Position numbers and translations under genes: made by a program
Part shown: one piece after another, positions 1 to 64,000 of the stretch
Layout of the letters: the number at the start of each line of letters is the position of its first letter
Numbering within the stretch: position 1 is the first letter of the stretch
The notes under the pieces: generated by a model
Databases searched by the model: none
Told to the model about the DNA's origin: nothing
Seen by the model: the letters and a program-made list of their open reading frames with translations, nothing else
NCBI GenBank assembly: GCA_947490615.1
Contig: CANLHK010000001.1
Span: 310,001-374,000, forward strand
Origin: Planctomycetaceae bacterium
GTDB taxonomy: Bacteria > Planctomycetota > Phycisphaerae > Phycisphaerales > SM1A02
Direction: 5' to 3'
DNA length: 64,000 bases

Positions 1-187
1 CCACCAGAAGCACGCCAGCTGTCGCCGTGAAGACCAATCCGGCCGCGATGCGCCGACGACGGACCTCGTCGACCGCGAAAGATTGTGCCAGCGCTCCACC
101 CATGGGCGCTGGTGGCGCGCTGCCTGCGGGCGCTCCACTTGCGTGCATCGCACAGGACGGCGTCGGGTGGTGATTCGGCTCAGACAC
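1..187 (-). CDS. N-terminus of a membrane protein of unknown function (partial)
   Basis: An open frame on the minus strand starts at GTG 187 (or ATG 148) and leaves the window at base 1. About 62 residues are visible: a polar, Pro/Ala-rich head (MSEPNHHPTPSC, reading GTG as Met), then an Arg-rich stretch (VRRRRI) leading into a hydrophobic segment (AAGLVFTATAGVLLV) that looks like a membrane span with the N-terminus inside. A TACGCT element at 196-201 lies 8 nt before the GTG, the same arrangement as at many genes in the window, so GTG 187 is preferred. The gene is divergent from the M19 dipeptidase. Too little is present to name a family. Confidence 0.5.
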   Translation of the reverse strand, partial: MSEPNHHPTPSCAMHASGAPAGSAPPAPMGGALAQSFAVDEVRRRRIAAGLVFTATAGVLLV

Positions 188-244
188 GGGCGCGCAGCGT
201 AGCCGCAACCCCCTTTCAAGGCCCGCGCGCCGTACCGTTCCACC

Positions 245-1306
245 ATGACGCAATGCGACAACTCGGACCCGTTCTGGGTCGATGCACACCTCGACTTGGC
301 CTACTTGGCCGTGAACGGCCGCGACCTTCGCGAAGCGGTCTCGGACGATTCGCCGCACGCGCTGACGCTTCCTGCGTTGCGCGAGGGCGGCGTGCGCGTC
401 GCCTTTGGAACGATCTTCACCGAGCTCGGCGCTGATCCTGCGAAAGAGAAGGCGGGCTATCGCGACTCCGACGACCTCACGGGCGCACATCGTGCTGGAG
501 TCGCACAGCTCGAGTGGTACGAGGAGATGGAGCGTTGCGGCGAAGTGAAGATCATTCGCAGTGAGCGCGACCTCGACTCATCACTGCGCGGTGAGGACGC
601 TCGCATCGGCATCATCCTCTTGATGGAGTGCGCCGATCCGATTCGCTCACCCGACGAAGTTGCCTGGTGGCACGCGAGGGGACTGCGCGTTGTGGGCATG
701 TCGTGGGGACATGGCAGCCGTTACGCAGGCGGCAATGCGCGCGCGGGCGGAATCACTCCTCTTGGACGGCGCTTCGTCGAGGCGCTCGATGCTTGCGGGA
801 TTCTCCATGATGCCTCGCATCTCTCTCGTGCGGCCTTTGACGACCTGCTGACGCTCACGCCGCGCACGATCATCGCGTCGCACTCCAACGCGCAGGCTCT
901 GCTGCAACCGTCCGAGCGTCACCTCACCGACGCGCAGATCACGGCGATTCGCGATCGCGCGGGCTGGATCGGTCTCAATCTCTACGGGAAGTTTCTCGCG
1001 CACGATCGACGAGCCACCCTCGCGGATTGCATCCATCACACCTTGCATGTGGCAAGGCTCGTTGGTGCAGATCGTGTCGGCCTCGGCAGTGATCTCGACG
1101 GCGGATTTAGCCGCGCTGATCTTCCAAGAGAGATCCAAGCACCGCGCGACTACCGACAGCTTCTTGCTGGATTGGATGCCGCGGGATTCGCGCGACTCGG
1201 CGGAACGCACCAAGGTTTCGCGCATGGAAACATCGTGCGAGTGCTTCGCGAATGTGGTTGCCTTAGCGGCCAGCGCGCTCAATCGACGAGCGTTTGCGCG
1301 TCGTAG
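245..1306 (+). CDS. Membrane dipeptidase family protein (peptidase M19)
   Basis: Zinc-dependent dipeptidase-like protein of the renal dipeptidase family (M19), which hydrolyses dipeptides, including D-amino-acid or beta-lactam type substrates in some members. The 353-residue length is normal for the family. Metal-site motifs are visible: an N-terminal DAHLDL (about residues 13-18), an internal LLMEC glutamate near 128, HDASHL near 190, SHSNA near 217, and the late GLGSDLDGG. No clear signal peptide is seen, so the protein is probably cytoplasmic. The ATG is preceded by TACCGT (233-238) with only 6 nt between, suggesting a leaderless transcript. The 3' end overlaps the convergent gene ending at 1279 by 28 bp. 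Substrate is unknown. Confidence 0.85.
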   Translation: MTQCDNSDPFWVDAHLDLAYLAVNGRDLREAVSDDSPHALTLPALREGGVRVAFGTIFTELGADPAKEKAGYRDSDDLTGAHRAGVAQLEWYEEMERCGEVKIIRSERDLDSSLRGEDARIGIILLMECADPIRSPDEVAWWHARGLRVVGMSWGHGSRYAGGNARAGGITPLGRRFVEALDACGILHDASHLSRAAFDDLLTLTPRTIIASHSNAQALLQPSERHLTDAQITAIRDRAGWIGLNLYGKFLAHDRRATLADCIHHTLHVARLVGADRVGLGSDLDGGFSRADLPREIQAPRDYRQLLAGLDAAGFARLGGTHQGFAHGNIVRVLRECGCLSGQRAQSTSVCAS

Positions 1307-2688
1307 CACCGTCGGCCCGCGAACTCAAGATGCCGAAGCAAGCGCACTGTCGCTCCAGTGATGGGCGCGAAGTCTCGTTGCTCCTGCACAAAGATATGGA
1401 CTGCTGGTCCGTCGACACGGGTGATCTCGGGGTAGGCCTTGCGGAAGAGCGCCGCGTTCTCGCGCAGCCAAGTCTGCGCGCGCTCAAGCATGCGCAGGTC
1501 GTCGATACGACAGACCAGTTGCAGCGAACCGTTCGCGTCGATCGCAAACTCGATCCGCTCGCAGCGTGGGGCCACATGATCGATGCGACCGATGCCATCG
1601 ACAAACGAGACGAGTGACTCCGGCAGCGCGCCCTCAACGAGTCGTGCTACGGCGGGAGCAACCGATGGTCCGTTGACCGCCGAGGCCACAAAGTTTGGTG
1701 CCACGGCACGCTGGACTTCCACCGCGGCCTCACGAATGGTCTTCGACGCTTGCGAGAGAACTTCACGATGCAACGCCTCGCGTCCAGCGTCATCAAGCGG
1801 AGGCATCGACGAATCGGCGCGCGCGGGTGCAGCGGACGGTGGAGTTCGAACAGGCTCCATGCCGCGTCCGCCACGCGGAGGAAGATCGGCGCGGAACGGA
1901 ATCGCGTCGGCCGAACTCAGCGGAGCCATCGACGCTGCTGCCGCAGGAGCGCGCCGCTCCGCGCGCGGTGCGAATCGGCCCGATGGTTCGAATGGCAAGC
2001 TCTCCACAATCGCGGGAGTCGCCGCGCGGGTGCCGCCGTTGGTCGCTTCGGTCAGCAACGCATCGATGCGCGCGAGGCTCGGCGCTGTTTCATGAAAGGT
2101 GCCAAGGAAGGAACTCTGCGCCGGCGCCACGCGCTGCAATCCGCCGCGCACTGGAACGGTGATCCCGAGTGCTTCGCGTGCGGCATCGCCGATGGCTTTG
2201 GCAACATGAGCTGTTCCCGCAGCGTCTGCGCCAAGCACAGCCACGGAAATCTGCGGGCGCGTGCCCGTCAAGCGCGCGCTGTCCTCGTGCGCTCCTTTGA
2301 CGAGTCGGTATGCCGCGACGATGGCCGCTTGGTCTGCTCCCGTCAGGATGACGATGTCGTCGGTGCCGTGAGGAATCTGCACGGGATCACTCTGATTTGG
2401 CACGATGAGCCATTGCGCCACGATGGGCGCGATGGCGCGCAGCACTTCGCTGCAACTTGCCTGTGCACGAATCGCCGGAAGGCGCGAACCGCCGCGAAAG
2501 AGTTCGAGATGCAACGCGTCAGGAGCCTCGCGCACAAGGCAGACGGGACCGTGGTCGCACGCGGCACGATCGGCGTACTGCGTCGTCCACAGCGCACTCA
2601 TGACAGGGAGATTTCCGACAAGAAGCAGCGTCTTGCGCGGAGAAAGCCAACCACCTGGCAATCCACCAAAGGTCGAAGCAGCGGTCAT
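1279..2688 (-). CDS. P-loop-less MinD/FlhG-like protein, partner of the ParA-CBM48 gene
   Basis: No confident family assignment. Residues about 18-185 read like a decayed MinD/FlhG-type fold. A hydrophobic strand (TLLLVGNLPVMSA) sits where the P-loop strand would be but has no GKT/S. At about 112-132 IVILTGADQAAIVAAYRLVKG resembles the 'T-pep-..dAY.l.K' strand-helix of MinD/FlhG. At about 146-185 ISVAVLGADAAGTAHVAKAI and the following ITVPVRGGL match the later 'N...l......v...G.i' part. The middle (about 220-330) is low-complexity, Pro/Ala/Arg-rich and probably disordered; a roughly 140-residue C-terminal domain is unassigned. The ATG overlaps the stop of the upstream parA-like gene by 4 bp (ATGA), so the two are co-translated. 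Likely a regulatory, non-ATPase partner of that ParA (inference). Confidence 0.6.
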   Translation of the reverse strand: MTAASTFGGLPGGWLSPRKTLLLVGNLPVMSALWTTQYADRAACDHGPVCLVREAPDALHLELFRGGSRLPAIRAQASCSEVLRAIAPIVAQWLIVPNQSDPVQIPHGTDDIVILTGADQAAIVAAYRLVKGAHEDSARLTGTRPQISVAVLGADAAGTAHVAKAIGDAAREALGITVPVRGGLQRVAPAQSSFLGTFHETAPSLARIDALLTEATNGGTRAATPAIVESLPFEPSGRFAPRAERRAPAAAASMAPLSSADAIPFRADLPPRGGRGMEPVRTPPSAAPARADSSMPPLDDAGREALHREVLSQASKTIREAAVEVQRAVAPNFVASAVNGPSVAPAVARLVEGALPESLVSFVDGIGRIDHVAPRCERIEFAIDANGSLQLVCRIDDLRMLERAQTWLRENAALFRKAYPEITRVDGPAVHIFVQEQRDFAPITGATVRLLRHLEFAGRRCYDAQTLVD

Positions 2689-4121
2689 CGGAATTGGTCC
2701 TTCACAGTCGGGCGATCGGTGACCGACTCGCGGGCACCAGGAACCACGACGATGTTCGCACCCAGACTCTCGTCTCGAAGATTGTTGAACTCGTCGAGTC
2801 CTTCGATGCCATCGACAACGATGCGATACGAATGCGTTCCTGGTGGCAACAAGAGCGTTGCCTCGAGTCGCCTTCGATCGTGGCTCTCGGTGAACGGCGT
2901 CGCCACGGGGTCCCAGCCGTTGAACTCGCCAACAAGCGTGGTGACGCGGCGCGAATAGGGCATGGTGAAGACGACGACACCACCCGCTTGCGCGCGCGGA
3001 CCAAATCCGCCACCCACGAGATTTGCCTGCCGCGTGCGCTCATTCAGCGCGCGAAGTCGGGAAGCGACATCGGCAGCGCGACCGCCACCACCCGTAGCGC
3101 TGTCGTGTTCGCGCACGGGTGCGTCCTGCACGAGCGGGTGCGAGAGCGTTGCCCGAGGAGCATGCTGCTTGGCGATGGTGATCGGTGCACCGAGCATGGC
3201 AGGCGCGCGCACTCCTTCGGTGTGAAGGGCGTCGAACCCGTTCGCACACTCAAAGCCGCGTGGCGCAGTCTCTGCTGTCTCACCACAGGCGAAGGTCTCG
3301 ATCGACGGCGGAGCGTCGACGATGAACTCTTCGAGCACGCGCGTCACTGGCGCATGACCGCGCAGCCAGAGTGCGAGTGCAGAAAAATCATCTGCCGCAG
3401 CCGACTTCGGCGCAAACTCGATGATCGACTGCCCGTAGCTCGCTGCGTCGCGCAGCTCTTCGTGCTCACGAATCGTCAGCGGCAGCAACGCCTCAGGGCA
3501 GCGACGCGCCAGCGCATCCACGACATCGCGCGAGAGCGCGCGACGGTCGTTCACCAGCGTCGGCAGCAACTTGAAGGGGATGCTGCGACCGAATCGGTTG
3601 ACGACCGCCTCGATGGTCTGGATCTGCTTCTCCGCACCCTTGAGGCTGAAGAACCCTGTTTCGACGGGAATGATGACGAGGTCTGCCGCGCGCAAGGCGT
3701 TGAAGGTCAGCATGCCGATCGTTGGCGGGCAGTCGATGATGCACCAATCGAAGCGGTCTTTCCACGCGCTGAGGACACGCGCGAGACGACGATCACGATC
3801 AAAGCGCGATGCGAGCGGACCGTTCGGCGCCTCGAAGAGCGCGAGCTGCACACTCGACGGCGCGAGGTGGAGGTTGCGACCAACTTCCCAGAGGTACTCA
3901 TCGGGCACGAGTGCTGCGGGATGTTCCGCAAGCATCGCGTCACCGATGGTCTTCTCGATGCGTTGATCGGGGACGCCAAGACCAGCAGCGCAATGCGACT
4001 GCGGATCGAGGTCCACGAGCAGCGAGCGCACGCCATCGCGCGCCATCACCGCGGCGAGATTGATCGCGGTCGTGGTCTTGCCACAGCCGCCCTTTTGGTT
4101 GACGATCGCTACAACGCGCAT
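2685..4121 (-). CDS. ParA/MinD family ATPase fused to a C-terminal CBM48-like (glycogen-binding) domain
   Basis: The first ~255 residues are a ParA-type partition ATPase: deviant Walker A KGGCGKTTT (10-18), Walker A' LLVDLDPQ (34-41), Walker B WCIIDCPPTIG (126-136) and the typical LLPTLVNDRR segment (185-194). Such ATPases dimerise on ATP, bind DNA or membrane and position cargo. Residues ~256-380 are a linker. Residues ~381-462 form an E-set/CBM48-like domain with the diagnostic LVGEFNGWDP (396-405) and LPPGTHSYRIVVDG (425-438), as in AMPK-beta and glycogen-branching enzymes. The 4-bp overlap with the downstream MinD-like gene marks a two-gene unit. There is no parB nearby, so ordinary chromosome partition is unlikely; positioning of a polysaccharide-related or other cargo is conceivable but untested. 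Confidence 0.85.
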   Translation of the reverse strand: MRVVAIVNQKGGCGKTTTAINLAAVMARDGVRSLLVDLDPQSHCAAGLGVPDQRIEKTIGDAMLAEHPAALVPDEYLWEVGRNLHLAPSSVQLALFEAPNGPLASRFDRDRRLARVLSAWKDRFDWCIIDCPPTIGMLTFNALRAADLVIIPVETGFFSLKGAEKQIQTIEAVVNRFGRSIPFKLLPTLVNDRRALSRDVVDALARRCPEALLPLTIREHEELRDAASYGQSIIEFAPKSAAADDFSALALWLRGHAPVTRVLEEFIVDAPPSIETFACGETAETAPRGFECANGFDALHTEGVRAPAMLGAPITIAKQHAPRATLSHPLVQDAPVREHDSATGGGGRAADVASRLRALNERTRQANLVGGGFGPRAQAGGVVVFTMPYSRRVTTLVGEFNGWDPVATPFTESHDRRRLEATLLLPPGTHSYRIVVDGIEGLDEFNNLRDESLGANIVVVPGARESVTDRPTVKDQFR

Positions 4122-4201
4122 CGTCGGGTTATCGGTTTGGCAGAGCGTCCGAAACGATATTTCTCGGCCGCCGCGCTGCTCGCCTTTGAGCGGAGCTCGA
4201 C

Positions 4202-5323
4202 CTAGATCGACGCGCCGATGGCCGCCAGCGCAGCGTGCACGCTCGACTGGTCCGCGCCCTGCTCGACCGACACCTCACCGATGGCCCGCGGCAGCACCAA
4301 ACGGAGCGCGCCGCCTTGGTTCTTCTTGTCAAAACCCATGCGATGCTCGATGTCTGCGGCCGAAACCCGCATCGGAAGCCGGATCGGCAAGCCCACGCGC
4401 TCCACGAGCGCCACGATCCGCTCGCCCACTTGCGGGCTGAGCAGTCCCCGTGCCTCGGCGCATCGAACGGCCGCATGCAGACCGATCGCGACTGCCTCAC
4501 CATGAAGGAGGTCGAGCCCCCGCATCGTCTCGATCGCGTGACCGAAGGTGTGGCCGAGGTTGAGTTTGGCTCGCTCGCCACGCTCGTGCGGATCGCGGGA
4601 GACGATCGCGGCCTTGACCGCCGCCGACGAGGGAATCAGTCGATCAAACGCCGCGGCGTCCCCTGCACAGAGGAGCGCGGCGTCCTTCTCGAGGTCAGCA
4701 AAGCACTGTTCACCCGCGATGACGGCGTGTTTGACGCACTCAGCAAAGCCCGCCCGCAGTTCACGAGCAGGAAGCGTCGAGAGGAGATCGGCATCCGCGA
4801 CAGTCAGGCGCGGTTGCCAGAAGGCACCCGCGAGGTTCTTCCCGAGGCCACCCCCAGGAAGCGCAAGGTTGATGCCCGTCTTGCCACCGATAGACGAGTC
4901 GACCATCGCCAGGAGCGTCGTGGGCAGTTGCACGAGATCGACGCCGCGAAGGTAGGTCGCAGCGGCAAACCCCGCGAGGTCACCCACGAGACCGCCACCA
5001 ATGGCGATGAAGAGCCCACTGCGATCCACGCGCGCCGCCAAGGCAGCATGCCAAATGGCGTCGACGGCCTCCATCGACTTCTTCGCCTCGGTCGCGTCGA
5101 CATGGATGACCGAAACATGCGCGTGCGCCGCAGCGAGCGAAGTCGCCACGCGGGCGGCAACGGCCGAGACATGTCGATCGATGACTAGGAGAATCCGCCG
5201 ATCGTTGACCTCAACGCCCGACTGCGCGAACAGCGTCGCAAGTCGCGTCGCAGCACCGCGCTCCACAACAAGACTGGTCGGACGCCCCGCGATATCGATA
5301 GGAATGGTGGTGGAGTGGCTCAA
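4202..5323 (-). CDS. aroB: 3-dehydroquinate synthase
   Basis: Second step of the shikimate pathway: DAHP to 3-dehydroquinate, NAD and divalent-metal dependent, cytoplasmic. The 373-residue length is typical. Visible signatures are the NAD-site GGGLVGDLAGFAAATYLRG, the substrate-binding DSSIGGKTGINL, the metal-ligand glutamate in GFAECVKHAVI, and the two histidines in HTFGHAIE and HGEAVAIGLH. The chosen start is TTG (5321-5323), giving MSHSTTIPIDIAG, with no better ATG close by. Its stop is 80 bp before the parA-like start, so readthrough into that pair is possible. Family assignment is secure. Confidence 0.95.
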   Translation of the reverse strand: MSHSTTIPIDIAGRPTSLVVERGAATRLATLFAQSGVEVNDRRILLVIDRHVSAVAARVATSLAAAHAHVSVIHVDATEAKKSMEAVDAIWHAALAARVDRSGLFIAIGGGLVGDLAGFAAATYLRGVDLVQLPTTLLAMVDSSIGGKTGINLALPGGGLGKNLAGAFWQPRLTVADADLLSTLPARELRAGFAECVKHAVIAGEQCFADLEKDAALLCAGDAAAFDRLIPSSAAVKAAIVSRDPHERGERAKLNLGHTFGHAIETMRGLDLLHGEAVAIGLHAAVRCAEARGLLSPQVGERIVALVERVGLPIRLPMRVSAADIEHRMGFDKKNQGGALRLVLPRAIGEVSVEQGADQSSVHAALAAIGASI

Positions 5324-5400
5324 GGTTGTTCCGAGTGAAAGGCTGCGCAGTATGCACGGACGAGGGTTGGCGCGTTGGCGGCTCGTTCGATCGGGGGAAA

Positions 5401-5440
5401 CCCCAAAAACAACACAGCCTCGGCAGAACCGAGGCTGTGC
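5401..5440 (-). terminator. Rho-independent terminator of tRNA-Glu(CUC)
   Basis: Perfect 11-bp stem (5413-5423 with 5429-5439) and a 5-nt loop, followed on the minus strand by TTGTTTTTGGGG. It lies directly downstream of the tRNA 3' end and upstream of aroB, so it isolates the tRNA unit. Confidence 0.85.
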
Positions 5441-5448
5441 TGTATGAG

Positions 5449-5523
5449 TGACCCCAAGGGGATTCGAACCCCTGTTCTATCCGTGAGAGGGATATGTCCT
5501 AAACCGGGCTAGACGATGGGGCC
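5449..5523 (-). tRNA. tRNA-Glu (anticodon CUC)
   Basis: 75-nt cloverleaf read on the minus strand: acceptor GGCCCCA with TGGGGTC, T arm AGGGG-TTCGAAT-CCCCT, anticodon stem TATCC/GGATA with loop CTCTCAC giving anticodon CUC for GAG codons. Discriminator base is A and no CCA is encoded. It has its own promoter (5578-5605) and terminator (5401-5440). A second Glu isoacceptor lies 176 bp upstream with the same acceptor stem. Confidence 0.95.
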
Positions 5524-5577
5524 AATTCAGCTTTGTTGCTCGGTGGCTCTCACACCAGTCCGAACGCTGAGGCGGGG

Positions 5578-5605
5578 ACTATAGCAGAACGCACCGCGCT
5601 TCCAA
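5578..5605 (-). promoter_or_regulatory. Promoter of tRNA-Glu(CUC)
   Basis: On the minus strand TTGGAA (5600-5605), a 16-bp spacer and TATAGT (5578-5583) precede a C-rich start region, about 50 nt before the mature tRNA end. Both hexamers are close to the sigma-70 consensus. Confidence 0.65.
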
Positions 5606-5653
5606 GGCCGTCGATCATCGGCGGGCTCGGCACGCGTGACTCATGCACCACGC

Positions 5654-5691
5654 CGAAAAACACAGCAGCCCCGACCGAAGTCGAGGCTGCT
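5654..5691 (-). terminator. Rho-independent terminator of tRNA-Glu(UUC)
   Basis: Stem AGCAGCC (5664-5670) with GGCTGCT (5685-5691), extended inside by GAC/GTC around a CGAA loop, and on the minus strand followed by TGTGTTTTTCGG. It ends the second tRNA transcript before the promoter of the next tRNA. Confidence 0.75.
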
Positions 5692-5699
5692 TGAGTGAG

Positions 5700-5774
5700 T
5701 GACCCCAGAGGGATTCGAACCCTCGTTACCTCCGTGAAAGGGAGGTGTCCTAGACCAGGCTAGACGATGGGGCC
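5700..5774 (-). tRNA. tRNA-Glu (anticodon UUC)
   Basis: 75-nt cloverleaf on the minus strand with acceptor GGCCCCA/TGGGGTC, anticodon stem CCTCC/GGAGG around loop CTTTCAC (anticodon UUC, reading GAA/GAG), and T arm GAGGG-TTCGAAT-CCCTC. Discriminator is A; CCA is not encoded. The acceptor and D-arm are nearly identical to the neighbouring tRNA-Glu(CUC), while the anticodon and T stems differ, consistent with an old tandem duplication. Confidence 0.95.
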
Positions 5775-5884
5775 AATGAAGCGATGGGCCAGTGAAGGAC
5801 CAACGGAAGCCACCTCGAAGAAGGTGGGACTCAAGAGCCTGTGATCTTGAGCACGCAAACAAACGGACGGCCTAGGGGGCGCGG

Positions 5885-5912
5885 ATGATAGCGGCTGCGC
5901 TGCATCTGTCGA
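5885..5912 (-). promoter_or_regulatory. Promoter of tRNA-Glu(UUC)
   Basis: Minus-strand TCGACA (5907-5912), 16-bp spacer, TATCAT (5885-5890), followed by a C-rich stretch. It predicts a ~100-nt 5' leader before the tRNA and lies in the divergent gap shared with the phosphorylase-NadD gene. Confidence 0.55.
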
Positions 5913-5944
5913 GTTGCCTTGGTTGGCGCTCGGTACCCTTTGGC

Positions 5945-7291
5945 ATGCAAGGAATCGCTCCCGCGAAGGACGAACTCCTCCAACACGCGCCGCCGAGCTT
6001 GGTGTTGTGCCCACTTCACTGCGAAAGCAGGGCATTGGCCAAGTTTGGAAAGCTTCCCGTTCTGACCATCGGGCCTGGCGCCGAGGCGATGCGCGCCGCT
6101 TTCGCAAACCGCGCACGCTGGCCTGTGCCGCAGCCGCGCCTGATCGTCCTCTGTGGACTCGCAGGTGCGCTGCACTCGGACGGTGCGCGTGGGGACGCGC
6201 GCTCCATTCGCACCGCGCTGAGCCTGACTGCCGGCGCGCCTGCGCTCACTTCGGCAGATCGTCAAGCGCATGGGAGCATCGTGGAGTCGCCCACGATCGC
6301 GTTCGCGCGCGCCGACAAGTTGCGCCTCCATGCCAGTTCGCACGCTGATCTCGTGGACAGCGAGTCCTACACCTTCGCCTCGTGTGCAGAAGCCGCGGGC
6401 ATTCCGTGGGCGATCGTCCGCGGCGTGAGCGATGACTTGACGCACGACCTTCCTCGTGAGGTCGCGGAGTTCATCGATGCGCAAGGACGCACGCGATACC
6501 TGCGCGTACTGGCGGCTGTGGCGCGTCGTCCGAAACTCGCTTTGGATTTGCTCGCACTTGGACGCATCGCAGGCAGTGCCTTGCGCAACGCAGCGTTTGC
6601 CGCCGACGCACTTGGTTGTCTTGGGGGCATCGATCTCTGCTCGCCGTCGCGGCCGCTCGTTCTGTACGGTGGTTCGTTTGATCCGCCACACATGCAGCAC
6701 GCGGTCATCCTGCGCGAGAGCGTTCGCATACTCCGCGCGCCCTGTGCGATCGTGATGCCCGCGGCGAAGAATCCCTTGAAACGCGACGCGCCCCCTGCCA
6801 CACCTGACGCGCGACTGGCACTCTGCCGCGCCAACTTCGGCAACGCTGCGCGGGACACTGGCGCGGAGGTCCGACTCTCGACACTCGAGCTGAACCGCGC
6901 GGGCGCGAGTTACACGGTGGACACCGTGATCGACCTCATCCGAGCGCATCCACACCTGCGCGGCGCGATCCGCGTGCTCATCGGAAGCGACGCGGTGCGC
7001 GATATCGAACGCTGGCGACGATGGGAAGAACTTCTCACTCTCGCAACACCCGCCATCGTGGTGCGCCCACCCGACACCCTGGCCGCAACACGGGCGTTTC
7101 TCGCCGAATTCGCGCAGCGCAGCGGGTTCTTGGACGCGCCGAACTGGGTCCTCCCCATCGATTCCATCGCGTGCGCCTCGACGACGGCACGGTCGGATCT
7201 TGCACAGGGCGCGCGACCGGATGGGCTCGCGGACGCAGTGTTCGATGAAATCACAGCGCGACGGCTCTACGGCTTCGGCGACCAACGCTGA
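5945..7291 (+). CDS. nadD: Nucleoside phosphorylase/hydrolase domain fused to nicotinate-nucleotide adenylyltransferase
   Basis: Two enzymes in one chain (448 residues from ATG 5945). The N-terminal ~215 residues resemble the purine nucleoside phosphorylase/MTA-SAH nucleosidase superfamily: LCGLAGAL near 70 and DSESYTFASCAEAAGIPW (138-155) followed by IVRGVSDD, the counterpart of the family's 'ME..a...a...ip...iRgiSD'. The segment RRPKLALDLLALGRI is reminiscent of hopanoid-associated phosphorylases. The C-terminal ~210 residues are NadD (nicotinate mononucleotide to deamido-NAD): LYGGSFDPPHMQH (240-252) for the nucleotidyltransferase HxxH site and ASTTARSDL near 411 for the late S/TTxxR motif. 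ATG 5945 is preferred over an upstream ATG at 5885 because TACCCT (5934-5939) ends 5 nt before it. The fused first domain could act on a nucleotide or NAD-salvage product (inference). Confidence 0.8.
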   Translation: MQGIAPAKDELLQHAPPSLVLCPLHCESRALAKFGKLPVLTIGPGAEAMRAAFANRARWPVPQPRLIVLCGLAGALHSDGARGDARSIRTALSLTAGAPALTSADRQAHGSIVESPTIAFARADKLRLHASSHADLVDSESYTFASCAEAAGIPWAIVRGVSDDLTHDLPREVAEFIDAQGRTRYLRVLAAVARRPKLALDLLALGRIAGSALRNAAFAADALGCLGGIDLCSPSRPLVLYGGSFDPPHMQHAVILRESVRILRAPCAIVMPAAKNPLKRDAPPATPDARLALCRANFGNAARDTGAEVRLSTLELNRAGASYTVDTVIDLIRAHPHLRGAIRVLIGSDAVRDIERWRRWEELLTLATPAIVVRPPDTLAATRAFLAEFAQRSGFLDAPNWVLPIDSIACASTTARSDLAQGARPDGLADAVFDEITARRLYGFGDQR

Positions 7292-7312
7292 TGGCTCTAC
7301 ACTGTCCGATCT

Positions 7313-8863
7313 ATGACTTCTCGTCCCGCAGGAACATCCGTCGCGCGCGTCAGCTTCGTCAGCCTCGGCTGCCCGAAGAACCTCGTCGACAGCGAGAAGA
7401 TGCTTGGTGTCCTCGCGCAGTCGGGATTCGAACTCGTCAATGAAGACCAGCGGCCCGACGCGATCGTCGTGAACACCTGCGGCTTCCTCGAGGCCTCGAA
7501 GGACGAATCACTCGAAGTCATCCGCGACGCGATCCGCCGCAAAGAGAAGGGCGAGATCAAGCGCGTGGTGGTCGCGGGATGTCTCGTGCAGCGTCACCGC
7601 GCCAAGCTCCTCGAGTGGGCGCCTGGCATCGACGCGATGGTCGGCGTGTTCGACCGCGACCACATCGTCGACGCGGTTGCAGGTGAGAAGGCCAGCGACC
7701 TCGCGGAAAAAGCGCCGAAGTACTGGATCGCCAGTAACGCACTGCAAGCCGCCAACGAACGCGGTGTGAAGACTGTTGGACTCACCGTCAATGGCGCCGA
7801 CGGCAAAGGCATCGGCTACTTCGAAGGCGATGAGAACCGCATTCGCCTCACTCCGCGGCACTGGGCGTATCTGCGCATCAGCGAAGGCTGCAATCAACGC
7901 TGCGCGTTCTGCACCATTCCTTCGATTCGCGGCAAGATGCGCTCGAAGCCGCTGGCAGCCATCGAGAGCGAAGCCCGCAGCCTCATGGCCTCGGGCGCGT
8001 TCGAATTGAACCTCATCGGTCAGGACACCACGAGCTACGGCCTTGATGTCGGCTACGACGGCGGACTCCCTGGACTGCTCAAGACGGTGAACGGTGTCGC
8101 TCGCGAGTTCAACGGCGGTTGGGTGCGGCTGATGTACGCGTATCCATCGAAGTTCGACGACGCCTCGATCGACGCCATCGCCTCGCTCGACAACATCCTG
8201 AAGTACATCGACATGCCACTGCAGCATGCGAGTAACAGCATGCTCAAGGCGATGCGCCGACACACGACGCGCGCCGACACCGAGCTCTTGCTCGAGAAGC
8301 TGCGCGACCGCGTTCCGGGCATCGCCATCCGAACCACCTTCATCGTGGGCTTCCCTGGCGAGACCGAGGAAGACTTCGAAGAACTCTGCGAGTTCATCAG
8401 CGAGCAACAGTTCGACATGCTCGGCGTCTTCCGTTACTCCGCCGAGGCAGGAACGCCCGCAGGCACGATGGAACAGGACCCTGCGCTGGCAGTGCCCGAT
8501 GCGGTGAAGCGCGAGCGTGAAGAGCGCATCATGCTCCTGCAGCAGGAAATCGCCTTCGAAAACGCGCAACTGCAGTCGCAGTCCAAGGCGCAGTTCGATG
8601 TGCTGATCGAGGGCGTTGCCGCGGGCAAGTCGAAGTCGCGCGCGACCACAGGCGTCACCAAGGGCGGCGCGCTCTACACGGGTCGCGCGTACTTTCAAGC
8701 GCCGTCGATCGACTCGCTGACCTATGTGCAGTCGACGGAGAAGCGCTCGCCCGGCGAACTGGTCCGCTGCACCGTCGTCGATGCCAACGGCTACGACCTC
8801 GTCGCGGTGCCGACCGACGAACTCGAGAAGCGCGTCTCGCTTCCCATCATGCACCGCCACTAG
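7313..8863 (+). CDS. rimO: Ribosomal protein S12 methylthiotransferase RimO
   Basis: Radical SAM enzyme adding a methylthio group to the conserved aspartate of ribosomal protein S12. The N-terminal UPF0004 domain has RimO-specific LGCPKNLVDSE (19-29) and cluster cysteines C20, C56 and C90. The radical SAM site is EGCNQRCAFCTIP with C193, C197 and C200, and a TRAM-like C-terminal domain follows. The GCPKNLVDSE sequence separates it from MiaB. At 516 residues it is longer than Escherichia coli RimO, partly by an insertion at about 125-175. It follows the phosphorylase-NadD gene by 21 bp but has its own TACACT (7298-7303) 9 nt before ATG. Confidence 0.95.
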   Translation: MTSRPAGTSVARVSFVSLGCPKNLVDSEKMLGVLAQSGFELVNEDQRPDAIVVNTCGFLEASKDESLEVIRDAIRRKEKGEIKRVVVAGCLVQRHRAKLLEWAPGIDAMVGVFDRDHIVDAVAGEKASDLAEKAPKYWIASNALQAANERGVKTVGLTVNGADGKGIGYFEGDENRIRLTPRHWAYLRISEGCNQRCAFCTIPSIRGKMRSKPLAAIESEARSLMASGAFELNLIGQDTTSYGLDVGYDGGLPGLLKTVNGVAREFNGGWVRLMYAYPSKFDDASIDAIASLDNILKYIDMPLQHASNSMLKAMRRHTTRADTELLLEKLRDRVPGIAIRTTFIVGFPGETEEDFEELCEFISEQQFDMLGVFRYSAEAGTPAGTMEQDPALAVPDAVKREREERIMLLQQEIAFENAQLQSQSKAQFDVLIEGVAAGKSKSRATTGVTKGGALYTGRAYFQAPSIDSLTYVQSTEKRSPGELVRCTVVDANGYDLVAVPTDELEKRVSLPIMHRH

Positions 8864-8876
8864 TTGGCCACACGCC

Positions 8877-9863
8877 ATGCACGCACGCGACGCTGAAGCA
8901 CTTGTTCGTCCACTGCTCTGGATCGGCTTCGATGGAAAGATCCCGCCGCCCGAAGCGGCGCGCCTCGTGCACCAAGGCGTGTCTGGCGTCATTCTCTTTG
9001 CGCGCAATGTCGGGACGCCTGACGAGACCCGCGCGCTCAACCGTGAGCTCAAGGCCATCGCACCAGGCCCGCTGCTGCTGAGCGTCGATCAGGAAGGTGG
9101 CCGCGTCGCGCGTTTGACCGAGGGATTCGAGCGGTTTCCCTCGTTGCGCGAACTCAGCACGCTGAGCGCACCAGAGGTTCGCGCCATCGGCACGCGACTC
9201 GGAGCGCAAGTACGCGGCGCGGGATTCGACATCGACCTCGCGCCCGTCGTCGATGTCGATTCGAATCCCGACAATCCCGTCATTGGCGAGCGCTCCTTCT
9301 CGCGCGACCCCGAAGTGGTGGCAACGCTCGGCGCGGCGATGATCGAAGGACTCGAGCGCGAAGTCGCCGCGTGCGCCAAGCACTTTCCTGGCCACGGCGA
9401 CACCGACAAGGATTCGCACTACGACCTTCCTCGACTCTCCCATGGACTGGAACGGCTCCACGCCTGCGAACTCAAGCCGTTTCGCGCCGCCATCGCCGCG
9501 CGGGTCAGTTGCGTGATGACGACCCATGTCGTCTTCGAGGCGCTTGACCGCGGCACCCCCGCCACGATGAGCGCGCCCGCCATCAACCTCCTCCGCCGCG
9601 AACTTGGTTTCGGTGGCGTCTGCGTGAGTGACTGCCTTGAGATGAAGGCGATCTCCGAACACTTCGGTTGCGGCAACGCGGCGGTGCGCGCCATCGCAGC
9701 GGGTGTCGACGCGCTGCTGGTCTCACACACCGTTGACGCCCAGCACGAAGTCATCGAGGCGCTCGCGGCGGCAGTCATGGATCACACCATCAGCGAGGGT
9801 CGGGTGCGTGAAGCACGAACCCGCCTCGAACGATTGGCGCGACTCCACGCTCGCGCGGTGTAG
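8877..9863 (+). CDS. nagZ: Beta-N-acetylhexosaminidase (GH3), peptidoglycan recycling
   Basis: Removes N-acetylglucosamine from GlcNAc-anhydroMurNAc peptides during cell-wall recycling. It is a 328-residue single-domain GH3 TIM barrel, the usual NagZ length. Signatures: LSVDQEGGRVARL, LAPVVDVDSNPDNPVIGERS, the acid/base loop CAKHFPGHGDTDKDSHYDLP with the His/Asp dyad, and the nucleophile region VSDCLEMKAI. The start ATG 8877 lies 13 bp after the rimO stop; the same frame is open further upstream but only as a shadow of rimO. No signal peptide, so cytoplasmic as expected for recycling. Confidence 0.93.
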   Translation: MHARDAEALVRPLLWIGFDGKIPPPEAARLVHQGVSGVILFARNVGTPDETRALNRELKAIAPGPLLLSVDQEGGRVARLTEGFERFPSLRELSTLSAPEVRAIGTRLGAQVRGAGFDIDLAPVVDVDSNPDNPVIGERSFSRDPEVVATLGAAMIEGLEREVAACAKHFPGHGDTDKDSHYDLPRLSHGLERLHACELKPFRAAIAARVSCVMTTHVVFEALDRGTPATMSAPAINLLRRELGFGGVCVSDCLEMKAISEHFGCGNAAVRAIAAGVDALLVSHTVDAQHEVIEALAAAVMDHTISEGRVREARTRLERLARLHARAV

Positions 9864-9989
9864 GAACGCGCGGCCAAGCCCGCAAACCTCGGCATTTCTG
9901 CTGGCAAACTGTCGGCGACCTTCGTCTGCCCCACAATGAAACCGCCGCGCCCATGCCTGCGCGCGGCTCGGCTACACTGCGCGATTCCA

Positions 9990-11795
9990 GTGAAGATCCG
10001 CAACTTCTCCATCATCGCCCACATCGACCACGGCAAGAGCACGCTGGCCGACCGACTCCTCCAGGAGACCAAAGCAGTCTCGGCGCGTGAGGCGCGCGCA
10101 CAGTTCCTCGATTCGATGGACCTCGAGCGCGAGCGCGGCATCACCATCAAGGCCTCCGCCGTCACGGTGAAGCACACCTACAAGGGCGAGGAGTACCAGC
10201 TCAACTTCATCGACACGCCTGGGCATGTCGACTTCACCTACGAGGTTTCGCGCGCGCTCAAGGCGTGCGAAGGCGCTGTGCTCGTCGTCGACTCGACCCA
10301 AGGCGTGCAGGCGCAGACCGTCGCCAACGCGTACCTCGCGGTGGCGGGCGATCTCACGATCATCCCCGTGGTGAACAAGATCGATCTTCCTGCCGCCGAC
10401 GCCGATGCAGTCGCGATGGAGATCGAACAAGTCTTCGGCTTTCCCGCGGAAGAGTGCATTTATGTCTCGGCCAAGACGGGGCAAGGCATTCACGCGCTGC
10501 TCGACACCATCTGCGAGAAGCTGCCGCCACCCAAGCCGCCGACGACGACCAAGTTGCGCGGCCTGGTGTTTGACGCCAAGTACGACGAGTACCGCGGCGT
10601 CGTGATGTATGTCCGCGTCTTTGACGGTCACCTCAAGCACGGTGACAAGATCCGCATGATGGGAACGGGGCGAACCTTCTCGGTCAACGAGTTGCTGCGC
10701 TACACCCCCTTCCCGCAGAAGGTCAAGACGCTGAACTTTGCTGAGGTCGGCTCAGTGTCGGCAGGCATGAAGACGCTTGGCGATGTGCGCGTCGGCGACA
10801 CGATCACGCTCGACCTCGATCCCGCCGAGCATGCTCTTGAGGGATACGAAGAGCCCAAGCAGATGGTCTTCTGCGACTTCTACCCCTCGAGCGCCGACGA
10901 AGAAGGCAAGAAGTCCGACTTCGAGCAACTTCGCGAGGCGATTGAGAAGTTGCACCTCAACGATGCGAGCTTCACCTTTGAGCCGCAGCACTCGGAAGCG
11001 CTCGGCTTTGGTTTCCGTTGCGGGTTCCTCGGCTTGCTCCACATGGACATTGTGCAGGAACGCCTCGAGCGCGAAGGCGGCGTCTCGATCGTGCAGACGG
11101 CGCCCACCGTCTCGTACATGATCGACCTGAACGACGGCACCGAACTTGAGATCCACAATCCTGCCGACCTGCCTGATCCCTCGAGGATCAAGGCGATTCG
11201 CGAGCCGATCGTCAAGATCGAGATCATCTGCCCCAACCAGAACATTGGCGATCTCATGAAGCTCGCCGAGTCGCGCCGCGGCACCTTTTCCGCGCAGGAA
11301 ATGATCAGCGAGACGCGGCAGATCCTCAAGTACGAGCTCCCGCTCGCAGAGATCATCTACGACTTCTACGACAAGCTGAAGTCGCTCACGCGCGGCTACG
11401 GCACGATGGACTACCACATCACTCACTACCGCGAGGATCGCCTGGTCAAGGTGCTCATTCTCGTCAATGGTGAACCCGTGGAAGCCCTCTCCTTGATCTG
11501 TCACCGCGACAGCGCGGAACAGCGCTCGCGGGTCATCCTGAGCAAGCTCAAGGAGCAGATTGATCGCCACCAGTTTGAGATTCCGCTGCAGGCGGCCATC
11601 GGCGGCAAGATCATCGCGCGCGAGTCGATCAAGGCCATGCGCAAGAATGTGCTCGCCAAGTGTTACGGCGGCGACATCTCTCGTAAGCGCAAGCTCCTTG
11701 AGAAGCAGAAGGAAGGCAAGAAGCGCATGAAGCAGATCGGCGCAGTGTCGATCCCGCAAGAAGCGTTCATGGCCATTCTCGACCAAGGCGACTGA
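9990..11795 (+). CDS. lepA: Elongation factor 4 (LepA), ribosomal back-translocase GTPase
   Basis: Translational GTPase acting on stalled or mispositioned ribosomes. From GTG 9990 the protein is 601 residues, standard for LepA, and begins MKIRNFSIIAHIDHGKSTL with the G1 P-loop. DTPGHVDF (G3) and NKIDLP (G4) follow, and the family-specific C-terminus ends in a Lys-rich tail with GKKRMKQIGAVSIPQEAF. The frame stays open to 9936, but GTG 9990 aligns with family N-termini and is preceded by TACACT (9973-9978) 11 nt away. Identification is secure. Confidence 0.96.
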   Translation: MKIRNFSIIAHIDHGKSTLADRLLQETKAVSAREARAQFLDSMDLERERGITIKASAVTVKHTYKGEEYQLNFIDTPGHVDFTYEVSRALKACEGAVLVVDSTQGVQAQTVANAYLAVAGDLTIIPVVNKIDLPAADADAVAMEIEQVFGFPAEECIYVSAKTGQGIHALLDTICEKLPPPKPPTTTKLRGLVFDAKYDEYRGVVMYVRVFDGHLKHGDKIRMMGTGRTFSVNELLRYTPFPQKVKTLNFAEVGSVSAGMKTLGDVRVGDTITLDLDPAEHALEGYEEPKQMVFCDFYPSSADEEGKKSDFEQLREAIEKLHLNDASFTFEPQHSEALGFGFRCGFLGLLHMDIVQERLEREGGVSIVQTAPTVSYMIDLNDGTELEIHNPADLPDPSRIKAIREPIVKIEIICPNQNIGDLMKLAESRRGTFSAQEMISETRQILKYELPLAEIIYDFYDKLKSLTRGYGTMDYHITHYREDRLVKVLILVNGEPVEALSLICHRDSAEQRSRVILSKLKEQIDRHQFEIPLQAAIGGKIIARESIKAMRKNVLAKCYGGDISRKRKLLEKQKEGKKRMKQIGAVSIPQEAFMAILDQGD

Positions 11796-11813
11796 TCGCA
11801 GGTCGTCCGCTCA

Positions 11814-12551
11814 TCACGCCGTCAGATTGAGAACCTTGAGGACCTCGGGCGTGATGTCGATCTGCGCTGGGTACTTCAAGAGCAAGCGCGCGCGGATTCG
11901 ATCGAGCGCATCGCCCGAGCCCTTCGAATCAAACGGATCAGCGGTCGGTTGGAAACGGAAGACGAGGTCAATCGACTCCTTCTCCGAGATCGACTCGACG
12001 GCGGCGATGAGTTCGCGATACGCGGCCTCGAACTGCTCCGACGCGAGCTTCTCGCCTTCGGTGCTGATCGCTTCGCTGAACATGCGGTATTCCTGCTGCA
12101 GGACCTGCATCGCTTGCTGACCTTCTGGTGGTGGCGGGCTGCCAGGAGCCATGGGGAACTTGGCCTGGATCTCCTCGGCGCGCTTCTGGAATTCGGCCTG
12201 CCCCTTCTCGAGTTTGTCCTTGATTTCGTTGCGCTTGTCGGTGTAGCTCGTGCCTTCGAGCAACTTCTTCATGACCTTGTCGATGTCGACGGCCGCGATG
12301 CTCCACGCACGGTTGGTCACGCGGTCGCCCCACGACAATCGGCCGTCCTTCGCAGCAATGCGCAACGCGTCCTTGCCTGCTTCGGTGGCAAGGAGAAGAC
12401 CATCGGTGGGGCCGAGGTCGTTGCCCAGCGGCGCGCCCGCGACGGCGGTGTTGAGGGCAGGTCCACCAACTTGGTTCGACAGCGCCACACCGAGCGCCAG
12501 AACGGAGAGTGCGAGTGAGCCAGCGACGATGAAACGGTCAGAGCGTTGCAT
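11814..12551 (-). CDS. OmpH/Skp-like exported protein
   Basis: 245 residues. It starts MQRSDRFIVAGSLALSVLAL, a signal anchor or signal peptide, then has ~60 unassigned residues. The OmpH/Skp pattern follows: IAAVDIDKVMKKLLEG, a charged coiled coil (YTDKRNEIKDKLEKGQAEFQ) and a C-terminal globular strand (SIDLVFRFQPTADPF). Skp proteins chaperone unfolded outer-membrane proteins in the periplasm. ATG 12551 is preferred over an upstream start overlapping lipB because TACACT (12558-12563, minus strand) sits 6 nt before it. This is the third OmpH-like gene of the window, away from the bamA cluster, with an unusual Pro-rich insertion (PMAPGSPPPPEG). Confidence 0.75.
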   Translation of the reverse strand: MQRSDRFIVAGSLALSVLALGVALSNQVGGPALNTAVAGAPLGNDLGPTDGLLLATEAGKDALRIAAKDGRLSWGDRVTNRAWSIAAVDIDKVMKKLLEGTSYTDKRNEIKDKLEKGQAEFQKRAEEIQAKFPMAPGSPPPPEGQQAMQVLQQEYRMFSEAISTEGEKLASEQFEAAYRELIAAVESISEKESIDLVFRFQPTADPFDSKGSGDALDRIRARLLLKYPAQIDITPEVLKVLNLTA

Positions 12552-12564
12552 CCCGTCAGTGTAC

Positions 12565-13284
12565 TCAAGCACCAATCAGCCGTGCGCATTCGCGGACAAA
12601 CCAATCGGAGACGCGGCGCTTCACGAGGTCCATCGAAGGCGCGCGCTCGCCGAGTTCTGTCTCCAAACTCGTCACAGGTCGCTGCAAGCCGCAGGGAACG
12701 ATGAGTTCGAAGTGGCGAAGGTCAGGCGCTACATTCAAGGCAAACCCATGGAGCGTCGCCGAGCGCGAGATGCGAACGCCGATGGCCGCGATCTTTCGCG
12801 CGGCGCCCTCGCCAACCCAAACGCCTGTCGCTCCTGGATCCCGCGCGCCGACGATCCCGTCCTCGGCGAGCGTGTCGATGATGCACTGCTCAAGCCAGCG
12901 CACATACGGATGGACTTTGAGTCCCAGCTTCGTGAGGTCCATGATCGGATACACCACGAGTTGCCCAGGACCGTGGTAGGTCACATCGCCACCGCGGTCG
13001 GTCTCGACGCGTTCAATTCCGTGCTGCTTGAGCACTTCCTCGGAGACACGCACATGCTCGGCGGCACCCACGCGCTTGGTCACGGTGATCACTGGAGGAT
13101 TGTGTTCGAGCAGAAAGACGGTCATCGGTGCGGCGGCGGCGGCAGAGGCCGTGACCAGCCGCTCATGCGTCGCGCGCTGTAACGCCAGCGCGTCGGCGTA
13201 GGAGATGCGGCCGAGGTCGACCACCTGCAGTTGATCGTGTGACGCAAGCGTTCGCACGCGGCGCACAGTACTCACCCCGCGCAT
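12565..13284 (-). CDS. lipB: Octanoyl-[ACP]:protein N-octanoyltransferase
   Basis: Transfers octanoate from acyl carrier protein to lipoyl domains, first step of lipoate synthesis; cytoplasmic. LipB signatures: RGGDVTYHGPGQLVVYP, the lysine in GAARKIAAIGVRI, and the catalytic cysteine in ELIVPCGLQRPVTSLE. From ATG 13284 the protein is 239 residues. The frame is open to 13374, but that would add a 30-residue unsupported extension reaching into the divergent WalJ-like gene. The OmpH-like gene follows 13 bp downstream on the same strand. No LipA is in the window. Confidence 0.92.
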   Translation of the reverse strand: MRGVSTVRRVRTLASHDQLQVVDLGRISYADALALQRATHERLVTASAAAAAPMTVFLLEHNPPVITVTKRVGAAEHVRVSEEVLKQHGIERVETDRGGDVTYHGPGQLVVYPIMDLTKLGLKVHPYVRWLEQCIIDTLAEDGIVGARDPGATGVWVGEGAARKIAAIGVRISRSATLHGFALNVAPDLRHFELIVPCGLQRPVTSLETELGERAPSMDLVKRRVSDWFVRECARLIGA

Positions 13285-13325
13285 GCTTCGACACCGCGCC
13301 GCACACGACTCCGTACAATCGACCC

Positions 13326-14228
13326 GTGAAGCAGACAATGCACACGATGACGACGACGGACCACCTCTTCGCATCGAACGATGAATCCGCGTCAGGTTCC
13401 AGCGCGTCGTTGGAATTCGCGGTGCTCGGCTCCTGTTCTGCGGGAAACTCGTCGGTGCTGCGCGTGTGCGCTCATGGAGTGACGCGGCAGATCCTCATCG
13501 ATGGCGGACTCTCTCCGCGCGCGACTCGCGGTTCGTTGCGCGCGTTGGGGTTCGAGTACGAAGAAACGAGCGAGATTCTCTTCACGCACTTTGATCACGA
13601 CCACGCCAAGGCTGGTTGGGGCCGCGCCGCGATGCGTGACGGCATTCGACTTCGTTGCGCGCAGCGTCATGAGCGCGCTGCCCTCGAGCGCGGCTATCCG
13701 TCGGTGTGTCTCGAGACTTTCGATGGCGGCGGCGAGGGTTTCGATCTCGGCGCCGTGCGCGTGATTCCCTGCGAAAACCCCCACGACGACGGCGGCACGC
13801 TTTCCTTTCGATTCGAAACTCCCGCGGGCAGTGTTGGACTCGCGACCGATCTCGGTCGAGCCTCCGACGCGTTGATCGAGTCGTTGCGCGGAGTTGACCT
13901 CTTGGCGATCGAGTCGAACTACGACCGCGCCATGCAGCTCACATCGCCGCGCCCTGCGTTTCTCAAGGAGCGCATCATGGGCGGCAAGGGGCATCTCTCC
14001 AACGATGAGTGCCTGCACGCTGTGCGCGCGATCACCCAACCTCGTGAGCCAGCCGCAATCGTGCTGCTCCATCTTTCGCGGGAGTGCAACTGCCCTAACC
14101 TCGTGCGCGCTCTGTGGCGCGACAGCGTGCCGCACCTCGAACCACGCCTCACCATCGCGCCGCCGTTTGAGCCGATTGGTCCGCTGCGCCTGTCGCGGAC
14201 TTCGGCGCTGCGAGTTCCCTGCGCATGA
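13326..14228 (+). CDS. MBL-fold metallo-hydrolase, WalJ/YycJ-like
   Basis: Metallo-beta-lactamase-fold hydrolase of the WalJ (YycJ) type, putative phosphodiesterase or exonuclease. Begins with the family pattern LGSCSAGNSSVL, then ILIDGGLSPR, the metal motif FTHFDHDHAKAG, ATDLG, a late HLS...N.P pattern (LLHLSRECNCPN) and a shortened C-terminus. Length is ~300 residues depending on start. GTG 13326 is chosen because TACAAT (13314-13319) lies 6 nt upstream; ATG 13338 and 13347 are alternatives. The last 4 bp overlap the next gene (ATGA). Substrate is not predictable; nuclease activity is a family-based guess. Confidence 0.8.
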   Translation: MKQTMHTMTTTDHLFASNDESASGSSASLEFAVLGSCSAGNSSVLRVCAHGVTRQILIDGGLSPRATRGSLRALGFEYEETSEILFTHFDHDHAKAGWGRAAMRDGIRLRCAQRHERAALERGYPSVCLETFDGGGEGFDLGAVRVIPCENPHDDGGTLSFRFETPAGSVGLATDLGRASDALIESLRGVDLLAIESNYDRAMQLTSPRPAFLKERIMGGKGHLSNDECLHAVRAITQPREPAAIVLLHLSRECNCPNLVRALWRDSVPHLEPRLTIAPPFEPIGPLRLSRTSALRVPCA

Positions 14229-15025
14229 GCGAGCCAGATCCATCCGCGCCGCTCGGACCGATTGCGTGGATTGCCCTCGTCGCGCGATGGACTCAGCTGG
14301 CCAGCGTCACACGAGGTCGCCTTGGCGACGACCAACTTGCCACTGCGCCCTTGCGTGATTCCGTGGCGCCACTCATCGCCATCGAAGCGACGACGGCCGC
14401 GCTTGGCGAACTCGCTCGCGTGCCAAGTGCGCAGCGCGCGCAGGCGCGTGACATGGCCGAATTCACCATCGATGATGCGACGAACACCCTCGACGCGCTG
14501 TGGGGCGATCAGGCGTTTCCGCAGGAAATCGACGATGCGCTCGAGGCGGCCCATCGCGCGCTGTGGCGTGCGCTCTACTGCGAACTCGAAGAACTCGTCG
14601 TGACTGGCGAAGGAGCATTCGAGGTCCCTGATCTGTTGCTCGGGTTTCAGGAAGACCTTGCCGCAAGCCATCATGGAACGCTTGCAGCGATGGCGCCTGG
14701 CTCACTGGCGTTTCCTGGCGAGCCGATCGCGTGGTGGTGCGAGCGCAACGCGCCGTCGTTCACCAGCCCGCGCCTCACACGACGCGCCGCGGGCGGCCCG
14801 ACGCAAGTGCTTCGCTTCGTCGACGCCTCAAGCCGCTTCGTGGCGGACCGTGTCATCGCGCTCGACGCGCTCGCGGAGCCCCTCCCAATCGATGCCCTGC
14901 CGATGCTCACGCCGCTTCTCCTCAATGGCGCGCGCATCGGCGTGTTTTTGCACGCGCGCTCCGAGTGGAGCGCCATGCAACACGACGCGATGCAAGGACG
15001 CTCCGCGCTCACCGTCGAGCGCTAA
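14225..15025 (+). CDS. Conserved-looking protein of unknown function, coupled to the WalJ-like gene
   Basis: 266 residues, not recognised. The start ATG overlaps the preceding stop by 4 bp, so it is co-translated with the MBL hydrolase. The sequence is Ala/Leu/Asp/Glu-rich and mostly helical in the N-terminal ~150 residues (for example DALEAAHRALWRALYCELEEL). A more beta-like C-terminal half includes IGVFLHARSEWSAM. There is no signal peptide, membrane span or cysteine motif. A cytoplasmic helper of the hydrolase is one possibility, based only on coupling. Confidence 0.7.
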   Translation: MSEPDPSAPLGPIAWIALVARWTQLASVTRGRLGDDQLATAPLRDSVAPLIAIEATTAALGELARVPSAQRAQARDMAEFTIDDATNTLDALWGDQAFPQEIDDALEAAHRALWRALYCELEELVVTGEGAFEVPDLLLGFQEDLAASHHGTLAAMAPGSLAFPGEPIAWWCERNAPSFTSPRLTRRAAGGPTQVLRFVDASSRFVADRVIALDALAEPLPIDALPMLTPLLLNGARIGVFLHARSEWSAMQHDAMQGRSALTVER

Positions 15026-15082
15026 AGAGCGAAGAAATCCACGCCACGCGCCTGTCGCTCCTGCGTTACCCTTCGTGCCTCG

Positions 15083-17002
15083 ATGTCCGATGTCCTCACT
15101 CACGAATGCGGCCTTGCCTTCGTCCGACTGCGCAAGCCGATCTCCTGGTTTCAGAAGGAGCGCGGCGATGCGCTGTGGGGGTTGCGCAAGCTCTATCTGC
15201 TCATGGAGAAGCAGCACAACCGCGGCCAGGATGGCGCGGGCATCGCGTGCGTGAAGTTCGACATGCCTGCTGGTGACGCGTTCCTCGAGCGCGAGCGGAC
15301 CGCCAAGCGCAATCCGATTGAACGGCTCTTCGACCAGGCACTCAGTCCAGAAGCGCGGCTCGGTGAAGCCAAGATGAACTCGCTCGACGAGTTGGCACTC
15401 AAGCGGGCGTTCCCGTTGCTCGGTGAACTGCTCCTCGGCCACCTCCGCTACGGCACCCACAGCGGCAATTCGAGTTCGATGTGCCACCCCTACTTGCGTC
15501 GCTCCAACAGTGAGTCGCGTTCGTTGGCGATGGCGGGCAACTTCAACCTGACCAACTCGGCAGAGCTCTTCGAGAAGCTCGTTGAGTACGGGCTCCATCC
15601 CGTCGGCGACAGCGATACCGGCGTGGTGCTCGAGAAAATCGGCTACTTCGTCGATCGAGAACACGCGCATCTTGAAGCGACGATGGGCGAAGGCTCGTTC
15701 CTGAATCTCGCGGGCAACGCCCTGATGAGCGAGATCTCACGGCAGCTTGATCTCGCCCGCGTCCTGCGCCGCGCGACGGAGCACTTCGATGGCGGCTATG
15801 TGTTCGCTGGCATGCTCGGCAACGGCGACAGCTTTGTCTGCCGTGACCCCGCGGGCATCCGACCTGGCTTCTATGTGGTGACCGATGAGTGCATCGCCGT
15901 TGCGAGCGAGCGTGCCGCGATCTCGACGGTGTTCAACCTCGATCCGCGCGACATCGAGCCGATCCCGCCCGGGCACGCAGTCATCATCAAGAAGTCTGGG
16001 CAGTACTCCATCGAGCGTTTTGCAGAGCCACTGCCCGTCCGACAGTGCTGCTTTGAGCGCGTGTACTTTTCGCGCGGCAACGATCCGTCGATCTACCGCG
16101 AGCGCAAGCAGCTCGGGCGCAATCTCGCTCCCCGCGTGATGTCCATGCTCGACGGCGGACTCGATCACGCCGTCTTCGGCTTCATCCCTAACACCAGCGA
16201 AACCTCGTATTACGGCCTGATTGAAGCACTTGATGAAGAGCGACAGCGACTGGCCGCCGACGCGATTTGGTCGCAAGTCCAGAGCGGCAAGGCCACACGC
16301 GCTTCGATTGAAGCCGCGCTCGCCAGTCGGGTGCGCGCCGAGAAGGTCGCGCACAAGGACCAGCGCCTGCGCACCTTCATCACCCACGATGCAGCGCGCC
16401 GCGACTTGGTGAATCACATCTACGACATCACGCGCGGCACCGTCTTCCCCGACGACACGCTCGTCGTGATCGACGACTCGATCGTGCGCGGCACCACGTT
16501 GCGCGAATCGATCATCACCATGCTTGCGCGCCTTGCACCCAAGTCGATCGTTGTGGCAAGCGCGAGTCCGCCCATCATGTATCCCGACTGTTACGGCATC
16601 GACATGTCGCAGCTCGGGCGCTTCATCGCCTTTGAGGCCGCCGTGTCGCTCGCGCGGGACCACGGACAGTCTGCTGTCCTTGATGAGATCGAAGCCAAGT
16701 GCACGGAACAGGCGACGCTCCCCACCAACCGCATGAAGAACCAGGTGCGCTTGCTCTATGACCTCTTCACCCTTGAGCAACTCGAGAAGAAGGTCGCGCA
16801 GCTCATCCGTTCCAAGGCGCTTGCGTGGACGGGTGAGCTCAAGCTTGTCTACCAGTCGATTGAGGGACTGCGAAGCGCGATGCCCGACTCAACGGGCGAC
16901 TGGTACTTCACGGGTGAGTATCCAACTCCTGGCGGTTATCGGGTGCTGAACACGGCGTATCTCAACTGGCGGCGCGGGATCGACGGCAAGCGCGCCTACT
17001 AA
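15083..17002 (+). CDS. purF: Amidophosphoribosyltransferase, long form
   Basis: First committed step of purine synthesis (PRPP + glutamine to phosphoribosylamine), or a close paralogue. The N-terminal glutaminase domain has its likely nucleophile at Cys9 (THECGLAFVRL) rather than Cys1-2, so either an 8-residue propeptide is removed or the Cys is internal. EKQHNRGQDGAGIA and GHLRYGTHSG are typical. The phosphoribosyltransferase domain has the PRPP loop LVVIDDSIVRGTTLRES near 465-481. At 639 residues it is longer than the ~500 of classical PurF, matching a long subfamily known from Bacteroidetes and relatives. TACCCT (15067-15072) precedes ATG by 10 nt. Confidence 0.88.
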   Translation: MSDVLTHECGLAFVRLRKPISWFQKERGDALWGLRKLYLLMEKQHNRGQDGAGIACVKFDMPAGDAFLERERTAKRNPIERLFDQALSPEARLGEAKMNSLDELALKRAFPLLGELLLGHLRYGTHSGNSSSMCHPYLRRSNSESRSLAMAGNFNLTNSAELFEKLVEYGLHPVGDSDTGVVLEKIGYFVDREHAHLEATMGEGSFLNLAGNALMSEISRQLDLARVLRRATEHFDGGYVFAGMLGNGDSFVCRDPAGIRPGFYVVTDECIAVASERAAISTVFNLDPRDIEPIPPGHAVIIKKSGQYSIERFAEPLPVRQCCFERVYFSRGNDPSIYRERKQLGRNLAPRVMSMLDGGLDHAVFGFIPNTSETSYYGLIEALDEERQRLAADAIWSQVQSGKATRASIEAALASRVRAEKVAHKDQRLRTFITHDAARRDLVNHIYDITRGTVFPDDTLVVIDDSIVRGTTLRESIITMLARLAPKSIVVASASPPIMYPDCYGIDMSQLGRFIAFEAAVSLARDHGQSAVLDEIEAKCTEQATLPTNRMKNQVRLLYDLFTLEQLEKKVAQLIRSKALAWTGELKLVYQSIEGLRSAMPDSTGDWYFTGEYPTPGGYRVLNTAYLNWRRGIDGKRAY

Positions 17003-17112
17003 ACACGGCTCGGCGACGAGGCGATTGGCGATGTCGAGCGCGGCTCCTGTCAATTCGCTCCGACTCCGACGAGCCCCCGCATTCGCTTGCGCGCACCCGA
17101 GCAGCCCATCTC

Positions 17113-17143
17113 TTGACGGTTTGCGGCTTTTCCGTTCTACTCT
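17113..17143 (+). promoter_or_regulatory. Promoter of rpsD
   Basis: TTGACG (17113-17118), 19-bp spacer, TACTCT (17138-17143). The -35 box is the best in the intergenic region; the -10 has the TANNNT form found throughout the window. It predicts a leader of about 170 nt before rpsD. Confidence 0.55.
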
Positions 17144-17149
17144 CCCTTC

Positions 17150-17321
17150 CCCCATCGGTCGCCCAAAAGCGCTCGACGGAGGGTTCTTCCGTCCTCGCCG
17201 TGTTGCACACGGTGGTGCGGAAGAGTCTTGGAAGAGTTGACGTCGCCCATCGATCCCCACGGCGTGACGCGCTGCACGACTGCAGCACGGCCCGCCCAAT
17301 CCGCAGGAAATTGGAAGAACC
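17150..17321 (+). promoter_or_regulatory. Structured 5' leader of rpsD, candidate S4 autoregulatory element
   Basis: Three short hairpins can be drawn: GACGGA (17175-17180) with TCCGTC (17188-17193); CCGTGT (17198-17203) with ACACGG (17207-17212); GCTGCA (17271-17276) with TGCAGC (17281-17286). A GGAAG ribosome-binding site precedes the ATG. Ribosomal protein S4 is a known autoregulator in other bacteria, so translational feedback here is plausible, but no known motif was matched. Confidence 0.4.
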
Positions 17322-17921
17322 ATGTCGCGCTATCTCGGTCCGAAGGTGAAGCTCTCGCGCAAGGTCGGTGTCCCGGTCGCGGACATCCCAAAGCACACCT
17401 CCAAGCGCCAGCTCACGACCCCGGGCATGCACGGTTTCCGTGGTCGTCGCCAGAAGGACTACGGCATCCGCAAGGATGAGAAGCAGAAGGTTCGCTTCCA
17501 CTACAACGTTCTTGAGCGTCAGTTCCGCCGCTACATGCGTGAAGCAGGCCGTCGTGCCGGCAACACCGGCGAAGTGCTCCTGCAGCTTCTCGAGCTCCGT
17601 CTCGACAATGTGCTGCGTCGCGCGGGATTTTCCCGCACGATCTGGGGCGCCCGCCAACTCTGCGCGCACGGACATGTGCTCGTCAATGGCAAGAAGGTCG
17701 ACCGACCCTCCTACTCGCTTGAGATCGGTGACATCGTCACCCTCCGCGAAGGAATCCAGAAGCTCGCCCGCGAGCAGATGGAGTCGATCCCAGGCCATCA
17801 GGTTCCTGGTTGGATTGCCGTGAATCCCGCGGAACTCTCAGCCAAGTGCGTCTCGATGCCAACCTCGGATCAGATCCCCTTCGATGTGAACACGAACCTC
17901 ATCGTCGAGTTCTATCGATAA
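17322..17921 (+). CDS. rpsD: 30S ribosomal protein S4
   Basis: Primary 16S rRNA binder that starts assembly of the 30S body. 199 residues, with SRYLGPKVKLSRKVGVP at the N-terminus, TTPGMHGFRGRRQKDYGI, the S4 core LRLDNVLRRAGFSRTI and the S4 RNA-binding domain GHVLVNGKKVDRPSY. The N-terminal zinc cysteines of the C+ type are absent, so this is a zinc-independent form. It is transcribed alone, between its own promoter/leader and a strong terminator, not in an alpha operon with rpsM, rpsK and rpoA. Confidence 0.98.
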   Translation: MSRYLGPKVKLSRKVGVPVADIPKHTSKRQLTTPGMHGFRGRRQKDYGIRKDEKQKVRFHYNVLERQFRRYMREAGRRAGNTGEVLLQLLELRLDNVLRRAGFSRTIWGARQLCAHGHVLVNGKKVDRPSYSLEIGDIVTLREGIQKLAREQMESIPGHQVPGWIAVNPAELSAKCVSMPTSDQIPFDVNTNLIVEFYR

Positions 17922-17970
17922 TCGACGGCGTCCCCCCCTTCACGGGGTTCGACGAACAACGATCAACACC

Positions 17971-18006
17971 CACGAGGCCCGAGCAATCGGGCCTCGTGTC
18001 TTTTTT
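17971..18006 (+). terminator. Rho-independent terminator of rpsD
   Basis: Perfect 12-bp stem (17971-17982 with 17987-17998) around a GCAA tetraloop, then TCTTTTTT. It lies 50 bp after the rpsD stop and is the strongest terminator in the window. Confidence 0.95.
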
Positions 18007-18127
18007 CGATCGCATCCAACACCGCAAGCCCGCGTCGCGCGCGCGCACTTTCCGACGCTTTCCCTTCGATCACTCCGCGACTTCGCGTCCCGAGGCGCGC
18101 GGCTTTCCGATACCTTTCCGCACGACC

Positions 18128-20047
18128 ATGCTCAAGCTGCTTCGACAGTACAACCAGTGGATCCTCGTGGTAGGCGGAACCCTTCTGCTCATCGCGTTCC
18201 TCATGCCGTCCGCAATCCAAGGGCTCGCGCAACAGAGCGCCGTCTCAGGCGCACTTTGGGCGACCTACAACGGTGGCAAAGTCACTGGTGCCGACCTCGA
18301 TGAAGCGCAACAAGAGTTGCGCGTTCTCGAGCTGATGCCCAACCAGATTCTTGGCTTCCTCGGCGCCGACAAGGACCCTGCGCACTGGTGGTTGTTGGTG
18401 CATGAAGCCACCGAAGCTGGACTCGTCGGCGGCGCGGGTGAGGGCGAAGCTGCTCTCGGGCAAATCGCTGCCTCGGGCAATGTTGCGCCTGAATCCGTCC
18501 TGTTCAATCTCGCACGACAGAGCGGCACCAACCGCGATGTCGTGCTCTCGGCGCTTGCCAAGGCGCAAGGCGTGACTCGCCTGGTGCAGCTCTCACTGAA
18601 CATCGATCGCGTGAGCGATCGTCGCCTCAAGAATTCGGTGGCGCGCTCGCTCCTCTCAGTGAGTGGCGACCTCGTGATTCTCGACGCCCGCTCCAACGCC
18701 GCGATCGAAGTCGCTGCGGCGACGGATGATCGGCTCCTTGAGCAGATGAAGAAGTTCGCTGACACTGCGCGCCCCGTCGACGCGCTCATCGGCAAGGACA
18801 AGTTCGGCTATCGCGTGCCTGATCGCTTCAAGATCGAGTGGATCTCGATTCCTAAGAGCGCGATCACCCAGAGCATCGCTGATTCGACCGAGCTCACGAC
18901 GCTCGCCCTGAAGAAGCGTTTCGCGCAGAATCCAGCCAAATACGGGGGCGGCGCCACGGGCGACGCGGCGAGTTTCACCGCACTCGAAGGCACCATCCGC
19001 GCAGCCGTCACCGATGAGTTGGCGCGCGCTCGCATGGACGAAGTCTCCAAGTTCGCAGGCGATCAACTCGCCCTCGCGCAGCGCTCACTCAAGCGTGATG
19101 GCGCACACTTTGTTCTGCCCGCTGAGTGGCAGACCACAATGCCATCACTGCAAACGCTCGCGCAGACCATTGCTGGCGAGTTCCACATTCCCGCACCGGT
19201 CTATCAGTCAAGCGGCGAGGCGTGGATGCGGGCTGCTGAACTCTCGGCCATCGCAGGTCTCGGCACCGCGCGCACCTCGAAGTTTGGCACGCCCAAGACC
19301 GCGGGCGACCTCGTCGCTGCAGCGAAGGAACTCTCCACACCGAACATCGCAACGCCATTCCAAGTCAACATCGCGAGTCCCGCGATGGTCGGCGATGGCG
19401 GCGATGTGCACTTCTTCCGCGTGATCGCTGCCGAGCCATCGAAGGCCGCTGCAGACCTCGCGTCGATTCGCGCCGATGTCGAGAAGGATCTTCTCTCGAT
19501 CGATCGCTTCAACTGGCTCGAAGCCAACAAGGACGCGCTCGCGGCGCAAGCGGCCACCGATGGCATTCGTGCGCTCGCGACCAAGTACACCGCGCAAGTC
19601 GAGTTCGCCAAGGACATCGCTGAGGCCAACACCCAGTTCATTCGCTTTGGCATTCGCATGGGATCGGGCCTGCCTTCGATGGGCAACGATCCCAAGGCGA
19701 TCGCTGCGATCATCGAGAAAGCATCGAAGATCCCCTACGCCGCCGACCTGTCCTCGATTCCGCTCGCCGATCGCACGATCGCCGTGGCGGTTCCCGAGAA
19801 GCTCTCGCTCGTGCTGCTGCAAGTGACCTCGATGACTCCCGTGACCGAAGAGAAGTTCGCCGAGCTCGCGGGCGCCATGATGACCGCCAACGGTGAGCGA
19901 CTCGTGAATGTCACGAGTGATCCGACGCTGGCAATCGATCCGAAGTCGCTCTTCGGATATGACGCGATGGCCAAGCGCTACGAGTTCAAGCCCTCGCGCG
20001 ATCGCGACTCGATCCCGTCACCAGGCGCTCCAGTTCCTCCGCTTTGA
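18128..20047 (+). CDS. Membrane-anchored PpiD/SurA-like protein without a clear parvulin core
   Basis: 639 residues. The N-terminus MLKLLRQYNQWILVVGGTLLL continuing into IAFLMPSAIQ is a single span, like PpiD. A helical SurA-N-like region follows (WATYNGGKVTGADLDEAQQE, up to about residue 210). At ~235-250 YRVPDRFKIEWISIPKS matches the segment that precedes the PPIase domain in PpiD, but a full parvulin motif set is not evident. A long helical C-terminal half ends in a PLADRTIAVAVPEKLSLVLLQ strand pattern. Probable periplasmic folding factor at the inner membrane (inference). TACCTT (18111-18116) precedes ATG by 11 nt; the frame is open much further upstream but that part overlaps rpsD. Confidence 0.6.
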   Translation: MLKLLRQYNQWILVVGGTLLLIAFLMPSAIQGLAQQSAVSGALWATYNGGKVTGADLDEAQQELRVLELMPNQILGFLGADKDPAHWWLLVHEATEAGLVGGAGEGEAALGQIAASGNVAPESVLFNLARQSGTNRDVVLSALAKAQGVTRLVQLSLNIDRVSDRRLKNSVARSLLSVSGDLVILDARSNAAIEVAAATDDRLLEQMKKFADTARPVDALIGKDKFGYRVPDRFKIEWISIPKSAITQSIADSTELTTLALKKRFAQNPAKYGGGATGDAASFTALEGTIRAAVTDELARARMDEVSKFAGDQLALAQRSLKRDGAHFVLPAEWQTTMPSLQTLAQTIAGEFHIPAPVYQSSGEAWMRAAELSAIAGLGTARTSKFGTPKTAGDLVAAAKELSTPNIATPFQVNIASPAMVGDGGDVHFFRVIAAEPSKAAADLASIRADVEKDLLSIDRFNWLEANKDALAAQAATDGIRALATKYTAQVEFAKDIAEANTQFIRFGIRMGSGLPSMGNDPKAIAAIIEKASKIPYAADLSSIPLADRTIAVAVPEKLSLVLLQVTSMTPVTEEKFAELAGAMMTANGERLVNVTSDPTLAIDPKSLFGYDAMAKRYEFKPSRDRDSIPSPGAPVPPL

Positions 20048-20076
20048 TCGCCACGAGTTCCGCCACGAGTTCTGCC

Positions 20077-20478
20077 ATGAGTACCGAGCCACTGCCCCCG
20101 ATCAAGTTCGAGGATTTCGCGAAGCTTGATCTTCGCGTCGCCACCGTGCTCAGCGCGGAGCCGCATCCCAACGCCGACAAGTTGCTGAAGATCCGCCTCG
20201 ACGACGGCACGCCCGAAGGTCGCCAAGTGTGTGCGGGAATCCGCGCGTGGTACGAGCCATCGTCCCTCGTCGGCAAGCAAGTGATCATCGTGGCGAATCT
20301 CGAGCCGCGACAACTTCGCGGCGAAGTCAGCCAAGGCATGATTCTCGCGGCCAGCGATCTCAAGCCGCTGCCTGAGGGCGCCGCCTCAACCACCGAGGGC
20401 AAGCCCGGCGCCGATGAGCGCGATGTCGTGGTGCTTGGCGTGCAGCGCGCAGTCAAAGCTGGCTCGCGCGTTTCCTAA
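20077..20478 (+). CDS. EMAP/MetG C-terminal-like tRNA-binding protein
   Basis: 133 residues forming one OB-fold tRNA-binding domain, as in the C-terminal dimerisation domain of methionyl-tRNA synthetase or free Trbp111/CsaA-like proteins. Signatures: FAKLDLRVATVLSAEPHPNA, ADKLLKIRLDDG, VIIVANLEPRQLRGEVSQGM and ILAASD. It binds the outer corner of tRNA and may act in trans with a MetG lacking this domain. ATG 20077 is chosen; a TTG at 20044 would overlap the previous stop. It follows the PpiD-like gene by 29 bp and probably shares its transcript. Confidence 0.88.
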   Translation: MSTEPLPPIKFEDFAKLDLRVATVLSAEPHPNADKLLKIRLDDGTPEGRQVCAGIRAWYEPSSLVGKQVIIVANLEPRQLRGEVSQGMILAASDLKPLPEGAASTTEGKPGADERDVVVLGVQRAVKAGSRVS

Positions 20479-20493
20479 GCGCTGCGGCTGCGA

Positions 20494-21759
20494 TCAAAGT
20501 TCTTCGTCTTCACTCGGCTGCGTGGGCGTGATCGCGTCTGCGTCGATGCGTTCCTGTCGCGTGATCTCCGCGTCGTGAATACGCCAGCCTGAGCCCAACG
20601 CGACGACCACGAAGCGACCGTCGTACTCGTTGGTTCGCGTGTGGGCGTGACCCCAGTGAATCACGCGACCATCCACCTGCCAACGCGCGTCGACGGTGAA
20701 TGCAGGAACGCGCACGCCACCGAACTCGATCTCCCCTTCGCTCTCAAGACGCGTCCACACGGGGCGAACCGCTTGCACGCGGCTCACCGCGCCGCCTTCT
20801 TCTTCCATGACGAGTGTTCGCCGCACCGAGAGATAGGTCTCCTCGAGCAGCGCGCCCGACACGCTGCGCTCAAGCGCGTCGTAGATGGTGCGCTCGAGGT
20901 CGTAGTCAAAGGCGCGATAGATGTTGGCATGCAGCGATTCAAACACTTCGCGCGCGTCTGCTTCTGGCAGCGTCCTCGGCGCGCGTGTTCCAAACGACAA
21001 CATCGCAGGACCCGTCGGACGCACCACCAACACGACACTCGCCGCGAGTAAGCCCGCACCGAGTGCCACGCGCGGACTCTTGCGCGAGAGCGCCGCGGCC
21101 GCAAACGAAACGATGAAGAGTCCGATCGCCATTGACGCCCACGCAGGAACCAGCGGTTGCGGAGGAGGCGGCGTCGGCACCGACTCGAGGCGCGCGTCGA
21201 TGCCGCCGCTCGGACGATGCCAGGTGAAGCCTGGCTCCGTGCGCGTGAAGAGCAATTGCGAGCGCAGTCCATCGGCGGTCCACTCAGCTGCAATCTCCAA
21301 AGGCGGCTTCGATGGAAGCACACTCAAGAGGTCAGGCGGATACGCGGGCCACACCAGCGCAATCTCGTTCGGCGGCGTCTTGAGCGGATACGCCAGTTCA
21401 AAGGAGACTTTGCGAAGTCCACGCCAGCCACTGGTCGGAAAAAGCGGCAGCAGCACTTCGTCGGGATCATTGACCGACAGTGCCCGGAGCGAAGGTTCGA
21501 CGCGCACCGCATCGATCGACACGGGCATTTGCGCCGCGAAGTAGGCCAGGAGCGTCGGCTTGAGCGCAGGCAGTTCACTCGGATCGATCCGCTCACTGTC
21601 TTCGCGCTTGAACTCGAGCAGCCAATCGAGGAACACGAGGTTCATCGAGATCTCTGCAACGAACGCGGTCTCGTCGACCTTGAACTTCAGATCGCAGTGC
21701 GGACCATCCTGTGGGTGGCGCGAGGAATCCGCGTGATTCGCGGCGTTTTCAACCATCAT
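20494..21759 (-). CDS. Membrane protein of unknown function with two central spans
   Basis: Not recognised. From ATG 21759 it has 421 residues: an N-terminal soluble region with several beta-like stretches (SIDAVRVEPSLRALSV, GLRKVSFELAYPL), then two hydrophobic spans (VPAWASMAIGLFIVSFAAAA and VALGAGLLAASVVLVV). A C-terminal domain follows with a conserved-looking helix (ESLHANIYRAFDYDLERTIY) and beta-rich RVPAFTVDARWQVDGRVIHWG. Large soluble domains on the same side of a helical hairpin suggest a periplasmic sensor or maturation role, but nothing specific can be assigned. An alternative start at 21945 overlaps the divergent M28 gene and is less likely. Confidence 0.6.
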   Translation of the reverse strand: MMVENAANHADSSRHPQDGPHCDLKFKVDETAFVAEISMNLVFLDWLLEFKREDSERIDPSELPALKPTLLAYFAAQMPVSIDAVRVEPSLRALSVNDPDEVLLPLFPTSGWRGLRKVSFELAYPLKTPPNEIALVWPAYPPDLLSVLPSKPPLEIAAEWTADGLRSQLLFTRTEPGFTWHRPSGGIDARLESVPTPPPPQPLVPAWASMAIGLFIVSFAAAALSRKSPRVALGAGLLAASVVLVVRPTGPAMLSFGTRAPRTLPEADAREVFESLHANIYRAFDYDLERTIYDALERSVSGALLEETYLSVRRTLVMEEEGGAVSRVQAVRPVWTRLESEGEIEFGGVRVPAFTVDARWQVDGRVIHWGHAHTRTNEYDGRFVVVALGSGWRIHDAEITRQERIDADAITPTQPSEDEEL

Positions 21760-21842
21760 CGGGGAGCACACTCTGGGTGTCGTGGTAATGATGCACGCTT
21801 CACCCGCCGCTCCAACAGCGGCTGCGCACAGAGGAACGAACC

Positions 21843-23855
21843 ATGCCCACTTGCTCCCTCGCCGCCAACACGATGAACACCCCCGCGCCGCGCTCCGCTC
21901 CTGGCTGGAGTGTTGTGGCTGCCTTGGTGTTGGGGTCGCTCGCATCGCCGTTCATTGTCGCGACTTCGCAAGCCTCTGCACAGGATGCACCCGCCGCTGT
22001 TGCGGCTCCACAAGATTCCGCACCCGCCGCCAAGCCGCAGATCCACGAAGTGATCGCCGCATCGGCCGCCGATGTGCAAGCGTTCAACGAGCACCTCATC
22101 ATCCTCGCGAGTCCGTGGATGGACGGCCGCCTGCCCGGCACCAAGGGCATGGAGCGCGCGATGGACTACATGGAGGCGCAGTTCATCAAGGCGGGACTCG
22201 AGCCATCGTTCCAACCGTCGGATGGCTCTGCGCGAACCTATCGGCAACCGTTCTCTCTTGGTGGCAAGCGCGAGACGGTCGAAGAAACCATCACGCTCAA
22301 GTGCGGCGGCGTCGAGAGCACGCTCGTTGCAGGAACCGATTTCAAGTTGACTTCGCTGGGAAAGAACGGAAGCGCCGAAGGCACCGTGGCGTTCGTCGGA
22401 TACGGCGTCGAGAGCGGCCCCGATGGTTACACGAGTTTCACCGAAGGTCATTCACTCGAAGGCAAGATCGCGCTCGTCCTCCGCTTCGAACCCATGAAGG
22501 AAGACGGCACGAGCCGTTGGACCACGGGTGAGGGTTGGTCAGGACAAGCCGGGTTTCAAACCAAGATCGCTGCGGTTGCCAAGCGCAAGCCTGCCGCGAT
22601 TCTTGTGGTGAACACTCCTGGCGCCAACGATCCGCGCATCGACAGCCTCACCGCTGGCGGCGGTCGCGCGATGGCTGATGTTCCCGTGTTCATGGTTTCC
22701 ACCGCTGCGGCGGAGCGCTTGGTCGCGAGTTGCGAAGGCGCGCGCACGCTCATGGATTTGCGAAAGCTCGCCGACGAACCAAAGGCCGATGCGCCGCACA
22801 GCTTCGATCTCAGCAAGGGCGGCGCTGCGGCCACGATCGCCGTTGCTGGCCGCACGGAAGAGCGGCCCGTGAAGGCGGAAAACATCGTGGCCACGCTTCC
22901 TGGACGCGGCGCGCTCGCGCAGGAGTACATCGTGATCGGCGGTCACCTCGATCACCTCGGCATGGGCGATTTCGGTTCGCGCGAAGGTCCAGGCAAGTTG
23001 CATCCTGGTGCGGACGACAACGCCTCGGGCGCGGCGGGCATCATCCTGCTCGGAGAAAGTCTCAAGGCCGCGTACGCCGCCTTGCCCGCAGAGCAAGCGC
23101 TGCGCAGCGTGGTCTTCATCGGATTCAGCGCCGAAGAGAGCGGCCTCATCGGCAGCCGTCACTATGTCGACCATCCGATCTACCCCATCAAGGACACGGT
23201 CTTGATGATGAACTTCGACATGATCGGCCGCGTGAAGGACGGTCGCCTCGCCGTGACCAACACCCGCGGCGTCAAGGGGTTCATGGAGTGGGCGCAGCCG
23301 ATCTACGACAAGAGTCCACTCACCATCGTGAAGTCCGAAGGCGGCGGCGGTGGCGGCAGCGATCACGCGAGTTTCCAGGCTGTTGGTGTGCCGATTCTCT
23401 TTGCGATCTGCGCGGACTTCCACGCCGACTACCACACGTCTCGTGACACGTTTGATCTCATTGACCGCGAAACCTCCGTCGCAGCGGTGCATCTCTGGCA
23501 TGACCTTGCGCTCAGCATGGCCGCGCAAGAAAAGCGATTCGAAGTCGAAACCAACAACGGTCCCATGCGCCCTGCAGCGATGAAGGTGCGCGCTGGGCTT
23601 CGCACCAAGACCGCTGAGAGTGGCACTGGTCTTGAGATCATCGATGTCACTAAGGATGGCAGCGCCGAGAAGGCGGGCATCCGCAAGGGTGATCTGCTTC
23701 TGAAGTGGAACGACATCGAGCTCACGACGCGCGAAGCGTTCGTCGACGACCTGCGTTCGAAGGAACCTGGCGCCAAGGTGCAAGCTGTCGTGCGTCGCGA
23801 TGGGAAGGAGCTCACGCTGACCGTCGAGCTGCAAGGCGCCAAAGAAGCGCAGTGA
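21843..23855 (+). CDS. Exported M28 zinc aminopeptidase with PA and PDZ domains
   Basis: 670 residues with a signal peptide (hydrophobic stretch VVAALVLGSLASPFIVATS ending before AQDA). The protease core has the di-zinc ligands of M28: GGHLDHLGMGDF, HPGADDNASGAAG, AEESGLIGSRHY, MNFDMIGR and the late DYHTSRDT. Residues ~150-300 form a PA-type insertion. A C-terminal PDZ domain (~570-665, KAGIRKGDLLLKWNDIEL) is unusual but known in planctomycete M28 enzymes. It probably degrades peptides in the periplasm. ATG 21843 follows a GAGGAACG ribosome-binding site; ATG 21873 is possible. Confidence 0.88.
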   Translation: MPTCSLAANTMNTPAPRSAPGWSVVAALVLGSLASPFIVATSQASAQDAPAAVAAPQDSAPAAKPQIHEVIAASAADVQAFNEHLIILASPWMDGRLPGTKGMERAMDYMEAQFIKAGLEPSFQPSDGSARTYRQPFSLGGKRETVEETITLKCGGVESTLVAGTDFKLTSLGKNGSAEGTVAFVGYGVESGPDGYTSFTEGHSLEGKIALVLRFEPMKEDGTSRWTTGEGWSGQAGFQTKIAAVAKRKPAAILVVNTPGANDPRIDSLTAGGGRAMADVPVFMVSTAAAERLVASCEGARTLMDLRKLADEPKADAPHSFDLSKGGAAATIAVAGRTEERPVKAENIVATLPGRGALAQEYIVIGGHLDHLGMGDFGSREGPGKLHPGADDNASGAAGIILLGESLKAAYAALPAEQALRSVVFIGFSAEESGLIGSRHYVDHPIYPIKDTVLMMNFDMIGRVKDGRLAVTNTRGVKGFMEWAQPIYDKSPLTIVKSEGGGGGGSDHASFQAVGVPILFAICADFHADYHTSRDTFDLIDRETSVAAVHLWHDLALSMAAQEKRFEVETNNGPMRPAAMKVRAGLRTKTAESGTGLEIIDVTKDGSAEKAGIRKGDLLLKWNDIELTTREAFVDDLRSKEPGAKVQAVVRRDGKELTLTVELQGAKEAQ

Positions 23856-23864
23856 CGCCAACGG

Positions 23865-24575
23865 CTAGAGCAGTCGCAACTCATCACGAAGAATCGAAGC
23901 GAGCTCGTAGTTCTCCGCGAGGACCGCGGCGCGCAACCGCGCTTCGAGTTCCGCCCGCTGCGCTGGCGGGAGTTGTGGTACGAGGGTGTCGCGCAACGCA
24001 CGCAGCGCCGTGACATCACCCAAGACATCAAAGCTTTCCGAGATCCCGATCCGCTCAGCGACTGCGTGCAGTGCGCGCAGCCCCGCCTCGATCGCGAGAC
24101 TTGCCTCGCGGGCGCGGCCAGCAGTCATCGACGCCGCTGCGGCGCACCTGGTCTTCAGCACTAGGACCGAGAACAGCGCGCCTTCAGCCCACTCGCGTTC
24201 CGCCTCTGGCCCGCGCGCGCCGACGAGTTCTGTCCCGACCAGGACCGACTCGGCATCACGCAGGGCTCGAACCGGGTCACCCACAGCCAAGAACGCCACC
24301 GACCGCTGCTGCATCAGCCCCAATTCAAGCCGAATCGCGGCACTGGCCTGCAGATCGAGGAAACGCCCTCTCGACAGACGAACGCGTGCGAGGGCTGCCT
24401 CGAGCACGCTCGGCGCGCCGTCGGGCCTCCCTTGGCACTCCATCTGCAAGATCCCGAGCTCCACGCGCACCTGCAGCAGTTCACGACCGTCGTCGCCGCG
24501 CGCAAGCCGAGCATTGACGCGCCCTGGCTCGAACGGGAATGCACTGAGGAAGTTGGTGAGGTCAAGACTCTTCAT
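23865..24575 (-). CDS. UVR-motif (UvrB/UvrC motif) containing protein
   Basis: 236 residues. Most of the chain is helical and TPR-like (repeated ALARVRLSRGRFLDLQASAA, AIRLELGLMQQRSVAFLAVG), matching no named family I recognise. The last ~30 residues are a clear UVR motif, AELEARLRAAVLAENYELA followed by SILRDELRLL, the interaction helix-turn-helix of UvrB, UvrC and McsA. Probably a cytoplasmic adaptor or stress-related protein. The gene is convergent with the M28 peptidase (stops 9 bp apart) and divergent from the sigma factor. Confidence 0.7.
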   Translation of the reverse strand: MKSLDLTNFLSAFPFEPGRVNARLARGDDGRELLQVRVELGILQMECQGRPDGAPSVLEAALARVRLSRGRFLDLQASAAIRLELGLMQQRSVAFLAVGDPVRALRDAESVLVGTELVGARGPEAEREWAEGALFSVLVLKTRCAAAASMTAGRAREASLAIEAGLRALHAVAERIGISESFDVLGDVTALRALRDTLVPQLPPAQRAELEARLRAAVLAENYELASILRDELRLL

Positions 24576-24973
24576 GGCTTCTCAACCAAATCATCGGCCT
24601 TCCCAAACCGAAAGTTCGGCCCACTTGTCATGATCCAACCCGAACTCCCGCAGGTGGCTGTGTATGCTTTCAAGCGTTGGCAGGGCCGTGCCGACAGCCA
24701 TGCGGAAGTTGTGATCCGAGGTCAGTTCGCAGGTCGTCCAACACCAAGGTGACGGACGCGTCGCGAGTGAGAGTCCCGCCCACAAGGAAGTGCGGCGTTC
24801 GAGGGAGCAAGAAAGGACGAGGCGCATGACGCGCAGTCGGACTTTGTGGCGCCGTGTCGTATGCGCCAAGCTCGCTCGCTCCGCCAACCAACCGTTGGCG
24901 AGGACAATCGCTCTCGACGGAAGCCTGCAGCAGCCGCGGAACGCCAGTTTGCGCACCTGTTCGCGAGGATTTC
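24576..24973. other. 398-bp divergent intergenic region, no gene seen
   Basis: Separates the UVR-motif gene from the sigma factor. Open frames here show no protein-like composition. A TATGCT element at 24663-24668 is the only -10-like match noted on the plus strand, giving a possible ~300-nt leader for the sigma gene. No terminator or riboswitch fold was recognised. Confidence 0.4.
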
Positions 24974-25939
24974 ATGGGTCGTTCGTCACTCCAATCTGAC
25001 CTTCATCTCTACCTCAAGCAGATCAACGAGGTCCCTCTTCTCAACGCAGAAGAGGAGAAGGTTCTTGGTTGGCGCATCATCAACGACAACGATTGCGCTG
25101 CCAAGGATCGAATGATCCGCGCCAATCTCCGCCTCGTCATCTCGATCTCCAAGAACTACGTGAACCGCGGCCTTTCCCTCGCGGACCTGATCGAAGAGGG
25201 CAACATCGGCCTGATTCGCGCTGTCGAAGGCTTCGACCCCGCCCAAGGCGCCCGCTTCTCGACCTACGCCTCCTGGTGGATCAAGCAGGCGATCAAGCGC
25301 ACGCTGATCAACGCCGTTCAGCCCATCCACATCCCCGCCTACATGGTGGATCTGATTGCCCGCTGGAAGGAAGCTTCCCGGCGGCTCGAAGAGGCCTTGG
25401 GCAGGCAGGCCTCCCCGCAGGAGCTCGCCGACGACCTCAAGATCCCGCTGCGGAAGCTCAATGTTGTCCGCCGCGCCGTCCGCGCCTACAACGCGCCGAG
25501 CCAGTCGCCTTCGGGCGAGTCGGGCGACGGCATCGAACTCCACGAGTTCTTTGAGGACCACCGCCACGGCAAGCCTGAGGAGTCCGTCACCAAGCGCGAA
25601 GAGTTCCGCCTGGTCATCCAACTCCTCGAAGAGATCGACGAGCGCGACGCCCGCGTCATCCGACTCCGCTACGGCCTCGAAGGCAAGGAACCACTCACGC
25701 TCAAGGAGATCGGCCACGAGGTCGGTCTCACGCGTGAGCGCGTCCGCCAGATCGAAGTCGAGGCGCTGCGTCGCCTGCAACAGAAGATCACTGACGACCG
25801 CCCGCTGCGGTTCCTGCGCCAGCTCATGCAAGAGCGCGCCGAGGCACCAACGCGCGCGCTTGAGCCGCGTCGCTCGGCGGATCAGGGTCCCCCACCACGA
25901 AACATTCCCATTCAACGCCGCGACGCGCGAACAGGCTGA
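24974..25939 (+). CDS. RNA polymerase sigma-70 family factor, SigA/RpoD-like short form
   Basis: 321 residues with regions 1.2 to 4.2 of a group 1/2 sigma factor. Region 1.2 is DLHLYLKQINEVPLLNAEEE; 2.1-2.4 contains NLRLVISISKNY, LIEEGNIGLIRAVEGFDP and FSTYASWWIKQAIKR; region 3 is HIPAYMVDLIARW; 4.1-4.2 contains RVIRLRYGLEG, LTLKEIGHEVGLTRERVRQI and EVEALRRLQ. Region 1.1 is absent. The C-terminus has a ~40-residue basic tail after 4.2. ATG 24974 is preceded by GAGGA 7 nt away. It directs transcription as a primary or primary-like factor; whether it is the essential housekeeping sigma cannot be told from the window. Confidence 0.9.
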   Translation: MGRSSLQSDLHLYLKQINEVPLLNAEEEKVLGWRIINDNDCAAKDRMIRANLRLVISISKNYVNRGLSLADLIEEGNIGLIRAVEGFDPAQGARFSTYASWWIKQAIKRTLINAVQPIHIPAYMVDLIARWKEASRRLEEALGRQASPQELADDLKIPLRKLNVVRRAVRAYNAPSQSPSGESGDGIELHEFFEDHRHGKPEESVTKREEFRLVIQLLEEIDERDARVIRLRYGLEGKEPLTLKEIGHEVGLTRERVRQIEVEALRRLQQKITDDRPLRFLRQLMQERAEAPTRALEPRRSADQGPPPRNIPIQRRDARTG

Positions 25940-26014
25940 ATCACCCACGCGCATGAACGGCTGACAGTTCCGAAAGCACATTCTGACCATCTCCGGAAGC
26001 GGAGAGAGATGAAC

Positions 26015-26050
26015 GAAGCCCCGCGCACCCGCGGGGCTTCGTCACTTTTT
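26015..26050 (+). terminator. Rho-independent terminator of the sigma gene
   Basis: Perfect 11-bp stem (26015-26025 with 26030-26040), 4-nt loop CACC, then GTCACTTTTTCGG. It lies 75 bp after the sigma stop and just before the convergent gcvT end. Confidence 0.9.
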
Positions 26051-26076
26051 CGGAGGTTCCGATCGGAGGCGCTCGC

Positions 26077-27228
26077 TCAGGAGCGCGTGTTGTTCAGGAA
26101 CGGCAACTTGGTCACGACCGCGGGCGTCATGCCCTTGCCCGCGAGATCGATTTCAAACGCTGTTCCTTCGGCCACCATCGCCGCAGGGACATAGGCCATC
26201 GCGATGCCGCGATCGAGCGACGGCGACAAGCATCCGCTGGTCAATTCGCCGACGACCTTTCCATCCGCAAGCACCGCCATCCCCTGTCGTGGTGAGCGTC
26301 GACCTTCGACAAAGAGCCCGACAAGCTTGCGCGTTGGTCCCTTCTCGCGAATCGCCCGAAGCGCGTCTTGCCCAATGAAAGTGCCGGTCCGCGCATCCTC
26401 GTCGGTGCCCGTCATGCCCTTGTCGAACTTGATTGCGAATTCAAGACCCGCTGAAACTGGATCGAGTTCCTCGGTGATTTCGTGGCCATACAGCGGCATG
26501 CCCGCCTCAAGACGCAGCGTGTCGCGTGCGCCAAGACCCACGGGCTTTACGATGGTCCCTGCCGCACTCATGTCCTTGAGCACCATGCCGAGAGCGAGCT
26601 TGGCCATCGCCGACGGAAGGATGACCTCGACTCCATCTTCACCCGTGTAACCCGTGCGGGAAACCATGAGTTTGATGACCACGAGGTTCTTCACCATGAA
26701 GCGGTAGCGCTTCATGGTCGGAATGGTCTTCGAGAGCGCCGAGACGAGGTCCATCGCCTTGGGGCCTTGGATGGCCACCATCGCCGTCGACTCCGTCTCG
26801 TCGACGAGCTTGAAGGAGAACTCGCCCTTGCATTGCGCGAAGTGCTCGAGCAGCTTCATGCGATTCGCGGCGTTGCAGACCATGAGGTACTCATCCTCAT
26901 CGACGCAGTAGACCAGCACATCGTCGCGGCATCCGCCTTGCTCATTGCACACGAGCGAGTAGCGCACCATGCCTGGCTGCATGCCGCAAATCTGCCGCGT
27001 GCAGACATGGTCAAGGAACTTGCGCGCGTGTCGTCCACTGAAACGCAGCCGCCCCATGTGGGAGACATCGAAGAACCCCGCCGACGCGCGGCACCACTTG
27101 TGCTCTTCGATGATCGAGCCATACGCGATGGGCATTTCGTAGCCCGCGTACTCGACCATGCGAGCGCGGTGCTCAACATGAAGTGCGTGAAAAGGAGTGT
27201 GTTTCATTGCTGGCGCTGCGGTGCTCAT
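26077..27228 (-). CDS. gcvT: Aminomethyltransferase, glycine cleavage T protein
   Basis: Tetrahydrofolate-dependent T protein releasing ammonia and methylene-THF from the H-protein-bound intermediate. Signatures: KHTPFHALHVEHRARMVEYA, GFFDVSHMGRLRFSG, GYTGEDGVEVILP, GLGARDTLRLEAGMPLYGHE and a late TSGCLSPSLDRGIAMAYV. 383 residues from ATG 27228; this start is supported by TACTCT (27238-27243, minus strand) 9 nt upstream, though ATG 27207 would also fit the family. No gcvH or gcvP lies in the window. Divergent from bamA. Confidence 0.93.
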   Translation of the reverse strand: MSTAAPAMKHTPFHALHVEHRARMVEYAGYEMPIAYGSIIEEHKWCRASAGFFDVSHMGRLRFSGRHARKFLDHVCTRQICGMQPGMVRYSLVCNEQGGCRDDVLVYCVDEDEYLMVCNAANRMKLLEHFAQCKGEFSFKLVDETESTAMVAIQGPKAMDLVSALSKTIPTMKRYRFMVKNLVVIKLMVSRTGYTGEDGVEVILPSAMAKLALGMVLKDMSAAGTIVKPVGLGARDTLRLEAGMPLYGHEITEELDPVSAGLEFAIKFDKGMTGTDEDARTGTFIGQDALRAIREKGPTRKLVGLFVEGRRSPRQGMAVLADGKVVGELTSGCLSPSLDRGIAMAYVPAAMVAEGTAFEIDLAGKGMTPAVVTKLPFLNNTRS

Positions 27229-27315
27229 GGAAAACGCAGAGTAGCGCGCACCCATCGCCCCCGCCACCTCAGCCGAGGCTGCGAAACACTGCGGCAACCG
27301 CTATCCTGCGCCCCA

Positions 27316-29844
27316 ATGCCATCCGCGCGTCGCGCCAAGAGATCCCTCGACAACCTTTGCGTTGCCTTTGGGCGCGGACTCGCTCCGACCATCCTCGCGC
27401 TCGCGCTCTGCGTGCCCACGCTCGGGCAGTCGAGTTCGATCGACGATGAGACACTCGCCGATCGCCCCATTGCTCGCATCGTGCTCAAGGGACTCGCTCG
27501 AGTGAAGGAGCGCGAGGTCCTGAACAACATGCGCGTGGCCGCTGGTCAACCCTTCGATCCAAAGGCGGTGCGCAGCGATGTTTCGACGCTCTACCGACTT
27601 GGGCAGTTTGGAACCATCGAGGCCTCGACCAAGGTGCTCGACGACGGCTCGGTCGAGCTCACCTACACCTTTCTTGAACAGCCCATCGTGCTCGACCTCC
27701 AGGTCGTCGGAAACAAACTCATCTCCGATCAGGAGCTCCGCAAAGCGATTCCGCTCTATGCGGGCGGCCCGCGCGATGACTTCCTCCTTGAGCAAGCGGT
27801 CGCTCGCATCAAGGAGCTCTATAAGAAGCGCGGCCACTACCTCGCCGAAGTGACCGTCGATGAATCGCGCCTCAAGGACACAGGGATCTTGATTCTGCGC
27901 ATCGTCGAAGGCCCGCGCGTGAAGGTGAAGGAGATCGCCTTCATCGGCAACGAGCAGCTCACGACCAAGGAACTCGGCGGTGAGATTCGCACGCGTGCGT
28001 CGGTGCCGCTCTTTGCCAAGGGAGAGCTCGACGAAGAGGTCCTCGTCGACGATGTCGCCTCGCTCGACAAGTACTGCAAGGACCGCGGATTCGTCGATGT
28101 GCGCGTCGATCGCCGCGTGGAGATTTCCGCCGACTCGAAGGAAGCAAAGGTCGTCTTCATCATCTCTGAGGGCCGGCGCTATCGCTTGCGCTCGGTCGTC
28201 GTCGAGGGCGTCGGCGCCGAGGGGCCGCGGCCGCTGCTCGTCTTCAGTCCAGCGCAGATCAACGACCTCCTCTACATCCACTCAGGCGATGTCTACTCGA
28301 GACTCAAGCTCGACAAGTCCATCGCCAGCGTGCGCGACAGCTACCTGTTGCTCGGACACATTGATGTCGATGTGAACGAACACACGGTGCGCATCGGCGA
28401 ACAGGCCGAAGTCGATCTCGTGCTTTCGATTCGCGAGGGACCGCGCACCATCGCTGGACTCGTGAACATCCAAGGGAACTTCCTCACCAAGGACAAGATC
28501 GTTCGTCGGCTCGTGCGCATGCAGCCAGGCCGCGTGCTCGATGGACGCGAGCTCGATCGCTCGAAGGATCGCGTGAACGCGACGCAACTGTTCAACGAAG
28601 TCCGCGTGACCGTGCAGCGTCCACGCGCCGATGAGCAGGATGCGCTCGACACCAAGCCAAGCACGCCTCCGGGCTCCGACAGCGCCGCAGGCACGACGAG
28701 CGCGGAGCAGACGGCTGCCAAGCGCGTCGACATCGTGCGCAGTGAAGTGCGCGACATCCTCATCGAGGTCAAAGAGCGCAACACGGGCAGCGTGAACTTC
28801 GGCGTCGGACTCGGCACCGACAGCGGCATCTTCGGCGAATTCAGCGTCAACCAACGCAACTTCGACCTCGCCGACACGCCCGAGACGATCGACGAGCTCA
28901 TCGCCGGACGGGCGTTTCGTGGTGCAGGGCAGCAGTTCTCCATGGCCATCGCTCCAGGCGACGAGGTGTCCACACTCTCGTTTGATCTGCTCGAACCGCA
29001 CCTCTTCGAGACCGACTACTCGCTGCGCGGCTCGCCGTCGTATCGCGTGCGGCTCTATCCCGATTACGACGAGTCGCGGGTCACGCTGCCCTTGACGCTC
29101 TCGCGCAGGCTTGGCGACTTCTGGTCCGTCGGCCTCACCGCGGCCTACACCTGGGTTGAGCTCACCAACTTCGAGCCTGACACCGCGATCGAGATTTACG
29201 AAGACCGCGGTCCGAACACGCTGCTCTCCACCGGCTTCTTCATCAAGCGCACCGATGTCGACCGCCAGATGCGGCCATCACGCGGATCCAATGCGGAGAT
29301 CAGCGCGACGCAATTCACCAGTCTCGATGACCTCGAACCCTTCACCGTCGTGCGCGGCGGCTACACGCAGTTCTTTACGGTGAACGAAGACCTGCTCGGG
29401 AACCGATCGACGCTCAAGATCAACACCGACGCTGCGTACATCATTGGTGACGATGTCCCGACCTACGAGCGGCTCTACCTCGGTGGCCGCAACTTCCGCG
29501 GCTTTGAGTATCGAACCGTCAGCCCGAAATCGCGCGGCGCGATCGACCCGACCCTGCCGCCGCCCAACGATCCCATCGGCGGCAATTGGCTCTTCTTTCT
29601 TGGCACGCAGTACGAGCACCCACTCGTCAAGGACGCGTTCTCGATCGTGCTCTTTGCCGACAGTGGAACGGTGACCGAAGAAGTCAGCCTTGACCACTAC
29701 CGCGCCTCGGTTGGTTTCGGCGTGCGCCTCTACATCCCGCAGTTTGGCCCCGCGCCGCTGGCCTTCGACTTTGCACTGCCGCTCATCAAAGAAGACACCG
29801 ACGAAACGCAGACCTTCAGTTTCTCGGCGGAAATCCCCTTCTGA
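27316..29844 (+). CDS. bamA: Outer membrane protein assembly factor BamA
   Basis: Omp85-family beta-barrel inserting outer-membrane proteins. 842 residues: signal peptide (APTILALALCVPTLGQ), a series of POTRA domains from ~50 to ~470 (RIVLKGLARVKEREVLNNMR, LQVVGNKLISDQELRKAIP, IAFIGNEQLTTKELG), an Ala/Ser/Thr-rich insertion around 455-480, then the 16-strand barrel. FRGFEYRTVSP holds the region of the conserved RGF motif, and the chain ends in FSFSAEIPF with the terminal Phe recognised by the Bam machinery. TATCCT (27302-27307) lies 8 nt before ATG. First gene of the envelope operon. Confidence 0.95.
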   Translation: MPSARRAKRSLDNLCVAFGRGLAPTILALALCVPTLGQSSSIDDETLADRPIARIVLKGLARVKEREVLNNMRVAAGQPFDPKAVRSDVSTLYRLGQFGTIEASTKVLDDGSVELTYTFLEQPIVLDLQVVGNKLISDQELRKAIPLYAGGPRDDFLLEQAVARIKELYKKRGHYLAEVTVDESRLKDTGILILRIVEGPRVKVKEIAFIGNEQLTTKELGGEIRTRASVPLFAKGELDEEVLVDDVASLDKYCKDRGFVDVRVDRRVEISADSKEAKVVFIISEGRRYRLRSVVVEGVGAEGPRPLLVFSPAQINDLLYIHSGDVYSRLKLDKSIASVRDSYLLLGHIDVDVNEHTVRIGEQAEVDLVLSIREGPRTIAGLVNIQGNFLTKDKIVRRLVRMQPGRVLDGRELDRSKDRVNATQLFNEVRVTVQRPRADEQDALDTKPSTPPGSDSAAGTTSAEQTAAKRVDIVRSEVRDILIEVKERNTGSVNFGVGLGTDSGIFGEFSVNQRNFDLADTPETIDELIAGRAFRGAGQQFSMAIAPGDEVSTLSFDLLEPHLFETDYSLRGSPSYRVRLYPDYDESRVTLPLTLSRRLGDFWSVGLTAAYTWVELTNFEPDTAIEIYEDRGPNTLLSTGFFIKRTDVDRQMRPSRGSNAEISATQFTSLDDLEPFTVVRGGYTQFFTVNEDLLGNRSTLKINTDAAYIIGDDVPTYERLYLGGRNFRGFEYRTVSPKSRGAIDPTLPPPNDPIGGNWLFFLGTQYEHPLVKDAFSIVLFADSGTVTEEVSLDHYRASVGFGVRLYIPQFGPAPLAFDFALPLIKEDTDETQTFSFSAEIPF

Positions 29845-29885
29845 ACTGCATCGGCGCCGCGGCTGACGCGCACAAGGCGCGTCCG

Positions 29886-29891
29886 TACAAT
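29886..29891 (+). promoter_or_regulatory. Putative -10 element upstream of the first ompH-like gene
   Basis: TACAAT, identical to the element before the WalJ-like gene, but here about 53 nt before the ATG, so it would give a leadered transcript and internal expression of the ompH-lpx part independent of bamA. Confidence 0.4.
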
Positions 29892-29944
29892 CCGCCCCAC
29901 CGCAACCACTCCTGTGCGCCAACGCACCCCAGTCGGAACCGACC

Positions 29945-30586
29945 ATGACCCGCTTCAGCCCCAACGCCGCCACTCTTGCCATCGTGCTTGGCGCCTCCAT
30001 CGCCAGCATCGGATTCCTTGCCGGAAACGCGGATGCGCGACGGCCCATCGTCCTCGCCGCCGCGCCGACAGCCATCGGTGTCGTGAACATGGCGACAGTC
30101 TTTGATCGTCTCAATGAGGCTGCCGAGTGGGATGTCAAGATCAAGACGCTCGAGTCCAAGTTTGGCGATGAGCTTCAAACTCGGCGGACCACCATCGAAA
30201 CGATGGGCAAGGAAATCGAAGCGATGCCTGAGGGCGCCGCCAAGGAAACCAAACTCGACACCCTGCGGCTCACCCGCCTGCAGGCCGAAAGTTGGGGAGA
30301 CATGAAGCAACTCGAACTCGACCGCGAGCGCAGCCTCAAGTGGCAGGCGATCTACCGCGCGGTCCGCGAAGGATCGAGCAAACTCGCCGAGAGTGAGAAG
30401 CTCGACATGATCGTGGTCGACGACTCCAAGATCGAGATTCAGACGCAGCGCTCGAAAGATGCACCGCCGCTCGAAACGCAGGCGAAAGCGCAGATCACGC
30501 AACTGCGCGTGCTCCACGCAGGAAAGTCCATTGATGTCACCGAGAAGCTCATCGTGCAGATCAACAACACGCGGTCGAAGGCGTGA
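29945..30586 (+). CDS. OmpH/Skp-like periplasmic chaperone, copy 1 of the bamA cluster
   Basis: 213 residues. Signal peptide FSPNAATLAIVLGASIASIG, then the OmpH start IGVVNMATVFDRLNEAAEWD, a ~90-residue coiled coil with alternating charged and Leu positions, and a closing LDMIVVDDSKIEIQT strand as in Skp. Predicted to hold unfolded outer-membrane proteins for BamA. It overlaps the next ompH-like gene by 4 bp (GTGA). Divergent in sequence from copy 2, so not a recent duplicate. Confidence 0.85.
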   Translation: MTRFSPNAATLAIVLGASIASIGFLAGNADARRPIVLAAAPTAIGVVNMATVFDRLNEAAEWDVKIKTLESKFGDELQTRRTTIETMGKEIEAMPEGAAKETKLDTLRLTRLQAESWGDMKQLELDRERSLKWQAIYRAVREGSSKLAESEKLDMIVVDDSKIEIQTQRSKDAPPLETQAKAQITQLRVLHAGKSIDVTEKLIVQINNTRSKA

Positions 30587-31287
30587 GTTCTCGCGCGAGC
30601 ATGATGTACTCCACCAAGATCGGATCCACGATGACATCCACCCAACCCACCGCTCCGTCGCAGCCGCGCCCATCGCTTGCGCAACGACTCCTTCGGCCTG
30701 AGTTCCTCCTCATGGGTGTGTTTGCAGCCGTAGCCGCTGCCGCACTGCTGCGTCCTGCCGCGGCGCCCGTAGAGCCTGCCCGCATTGGCACCGTTGATCT
30801 TGAAAAGACCTTCAACTCGCTTGACCGCTACAGCGCCGAGCAGGCCAAGGTGAAGGCGCTCGGCGAAGAACTCGAGCTCCTCATCAAGCGGTCCGAAGCG
30901 ACCGTGCGCGAGCAGCAGAGCGAACTCGAGAGTTTCAAGGATGGATCGAAGGAGCAAGCTGAGGCGATTGCCAAGTTGCAATCGTCGGTTGGTGAGCTCC
31001 GCGCCGTGCAGCAGTTCGTCGCGGGAAAGCTCGAACTTGCGCGCGCCCGCGCGTTGCGCGACACCTACTTCGCGATCAAGGACGCGGTCCGACGCTTTGC
31101 CGAGCGCGATGGCTACGACTACATCCTGCTCGATGATTCGATCACCGACATGGACCCCGCCAACTCGCAGAAGACCATGGCGCAGATTTCGGCGCGCCGC
31201 TTTCTCTTCGCGAGCTCTCGGCGCGATGTCACGACGCAACTCATCGGCATGATGAACGACGAAACGAAGGGGAAGACTGGTGGCTGA
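30583..31287 (+). CDS. OmpH/Skp-like periplasmic chaperone, copy 2 of the bamA cluster
   Basis: 234 residues from GTG 30583, which overlaps the previous stop; ATG 30601 and 30631 are alternatives. The N-terminal span is [20 protein letters not shown] without an obvious cleavage site, so it may stay anchored. OmpH core: [20 protein letters not shown], coiled coil to ~150, then [15 protein letters not shown]. The end overlaps lpxD by 8 bp. Two consecutive, dissimilar ompH genes between bamA and lpxD suggest a hetero-oligomeric holdase (inference). Confidence 0.85.
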
Positions 31288-32356
31288 CGGCGGACGCGAC
31301 GACCGCTCCATCGCGGCACTGGCGGATCTCATTGGCGCAACCGTGGAGTTGCCCGATGGATTCGACCAGTCGGCATTGGCACAGCAACGCGTCGACTCGC
31401 TTGAGTCGGTCGAACGCGCCAGCGCAACCTCGCTGACTTTCGTAGGCAATGGCAAGTACGCGCGGCTTCTTGAGACAAGCGCGGCGCTCGTGGCAGTCGT
31501 GAGCGAAGGCATCGAGCTCAGCACCGCAGCCCGCCAGCGCGTCATCCTCCGCGTGCGCAACGCCGACTTCGCGATGATCGCGATCCTCGAGCGCTTTGCG
31601 GCGCCTGAACTCCTCCCCGATGTTGGGATCGATCCGACTGCGCGGGTGCATCCGACCGCCACCGTCGCATCCGACGCGCGCATCGGCGCATGTGTCACCG
31701 TCGGCAAAGACGCGCGCATCGGCGCGCGCACCGCGCTCTTCGACGGCGTGCGGATCTATCAAGGCGCCACGATCGGCACCGATTGCGTCCTCCATGCCAA
31801 TGTCGTGATCCGCGAACGCTGCACGGTTGGCAACCGCGTCATCCTCGCCTCGGGAGTCGCTATCGGAACTGATGGCTTCGGGTACCGCCCGAGTCCCGAC
31901 GGGCGCGGGATCTCCAAGATCCCCCACATTGGGACGGTCCTGATCGAGGACGATGTTGAAATCGGCGCCAACAGCTGTGTCGATCGCGGCAAGTTCGGCG
32001 CCACCCGCATTGGGGCGGGCTCCAAGATCGACAACCTCTGCCAGATCGGCCACAACGCCGAAATCGGCCGCTGCGTGGTCATCAGCGGACTCAGCGGGGT
32101 CGCAGGCAGCACGACCGTCGGTGATGGATCTCGGATCGGCGGCGGGTGCGGCATCGCCGACCACCTGCGGGTCGGCCGCGGGGTCTCGTTGGCGGCGCGT
32201 GCAGGAGTCATGAGCGACGTCCCCGACGGCGCGACCTGGGCAGGCACACCCGCGCAGGACAACATGGCCTTTTTGCGACAAAGCGCGCTCATCCGTAAAC
32301 TCCCCGAGTGGCATCGCCAACTGAAGCACCTCCTCGAAACCCCGAAGGCTCCGTGA
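31280..32356 (+). CDS. lpxD: UDP-3-O-acylglucosamine N-acyltransferase
   Basis: Third step of lipid A synthesis: N-acylation of UDP-3-O-acyl-glucosamine by acyl-ACP. 358 residues from GTG 31280. The N-terminal uridine-binding domain ([20 protein letters not shown]) is followed by hexapeptide repeats of the left-handed beta helix ([20 protein letters not shown]) and the catalytic histidine region [19 protein letters not shown], with GIAGS-like [12 protein letters not shown] after it. The C-terminal helix ends in [10 protein letters not shown]. Translationally coupled to neighbours on both sides. Confidence 0.95.
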
Positions 32357-33750
32357 GCGCGCGCAACGCCGACGGATCGCTCTCTCCCGTTGCCGCACGC
32401 ACCGCTGCTGGTGAGTCGGGTGCGCTTGCTGCCGCGCCGCGCCAGCGCACGCTCGCCCGCCCCGTCACGGTCCGCGGCAAGGGACTGATGCTTGGCGCCG
32501 ATGCGGTCATCACCATCCAACCAGCGCCAGCGCACAGTGGCATCGCCTTCGTGCGGACCGATCTCACTCCACCCGTGCGCATCCCCGCGACCGCTGAGCA
32601 TGTCGCACCGCGTCCGCGCCGAACCACCCTCAAGAGTGGTGATGTGACCATCGACACCGTCGAGCACTGCCTCTCAGCCATCGCTGGACTGCGCATCGAC
32701 AACGCGACCATCGAGATCAACGGTCCTGAACTTCCCTGCGGCGATGGTTCCGCGGCGCTCTTCGCAGAGCCGATGATGGAAGCGGGAATCATCGAGTTGG
32801 ACGCGCCGCGCAAGGTCTTCAAGATCCGCGAGCCGATCATCATCGAAGAGCCTGACGGCATGATTGCTGCGATGCCCTACGACGCCGAAGGCATGCGCGT
32901 GGTCTACGACCTCGACTACGGCCAGCGCGGACATCGCATTCGCCATCAGACCTTCTCGTACAACGTTGCCGAGGGCAACTATCTGCAGGACATCGCGCCT
33001 GCGCGCACCTACAGCCTGCGCGAAGAGGCCGAGCAGCTCCAAGCGTCGGGACTTTGCAAGCACCTCACGCCGCGCGACATCCTCGTGATCGGTGACGACG
33101 GATCGCCCATCGACAACGCGTATCGCTTTGATGACGAGCCAGTGCGCCACAAGGTGCTCGATGTCATCGGCGATCTCTCGATGATCGGTGCGCCCATCCA
33201 AGGCCGCGTGCTCGCGGTGCGTTCAGGTCACGGACTCAACCGCAAGCTCGCGCTGCGCATTCGCGAGCAGATGCTCGCTGCGGACCTTCGCAAGACGGTC
33301 GTCGACGGCAAGGTGATGGACATTCGTGCGATCCAGAAACTGATGCCCCACCGCTACCCGATGCTCCTCGTCGATCGCGTTGTCGAGATGGATGGCGCGA
33401 AACGCGCCGTCGGCATCAAGAATGTCACCATCAACGAGCCGTTTTTTCAGGGCCACTACCCAGGCGCACCGATCATGCCAGGCGTGCTCCTCGTCGAGGC
33501 GATGGCGCAACTCGGTGGGCTTCTCCTCTCCAATGTGCTTGAGCACACTGGCAAGATCGCCATCCTGCTTTCGATTGACCGCGTGAAGCTGCGGCGCCCT
33601 GTGGTGCCTGGGGATCAAGTGGTGCTTGAGGCAGAAAATGTTCGCGCCACCGCTCGAACTGGGCATCTTCGCTGCCGCGCGTTGGTTGGTGACAAAGTTG
33701 CGGCCGAAGCGGAACTCCGCTTCATGATGGTTGATCCCGATCTTGAGTAG
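32353..33750 (+). CDS. lpxC/fabZ: Bifunctional LpxC deacetylase - FabZ dehydratase fusion
   Basis: 465 residues from GTG 32353, which overlaps the lpxD stop (GTGA). N-terminal ~300 residues: LpxC (committed zinc-dependent deacetylation in lipid A synthesis) with [15 protein letters not shown] (zinc His), [22 protein letters not shown] and [16 protein letters not shown] (His and Asp zinc ligands). C-terminal ~150 residues: FabZ (3-hydroxyacyl-ACP dehydratase) with [19 protein letters not shown] and the active-site [20 protein letters not shown]. The two domains compete for 3-hydroxyacyl-ACP flux between lipid A and fatty acids, so fusion fixes their ratio. Such fusions are known in Bacteroidetes and some other phyla. 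Confidence 0.96.
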
Positions 33751-33758
33751 TTGCGCGC

Positions 33759-34616
33759 ATGGCTTCGATTCACCCCACCGCCGTCATCGACCCTTCTGCA
33801 GTTCTTGCGGACGATTGTGAGATTGGCCCCTGGTGCGTCGTGGGACCAAAGGTGTCCGTCGGCGCGCGCACCATCCTTCGCAGTCATGTGGTGGTTGAGA
33901 GTCACACCAAACTCGGTGCGGACAATGTGCTCTACCCCTTCTCTGTGGTCGGCGGGACTCCGCAAGATCGAAAGTACCGCGGCGAAGAGACCTGGTGTGA
34001 GATCGGTGACCGCAACCACATTCGTGAGCAAGTCACGGTGCACCGCGGCACGAGCACAGGCGGTGGCGTCACCCGTCTCGGGCACGGGAACTTGCTCATG
34101 GTCGGCGCGCATGTCGCGCACGATTGCCAACTCACCAACGACATCACCGTCGCCAACGCCGTGCTCTTTGCGGGGCATGTGCATGTCGCCGATGGCGCGA
34201 CGATTGGTGGCAACGCAGCCTTTCACCACTTCGTCAGCGTCGGCGCGTGCGCTCTCGTTGGTGGACTCGCACGCGTGGCCAAGGATGTGCCGCCGTACAT
34301 GATCGTTGAGGGCTCGCCCGCGCGCATCCGCGGACACAACCATGTGCAGATGTCCCGTCGCGGCATGGAGCAGCCCGCGATCGACGCGGTGCGCACGGCG
34401 TACCGTCGCCTCTTCTGCGAGGCAGGCGCGACGATGACGACCCGCATCGAGGAGTTGCGCGCGGAGTTCGCCGAGATCTTGCAAGTGCAGGAACTCTGTG
34501 CGGCGCTCGTCGCCAGCGCCGAAGGTGTCCACGGCCGCGCGCTCGAGCGCCTGCGGACCGACGACAAGCGCTCTGTCCCCACGATGTGGCAGCCCCAGAC
34601 CGCCGACAAGGCCTGA
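33759..34616 (+). CDS. lpxA: Acyl-[ACP]:UDP-N-acetylglucosamine O-acyltransferase
   Basis: First step of lipid A synthesis. 285 residues of hexapeptide beta helix: IHPTAVIDPSAVLADDCEIG, VVGGTPQDRKYRGE, NHIREQVTVHRGT and the catalytic histidine in VGAHVAHDCQLTND, then GGNAAFHHFVSVGACALVGG and a helical C-terminus. It starts 8 bp after lpxC-fabZ. The usual order is kept (lpxD, lpxC-fabZ, lpxA), but lpxB or lpxI do not follow. Confidence 0.96.
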   Translation: MASIHPTAVIDPSAVLADDCEIGPWCVVGPKVSVGARTILRSHVVVESHTKLGADNVLYPFSVVGGTPQDRKYRGEETWCEIGDRNHIREQVTVHRGTSTGGGVTRLGHGNLLMVGAHVAHDCQLTNDITVANAVLFAGHVHVADGATIGGNAAFHHFVSVGACALVGGLARVAKDVPPYMIVEGSPARIRGHNHVQMSRRGMEQPAIDAVRTAYRRLFCEAGATMTTRIEELRAEFAEILQVQELCAALVASAEGVHGRALERLRTDDKRSVPTMWQPQTADKA

Positions 34617-34761
34617 ATCTCGCGTTGGGTAGCTTCAACGGCGGTTCTCGGCACTGGCCGCACCGCTCCTCCAATTCGGATGATTCACTCAATGCCCTCG
34701 TGGATGCGGCCGATAGCATCCGCGCGGCCCACCCTTCTGTTGCCGCCGAAAGGTTGCTTCC

Positions 34762-35394
34762 ATGCGCATTGTTCTCGACGATCGTGAGACCACCCTCCTT
34801 GCAGACACCGTCGGTGTGGCGCTCAAAGAAGCCGCCACACTCGCGGGGAAGTCTGGCCGCATGATCGTGGAGATCGAAGTCGACGGCATCGCGTGGTGTG
34901 AGGAAGACCTCGCGAGCCCCGAACATGCCAAGCGTCAGGCGAGCGAGATTCGTCTCGCTTCGGCGCATCCCGCCGAGCTCCTGCGCGACACGCTCACCCA
35001 CGCCACCGAAGCCGTGCTGAACGCCGAACAAATCCAGCGCGACGCTGCCAAGCTCCTGCAAGCCAATCGAGAGAGCGAAGGCATGCAACAGCTGCTTGAG
35101 GCCCTCTCGATTTGGAACGCCGTGCAATCGGCGGTCTCGCAAGGTTTCGACCTGCGCGTCCTGACCCGCGACGAAGCGCGCGCCGCTGGAATCGACTTCG
35201 ACGGAGCCGTGAGTGAACTCGATGCACGCTTGCGCAGCTTGCGCGACGCGATGCAGAGCAAAGACACCACGGCAGTGTCCGACTGTTTGATGTATGAATT
35301 CCCTGCGACGGCTCGGCGTTTCGCCGAGGCGCTCGCGGCTCTCGCGCTCGCCGTGAGCGGCATCGCCGCGAAAGCAACCGCCAGTTCGAAGTGA
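34762..35394 (+). CDS. Protein of unknown function downstream of lpxA
   Basis: 210 residues, not recognised. It starts with a beta-type segment (RIVLDDRETTLLADTVGVAL, then MIVEIEVDGIAW). A long helical part follows: LRDTLTHATEAVLNAEQIQR, a QGFDLRVLTRDEARAAG stretch, and an Ala-rich C-terminal helix. No signal peptide. ATG 34762 is preceded by GAAAGG, and TAGCAT (34714-34719) may be its -10 with a ~36-nt leader. The next unknown gene starts 53 bp later, so they may form an operon. Confidence 0.65.
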   Translation: MRIVLDDRETTLLADTVGVALKEAATLAGKSGRMIVEIEVDGIAWCEEDLASPEHAKRQASEIRLASAHPAELLRDTLTHATEAVLNAEQIQRDAAKLLQANRESEGMQQLLEALSIWNAVQSAVSQGFDLRVLTRDEARAAGIDFDGAVSELDARLRSLRDAMQSKDTTAVSDCLMYEFPATARRFAEALAALALAVSGIAAKATASSK

Positions 35395-35447
35395 TCCCTT
35401 TCCATTCAGCGACGACCAGCAGCAACCCGACTTTCCGCAGGAACCAC

Positions 35448-36176
35448 ATGGCCACGGTCAAGAGCACATCCGTTCAGAGCCTGATGACGAAGGCGCAGCA
35501 GTCGCTTTCGCGCAACCATTGGTTCGAAGCCGAACGCCTCTGCGCGCGCGCGCTCGACATGGCGCGTGGTGAATGCGACTTCAATCTGATGGCCCGCATC
35601 GTGCTCCCACTGCTTGAGGCGCGACGACAGCGCATGCAGGTGGCACTCGATTCCAAGAAGCTCGTCATCATCGACGAGCCATCGACCGAAGAGCGCCAAC
35701 TCGAACCCAAGTGCTATCTCGTGCAGTCCCCGCTCGTCGGAGCCGACGCGCGTCGCTTGCGTCTCCTCGCGCTTGAGCGTGAGATTCCCGTGATGGTGCT
35801 CTGTCGCGAACCGAAAACCCAGCTCGGACTCTGCCCGATCGTCGGAATTGGACAGGTCACCGTTCGCACCCGCATCGATCCGCCAAAGAAGTGGGAGAAG
35901 CCCGATTTCTCGTGGTACGCGCAAGCGTGCGAGACGCTCGGCGACGCCGCCATCGAAGCGCTCGATCGCACTGCCGAGCCCGCGCGCCAAGTTGATGCGC
36001 TGCTTGAGCGCCTCGACACCGTGCCTGATCACGAGAAGTTGCACCAAGCACTCGCCGACGCCTGCAAGGCCGCAGCGCGGCACTACACCAACGGTCAGGC
36101 TCCCCAGCGCGCGACCGTCAAGATCCGCACAGGTGAGCAAGCGGCCTCGACGGCGGACATCGAAGAAGACGAGTGA
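35448..36176 (+). CDS. Protein of unknown function with N-terminal TPR-like helices
   Basis: 242 residues from ATG 35448, with CAGGA 6 nt upstream. The first ~65 residues look like a TPR-type helical pair (SLMTKAQQSLSRNHWFEAER, LCARALDMARGECDFNLMAR). A compact alpha/beta domain follows (KLVIIDEPSTEERQLEPKCY, IPVMVLCREPKTQLGLCPIV), with a tryptophan-containing PPKKWEKPDFSWYAQACE, then helices and an acidic tail (ADIEEDE). No export signal. Pairs with the preceding unknown gene. No function can be proposed. Confidence 0.65.
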   Translation: MATVKSTSVQSLMTKAQQSLSRNHWFEAERLCARALDMARGECDFNLMARIVLPLLEARRQRMQVALDSKKLVIIDEPSTEERQLEPKCYLVQSPLVGADARRLRLLALEREIPVMVLCREPKTQLGLCPIVGIGQVTVRTRIDPPKKWEKPDFSWYAQACETLGDAAIEALDRTAEPARQVDALLERLDTVPDHEKLHQALADACKAAARHYTNGQAPQRATVKIRTGEQAASTADIEEDE

Positions 36177-36203
36177 GTCCACTCCGCCGCGCGCGCGTGC
36201 ATC

Positions 36204-37367
36204 TCAACTCCAATCGAGCCCTTCTTGCAGGCTGTTGAAGTTCTCACAGCCCGTTGCGGTCACCGCAACCATGTCTTCCACGCGCACGCCGCCAAGACCA
36301 AGTGCATAGAGCCCTGGCTCGACGGTCAAGACATCACCAACCACTAACGGCGGAGCCTTCATCGCCAACAGCGGCGGCTCGTGGACCTCGAGTCCGATGC
36401 CGTGACCTGTCCCGTGCGCCATGACGGCGACGCCCTGCTGTGACGGCGTTCCTGCGCTGTAACCGTGACGCGCGAGACCCGCGAGCGTCGCCTCGTGCAC
36501 CGCTTGTCCAGTCACACCAGCGCGCACCGCTGCGATGGCGGACTTCTTCGCGTCAACAACGGCCGCGTGCATGCGCACAAGTTCCGCACTCGGCTTGCCG
36601 TGCACAACCGTGCGCGTCATATCGCCGTGGTAGAGCGTTGTGCGGTTGCGCGGAAAGATGTCCACGATGACGGGCTCACTGGTGCGCAATACACCGTGGC
36701 CATGATCGTGGCAATCCGCGCCCTGCGGGCCGCAGGCGACGATTGACATGGGGTTGTCGTACCCGTGCTCAAGAAGATGCACATCGATGATCGCGCGCAG
36801 GCGTTCCGAGGTCAGCGGTGCGCCACCATGGAGCAGTGTTCCGTCAGCGCTGGCTTTCGCGCGCGCGATGGTTGAGCAGGCGAGTTGCATCACCACCTCG
36901 GTGGCGTGCTGTGCTTCGCGCAACGCCGCGAGCTCGGTGGAGTCCTTGGCACGCCGCTCAACGACACCAAGCTCGGTATCGCACTGCACGCGGATGCCCG
37001 CCTTCTCGATGAAGTGTGCGTAGATCAACGGCAGCGAGCGATCGGCGCGAACCGTGGTGACGTTTCTTGAAACCAGACACTGCGCGACCGATTGCGCCGT
37101 GGCCGTTTCGCGATCTCCCGACAGTCCGCCCGCTGGCTCAAAGTCCGCGGGAGAGTGCACCGAATCAGCGCGCGCGTGTCGGCGAGCGCGATCCATTTCG
37201 ATGTCGCGAATGATGAGCAACCGCTCCGAAGGACCGCCGTCCTGCGCGAAGGTGATCAGCGCGGTCGGATCGCCGACCTTGAAACGAATCGCATGGAAGA
37301 GCGAGAGGTTGGTCGCAGGAATGCCCGCGATGACGGTCGCGCAGGGCGCGTTTGGCACGGTCGACAT
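36204..37367 (-). CDS. M24 family aminopeptidase (Xaa-Pro type)
   Basis: 387 residues from ATG 37367. An N-terminal creatinase-like domain is followed by the pita-bread catalytic domain with all five metal ligands: Asp in VIVDIFPR, Asp in HGDMTRTVV, His in AHGTGHGIGLEVHEPP, Glu in LTVEPGLY and Glu in VRVEDMVAV. It likely removes N-terminal residues before proline or acts on dipeptides. TAGACT (37375-37380, minus strand) ends 7 nt before the ATG, which decides this start over one at 37430. Cytoplasmic. Confidence 0.88.
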   Translation of the reverse strand: MSTVPNAPCATVIAGIPATNLSLFHAIRFKVGDPTALITFAQDGGPSERLLIIRDIEMDRARRHARADSVHSPADFEPAGGLSGDRETATAQSVAQCLVSRNVTTVRADRSLPLIYAHFIEKAGIRVQCDTELGVVERRAKDSTELAALREAQHATEVVMQLACSTIARAKASADGTLLHGGAPLTSERLRAIIDVHLLEHGYDNPMSIVACGPQGADCHDHGHGVLRTSEPVIVDIFPRNRTTLYHGDMTRTVVHGKPSAELVRMHAAVVDAKKSAIAAVRAGVTGQAVHEATLAGLARHGYSAGTPSQQGVAVMAHGTGHGIGLEVHEPPLLAMKAPPLVVGDVLTVEPGLYALGLGGVRVEDMVAVTATGCENFNSLQEGLDWS

Positions 37368-37506
37368 GCGGCGCAGTCTATCGACGGACGAGAGGCCGCT
37401 CGCTGCATCGATGGTCGGCATCATCCCCACACGGGCTCGGTGCTCCGCCTTGGCGAGCTGACCTTGCTGATCGACGCGAGGGCCATGCCTCGGACCGAGT
37501 TTCCAC

Positions 37507-39204
<1,698 letters not shown>

Positions 39205-39383
39205 GGGAAGTCGTGATGCCGCGAAGTGCTGTGGATGCGCGGGACGACAGTCCCGCTTGGAATCGATTCCGCGTCGCTCGAGATGTGCGGGGCGTAATCC
39301 TACGGAAGTGCGGGGACGACACGGCGCACTTCTGTTCGTTTCGCCTCTGTTTCAAGGCGTTGGCGCTCGAAACACTCTCATGC

Positions 39384-39412
39384 TTGCCATTGAAGGACGC
39401 ATCTGCTACTCT
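39384..39412 (+). promoter_or_regulatory. Promoter of initiator tRNA
   Basis: TTGCCA (39384-39389), 17-bp spacer, TACTCT (39407-39412). Only 6 nt separate the -10 from the mature tRNA 5' end, so transcription would start at or next to nucleotide 1. This is the best complete promoter in the window and calibrates the TANNNT element seen before many start codons. Confidence 0.75.
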
Positions 39413-39418
39413 GCGGTC

Positions 39419-39491
39419 TGCGGGGTAGAGCAGTTGGCAGCTCGTCGGGCTCATAACCCGGAGGTCGCAGGTTCAAGTCCTGTCCCCGCTA
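39419..39491 (+). tRNA. Initiator tRNA-Met (anticodon CAU) with U1-U72 mismatch
   Basis: 73-nt cloverleaf: acceptor TGCGGGG with CCCCGCT, D arm GAGC...GCTC, anticodon stem TCGGG/CCCGG with loop CTCATAA, T arm GCAGG-TTCAAGT-CCTGT, discriminator A, no encoded CCA. Initiator features are the three consecutive G-C pairs in the anticodon stem (GGG/CCC) and an unpaired 1-72 position. Here the mismatch is U-U instead of the usual C-A. Confidence 0.92.
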
Positions 39492-39536
39492 TTTCAAGAG
39501 TGGTTGCGAACAGCAGCCCTCGCCAAACGCACGAGA

Positions 39537-39576
39537 GACGCGTCCTCATGATGAGAATCACGAGGGCGCGTCTTTC
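39537..39576 (+). terminator. Terminator downstream of the initiator tRNA
   Basis: Stem GACGCGTCCTC (39537-39547) with GAGGGCGCGTC (39562-39572), one T-G pair inside, 14-nt loop, then TTTCGATTTG. It ends the tRNA transcript ~45 nt after the gene. Confidence 0.65.
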
Positions 39577-39725
39577 GATTTGTACGCAGGGATTTCGAGG
39601 GGTGGGCCAGGGCGGGCGGTTACGGCGTGTCACGCAGTCTTCACCGCCGGGTCGCCCGAACACCCCCGCTGCCCGACCGGACGGGCAGAAAGTCTCTCCA
39701 GGTCTCTCCGCCGGAGGGTGCCGGG

Positions 39726-40367
39726 TTAAGACTGGGTCGGGCCCGCTGGAGCGGTCGCTACACGGCCGAGTGGGTTCGCCAGCTCAAGCGTGGCCTCGAG
39801 CGCCATGCGGGCGAGCACCACCGCTTTGTCTGCCTGTCCGACATCGAGGTGCGCGGCGTTGAGGTGCTCCCGCTGCGCGAGGGATGGCAAGGCTGGTGGT
39901 CGAAGATCGAGCTCTTTCTGCCGGGACTGCTCACCGGACCGACGCACTACCTCGACCTCGATGTCGTGGTCGTCGGTGACGTCGCGCCGCTCCTATCGGC
40001 GTGCTCCTCGTTCACGATGGTGCACGAGCGCGGCGAGAGCGACTACTTCAACTCGTCGGCCATGGCATGGGGCGGAGACATGGGTTGGGTGTTCGAGGCG
40101 TTCCGTGCGGACGCTGCTCGCTACATGAAGCGCTTCCGCCGTCATCCGCGCATCGGCGATCAGGCGTTCATCAGCGACCTCCTCGTGGGCGAGGGCAGGG
40201 CGCCGCGGACGATTCGGCAACTACTCGGCTACGACGCGATCGTGTCGTAGAAGCGCGACCGGTGCGCGAACGGTCCCCCGCCGCGCGCGTGCATCGTGAA
40301 CTTCCACGGGCGGCCGAAGCCGTGCGACTTCACGACTGGCTGGGTCGCGGACGCGCCGGAGCGCTGA
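39726..40367 (+). pseudogene. Degraded phage-type glycosyltransferase-like gene
   Basis: The frame encodes a recognisable fragment: GRYTAEWVRQLKRGLERH, HRFVCLSDIEVRGVEVLPL, GWWSKIELFLPGL and a DxD-type THYLDLDVVVVGD, as in small glycosyltransferase-like proteins of phages and islands. It has no proper start: no Met/Val start fits just before the conserved region. An in-frame TAG at 40248-40250 sits at VS*K; past it the same frame continues with ACIVNFHGRPKPCD and GWVADAPER to TGA 40365, which matches the expected C-terminus (HGRPKP). So the gene is N-terminally broken and carries a nonsense mutation. It ends 1 bp from the convergent DUF4268 gene. Confidence 0.7.
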
Positions 40368-40368
40368 A

Positions 40369-41358
40369 TCAACCCCCTTCGTCTTCTGCGAGCGTTTCGT
40401 CCCCCTCCGGGTCTCGAATCTTGGCAACCCTCGGAGCGAGCACCTTCTTGAGTAGCGGGAGGATCTTGACGAACCACTCAAGTTGGCGCGCTCTGTCAGC
40501 ATTGTCAGTCCAGTCGGTGTCGGGCAAGGAAAGACTGATGCGCGACTCCTTCTGCCCTGGCTTCTCTTCCCAGGAGAGCGTTGCTTGGAGTTCCGCCTCG
40601 ATCGCGTCTCGCTGGGCTGCGAGATCCGCGAAGTTGGATTTGGCAAACTCGCCACGCACGTTCACGTCGATCCGCAGTTCATTCCGCGTCGAGTTCACGA
40701 TCGATGACATCGTGAACCGACTGTCGCTGAACGGATAGAACGACATCCAGTGCTGCGGCTGCGGCTTCGTGGGCCGTATCCCATTCCTTGCCGCATCGAG
40801 CTTTGTCGCCAGCGCTTGCCAGTACTCATGCTGACGCTGCTTGGTCTCCGACGTGCCGCCCTCGCGGACGCTTGCGGTGGCCTTCAGGTAGGAATTCGGT
40901 TGCTCGATGATGTTGAATCGTGGCGCTGGTGGCGATGTTCCGATGCGCCATGCCTCGATCTTGATACCAAAGAAGTTCAACGAGTCATCGGTGTGCTTAT
41001 TGAGCCATGCGATGGCAGCACGGTGCTCGGGGCGGAACGACTCCGCGATCCAGATCACGGTGCCCGCATCGAGCCCTGCCGCGTAGGTCATGATCTGTCC
41101 AAGGTGCGAGTGATCCGTCGAGCCAAACTGGTTCTCAATGAGGACAAGACGATCGTGGTCGTCCTCGCAGATCAGATCAGCGCGATAGTCTCCAACTCGC
41201 ACCTCTCTGCTTGTTGGCACCAGCTCGATTTCAAGGGCGTCGGCGAGAAGAGAGATGCTTTCCTGTGTGGCGAGCCACGGCGTAAAGTCGTGCGCTTCGT
41301 GCCGCCAAATCGTCCTCACATCAACGCGCTCAAGTCGACCAAGCCCGGGAGTAGTCAT
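40369..41358 (-). CDS. DUF4268-type protein with PD-(D/E)xK nuclease-like N-terminus
   Basis: 329 residues. The N-terminal ~130 residues look like a restriction-endonuclease fold: DYRADLICEDDHDRLVLIEN then QFGSTDHSHLGQIMTYA, with Asp61 and Glu75-x-Gln77 in place of the usual D...ExK, and AGTVIWIAESFRPEHRAAI following. The C-terminal half fits DUF4268 (QHEYWQALATKLDAARNGI, DLAAQRDAIEAELQATLSWE). Such proteins are scattered on islands and may be defence-related, but no partner methylase or ATPase is next to it. TACGCT (41365-41370, minus strand) ends 6 nt before the ATG. Confidence 0.75.
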   Translation of the reverse strand: MTTPGLGRLERVDVRTIWRHEAHDFTPWLATQESISLLADALEIELVPTSREVRVGDYRADLICEDDHDRLVLIENQFGSTDHSHLGQIMTYAAGLDAGTVIWIAESFRPEHRAAIAWLNKHTDDSLNFFGIKIEAWRIGTSPPAPRFNIIEQPNSYLKATASVREGGTSETKQRQHEYWQALATKLDAARNGIRPTKPQPQHWMSFYPFSDSRFTMSSIVNSTRNELRIDVNVRGEFAKSNFADLAAQRDAIEAELQATLSWEEKPGQKESRISLSLPDTDWTDNADRARQLEWFVKILPLLKKVLAPRVAKIRDPEGDETLAEDEGG

Positions 41359-41444
41359 CGTCGCAGCGTATCGACTGCGTCAGAGTCAGCCGCAACCCAA
41401 GGCGGGCATGTCGTAGAAAGGAAACACCCCCGGCGGAGCAGTGC

Positions 41445-41591
41445 TCACGCCGAGGGCTTCCGGGGGTCCGTCGCAAGAGCGATTAGTGCCGCCGGGTCGA
41501 CCAGTCCCGCTCCGATCACCTTCGCCGATTGAGCCGGACGGATGTAACCGGGGATCCGAAGACTTTCCAGAAGCCCCCACTGACGGCACCC
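41445..41591 (-). pseudogene. Possible C-terminal remnant of a subtilisin-like protease
   Basis: A 48-codon open stretch between two stops on the minus strand reads GYIRPAQSAKVIGAGLVDP then AALIALATDPRKPSA. GAGLVDPAALIALA is typical of the last helix of S8 subtilases. No start or catalytic Ser region is present in any frame upstream. A hairpin (CCCCCGG 41460-41466 with CCGGGGG 41427-41433, minus strand) spans its stop and is followed by TGTTTCC, a likely terminator. Confidence 0.3.
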
Positions 41592-42030
41592 TCAGTTGTT
41601 TCAGGAGAGACGCTTGGGAGCCCGTCGTCGGGTTAGTTCCATCGAGAGGATCGGGAAGATCTCTGGTGGGCGGCCTTCCGGGGTGCGAACAGCGTCGGCT
41701 CAGGACTATTCGAAGAACCCTAGCCATTGGCCGGGGTTCTTCGCTTTCCGCCGAAGGCGGAAATGGAACAACAGACTCGTGGCGAAGAGCCGCCCTTCCA
41801 ATTGGCGGATGCGCGAGCACGAGACGCACGCTTACCGCAATTCGACCGATGCTTGGCGCAGCGACGCGGTGCGTGGACATCGGCACGGTTCCGGCGTCTC
41901 GGCCCGCCCCGCAGAAGCACTGGAACAGCGCGGCGATCGGCGTCCTTTACGATGCATCGGCCTCGATCCACGCGGATCCGCCAACCCTGGCGATGCGTGT
42001 CGGGTGTTGACCGCGTGGAAGGAACTCCTG
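41592..42030. other. 439-bp region without a supported gene
   Basis: Lies between the protease-tail remnant and the DUF6265 gene. Frames on both strands stay open but read as Arg/Ser/Pro-rich, shadow-like sequence. The only clear structure is the tandem hairpin pair at 41712-41763. Probably decayed or spacer DNA of the accessory patch. Confidence 0.4.
41712..41763. repeat. Two adjacent inverted repeats
   Basis: First: GAAGAACCC (41712-41720) with GGGTTCTTC (41734-41742), with an inner GCC/GGC pairing. Second, 2 bp later: TTTCCGCC (41745-41752) with GGCGGAAA (41756-41763), loop GAA. On neither strand does a clear T-run follow, so bidirectional terminator, element end or processing site are all possible. 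Confidence 0.6.
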
Positions 42031-42969
42031 ATGCTCGCTCGAACTTGGCTGCCCATGGCACTCGCAACCGTCTGTGCGCTCTCGATGGCCATGGCGCTTG
42101 GAGGGAGTTCAGCACCGCCCGATGATCTCCGCGCGATCGATGGCGATTGGATCTATGTCGAGGACCGCACCGAAGGCCGCGCGCTCGAAGAGCTTGGTCC
42201 GCCGATGGCGTCGAGCTTCTCGATGCGCGTCGAGGACGGCGCGGTCATCCTGAACGGCCACGGCTCGGGGCACAAAGATGTGCGCGTCGCGCTCGATGGC
42301 TCGGTGACCGAACGCCCCGACGAGGATCGCATCGCGCGCTACACCGGCGGTTGGAAAGTAGTCGACGGCCACGGCGGCGCGTTCGAATACGAGGTCGCCT
42401 TCGAGCGACCCGCGGGCAACACGGGCTCGGGGATTCGCATGATTCGCCGGACTTTCCGTCCGACACCTGAAGGACTCGTCGTCAGTGTTGCGGTGAATCC
42501 GCCCGACGATTCGGTTTCGACGGCGCTCTACCGTCACGCCAAAGACATCCCGATGCCGACGCCCGCGAAGGCTACGGCGAACGATCTTTCGTGGCTCGCC
42601 GGCGCGTGGATCGGTACGCGAAGTTCGGGCTCCTCGATCGAGGAGCGCTGGAGCCCACCGCTCGGTGGCGCGATGCTTAGCGTCTCGCGCACGGTCAACA
42701 CCAGCGGCAAGATGGTTGCGTTTGAATATCTGCGCGTGGTCGAGCGCGACGGCGGACTCGTGTATGTCGCGCAGCCGGGAGGCAAGACCGCGACCGAGTT
42801 CGTTCTGACCGAACTCACGCCAACGCGCGCGGTCTTCGACAATCCGCGGCACGACTACCCGAAACGCATCGTCTACGAGCTCTCTGCCGATGGCGGCCTG
42901 AGCGCGACGACTGGCTTCCTGATCGGCGGAACGCCCCGTCGGTTCGAGTTCAAACGCGAGAGCAAGTAA
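42031..42969 (+). CDS. Exported DUF6265-type protein
   Basis: 312 residues from ATG 42031, with GGAAGGAA as ribosome-binding site. Signal peptide: MLARTWLPMALATVCALSMA. A first beta-rich repeat (IDGDWIYVEDRTEGRALEEL) is followed by a second domain with DUF6265 features: LSWLAGAWIGTRSSGSSIEE, RWSPPLGGAMLSVSRTV, VFDNPRHDYPKRIVYEL. These domains are lipocalin-like and of unknown function. The frame is open ~430 bp upstream but without coding character there. Confidence 0.75.
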   Translation: MLARTWLPMALATVCALSMAMALGGSSAPPDDLRAIDGDWIYVEDRTEGRALEELGPPMASSFSMRVEDGAVILNGHGSGHKDVRVALDGSVTERPDEDRIARYTGGWKVVDGHGGAFEYEVAFERPAGNTGSGIRMIRRTFRPTPEGLVVSVAVNPPDDSVSTALYRHAKDIPMPTPAKATANDLSWLAGAWIGTRSSGSSIEERWSPPLGGAMLSVSRTVNTSGKMVAFEYLRVVERDGGLVYVAQPGGKTATEFVLTELTPTRAVFDNPRHDYPKRIVYELSADGGLSATTGFLIGGTPRRFEFKRESK

Positions 42970-43083
42970 GGACTCACACGACTCACGCCGAGTGTGAGGG
43001 CGAGGGGCGATTCGCCGATGAAACGGCAAGTGTGTAGGAACGTGTGAAGGCAAGACTCTCACCCGCCTTCGGAGGACTGACCC

Positions 43084-43668
43084 ATGGACTTCTTGAACTC
43101 TCTCTGGCTCCCTATCGTCGCCTCGGCCTCGGCCGCCTGGATCGCAAGCGCCCTCGCCTGGATGGTCATCGGCCACCACAAGCGCGACTGGAAGGAGATT
43201 CCCAACGAGCAGGAGTTCATCGCCGTCGTCAAGCGCATGGGCATCGCTCCGGGCAGCTATGGATTTCCCGAGTTCCGCAGGCTTGCGGGAATGTCGAAGG
43301 CTGGCAAGCAGGCGAAATGGGACGAGATGCAGAAGAGCCCGATCGGGCTGCTCCGCGTGTGGGGACCGATCCACATGGGGCGGAACATGCTGTTGACCCT
43401 CGTGGTGACGCTCGTCGTGAGTCTGCTCATCGGCTACCTCGGTTGGCAGGCGCTGCCGCATGGCACGGCGGCCGGCGAGGCTCGGCCTGAGTTCGCGAAG
43501 TCGATGCAGGTGCTTGGAACCGCGGGAATCCTGGCCTATTGCTTTGCGGGACTTCAGAACGACATCTGGTTCCAGCGCTCGATTCGCGAGATCGTGACTG
43601 GACTGATCGACGGCGTGGTGTGCGGGCTTCTCACGGGCGCGGTCTTCGCGTGGCTCTGGCCTGCGTGA
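43084..43668 (+). CDS. Four-span membrane protein of unknown function
   Basis: 194 residues. Predicted spans: LPIVASASAAWIASALAWMV (9-28), LLTLVVTLVVSLLIGYLGW (~100-120), an Ala/Gly/Leu stretch with LGTAGILAYCFAGL (~145-160) and IDGVVCGLLTGAVFAWLW (~175-192). A ~65-residue hydrophilic loop follows the first span. GGAGG lies 8 nt before ATG. The layout resembles small DUF1761-like membrane proteins, but that match is uncertain. Confidence 0.7.
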   Translation: MDFLNSLWLPIVASASAAWIASALAWMVIGHHKRDWKEIPNEQEFIAVVKRMGIAPGSYGFPEFRRLAGMSKAGKQAKWDEMQKSPIGLLRVWGPIHMGRNMLLTLVVTLVVSLLIGYLGWQALPHGTAAGEARPEFAKSMQVLGTAGILAYCFAGLQNDIWFQRSIREIVTGLIDGVVCGLLTGAVFAWLWPA

Positions 43669-43781
43669 CGGGTCGTCTTCGTGGAGGCCGATTGCAGACC
43701 AGCTTCAAGCTGCACGAGCACACGCATTCTCAAGGGGATGCGGTGCGTCGTGCGTAGAACCTTGTTGCCCAACTGCTCACC

Positions 43782-44567
43782 TCAGGCGTCGCCCCAGATG
43801 TAGAAGTCGATGCTGCACACTTCCTCGAAGCCAAGCTTCGCAGCGATCGGCGCGGATGTCATCCGATCGCCCTGCAACACCGCGGAGTCTTTACCCATCG
43901 CACGAGCAGCGGCCACTCGTGCCGCGACCATCGAGGTGTAGATCCCGTGGCCGCGGTACTCGCTGAGCGTGGCTGCACCTTGCAGGACCGCGATGGTGCT
44001 TCCGCGCGGCGAGAACATGCTCGAGACAGACACGGGTCCCTCGACACCGTCAAGAAACGCGAGGTAGTGGCTTCCGCAATCGAGCTTCGTGAACAGGTCG
44101 CAGAAGACGGCCGACAGCTGCTCGGGCAACGGATAGGCCGTTGTGTACAGACGAAGAACATCACATCGATCGGCGCTCGTCGCCCGTCGCACGGTCACCG
44201 ACGGATTGCGCCTGATGTCGCGCTGAAGGTCGGTGAGCACGAGCCCCGCTTGTTGGATGACCCTGCGAAATCCCGCAACTTCAAGTCGGCTGACCAGATC
44301 GAGCGGTGTCGACGAGGGATTGAGCCACCAGCCCACCGCGTGCCGGCGCTTGCCAAAAAAGTCCTGCACCTGCGCGATGACGGCATCGGCGTTCTCTTGC
44401 GTGAGAGTGGAGACGCCGACCATGTTCCCGAACGGATGGGAAATGTGTGGAGTGGCGTGCGCTCGAACACCAGGAAAGTTCGGGAGCTCCCACTGGCCAG
44501 GCATCGCCTCAAACTCAAACATGCTGTTCTCGAGAGCGTGCAGGATCGCAGTCGTACTCGCGGCCAT
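43782..44567 (-). CDS. GNAT family N-acetyltransferase
   Basis: 261 residues with a ~120-residue N-terminal half of GNAT-like but degenerate character and a C-terminal acetyl-CoA domain. The latter shows VSSMFSPRGSTIAVLQGAAT (beta4), LSEYRGHGIYTSMVAARVAA (R/Q-x-x-G-x-G/A pyrophosphate loop, here YRGHGI) and IAAKLGFEEVCSIDFYIWG. Double-domain GNAT arrangement. GGAAGG precedes ATG. Substrate is unknown. Confidence 0.82.
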   Translation of the reverse strand: MAASTTAILHALENSMFEFEAMPGQWELPNFPGVRAHATPHISHPFGNMVGVSTLTQENADAVIAQVQDFFGKRRHAVGWWLNPSSTPLDLVSRLEVAGFRRVIQQAGLVLTDLQRDIRRNPSVTVRRATSADRCDVLRLYTTAYPLPEQLSAVFCDLFTKLDCGSHYLAFLDGVEGPVSVSSMFSPRGSTIAVLQGAATLSEYRGHGIYTSMVAARVAAARAMGKDSAVLQGDRMTSAPIAAKLGFEEVCSIDFYIWGDA

Positions 44568-44748
44568 GTGAGTGCCTTCCAGTTGCGCGGGTCTTGTGCA
44601 TACAGACGATTCCGCCGTTCACGCGTCGAAGGCGAGCGCTAGGCAGGTCGCTGAAATCGCCGCCAAAGCCGAGCGCGCAGCCATCGCCGTCATGAGGGCG
44701 TGCGCCATTGATGCGCGCCAACGCCGCGCCCGACTTCAGCGGGTTCCG

Positions 44749-45957
<1,209 letters not shown>

Positions 45958-45992
45958 TCACTCTTGGGCCACAGTCCTTACCATCGCGATCC

Positions 45993-48653
45993 ATGCTGAA
46001 TCTACTCTTGGCCGCGTGCCTTGCGCTTCCACTGATCTCTGCCGCACGGATCCCACTCGATCCACCCAAGACGCCCGCGACGACGGCGCCGACCTTCAAG
46101 GTCTTCATCCTCGCTGGGCAGTCGAACATGGAAGGACAAGCGGTCGTCGACCTCGATGGCGCTGATTACAACCAAGGCCAAGGCACGCTTCAAGCGGTCG
46201 CGAACGATCCAGACACCGCGGCACTCGTGGCGCACCTTCGAAACTCCGACAAATCATGGAAGACGCGTGACGATGTGTTCGTGCGCTACACGCCCGAGGG
46301 TCAGCCTGCCAAGAGTGGCCCGCTTACTTTCGGATTCACCCCCTACCTCGACGCGCACCACTTTGGACCAGAGCTCCAATTCGGTCACATCATCGGTGAT
46401 GCGATCAATGAGCCCGTCCTTCTTGTGAAGACCGCGTGGGGCGGCAAGAGTCTCTACAAGGATTTTCGTCCGCCGTCGTCAGGTGGCGAAGTCGGCCCCT
46501 ACTACCGCCGCATGATCGCCGATGTGCGCGCAGCGATTGCGCGCGCGAGCGACGAGTTCCCTGCACTCAAGGGTCGTGCGCCACAACTTGCTGGATTCGT
46601 CTGGTACCACGGTTGGAACGATGGGTGCGAGCCGCAGACGGCGGTGCCTGAGTACGAGGACAACCTCGTCCATCTCATCACGGATGTGCGGCGCGAGTTC
46701 GGCGTGGCGGATCTTCCCGTTGTCATCGGTGAACTCACGGGACCGTGGGTCGAGGCGCCTGGTGAGTGGAACACTCTGCGCCGCGCACAGGCTGCTGCGG
46801 CCGTTCGCAAAGAACTGCGTGCGGAGGACGGATCTTCCCGCGTGAGTTTTGTGCCGACCGCTGCGTTCGTGCGCGATCCAAACATGTCGCCCAATCCAGG
46901 TCATGGCCATCATGAGTTTGGCAACGCCGAAACTTACTTCCTCGTGGGCGACGCACTCGGCAAGGCGATGCGCGCGCTTGCTGTTGACGGCGCCGCTCCG
47001 TTTGTGCCAACGCTTCCGCCGAAGGAAGGCGAAGCGCCAAAGAAGGGCGAGATGTCGGGATACATGCTCGTGCCTGTGGAGCGCGCTCCCGAGGAGTTCA
47101 ACGCGGGCTTCTCGCTCTATGCCGCGGCGTGGCCGCTCGTCGAGCGCTATCCAGGATCGAACTTCCAATCGGGACTCTTCGGCACTTGGATGTTCGCGCA
47201 GTACGCGCGCGGCGCGGATGGAAAGCACGACTCAAGCGACAGGCCGGGCGACAAGCCAGGCAACATGTACTCCGACATCGAAGGCGGACTCGGTTGGTGG
47301 CGTGACACGCGCTTCGCAACGACGACACCGAAGTTCATCATGGGAGGAGTCGCGCCCGACTTCGCGGAGTGGGCCAACGGCCCCGGCGCAGGCAAAGGTC
47401 GCGACTGGAACGCGCCGATGGGAAAGTACGCCATCGCACAGTTGAGCCCGTGGATCGTCTGGCCGCCCGATGGACTCAATCTCGCGCAGGGAACTTGCGG
47501 CGAACTCTTTGGCTACGGATACATCCCGCTCCCGCTCATCGACGCGAAGCCCGCCAAGCAAGGCGATGGCATCGAAACGGGCGGGCAATGCTGGACGCTC
47601 TTCCTCAACACCACGAACTTCAAAGGTCCCGTCGCCTTCTTCACGCCGCATTTCTGGGCCAAGAACACCGTGCAACGGCCCGAGCTCGCGGGCAAACTCC
47701 TTGACACTCGTGCAAGCGATCCGAACAAGGCGTTTCAGATGGAGACGCAGTGGGTTCCTGCGTCGATTGGAGCCAAGAGCAGTGACGGAGCGACCTACGC
47801 ACGCGTGGCACCGACCTCGTTTCCTGTCGACTCGTTGGGACGCACCATCGTGCTCCATCGACTCACCTGTTACACGAGCGCTGCGCTGCAAGACGCCGTG
47901 CGCGCGTGGTTCGCTGGCGGAAGTGCGCCGAGCGGCGCATTGGATCCGTCAGCCTCTCATGTGCAACGCTTCCACGATGGAGGCGGCTCGACTTGGCGCA
48001 TCATCGCGGATGGTGCCAAGAAGGACGAGCGTCGCGACATCGACTGGCGCGCGTTTGGAACTTCGGTGGCACATGACCAAGACAAGATGTCTTTCGGTTA
48101 CTCGTGGAACAGCGCGTTGGTCAAGCCTGTGCATGACGGCGCGAAGGGCCCGCCTCGGCGCGTGCGCCTTCCCGAGTACTTCCGCCTCACGCCACGCCAA
48201 GGGAAAGACGCGACTTGGCAGGTCGTTGATGTGGGCGAGGTGCCTGCTGAAAGCAGACTCACGACGCTGCACTTCAAGACGCCAAGCGAAAGAGGCGAAG
48301 GCGCGTACACCACACCCGACGACGCCGACAGCGCGTTTCGCACACCAGGACCCGCTGCTGGTCCCTTTCAGACGACGCTCGGTGATGGCAGCACGGTGAC
48401 CTATGCGTGGTACCGCTTCGCCGATCAACCCGCGATGTTGAACGCTGGGCTCACCGATCTTGAGCGTGAAGAAGCACAACGGCGCGTCGAACTCATCCAC
48501 CGCGCTTGGGCCAAGGACCGCGAGTACCTCTCGCCGCCGACCACGGGCACGCTTGCCTCGCTTGACTCGGCACTCCTCGTGACGCCGCCAAAGGGACTCG
48601 AGGCGGGCTATGTTCCCATCGCGATTCGTCAGGAGCGCAAGCAGGTGAACTAA
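45993..48653 (+). CDS. Secreted SGNH/sialate O-acetylesterase-like protein
   Basis: 886 residues with signal peptide MLNLLLAACLALPLISA. The SASA/carbohydrate-esterase domain (~15-330) shows the nucleophile block FKVFILAGQSNMEGQA, TAWGGKSLYKDFRPP, the oxyanion FVWYHGWNDGCEP and the late HHEFGNAE with the catalytic His region. The ~550-residue C-terminal part (GGLGWWRDTRFATTTPKF, GPVAFFTPHFW) is unassigned. Probably deacetylates polysaccharides outside the cytoplasm. TACCAT (45979-45984) lies 8 nt before ATG, which decides this start. Confidence 0.85.
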   Translation: MLNLLLAACLALPLISAARIPLDPPKTPATTAPTFKVFILAGQSNMEGQAVVDLDGADYNQGQGTLQAVANDPDTAALVAHLRNSDKSWKTRDDVFVRYTPEGQPAKSGPLTFGFTPYLDAHHFGPELQFGHIIGDAINEPVLLVKTAWGGKSLYKDFRPPSSGGEVGPYYRRMIADVRAAIARASDEFPALKGRAPQLAGFVWYHGWNDGCEPQTAVPEYEDNLVHLITDVRREFGVADLPVVIGELTGPWVEAPGEWNTLRRAQAAAAVRKELRAEDGSSRVSFVPTAAFVRDPNMSPNPGHGHHEFGNAETYFLVGDALGKAMRALAVDGAAPFVPTLPPKEGEAPKKGEMSGYMLVPVERAPEEFNAGFSLYAAAWPLVERYPGSNFQSGLFGTWMFAQYARGADGKHDSSDRPGDKPGNMYSDIEGGLGWWRDTRFATTTPKFIMGGVAPDFAEWANGPGAGKGRDWNAPMGKYAIAQLSPWIVWPPDGLNLAQGTCGELFGYGYIPLPLIDAKPAKQGDGIETGGQCWTLFLNTTNFKGPVAFFTPHFWAKNTVQRPELAGKLLDTRASDPNKAFQMETQWVPASIGAKSSDGATYARVAPTSFPVDSLGRTIVLHRLTCYTSAALQDAVRAWFAGGSAPSGALDPSASHVQRFHDGGGSTWRIIADGAKKDERRDIDWRAFGTSVAHDQDKMSFGYSWNSALVKPVHDGAKGPPRRVRLPEYFRLTPRQGKDATWQVVDVGEVPAESRLTTLHFKTPSERGEGAYTTPDDADSAFRTPGPAAGPFQTTLGDGSTVTYAWYRFADQPAMLNAGLTDLEREEAQRRVELIHRAWAKDREYLSPPTTGTLASLDSALLVTPPKGLEAGYVPIAIRQERKQVN

Positions 48654-48710
48654 GCCATCGGCGCGCGGCGCAGAGCACCAAACCTGTATCGCGCGGTTAG
48701 GATTGCCGAC

Positions 48711-49886
48711 ATGGAACACTTGCCGAATCCGCGCGCGAAACTTCATCCAGAAAGTTCGACCAAGGCAGACCTGCCCGCAAACTCTTCGCGGAATCGGCGC
48801 GACAGTGGAGCGGTCGCCACCTCCACGCGTGCAAGCGAACTCGTAAGCCGCCGCTCTGCCATCGCGTCTGGTGCAGCTGCGGTACTTGGTGCTGCGGTCG
48901 CTTCCCGCGCGCAGGCCGCGAGCGAATCCTGGCAAGTCGCAGCAAACCCTCTGACTCCCCGACCTGGCGAGACGATCACAGGCCCGTTGTCGGGCCGTCC
49001 TGTGTTCATCCCCAATGTGAATGTGCCACCGATGCCGTCGTTCGCGCCAAGTGGGCCGCTCTACAACGGCGAGCCCACTTCGATCTTCGATGTGGCGAAA
49101 CTCTCGGCAGGTCATCCCGATGTGTGCAGCCACCGACGGCGTTTCAGTCTGCTCCTTCCCGCAACCAACACCGCGATGGAGAGCGAGCTCTGGAACATCC
49201 TCGTGAAGAACGAGGGCAATGGGCTCGACGGTGTTGGACTGCACACGAGCCCTGTGCTCACACCAAGTCCCGACCTGAGTTCGCCCGAGGCCATCGAGCG
49301 GTTCCGACAGCATTTCCTCGGCGGGGTCACGAACGCTTTGAACAGCGCACTGCTCGCCAAGCCGCAGTTTCTCATCATGGGCATGAGCCTCGAGCACATC
49401 ATTTCGGGCATCGAACCGATCCGCGCGACCGCGAAGACGATCGAGCAAGGGAGCGATCTTTCGTGGGCAACTTGGCACGACGCCGCCAAGGCGGCGCTCG
49501 ATCGCTACGGCGCCAAACGGATTGGCCTTCTTGCTCCGTTCGTGCGCAGTGGGATCGATTCCGCCACGAAGATGTTCACCGAGCTCGGATTCGATGTGGT
49601 TGCGAGCGTGAGTTTTGCCTGTGGCCATGCACAGCACATTGCGCACATTCCAAACGACGCCAAGGAACGAGCGATCCTTGAACTCCTCGCCACGAAGGGC
49701 AACAAGCTCGATGCGATCGTGCAGTGCGGCACCAATATGAGCATGACCCCCACGGCTGAAGCCTTGGAGCCGAAGATCGGCATTCCCATCCTGGGCATCA
49801 ATGCGACACTCTTGTGGTATGCACTTCGTGAGAGCGGCATCACAGCGCGCGCCCAGCATGCGGGTCGCCTTCTGCGAGAACATTGA
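48711..49886 (+). CDS. Tat-exported maleate isomerase / arylmalonate decarboxylase-like enzyme
   Basis: 391 residues. Asp/Glu racemase superfamily core from ~140: SLLLPATNTAMESELW, IMGMSLEHIISG, GAKRIGLLAPFVRSGID, FACGHAQHIAHIP and the C-terminal active-site cysteine in IVQCGTNMSMTP. The first half-site has Gly-Met-Ser where maleate isomerases carry their other cysteine, so it is single-Cys like arylmalonate decarboxylase. A twin-arginine signal SRRSAIASGAAAVLGAAVAS at ~46-65 follows a 45-residue polar extension, suggesting periplasmic location, unusual for the family. TAGGAT (48698-48703) ends 7 nt before ATG. Substrate is unknown. Confidence 0.75.
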   Translation: MEHLPNPRAKLHPESSTKADLPANSSRNRRDSGAVATSTRASELVSRRSAIASGAAAVLGAAVASRAQAASESWQVAANPLTPRPGETITGPLSGRPVFIPNVNVPPMPSFAPSGPLYNGEPTSIFDVAKLSAGHPDVCSHRRRFSLLLPATNTAMESELWNILVKNEGNGLDGVGLHTSPVLTPSPDLSSPEAIERFRQHFLGGVTNALNSALLAKPQFLIMGMSLEHIISGIEPIRATAKTIEQGSDLSWATWHDAAKAALDRYGAKRIGLLAPFVRSGIDSATKMFTELGFDVVASVSFACGHAQHIAHIPNDAKERAILELLATKGNKLDAIVQCGTNMSMTPTAEALEPKIGIPILGINATLLWYALRESGITARAQHAGRLLREH

Positions 49887-49959
49887 AACGACACTCCGCC
49901 GACAACCATGGCCTTCGACCGTCTGCCGCGACGCCCTCGTCCCCCGCGCCGCTTGACTC

Positions 49960-51633
49960 GTGACGACCCTGCGCTTTCAACTCATCGATCTCCACGCGCG
50001 GCGCATCTATCCCGCGCAAGTGATCGTTGAAGGCGAGCGCATTCTCCAGATCGAACCACTCGCGCCCGACGCGCCCGTGACGGCGGGCTTCCTCATGCCC
50101 GGGTTCATCGACGCGCATGTGCATGTTGAGAGCAGCATGTTGCCGCCGCGCGAGTTTGCGCGCATCGCGGTGCGCCATGGAACAGTCGCGACCGTGAGCG
50201 ATCCGCATGAGATCGCCAATGTGCTCGGCGAGGTGGGAGTTCAGTACATGCTCGACGAAGCGTCGCGCGCCTGTATGCCGATCGCGTTTGGTGTGCCGAG
50301 TTGCGTGCCCGCCACCGCGTTTGAGACGGCGGGTGGCGCACTCGATGCAGCGACGGTCGCGCGCCTGCTCGCTGATCCAAGATTGGGATATCTCGCAGAG
50401 ATGATGAACTGGCCTGGAGTGCTTGGGCAGGACTGCGAGGTTCTCGCCAAGATCGCCGCCGCGAAGCGCGCAGGAAAACCCGTTGACGGTCACGCACCAG
50501 GACTGCGCGGGCAGGAAGCCGCCTCGTACATCGCCGCGGGAATCTCCACCGACCACGAGTGCTTCACGCTCGACGAAGCGCTCGAGAAGGCCAAGCTCGG
50601 CATGCGCATTCTGCTGCGCGAAGGAAGCGCCGCGCGCAATCTCGAAGCGCTCTGGCCAGTGCTTCGGTCCCATCCGCAACTTGCGATGTTCTCGACCGAC
50701 GACGCGCATCCCAACGATCTGTTGCGCGGTCACATTGATCGGATCGTCGCGCGATGCGTCGCCTTTGGACTTGATCTCTTTGATGTTCTGCGCGCGGCGT
50801 GTGTCCATCCTGCTCAGCACTACCGTCTGCCCACTGGTCTCCTTCGTGCGGGCGATCGCGCCGATTTCATCGTGGTCAACGACCTCACCGAGTTTCGAGT
50901 GCGCGAGACTTGGATCGCGGGCAAGGTCGTCGCGCGCGATGGAGAGTCACTTGAAGCGCATGTCGCGGCACCGACGCCGAACCACTTTCGCGCTGGCCAG
51001 CATCGAGCGGAGGAGTTTGCGGTTCCCGCAGCGATGGCGCGTGGGCAGGTCACGGTGCGCGCCATCGAGGCGCGCGACGGCCAACTCATCACGGGCGAAG
51101 TGCTTGTCAACATGACGCCGACAGCGGGGATTCTCGAACCCAATCCGCAGAATGACACGCTCTTGCTGGCGGTCTGCAACAGGTATGTGAAGGCCGCCCC
51201 TGCCCTCGCGTTCATTCGCGGCATTGGACTTCGCGAGGGCGCGATGGCGACGAGCGTGGCGCACGATTCGCACCAAGTGATCGCCGTGGGTGCCAGCCGA
51301 GAAGCGATCGCGCGTGCTGTGAACGCCGTCTTTGCCGCACGCGGAGGATTGGCGATCGTGAGTGGTCGATCCAGTGCGAGTCCAAGCGACGATCGCGTCG
51401 AAGTGCTTCCGCTCCCCATCGCAGGTTTGATGAGCGACCGTCCCGCCGAAGAAGTCGCCGAGGCCTACGAGACACTCACAGCGCGCGCGCATCAACTTGG
51501 TTCCCCGCTGCGCGCGCCGTTCATGACGCTGTCGTTCATGGCGCTCTTGGTCATCCCCGCACTCAAGCTCAGCGACCGCGGTCTGTTCGACGCGCGAGCG
51601 TTTCGATTCGTGCCCAATGTGATCGAGCCGTGA
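49960..51633 (+). CDS. ade: Adenine deaminase
   Basis: Converts adenine to hypoxanthine; amidohydrolase superfamily, binuclear metal. 557 residues from GTG 49960. Metal motif GFIDAHVHVESSML, GTVATVSDPHEIANVLG, VDGHAPGLRG, STDHECFTLDEA, FSTDDAHPNDL and the C-terminal Ade-specific domain with GIGLREGAMATSVAHDSHQV and MALLVIPALKL. The cytoplasmic purine salvage enzyme starts 73 bp after the Tat enzyme; the start codon is not supported by a clear SD or TANNNT element. Confidence 0.93.
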   Translation: MTTLRFQLIDLHARRIYPAQVIVEGERILQIEPLAPDAPVTAGFLMPGFIDAHVHVESSMLPPREFARIAVRHGTVATVSDPHEIANVLGEVGVQYMLDEASRACMPIAFGVPSCVPATAFETAGGALDAATVARLLADPRLGYLAEMMNWPGVLGQDCEVLAKIAAAKRAGKPVDGHAPGLRGQEAASYIAAGISTDHECFTLDEALEKAKLGMRILLREGSAARNLEALWPVLRSHPQLAMFSTDDAHPNDLLRGHIDRIVARCVAFGLDLFDVLRAACVHPAQHYRLPTGLLRAGDRADFIVVNDLTEFRVRETWIAGKVVARDGESLEAHVAAPTPNHFRAGQHRAEEFAVPAAMARGQVTVRAIEARDGQLITGEVLVNMTPTAGILEPNPQNDTLLLAVCNRYVKAAPALAFIRGIGLREGAMATSVAHDSHQVIAVGASREAIARAVNAVFAARGGLAIVSGRSSASPSDDRVEVLPLPIAGLMSDRPAEEVAEAYETLTARAHQLGSPLRAPFMTLSFMALLVIPALKLSDRGLFDARAFRFVPNVIEP

Positions 51634-51697
51634 GGCGAGTCGGTGCGCCGACGAGTCCGCGTTCAGCCCAGATACACCGCGAAAGAGATCAACGCTG

Positions 51698-52312
51698 ATG
51701 CGCCGCCGAATCCGTAACTCGTTCATCGTCCCATGCATCATCGCGTTCGTCGTGACGATGTCCCTCGGCAGCACCGCAAGTCTGCTCGTTGCGATCTCCT
51801 CCACAGGACCTCCGGCGAGCGGCATCACCGTCGCCAACAGTTACGCGGCGCCCGGGGTGATCCTCGAGTGGCCCGCGAAGACTCCAGGCGCGGTCCAATG
51901 GCCAGCTCCCACCGAAGTTCAGTCGGCGCGGAGTTTCGGATCCCTCTCCTTTCAGGCGTACTGGCAGAGCGGACTGTCGAAAATGACCCACCGGATGACT
52001 GTGGCGCGATTCGGCTGGCCCACTCCCGTCCTTGAGCGAGTTCAAGTCTGGTGGCCGAGGGAGGACCCCGCGTACAAGAGCGACCCTGCGTACTCGAATC
52101 CCCAAACGCCCGACTCGGGCTTTCGCGTGCTGTGGTGGAGCCTCGCAACGCAGTCGGCGGGCATCGGAGTCGTCGGAGCGAGCGCGGTGGCTGCCGTGCT
52201 CTGGATCATCGCGTGGCGCAGGAGTGCCAAGGCGCGACGCGGCGAGTGCCTCGCCTGCGGTCATCTGCTGGCGGGACTCCCGCAATGTCCCGAGTGCGGC
52301 ACCGCGGTGTAG
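51698..52312 (+). CDS. Membrane protein with C-terminal zinc-ribbon-like motif
   Basis: 204 residues: N-terminal span (SFIVPCIIAFVVTMSLGSTA), a ~110-residue exported middle rich in Trp/Pro, second span (SAGIGVVGASAVAAVLWIIA), then a cytoplasmic CLACGHLLAGLPQCPECG with two CxxC pairs. This short ribbon (C-x2-CG...CPECG) is a recurrent tail or head on planctomycete proteins. No function is known for the rest. Confidence 0.7.
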   Translation: MRRRIRNSFIVPCIIAFVVTMSLGSTASLLVAISSTGPPASGITVANSYAAPGVILEWPAKTPGAVQWPAPTEVQSARSFGSLSFQAYWQSGLSKMTHRMTVARFGWPTPVLERVQVWWPREDPAYKSDPAYSNPQTPDSGFRVLWWSLATQSAGIGVVGASAVAAVLWIIAWRRSAKARRGECLACGHLLAGLPQCPECGTAV

Positions 52313-52339
52313 AGTGACGCGCAACACACGAGCCTCCCG

Positions 52340-52702
52340 TTGTCGAAGCACCGCATCTTCACCACGCCGTTTTCCAGCGTCTATCCGCTCTACATCGCAA
52401 AGGCGGAGCGCAAGGGCCGCACTAAAGCAGAGGTCGACGAGATCATCCGTTGGCTCACGGGCTACACCCAACTGGCATTCGAGAAGCAGCTCGCCAAGCA
52501 GGCGGACTTCGAGACTTTCTTTGCCAAGGCGCCTAAGCCAATCCCTCTGCGCGCTCTCGTGAAAGGCGTCGTGTGCGGAGTCCGCGTTGAAGAGGTTGAA
52601 GACCCGCTCATGCGAGAGATCCGCCTGCTCGACAAGCTCGTCGATGAGCTCGCCAAAGGGAAGGATATGGAGAAGATCCTGCGAAAGCCTGCAGAAGCGT
52701 GA
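52340..52702 (+). CDS. DUF2200 family protein
   Basis: 120 residues starting at TTG 52340. Nearly the whole chain fits DUF2200: [60 protein letters not shown] and [20 protein letters not shown]. Small, helical, cytoplasmic, function unknown. The family is patchily distributed and easily transferred between bacteria. Confidence 0.88.
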
Positions 52703-52725
52703 GCTGCGAGGTTAGATTTCGCCTC

Positions 52726-53409
52726 ATGAACACAAGACTCGCCTCCTCCGCTGTCGTGTTGATGCTCGCCCTCGGCGCGTGCGCGACAAATCGCTCGAGT
52801 CCGACGAGCAGCGTTTCAACAACACTCGATCCCGCGACGGCGGTGCAGGCGCTGAAGGATGGAAACGCCCGCTACCTGCGCGGCGATGTGCAAACCCACG
52901 ACTGGCTGCACGAGCGAATTCACACGACGGGAACGGAAGGTCAAATCCCATCGGTTGGAGTCCTGACCTGCGCTGATTCGCGCACTCCGCCCGAGCTGAT
53001 CTTTGACCAAGGCATCGGCTCGCTGTTCGTAGTCCGTATCGCGGGCAACTTCCAGAACGATGTCGGCATCGGGACCTTTGAGTACGGCGTGGCAGCGCTG
53101 AGCGTCCACACCATCGTCGTGCTCGGACACACCAAGTGCGGCGCTGTGACAGCGACGGTCGCGGGGAAAGAGCTCCCCGGCAAGATGAATTCCTTCGTCA
53201 ACGCAATCAAGCCCGCACTCGCCTCTGCTCCAAAGGGTGCCGACGGCAAGATCAGCACCACCGACGCCGAGATCGCCAATGTCCGTTGGCAAGCGAAGGA
53301 GCTCGTTCAACGCAGCGAGATCCTCAGCGCCGCGGTCAAGGATGGGAAGCTGCGCGTGGTCGGCGCGATGTACGACGTCGAGACGGGCGTGGTCCGATTC
53401 CTCGATTGA
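52726..53409 (+). CDS. Beta-class carbonic anhydrase with lipoprotein signal
   Basis: 227 residues. The N-terminus SAVVLMLALGACATN has a lipobox (ALGAC), predicting a lipid-anchored periplasmic protein. The beta-CA zinc site is complete: VLTCADSRTPPELIFDQG (Cys and the Asp-Arg dyad) and VVLGHTKCGAV (His and Cys), with FVVRIAGN between. It interconverts CO2 and bicarbonate. ATG 52726 is chosen over the overlapping GTG 52699 because TAGATT (52713-52718) ends 7 nt before it and it starts the signal peptide. Confidence 0.9.
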   Translation: MNTRLASSAVVLMLALGACATNRSSPTSSVSTTLDPATAVQALKDGNARYLRGDVQTHDWLHERIHTTGTEGQIPSVGVLTCADSRTPPELIFDQGIGSLFVVRIAGNFQNDVGIGTFEYGVAALSVHTIVVLGHTKCGAVTATVAGKELPGKMNSFVNAIKPALASAPKGADGKISTTDAEIANVRWQAKELVQRSEILSAAVKDGKLRVVGAMYDVETGVVRFLD

Positions 53410-53429
53410 ACGAGTGGGATTCTGCCGTG

Positions 53430-53690
53430 ATGAAACCACGCGCGTTTCCAAGCCGCAGATTGGTTCTGGCGTTGACCGCCATCGCTGTCGCACCTTGGGC
53501 GCTCTCCTTGGCGTGTGTGTCCTATCGCCCCATCGTCACGCGACCTCCGACTCTTGGATCGGAGCTGATCTCCCTCGATGAAGCGCGCAAAGCGGGATTG
53601 CTGACCGATTCTGAGTTCGCGACGCGACGCGACCAGACCATCGCGGCGTGGAAGCACATCGGCGAGACACCGATCAAGGTGAACCGATGA
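53430..53690 (+). CDS. Small exported protein with SHOCT-like tail
   Basis: 86 residues. Basic start and hydrophobic segment (SRRLVLALTAIAVAPWALSL) ending in ACVS, a weak lipoprotein signal. After a short Pro-rich linker, LISLDEARKAGLLTDSEFAT plus RRDQTIAAW resembles the SHOCT two-helix module. Starts 20 bp after the carbonic anhydrase and overlaps the next gene by 4 bp (ATGA). Unknown role; probably forms a pair with the next lipoprotein. Confidence 0.6.
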   Translation: MKPRAFPSRRLVLALTAIAVAPWALSLACVSYRPIVTRPPTLGSELISLDEARKAGLLTDSEFATRRDQTIAAWKHIGETPIKVNR

Positions 53691-54346
53691 CCCGCCGCAC
53701 CACAACGCTCGACACCGCGACGCGCGTGCTGTGGTTGATCATCGGCACTTGCTCGAGTCTCGGGTGCATCATGATCACCACGCCGCGCGTGGAGCAATCA
53801 CTGACGACGGGCGACAAACTTTGGGCACTCGAGCAGGCACGAGGCTCGGACCAATCGCCCGTCGATGACCCGCTCCGCGCGAAGGTGCTCGCAACGCCTC
53901 CCGATCTCAGCGCCGCGATTGATCTCTGCCGATACGACGATCGCAAAGCGGTGATCGAGGATTACCCCGCGCTGACCCCGGGCCTCTACGCCTCCGTGCG
54001 GCGTGAGCGCGACGACCTTGAGCGCGCGCATCAGGCGGGGATTCTCACAGACGCCCAACTGCATGAGCTCTCGAATGAGGTCGACCGCCAAGCGCAGCGG
54101 AGCATGGTGCGACGGCGCTACGAGTCGACTCCCGTCGTCATCGCAGGATCGATTTCAGTAAGGTACCTAGGGAGCCAGTACGCGACCGAGTGGACTCCGC
54201 AAGCCGCGCGCGACTGGGCCATCCGAGTGTGGCTTCCTGAGATGCGCGACGCCATGAAGGCAGAACCGAATCTCCAACTCCATCGCCGTCCGCTTTGGCT
54301 CTACATCAGGGACTACGACTTCGTGATGACGCCCGTTGCTCCCTGA
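53687..54346 (+). CDS. Putative lipoprotein of unknown function
   Basis: 219 residues. Signal segment TRVLWLIIGTCSSLGC with lipobox SLGC. After the Cys, ITTPRVEQSLTTGDKLWALE, a helical region carrying ERAHQAGILTDAQLHELSNE (again SHOCT-like), and a C-terminal ARDWAIRVWLPEMRDAMKAE domain ending in YIRDYDFVMTPVAP. Translationally coupled to the preceding small gene, with which it shares the ITTPR/GLLTD-type elements, suggesting related envelope functions. Confidence 0.6.
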   Translation: MTRRTTTLDTATRVLWLIIGTCSSLGCIMITTPRVEQSLTTGDKLWALEQARGSDQSPVDDPLRAKVLATPPDLSAAIDLCRYDDRKAVIEDYPALTPGLYASVRRERDDLERAHQAGILTDAQLHELSNEVDRQAQRSMVRRRYESTPVVIAGSISVRYLGSQYATEWTPQAARDWAIRVWLPEMRDAMKAEPNLQLHRRPLWLYIRDYDFVMTPVAP

Positions 54347-54373
54347 TTTCACGCGCCCGCGGCAACGACGCGA

Positions 54374-54865
54374 TCAACCAGCCTTGGCCCACTTCGTCTT
54401 GACCTTGGCGCGGCGCAACACCGCACCGAGTTGACCAGTGTGATGCTGCACATGGCGCATGCTGTACAGAGGAAGTTCGGCGCGCGTCACAGGAACCCAG
54501 GAAAAACCGCAAGGCCCAGCGAGCGAGCGCGGGGTCTCAGCCTGCAGTGAAGCATGAAGCCGCTCGCGAACGAGCTTCAAGTACGCAAGCAACTCGCGCT
54601 TGGAAAACTCGCGGCTCGGATACTCATCCGTGACATCGGACTTCCCCGCAGGGTGAAAGCGCGGGTGCGTGCACCACGCTGCCTCGTCTTTCGCGGTGTA
54701 GAGATCGGTGCAGTAGAGCGTGTGATACGCGACAAGCCAGAACTCGTACTTGGCGACCTTGGCGTGCCACTGCGCGGGCGGACATTTGCGCAGGCACTCT
54801 TCAAGCATGTCGAGGGCTGCGTCAAACTGGCTGCGAACCATGTCGAGGTAGAGTGCGTCGCGCAT
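54374..54865 (-). CDS. DinB-like four-helix metalloprotein
   Basis: 163 residues. DinB-type bundle with a likely metal site from His in WLVAYHTLYCTDLY and RHVQHHTGQLGAVLRRA near the C-terminus. These proteins are often thiol-dependent transferases or have no known activity. ATG 54865 is supported by TACATT (54872-54877, minus strand) 6 nt upstream; longer frames upstream run into the amylase gene end. Confidence 0.78.
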   Translation of the reverse strand: MRDALYLDMVRSQFDAALDMLEECLRKCPPAQWHAKVAKYEFWLVAYHTLYCTDLYTAKDEAAWCTHPRFHPAGKSDVTDEYPSREFSKRELLAYLKLVRERLHASLQAETPRSLAGPCGFSWVPVTRAELPLYSMRHVQHHTGQLGAVLRRAKVKTKWAKAG

Positions 54866-54888
54866 CACCCAAATGTAGCGCGATCGCT

Positions 54889-57465
54889 TCAGCTCCACAG
54901 CGAGAGCAGGATGCCGAGATCGGCGGCGTCGATCACACCATCCACGAGGAGATCGCTCGCGATGGAGGCAGGCGCAGTGGTCACGGTGCCCCAACTCGAA
55001 AGTAGAAGCGTGAGATCGGCCGCTCCTACGGCACCATTGCCATCAATGTCGCCGCGCAGGCCAAGGGTGATCGTCAAGAACTGCGAACCAACAACGCCGT
55101 TCAGATTCGGCGCGAGTCCAAGATCACCGCTGCGCGGCGTGAGTCCAGGAAGCCACTGGTTCGAGAGCGCTCCGCTGGTGCGCTCGATGCAGGCTGTCAT
55201 CGCGATCGTCCCGCTGAATGTCGGCGCAAGGCCGAGATCGGCGAAGGGAATGCGGATCTCGAAGCCCTTGGTTGCCGTGGAAGCGGAGGCAACGGACGAC
55301 GCCGTGATGCCTGCTGCATTCGTGTCGTCGAGCGCGACCTCGAGGTTGTTCGGATTCACGCCGCCCGCCAACACTCCGCGCCCTGAGTTCAGACCAACCG
55401 AGCCGCGAAACTCCTTCGTGGCCAGCGCGGGTGCGGTTGGCAGCGCCACTCGATCGACATAGACCAGTGAGTTCACCGTGTTGATGGAGTAGATCGCATC
55501 AGGACGAAACCCCGCATCGAAGGTGGTTCCGTCTAGAAGTGGCGGCCCACCAGGAGGCGACGGAAGATGCGCGGTCACCAAGCGATTCTGGCCTGTCGAT
55601 CCCGCGGGATCCATGTCGATGAACAGAGTGAGCGCTGTCCCATCCTGCGGAAGATTGCCGCTCACCGAGACGCGCAACGCGTCACCATCGGCTCGCGCGA
55701 AGAGCTGGTTGAGCTCGCCCGCGTTGTCGCCAAACGAGGAGAGGCATGTTTGCGTTGCGCGCAACGCAGCGGCTCCTGCGTCGGATGGAATGTTTCGTCC
55801 ATCGATGTCCGCGTGCGAAAGGTCAGGCGGCGGCGCCAGTGCCGCCGAGACGATCATCCAGCCACGCGCGCTCAGCGTGATCGGGTACGCAGCCTTGTTC
55901 GCCGTCGTGATGGCAGCAAGCGCAGCGCCGTTCTCAAGGCTCGTCGGTATGGTTCCCGCAACAGGCACCGTGAAGGCGCCAAGGTTGAGCGTCGTGTTGG
56001 CCGCGCTTGAATCGAGGTTGATCGCGACGAGCACCGTCTGCGCGGCGTCGTGACGAACAAACGCGTAGACACCCATGCTTGGCGAGGTGACGGGAAGGTA
56101 GGTGCCGCGCCGCAGCGCCACCGAATTCTTGCGCACGGCGATGAGCGACTTGTAAGTCTCGAGCACGGAGCCCGCGACACCTTTCTGCTCTTCCACGCTG
56201 CGCCCGTCGTTGTTGGCGGAGTAGGTCGGCGGCATCGTGCCCGAAGTCACCGCTGGATAGTTGCTCATCGGCGCGCCAGCGATCGCCTTCCACTTGAACG
56301 GTTCGCGCATGGGGATGTCATTGGCGTCGCTGCCGACACTCGCCTTGATGCCCTTCATGGCGATCTCGTCGCCGTAGTAGATATTCGGCGGAAATGGTTG
56401 GGTCATGAGCACGGCCGCCGCAACCTTCTGGCGCGCATTGCTGCTCGTGAAGATCGACGCGAGCCGATCGGAGTCATGGTCGCTCGTCTGCGCCACAGCA
56501 ATTTTTCCAGCAGGCACCGCCGCGACCGTCGTGGCCATCGACGAGTACAGCCCCGCAGCGAGACGATTGTTCACAGCGTCGCGCGCTGCAAACTCCCAAG
56601 GCTTGGTCATCACGCCGCCAAAGGCGTTGGGTGTGAGAAGATCGGATCCATAGTTGCCCCAGTCCGACTGCTCGCAGAAGAGAAAGACATCGGGGCGCAC
56701 GACGCGCAGCGCGCTGCACCACGACTCCCAGAAGTCGATGTCAGCGCCCCACCCTTCGCCGCCGCTCGCCCACGCATGGTCGAGACGGAACCCGTCGACG
56801 CCGTCGCTCACATCGCCATCGCCGTTGGGATCCAACCATTTCTTGGCCCAGTTCGTGATGGTGGTGATGGCCGCGGCGTTGTCGAGGTTCCAGTGAATGA
56901 ACCCGACCTGCGCGCCGTTCCAAGTGTTGTAGACCGAACCCACATAGCTGCTGTTGGCAGCGTTGGTGAATGCAAGCCAAGCGTCGTAGCTGCTCGCGGG
57001 GTTTTGGAAGGCCGAAGAAAAGTACGGCGAGTTCTGGCTGATCCCGTAGGCAACAAAGTCGAGGATCACCTTGATGCCGCGCGCGTGCGCAGCATCAACG
57101 AACGCAAGAAACTGCGCCTCGGTTCCAAAGCGCGTGTTGAGCGTGTCGGGAGGTCCGTGTTGATAGCCGTGATACGCGGCCGATGGAAAGATCGGCTGCA
57201 GGTAGAGCATCGTCACGCCGAGGTAACTCAGGTAGTCGAGGCTTTCGACCGCAGCGAGTCCGCCAAAGTCGCCGAAACGCGACGCGATGGTGCCCGTCGT
57301 ATCAAGGTTCGAATCGCGCCAGGCGATCGGCATGATCTGGTAGATCACTTCGTCCTGCGGTGGCCGAACAATCGGCGGCACCGGCGCCGCACCAACCGTG
57401 GCAACGCACACAGTCAGCGAGCCAACCAATACAGCAGAACACGCGCGCGACGGCCAGAAGTCCAT
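54889..57465 (-). CDS. Secreted alpha-amylase family protein (GH13) with dockerin-like C-terminus
   Basis: 858 residues with signal peptide (SAVLVGSLTVCVATVGAA). GH13 barrel: EVIYQIMPIAWRDSNLDTTG, IKVILDFVAYGI, GFRLDHAW (nucleophile Asp), LFCEQSDWGNYG (acid/base Glu), AQTSDHDSDRLAS (third Asp) and PNIYYGDEIAMKG. A beta C-domain is followed by a ~250-residue possible binding module (DIDGRNIPSDAG, YSINTVNSLVYVDRV). The end carries GDIDGNGAVGAADLTLLLSS WG and a second LLVDGVIDAADLGILLSLW, the dockerin/planctomycete tail repeat. Degrades alpha-glucans outside the cell. TAGATT (57472-57477, minus strand) lies 6 nt before ATG. Confidence 0.92.
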   Translation of the reverse strand: MDFWPSRACSAVLVGSLTVCVATVGAAPVPPIVRPPQDEVIYQIMPIAWRDSNLDTTGTIASRFGDFGGLAAVESLDYLSYLGVTMLYLQPIFPSAAYHGYQHGPPDTLNTRFGTEAQFLAFVDAAHARGIKVILDFVAYGISQNSPYFSSAFQNPASSYDAWLAFTNAANSSYVGSVYNTWNGAQVGFIHWNLDNAAAITTITNWAKKWLDPNGDGDVSDGVDGFRLDHAWASGGEGWGADIDFWESWCSALRVVRPDVFLFCEQSDWGNYGSDLLTPNAFGGVMTKPWEFAARDAVNNRLAAGLYSSMATTVAAVPAGKIAVAQTSDHDSDRLASIFTSSNARQKVAAAVLMTQPFPPNIYYGDEIAMKGIKASVGSDANDIPMREPFKWKAIAGAPMSNYPAVTSGTMPPTYSANNDGRSVEEQKGVAGSVLETYKSLIAVRKNSVALRRGTYLPVTSPSMGVYAFVRHDAAQTVLVAINLDSSAANTTLNLGAFTVPVAGTIPTSLENGAALAAITTANKAAYPITLSARGWMIVSAALAPPPDLSHADIDGRNIPSDAGAAALRATQTCLSSFGDNAGELNQLFARADGDALRVSVSGNLPQDGTALTLFIDMDPAGSTGQNRLVTAHLPSPPGGPPLLDGTTFDAGFRPDAIYSINTVNSLVYVDRVALPTAPALATKEFRGSVGLNSGRGVLAGGVNPNNLEVALDDTNAAGITASSVASASTATKGFEIRIPFADLGLAPTFSGTIAMTACIERTSGALSNQWLPGLTPRSGDLGLAPNLNGVVGSQFLTITLGLRGDIDGNGAVGAADLTLLLSSWGTVTTAPASIASDLLVDGVIDAADLGILLSLWS

Positions 57466-57621
57466 GAAGGAAATCTAATCGAGGCACCGCCGCGAGCAGA
57501 CCCTGAATCTGCGGGAACACCGAAGAATCCCCATCGCCGCGCCGAGGCTCTGCCATCAGCGCGATGCGGACTCACGGTTCTAAGGCGTAGGACGCGATGG
57601 CGAGGTACCGTTCGGGCTCCC

Positions 57622-58551
57622 ATGCACATCGTCATCTCCGACGACTATCAGAACTGCGTGCGCAGACTCGACTGTTTCGCGAAGTTACGCGGGCACGATG
57701 TCACGATTCACTGCGACACCGTGACGGGCACCGACGCGCTCGCGGAGCGTTTTGGCAACGCCGAGGCCATCGTCCTCATTCGCGATCGCACACGCATCGA
57801 CGCCGCCCTGCTTGCGCGCCTGCCGCGATTGCGCTTCATCGCCCAGACGGGCGCGCTGGGTCCGCATGTCGATCTCGCAGCGTGCGCTCGACACGGGATT
57901 CGGACCAGCGAATGCAGTGGCACTGGCTCCGCCACTTCGGAGCTCACGATGCTCCTCATCCTCGCGAGTTTGCGCAGACTCACCGACGAATGCAGCAGAC
58001 TCAAGAGCGGACAGTGGCAAGGGTCACTTGGTCGGCAACTCTCGGGGCGCACGCTAGGAGTCTTTGGATTCGGACGCATCGGCGCGCAAGTCGCGAAGCT
58101 CGGCGCCGCGTTTGGAGCCAAGGTCGTTGTGTGGGGCCGCGACACGACGCTCGCCAAGGCGCAGCTTGTGGGATTCGAGGCCGCGCGTACGAAAGCGGAG
58201 TTCTTCGCGCGGTGCGATCTGATCACGCTGCATTTGCGCGCGAGCGTGAACGCCGAACCACTCGTGAGCGCAGACGACCTCGCGTGCATGAAACGGGACG
58301 CGATTCTCATCAACACCAGTCGTGCTGCGGTCATCGAAAGAGGCGCGCTCGAACGGGCACTGCGCGCGGGGCGCCCAGGATTCGCAGCGGTCGATGTCTA
58401 TGACCACGAACCGATTCTTGGCGCGACTGATCCGCTGCTTCAACTCCCGAACTGTCTCTGCACGCCGCATCTCGGCTTCGTCGAGAGGGACAACTACGAG
58501 GCGTACTTTGGCAACGCCTTTGACAGCATCGTTGCCTTCGCGAACTCGTGA
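57622..58551 (+). CDS. D-2-hydroxyacid dehydrogenase (phosphoglycerate dehydrogenase-like)
   Basis: 309 residues, NAD-dependent. Nucleotide-binding GVFGFGRIGAQVAKLGAAFG, LITLHLRASVNAEPLV, ILINTSRAAVIERGAL (catalytic Arg), DVYDHEPI (Glu) and CTPHLGFVERD (His). The N-terminal substrate domain carries MHIVISDDYQNCVRRLDCF. No regulatory ACT domain, so not a classical SerA. TACCGT (57606-57611) lies 10 nt before ATG. The frame is open for 1.5 kb upstream but that is antisense to the amylase. Confidence 0.88.
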   Translation: MHIVISDDYQNCVRRLDCFAKLRGHDVTIHCDTVTGTDALAERFGNAEAIVLIRDRTRIDAALLARLPRLRFIAQTGALGPHVDLAACARHGIRTSECSGTGSATSELTMLLILASLRRLTDECSRLKSGQWQGSLGRQLSGRTLGVFGFGRIGAQVAKLGAAFGAKVVVWGRDTTLAKAQLVGFEAARTKAEFFARCDLITLHLRASVNAEPLVSADDLACMKRDAILINTSRAAVIERGALERALRAGRPGFAAVDVYDHEPILGATDPLLQLPNCLCTPHLGFVERDNYEAYFGNAFDSIVAFANS

Positions 58552-58555
58552 GCGG

Positions 58556-59032
58556 TCAGGAAGCGCAACGCGTGTACTGGCCTTCCATGAACGGCGTCCA
58601 GTGTGCGCCGTCGCCCGAAACTTCCGAGCGGTAGCTGAGCTGGTTGGGCACGCGGGTATCCCAAGTCGCGCGCATCTGACCTTGCGGCATCTGCAGGGTC
58701 AGCGTGAGCACGCCATCGACAAGTGCGCCTGTGAACTTGCTCGGCCAGCCCATCGAGTCGACCCAGTGCAACTCGTACTTGCCACTGCTGTCGTCATGAC
58801 GAAAGAGGCCGTGCGCGAAAAAACTCGCGACGCCGTTACGCGTTTGCGTGTAGTCCTGCGCGACTCCAAGACCACCGACGACAACGCGATTCACGATGTG
58901 CGCGTCCGCAGGACCACCGACAGGATCCCACGGCGATGGATGCATGATCTCGCGGCCGCGCCACTCACCCGCGAGGGCGTGGAGTGCAGTGTGAACGGGC
59001 GTTAGGACCGGCATGTGGTGATTCGCGCTCAT
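58556..59032 (-). CDS. DUF1579 family protein
   Basis: 158 residues, a beta-barrel-like single domain: LHALAGEWRGREIMHPSPWD, NRVVVGGLGVAQDYTQTR, YELHWVDSMGWPSKFTGALV and MRATWDTRVPNQLSYRSEV. Function of DUF1579 is unknown. Start ATG 59032 has TACGAT (59041-59046, minus strand) 8 nt upstream. It is convergent with the dehydrogenase (stops 4 bp apart) and divergent from the GNAT gene. Confidence 0.82.
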   Translation of the reverse strand: MSANHHMPVLTPVHTALHALAGEWRGREIMHPSPWDPVGGPADAHIVNRVVVGGLGVAQDYTQTRNGVASFFAHGLFRHDDSSGKYELHWVDSMGWPSKFTGALVDGVLTLTLQMPQGQMRATWDTRVPNQLSYRSEVSGDGAHWTPFMEGQYTRCAS

Positions 59033-59099
59033 TGGGCGAGATCGTACCTCAGTGCGACGCGCACTCCCCGTGCGACGAACTGAGCGCTAGGCTGCGACG

Positions 59100-59633
59100 A
59101 TGCCACCACTCGTTCGCGCCATCGAACCCCGCGATCTTCCTGCGATTCGTGAGGAACTGCACAGGCACTGGCACTCCACGGAGATCTGGTCGCTCGGCCA
59201 TCGACACTGCGCCGATCGCTTGCCTGGATTCGTGGCGGAAGTCGATGGGGTGTTTGCGGGTCTCGTCACGCTCCACCTCGATGAAGGAGCGTGGCAGTGT
59301 GAGGTCGTCACCCTGAGTAGTCGTCAGACGCACGCCGGCATCGGCAGTGCACTGCTGCGCGCAGCTGAGGGGTTCGCGCGCACGCACGGTTGTCGAAGGA
59401 TCTACCTCACGACGACCAACGACAACACCCACGCCATTCGCTTCTACCAACGACGCGAATGGCGATTCTCCGCGCTGCATCAGGGAATCGTCGATCGCGT
59501 GCGCGCCTTGGTCCCCGATCTTCCCCTGCTCGGGTTCGATGGGATTCAGGTGCACGATGAGCTGGAGTTTGAGTTGTGGCTCGTCGACACTGGCGCATCA
59601 CATGACACGACACGACGCGACAGCATCGCGTAG
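59100..59633 (+). CDS. GNAT family N-acetyltransferase
   Basis: 177 residues. Beta4-alpha3 acetyl-CoA site: WQCEVVTLSSRQTHAGIGSA then LLRAAEGFARTHGCRRIYLT (loop QTHAGIG), followed by TTNDNTHAIRFYQRREW. Single-domain enzyme, substrate unknown. TAGGCT (59088-59093) ends 6 nt before ATG. The C-terminal ~25 residues extend past the usual fold. Confidence 0.85.
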   Translation: MPPLVRAIEPRDLPAIREELHRHWHSTEIWSLGHRHCADRLPGFVAEVDGVFAGLVTLHLDEGAWQCEVVTLSSRQTHAGIGSALLRAAEGFARTHGCRRIYLTTTNDNTHAIRFYQRREWRFSALHQGIVDRVRALVPDLPLLGFDGIQVHDELEFELWLVDTGASHDTTRRDSIA

Positions 59634-59639
59634 TATACT
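59634..59639 (+). promoter_or_regulatory. -10 element of the SPFH gene
   Basis: TATACT just after the GNAT stop, about 57 nt before the SPFH ATG, which itself has a GGAG ribosome-binding site. This is an example of a leadered gene in the window. Confidence 0.45.
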
Positions 59640-59696
59640 TCGCGCCACCTAGCCCGCCCTCGGCGAGCACCGCACGCACCTGATCCGGAGTACACG

Positions 59697-60527
59697 ATGG
59701 GCTTCATTCTGACCTTGGTTCTGAGCGTTGTGCTCCTCCCCGTCACGCTCATCGCCTCCTGGGTTGTGGTCCCGCCGCAGCAGGAAGTCGTGGCCCTGCG
59801 TTGGGGAAAGCTCTCGCAAATCAAGAAAGTGCCTGGGCTGTTCTGGGTCAATGTGTGGGGACGCAAGCTCATTCGCATCTCGACCAAGCAGCAGGCGATT
59901 GAGGTCCATCGCACCATCGTCGCCGACGGAAACGGCAATCCCATCGTGGTCGCTGCGGTGGTGACTTTCCGCTTCGTCGATTCGCAGAAGGCAGCGCTGG
60001 ATGTGGAAGACGCCGCTGCGTTTGTTCGCACGCAGGCGATGGCGGTGCTGAAGCAAGTGGCCTCGCGGTATCCCTACGAATCAGCCAATCACACGACGAG
60101 CCTCAAGTCTGAGACCGAAGGCATCGCGCGAGAGATGCGCGAGTTGCTGCAATCCAAGGTTTCCGTCGCAGGTGCGGCCATCGCCTCGTTCGAACTGTCG
60201 GACTTGAGCTACGCACCCGAGATTGCCCGCGCCATGCTGGTGCGTCAGCAGGCACAAGCACTCGTCGATGCGCGGCGCGTGATCGTTGATGGCGCTGTGC
60301 AGATCGTGCACCACGCCATCGAGCTCCTCGGGCAGAATGGCCACACGCTTCTTCCGGCCGAAGAGGCGCGGTTGGTTTCGAATCTGCTCGTGGTGATCTG
60401 CGGCGAATCGCATGTGCAGCCGACGGTTTCGATGCAGAGTGGCGATCAGCGCGAAGCGGGCGCCGACGAACGCCTGGCGAAGCTGCTCGAGAAGATCGCG
60501 ACGAACACCACGCCGCGCACGAGCTGA
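59697..60527 (+). CDS. SPFH/Band 7 domain membrane protein
   Basis: 276 residues. N-terminal span ILTLVLSVVLLPVTLIASWV, then the SPFH domain: PPQQEVVALRWGKLSQIKKV, PIVVAAVVTFRFVDSQKA and the helical FVRTQAMAVLKQVASRYPY, with FELSDLSYAPEIARAMLVRQ leading into a helical C-terminal region. Organises membrane microdomains or protease complexes in other bacteria. Longer flotillin repeats are absent. No NfeD partner or FtsH is adjacent. Confidence 0.88.
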   Translation: MGFILTLVLSVVLLPVTLIASWVVVPPQQEVVALRWGKLSQIKKVPGLFWVNVWGRKLIRISTKQQAIEVHRTIVADGNGNPIVVAAVVTFRFVDSQKAALDVEDAAAFVRTQAMAVLKQVASRYPYESANHTTSLKSETEGIAREMRELLQSKVSVAGAAIASFELSDLSYAPEIARAMLVRQQAQALVDARRVIVDGAVQIVHHAIELLGQNGHTLLPAEEARLVSNLLVVICGESHVQPTVSMQSGDQREAGADERLAKLLEKIATNTTPRTS

Positions 60528-60620
60528 CCCGCTGCGCGCGCGCTGACGAGCATCACCACCAACACCAAGTTGGATGTGGTCGGCTGCAGCATTTTCCTAC
60601 TCTTACCGCGGGTTTTTGCG

Positions 60621-60657
60621 TATCCGAGAAATACGGATAGGTTCATCCGTGTATATC
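60621..60657 (+). promoter_or_regulatory. Palindromic operator/promoter of the phhA operon
   Basis: Two overlapping inverted repeats share a half-site: TATCCG (60621-60626) with CGGATA (60634-60639), and ACGGAT (60633-60638) with ATCCGT (60645-60650). They are followed by a TATATC -10-like element (60652-60657), about 60 nt before the phhA ATG. A repressor bound here would block the promoter. The regulator is not encoded in the visible part. Confidence 0.55.
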
Positions 60658-60719
60658 TACCTGTGTCGCGATGCGGGCAGTGCCGTCGTGGCAACCACGG
60701 TGGAACCACGGAGCGCGCC

Positions 60720-61646
60720 ATGAGCCATCACACGCAACCTCATCAGGATGAACGAGGCACTTGGACGCGCGCCGATGCGCCGGCTGAGTACAGCATGAAC
60801 CACGCCATGATCGATGGCGCGCAAGCGAAAGCTGCTGCGGAGTACGCGCTGCACTTCGGCGAAGCGGGTTGGTGCGAGGTCTCGAAGCTCTACATCGACC
60901 AGCACTACGAGGGCTACACCGAAGAGGATCAATCGGTGTGGCGCGAGCTCTACCACCGCCAGCATGAGCACCTCAATGCTCACGCGAGCTCTGTCTGGCT
61001 TGATGGCGCGCGAGCGATTGGCTTGACGGGTGACGCGATTCCCAATCTGACGAGCATCAACGCGAATCTTCGTCGTCTCACTGGCTGGCAATCGCGCGCG
61101 GTGCCTGGGTATGTTTCAGCTCGCCCCTTCTTCGCCTGTCTTGCGCGGCGCGAGTTCCCCACGACGGTCGTGATCCGCCCGCGAGCGCGCATCGATTACC
61201 TCCCCGAGCCCGACATCTTCCACGATGTCTTTGGTCATGTTCCCTTGCATGCGAATGCTGCGTTTGCAGAGTTCCTGCAGGAGTACGGCGCTGCGGCACT
61301 CATCGCTGACGAGGAGCACACCGAGCGTCTCGCGCGGCTCTTCTGGTACACGGTTGAGTTCGGGCTGGTGCAGGAGCGCGGAAAGCTCGCGGTCTACGGT
61401 GCGGGGCTCATCAGTTCGCCCGGTGAATCGCGGCATTGCCTGATTTCCAGCGAAGTCGAGCGCAAACCTTTTGATCTTGAATTGGCGTGCTCCACGCCCT
61501 TCGAGATCAACCACTACCAGCCCACGCTGTTTGTCCTCGACTCCTTTGAGCAACTCCGAGATGCGATGCGCACCTACGCGGCGCGCGTCCGCAAGACCTC
61601 GGCACCACAGTGCGGTACGACCACCTTGAAAGGGACTCCGTCATGA
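60720..61646 (+). CDS. phhA: Phenylalanine 4-monooxygenase
   Basis: Tetrahydrobiopterin- and iron-dependent hydroxylation of phenylalanine to tyrosine. 308 residues from ATG 60720 (GGAG 6 nt upstream). Iron ligands are visible: the two histidines in DIFHDVFGHVPLHANAAFAE and the glutamate in LFWYTVEFGLV. Also PDIFHDVFGHV and GLISSPGESRHCL typical of bacterial PhhA. No regulatory ACT domain. First gene of the catabolic operon; overlaps hppD by 4 bp. Confidence 0.95.
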   Translation: MSHHTQPHQDERGTWTRADAPAEYSMNHAMIDGAQAKAAAEYALHFGEAGWCEVSKLYIDQHYEGYTEEDQSVWRELYHRQHEHLNAHASSVWLDGARAIGLTGDAIPNLTSINANLRRLTGWQSRAVPGYVSARPFFACLARREFPTTVVIRPRARIDYLPEPDIFHDVFGHVPLHANAAFAEFLQEYGAAALIADEEHTERLARLFWYTVEFGLVQERGKLAVYGAGLISSPGESRHCLISSEVERKPFDLELACSTPFEINHYQPTLFVLDSFEQLRDAMRTYAARVRKTSAPQCGTTTLKGTPS

Positions 61647-62827
61647 AGACAGCGCTTCCTATCGCTCCCGCGAAGATCTCGACTGCTCCGCTTGCTCTCT
61701 CGGACATCGACCATGTGCGGCTCTATGTCGGCAACGCTCGCCAAGCGGCGTTCTTCTACGCGCAAGCGTTCGGCTTCCAGGTGGAACAGCATCACGATCT
61801 CACCACAGGTTCGCGATCGGAGGCGTCGTACCTGTTGCGGCAGGGAAACATTCGACTCCTGCTCACGACGGGCCTGCACGAGCATCAGCCCGCTTGCCAG
61901 GAGGTCGCGAAGTATGGCGACGGCGTGAAGGACATTGCCTTCACGGTGGCGGACGCGACGAAAGCGTGGGAGCAAGCGGTCAGCCATGGCGCGCACGCTG
62001 CCAGCGAACCGACCGAACACAGCGACGCGCACGGCAGCGTGACCACCGCATCGATTCACACCTTTGGCCGATGCGTGCACACCTTCGTGTCGCGCCGCGG
62101 CGACTACAGCCTCGCTCGACTGAAGTCGGGTGGCCTCTTCATGCCAGGATATGCGCGCGTGAAGGACTTCCCGCTCAACGCCTACAACGCTGCCTATCCG
62201 TGCGGACTTGAGTGCGTCGATCACCTTGTCGGCAATGTCGGCCTCGGTGCGATGAACCAGTGGGTCCAGTGGTACAGCGATGTCCTCGGCTTCAAGCTGT
62301 TCAAGCACTTCGATGACAAGGACATCTCTACCGAGTACTCCGCGCTGATGTCCAAGGTCATGGACTCTGGATCGGGGCTCATCAAGATCCCTATCAATGA
62401 ACCCGCAGCAGGCCGCGCCAAGAGCCAGGTTCAGGAGTACCTCGACTTCACGAACAATGTCCCTGGCGTGCAGCATCTTGCTTTCCGCTGCAACGACGCG
62501 CTCGAGACGGTGAGTGAGCTCCGTCGGCGCGGCGTGGACTTCCTGCGACTTCCCGACACCTACTACGACAAGGTTTGGGATCGCGTCGAAGGTGAACTCC
62601 ACACCGAAGTGCGCGAAGACCACAACCGCATCAAGGAGCTCGGCATCCTCGTGGACGCCGACGACGAGGGTTACCTCCTGCAGCTCTTCACGATGCCTTT
62701 GCAGGATCGGCCCACGCTGTTCATCGAGATCATCTGCCGACGCGGATCCCAGAGTTTTGGCAAGGGGAATTTCCGTGCGCTGTTCGAAAGCCTCGAGCGC
62801 GAACAGGCGCGCCGCGGCAACCTCTAG
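61643..62827 (+). CDS. hppD: 4-hydroxyphenylpyruvate dioxygenase
   Basis: Non-heme iron enzyme producing homogentisate. 394 residues, two VOC-type domains. Iron ligands His in LECVDHLVGNV, His in VQHLAFRCND and Glu in LFIEIICRRG. GFQVEQHHDL, EYLDFTNNVPGVQHLAF and GSQSFGKGNFRALFESLE are family features. The ATG overlaps the phhA stop (ATGA), so the two are co-translated. The transaminase making hydroxyphenylpyruvate is not in the window. Confidence 0.96.
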   Translation: MKTALPIAPAKISTAPLALSDIDHVRLYVGNARQAAFFYAQAFGFQVEQHHDLTTGSRSEASYLLRQGNIRLLLTTGLHEHQPACQEVAKYGDGVKDIAFTVADATKAWEQAVSHGAHAASEPTEHSDAHGSVTTASIHTFGRCVHTFVSRRGDYSLARLKSGGLFMPGYARVKDFPLNAYNAAYPCGLECVDHLVGNVGLGAMNQWVQWYSDVLGFKLFKHFDDKDISTEYSALMSKVMDSGSGLIKIPINEPAAGRAKSQVQEYLDFTNNVPGVQHLAFRCNDALETVSELRRRGVDFLRLPDTYYDKVWDRVEGELHTEVREDHNRIKELGILVDADDEGYLLQLFTMPLQDRPTLFIEIICRRGSQSFGKGNFRALFESLEREQARRGNL

Positions 62828-62857
62828 ACACCCGCCACGCGAGAAAGACCAACCGAC

Positions 62858-64000
62858 ATGCCCTACTACCTCCAACGCGGCAACATCCCCGACAAGCGCC
62901 ATGTGCAGTTCTTCCGCCCCGACGGCGCGCTCTACAGCGAAGAAGTCTTCGGCACCGAAGGGTTCGCAGGACCGACGAGCACGCTCTACCACATCCATCC
63001 ACCAACCCAAGTGAGCGGATGGAAGGCCCTGCATGCCACGGCGCCTGAGTATGTCGAGACCGACATCCTCCGCATGCGCCACATGATCGGCAACAAGTTC
63101 AAGGCGAAGGGCGACCCGATTTCAGGTCGCGTCGTGCTTCTCGGCAACTCCGATGTGGAGATGTCGATGTGTCAGCCGCTCGAGCGGATGCACTACCACT
63201 ACAAGAACGCGCAAGGCGACGAGTGCCTGTTTATCCACTTCGGCTCTGGCGCCATCCACACCATGTTCGGCACGCTGAAGTTCCGCGCCCGCGACTTTGT
63301 GGTGATTCCGCGCGGCACCATTTATGCGATGGAGTTTGATCGTCTGACTGACGACGACCGTCCGCTCGGTGTCGCGCGCGAGGCCATGCCGTACGGCAAG
63401 TTCGTCTGCTTTGAGGCAGTGAACGGTTCGCACATCCAACCGCCGCCACGCTATGTCGCCAAGAAGTCAGCGCAGTACCTTGAAGACGCGCCCTACTGCG
63501 AGCGCGATCTTCGTGTGCCGCAGATGCCGCTCACCGTCGATGCTCTTGGAAGCCACGAGGTGCGCATCAAGGCGCTCGGCCGCATGCACAGCTACGACTT
63601 TGGCTACCACCCGCTTGATGTCGTCGGGTGGGATGGTTGCTACTACCCCTACTGCTTCAACGCCGATGACTTCCAGCCCATCGTCGGCATGGTGCACTTG
63701 CCGCCGCCGATTCATCAGGTGTTTGACGCGCACAACTTTGTGATCTGCGCGTTCTGTCCGCGGCCATTGGACTTCCATCCGCGCGCGATTCCGATTCCCT
63801 ACAACCACTCGAACATCGATTCGGACGAGGTCATGTACTACGTCATGGGCGAGTACAAGGCGCGTCGCGGCATCGGTGTCGGATCAATCTCGCTGCATCC
63901 GCTCGGGATCGCGCATGGACCGCATCCAGGCACCATCGAGCAGTCGCTGGGCAAGACGCACACCGACGAACTCGCAGTGATGTGCGACACTTTCCGACCG
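62858..64000 (+). CDS. hmgA: Homogentisate 1,2-dioxygenase (3' end beyond window)
   Basis: Cleaves homogentisate to maleylacetoacetate, third enzyme of the operon, 30 bp after hppD. 381 codons are visible from ATG 62858 (PYYLQRGNIPDKRHVQFFRP) with FIHFGSGAIHTMFGTLKFRA, RDFVVIPRGTIYAMEFD, GGTH-region counterpart YYPYCFNADDFQP and the C-terminal LHPLGIAHGPHPG leading to the iron ligands. The window ends in DELAVMCDTFRP, normally a few to a few tens of residues before the stop. Maleylacetoacetate isomerase and fumarylacetoacetase would be expected next. Confidence 0.95.
   Translation, partial: MPYYLQRGNIPDKRHVQFFRPDGALYSEEVFGTEGFAGPTSTLYHIHPPTQVSGWKALHATAPEYVETDILRMRHMIGNKFKAKGDPISGRVVLLGNSDVEMSMCQPLERMHYHYKNAQGDECLFIHFGSGAIHTMFGTLKFRARDFVVIPRGTIYAMEFDRLTDDDRPLGVAREAMPYGKFVCFEAVNGSHIQPPPRYVAKKSAQYLEDAPYCERDLRVPQMPLTVDALGSHEVRIKALGRMHSYDFGYHPLDVVGWDGCYYPYCFNADDFQPIVGMVHLPPPIHQVFDAHNFVICAFCPRPLDFHPRAIPIPYNHSNIDSDEVMYYVMGEYKARRGIGVGSISLHPLGIAHGPHPGTIEQSLGKTHTDELAVMCDTFRP

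Follow-up and report, generated by a model that had tools for sequence, protein, structure and literature searches.

The open reading frame at positions 5945–7291 (+) encodes an uninterrupted 448 amino acid protein in which a phosphorylase domain of the MTA/SAH nucleosidase fold precedes the NaMN adenylyltransferase NadD. It is found in a window of 64,000 nt, i.e. the whole stretch of DNA analyzed, from a Planctomycetaceae bacterium. Each of the two enzyme families is known, and it is their arrangement as domains of one protein that is new; a literature search for a fusion of HpnG or a nucleoside phosphorylase with NadD found nothing on the arrangement, most subscription journals being outside of the search. 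The protein is best read as two independent enzymes, an HpnG-type phosphorylase and NadD, that were joined on one polypeptide by operon compaction. The probability of this reading is put at roughly 0.78.

The frame is open without internal stops from position 5885 to 7291 (+). An in-frame upstream ATG at 5885 would give a chain length of 468 aa, however the start at 5945 is favored because MQG is also found at that position in the relatives L002 and L003. The Pfam domains PNP_UDP_1 (E-value = 8.7e-10) and CTP_transf_like (E-value = 1e-9) are both above their cut-offs in the single protein. The unbroken fusion frame is present in all ten genomes sampled from the genus, the window's genome counted, thus a sequencing error is very unlikely as the source of the fusion. 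The initial annotation had described a phosphorylase/nucleosidase-type domain ahead of a complete NadD, and this stands: one frame carries both profiles and both predicted folds. That annotation also named a missed stop codon or frameshift between the domains as a possible flaw; this is excluded as far as ten genomes show, since neither the window nor any of the nine others shows a break in the frame.

The two domains meet at a short joint (positions 6617–6655 (+), model residues 225–237) that connects the HpnG-like domain, at its C-terminal helix, to the first NadD strand. An internal start that would yield a separate NadD was rejected as a general rule, as three of 27 fusions have no in-frame ATG, GTG or TTG in the 45 codons ahead of the NadD motif. 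The window fusion shows only three TTG codons in this span, none with a purine-rich leader as judged by a crude pattern. In fusions that have such codons NadD may be made from an internal start. In g18, a genus closely related to the window's, dN/dS is ~0.06–0.15 in the HpnG part, 0.04–0.24 in the joint and 0.08–0.20 in NadD, and these low values indicate that all three are constrained as protein. Values of dS often exceed 1 within the genus of the window itself; the sequences are too divergent and the ratios there are rough.

The NadD domain is at positions 6635–7279 (+) (model residues 231–445) and displays the NadD signature GGSFDPPHMQH at positions 6668–6700 (+). In a search of the whole protein against NCBIfam, NadD (TIGR00482) is the top match (E-value = 1.3e-24) and is located in the C-terminal part. 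The score of about 87–90 bits (87.3–89.9) is below the curated cut-off of 112.45, which three fused relatives pass (132–134.6), and the gathering score of the PF01467 CTP_transf_like model is exceeded (39.1 vs. 21). With the exception of one cytochrome P450 (E-value = 0.0026), all matches of the C-terminal part to PDB sequences at E-values up to 1 are NadD proteins. This is the sole NadD found in the genome, which is 96.9% complete; the next match has 16.5 bits.

The HpnG-like domain (PNP_UDP_1, MTAN fold) is at positions 5987–6625 (+), model residues 15–227. The N-terminal part searched alone against NCBIfam gives the hopanoid phosphorylase HpnG (TIGR03468) as the top match (E-value = 3.4e-22), followed by the next nucleoside phosphorylase/nucleosidase model at 1.6e-14. 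By these scores the domain is closest to HpnG, rather than to a general nucleoside phosphorylase. The window protein scores 79 bits, and neither it nor any of the 151 family genomes reaches the curated HpnG cut-off of 187.1 bits; it is for this reason termed HpnG-like and not a formal member of TIGR03468. Against PDB sequences the N-terminal part matches MTA/SAH nucleosidases at E-values of 0.12–0.67, and a profile made from 24 of the HpnG-like domains matches at E-values down to 5.7e-13. The other two strong PNP-fold proteins of the genome are better matched by AMP nucleosidase, or by the MTAN/futalosine families, than by HpnG; the one at C5:201605 fits MTAN/futalosine better.

Characteristic residues are highly conserved across 52 domains. 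Glu27 (positions 6023–6025 (+)) is kept in all of them and is the putative counterpart of MTAN Glu12. Glu140 (6362–6364 (+)) is part of the VDxES sequence that aligns with VEMEG of MTAN, presumably at the site of MTAN Glu174, and is also kept in 52 of 52. Asp163 (6431–6433 (+)), kept in 51, belongs to RGVSDD, which aligns with RSISDN of MTAN; we assume that this is the site of MTAN Asp197, the adenine N7 acid. A conserved glycine is lost in two domains, those of G053 and G065, and the G053 domain is also without the Asp.

An AlphaFold2 model of the fusion was made from a 30-row alignment (mean pLDDT 88.6, pTM 0.73). The N-terminal domain is predicted to have the fold of MTA/SAH nucleosidases (PDB 3bl6, Z 17.5, 2.6 Å over 173 residues) and the C-terminal domain that of NadD (PDB 3e27, Z 24.6, 1.7 Å over 187 residues). 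In a Foldseek search, 50 of 50 among the matches listed are NadD-type enzymes, as are the top rows of the Z-scored comparison.

Separate adjacent genes for the two domains, which the initial annotation suggested looking for, are found in many relatives. Among 110 placed family genomes, 41 are fused, 44 have adjacent genes in the order hpnG-nadD and 25 have the two apart. The fused class consists of 27 genomes verified as one frame with both profiles and 14 that rest on a match to the fusion query. The adjacent class has 36 genomes with both genes on the same strand and eight with a single frame that contains a stop. In the class with genes apart, one genome has them ~100 kb from each other and 24 have them on different contigs, where fragmented MAGs may hide linkage. 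Outside of the 110, from a total of 151, are 20 genomes without a listed NadD row, 18 without HpnG, two cut by contig ends, and G004, which was excluded as its stretch L140 contains no NadD. In L019, from the genus g17, the end of hpnG and the start of nadD overlap at ATGA. The proposal that an unrelated enzyme had been fused through operon compaction thus gains support from the adjacent genes and from this overlap.

The common layout in relatives is parA-aroB divergent from hpnG-nadD-rimO-lepA. In the window, a rimO-type gene (UPF0004, radical SAM, TRAM) at positions 7313–8863 (+) begins 21 bases downstream of the fusion, and aroB at 4202–5323 (−) is divergent from it; rimO is a frequent neighbor of nadD in relatives and aroB of hpnG. 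Seven genomes with the pair apart were fetched. Four of these (L177/L178, L179/L180, L183/L184 and L190/L191) have hpnG beside aroB and nadD beside rimO. In G031 only nadD keeps its old neighbors, and in G032 and G015 neither half does. Two genomes of the genus g6 have nadD with no hpnG between it and aroB, at a distance of 0.3 kb in L141 and 1.6 kb in L143; nadD standing alone beside aroB suggests that NadD works without hpnG.

Other features of this region were also observed. Two tRNA-Glu genes with anticodons CTC and TTC lie between aroB and the fusion at positions 5448–5523 and 5699–5774 (−). A ParA-like ATPase (AAA_31, E-value = 1.3e-43) is encoded at positions 2685–4121 (−), and its C-terminus carries an AMPK glycogen-binding domain. 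The model for the latter, PF16561 AMPK1_CBM, has a cut-off of 26.8 bits; it gives 26.9 bits when the C-terminal piece is searched by itself and 23.6, below the cut-off, on the whole protein. The ParA-like protein has weak matches to AMPK beta in the PDB, at E-values from 0.003 upward. A ParA-type neighbor recurs in relatives; the combination with a glycogen-binding domain is, to our knowledge, unusual for such an ATPase. The hexamer TACACT has three copies in the 64 kb, and two precede the ATG of a long frame: one at 7298 (+), nine bases before rimO, and one at 12563 (−), six bases before a 245-codon frame. CTACACT is also found ahead of rimO in several relatives. The hexamer might serve as a −10 box for leaderless transcripts, a weak suggestion as permuted hexamers score equal or higher.

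The survey of the class comprised 120 genomes, 16 of them from other families of the same order and 101 from other orders. In the other families of the order, among the matches listed, G245 is fused, G255 and G267 have adjacent genes, and G203 and G222 show one match read across stops. The pair is apart in G173 (~7 kb), G210 (~66 kb), G216 (~19 kb) and G189 (other contig), and the remaining genomes have one part or none, among the matches listed. No match spanning both domains was found in the 101 genomes of other orders, among the matches listed. All 28 of these with both parts among the matches listed have them apart (27 on different contigs and G198 at ~3 Mb), and the weakest HpnG-like rows in this set may be different nucleosidases. 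The initial annotation would have counted unlinked domains in relatives against the fusion. Relatives with the pair apart do exist, i.e. 25 of 110 placed family genomes and 28 of 28 in other orders among the matches listed; they limit the age of the linkage and do not undo the fusion.

Trees were made from 57 NadD and 52 HpnG domains selected from the family. The HpnG tree has few supported branches, and its bootstrap did not reach convergence; G004 is wrongly labeled as adjacent in this tree, which leaves the count for the fused state unaffected. On the NadD tree the fused state changes seven times and on the HpnG tree six times; supported branches force at least four and at least three of these changes, respectively. 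As judged from these trees, several fusion or fission events would be needed, with their direction unsettled. A single origin of the fusion is disfavored by the forced label changes, a count that includes fissions. Genus g17 groups with the window's genus in both trees. A genome scan with the single protein as query found no relative; a scan with an alignment found Phycisphaerae/Phycisphaerales MAGs having the fusion or the gene pair. The best row of the alignment scan, L056 (JASGCF010000247.1), is titled Limnohabitans, a betaproteobacterium, and contains the 3′ part of the fusion (55% identity) cut by a contig end. It is probably a mislabeled or contaminated MAG.

The window's genome encodes HpnH (504 bits) and squalene-hopene cyclase (SHC, 570 bits), both above cut-off. 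The SHC frame contains DCDDTA, which we take to be the cyclase motif. A hopanoid cluster, the usual although not obligatory setting of hpnG, is absent around the fusion: hpnH is ~254 kb away and shc is on another contig. Co-occurrence in the family was scored with thresholds of our own choosing, i.e. at least 53 bits for the HpnG-like domain, at least 100 bits for SHC, and for HpnH a score above cut-off, with the addition of eight fragments that each score above 50 bits. Fisher values for these counts take no account of shared descent and are given no weight here. In 151 family genomes, the domain and HpnH are both present in 106, the domain only in 15, HpnH only in five and neither in 25; the corresponding numbers for SHC are 111, 10, eight and 22. 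When only the 102 genomes that are at least 90% complete are considered, 83 have the domain together with HpnH or SHC, two have the domain alone, two have HpnH or SHC alone and 15 have none. One of the two with HpnH or SHC alone, G054, has the fusion cut by a contig end. The presence of the HpnG-like domain thus tracks HpnH and SHC across the family.

The fusion query still matches in all 15 of the near-complete genomes without the domain, HpnH and SHC, and in 12 the match is in the NadD range, among the matches listed. Similarly, in the genera g19 and g23 none of 14 genomes has the domain, HpnH or SHC above the thresholds; the fusion query matches all 14, in the NadD range in 10, among the matches listed. 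On the NadD tree the state without HpnG changes five times, and supported branches force four or more of these changes; the joint absence of HpnG and hopanoid genes is thus not one event.

There are exceptions. In the 85 HpnG-positive genomes that are at least 90% complete, HpnH was not detected in 10, which include three of the four sampled from the sister genus g17, and SHC was not detected in four. Both were undetected in G100 (fused, 94% complete) and G122 (92%). G053 is one of the three g17 genomes without HpnH, and its loss of the Asp and Gly would fit decay following the loss of HpnH; the other two keep the conserved residues. In G048 (genus g6, 88% complete) an intact-looking fusion with conserved residues kept is present in L142 at positions 4029–5333 (−), and neither HpnH nor SHC was found.

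The initial annotation had also raised a role in NAD metabolism, where the phosphorylase domain recycles a nucleoside, e.g. by phosphorolysis of nicotinate or nicotinamide riboside that feeds NadD. Such a role would fit the joining to NadD in one chain and the 44 further genomes in which the genes are adjacent. However the domain disappears together with HpnH and SHC in the 15 near-complete genomes described above while the fusion-query match stays, its top profile is HpnG, and the pair is apart throughout the other orders, among the matches listed. The VDxES and SD motifs moreover have aligned counterparts in MTA/SAH nucleosidases, whose substrates are adenine nucleosides. A role in NAD metabolism is therefore disfavored and is considered very improbable. 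The N-terminal domain might instead be a futalosine hydrolase or MTA/SAH nucleosidase, given the shared fold, the aligned motifs and weak matches to those models. Their profiles nevertheless score far below HpnG, and C5:201605 of the same genome suits that function better. MqnC, used as the partner for MqnB (TIGR03664), has matches (E-value ≤ 1e-40) in none of the ten genomes of this genus and in all ten of g19, which is without the domain, although no genome of the 151 is above the curated MqnC cut-off. This assignment too is considered very improbable.

It is also conceivable, although unlikely, that the fusion links the synthesis of hopanoid side chains to NAD/ATP status by regulation or channeling and has been selected repeatedly. 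Removal of adenine from adenosylhopane would be tied to NaMN adenylation, and bacteriohopanepolyol production would thereby follow NAD status; such an adaptive origin is similarly doubtful. The next step, reduction of ribosylhopane, would draw on NAD(P)H. Recurrence of the fused state on both trees, the fused genome G245 in another family and purifying selection on the joint in g18 are consistent with coupling. On the other hand, genes that lie so close together can readily fuse more than once without any benefit, the change counts include fissions, and the genes are split or separate in many relatives. We know of no metabolite common to the two reactions, which also counts against coupling.

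HpnG is described as a putative phosphorylase that removes adenine to give ribosylhopane (PMC12583986). In the favored reading of two independent enzymes, HpnH would make adenosylhopane from diploptene, and the N-terminal domain, as the HpnG type of this genome, would cleave off adenine and leave the ribosyl chain that leads to bacteriohopanepolyol. The C-terminal domain would, as in its family, adenylate nicotinate mononucleotide to deamido-NAD. We infer these substrates, as well as the autonomy of the enzymes and the lack of coupling. An ancestor within the order may have had parA-aroB divergent from hpnG-nadD-rimO-lepA; the stop codon between hpnG and nadD would then have been lost in several lineages, or fusion and fission may have alternated. 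Most likely, the two enzymes gain joint expression from being fused, and their chemistry stays separate.

The fusion partner of NadD thus most likely belongs to lipid metabolism and not NAD metabolism, and for that reason this is a case where a “Rosetta stone” fusion link would mislead function prediction. The protein suggests that planctomycetes have a divergent form of HpnG, whose step is still only putative, here in a genome without a hopanoid cluster; as one naturally occurring chain it lends itself to testing that step.

Compared with known systems, the C-terminal domain shares the whole domain, the signature and the fold (Z 24.6 to PDB 3e27) with NadD proteins (TIGR00482; PDB 3e27, 4wso). 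It differs in its score below the curated value, in the added N-terminal domain, and in HMQH, which replaces the canonical NadD form HxGH. The N-terminal domain resembles MTA/SAH nucleosidases (PDB 3bl6, 3nm4) in its motif pattern and in its fold (Z 17.5 over 173 residues), however the nucleosidase NCBIfam models score far under HpnG. Unlike HpnG of TIGR03468, it has 79 rather than 187.1 bits, is outside of any hpn cluster and is joined to NadD. HpnG is nevertheless its top family, and the two have in common the PNP/MTAN-type fold, the conserved residues and the company of HpnH and SHC in most genomes.
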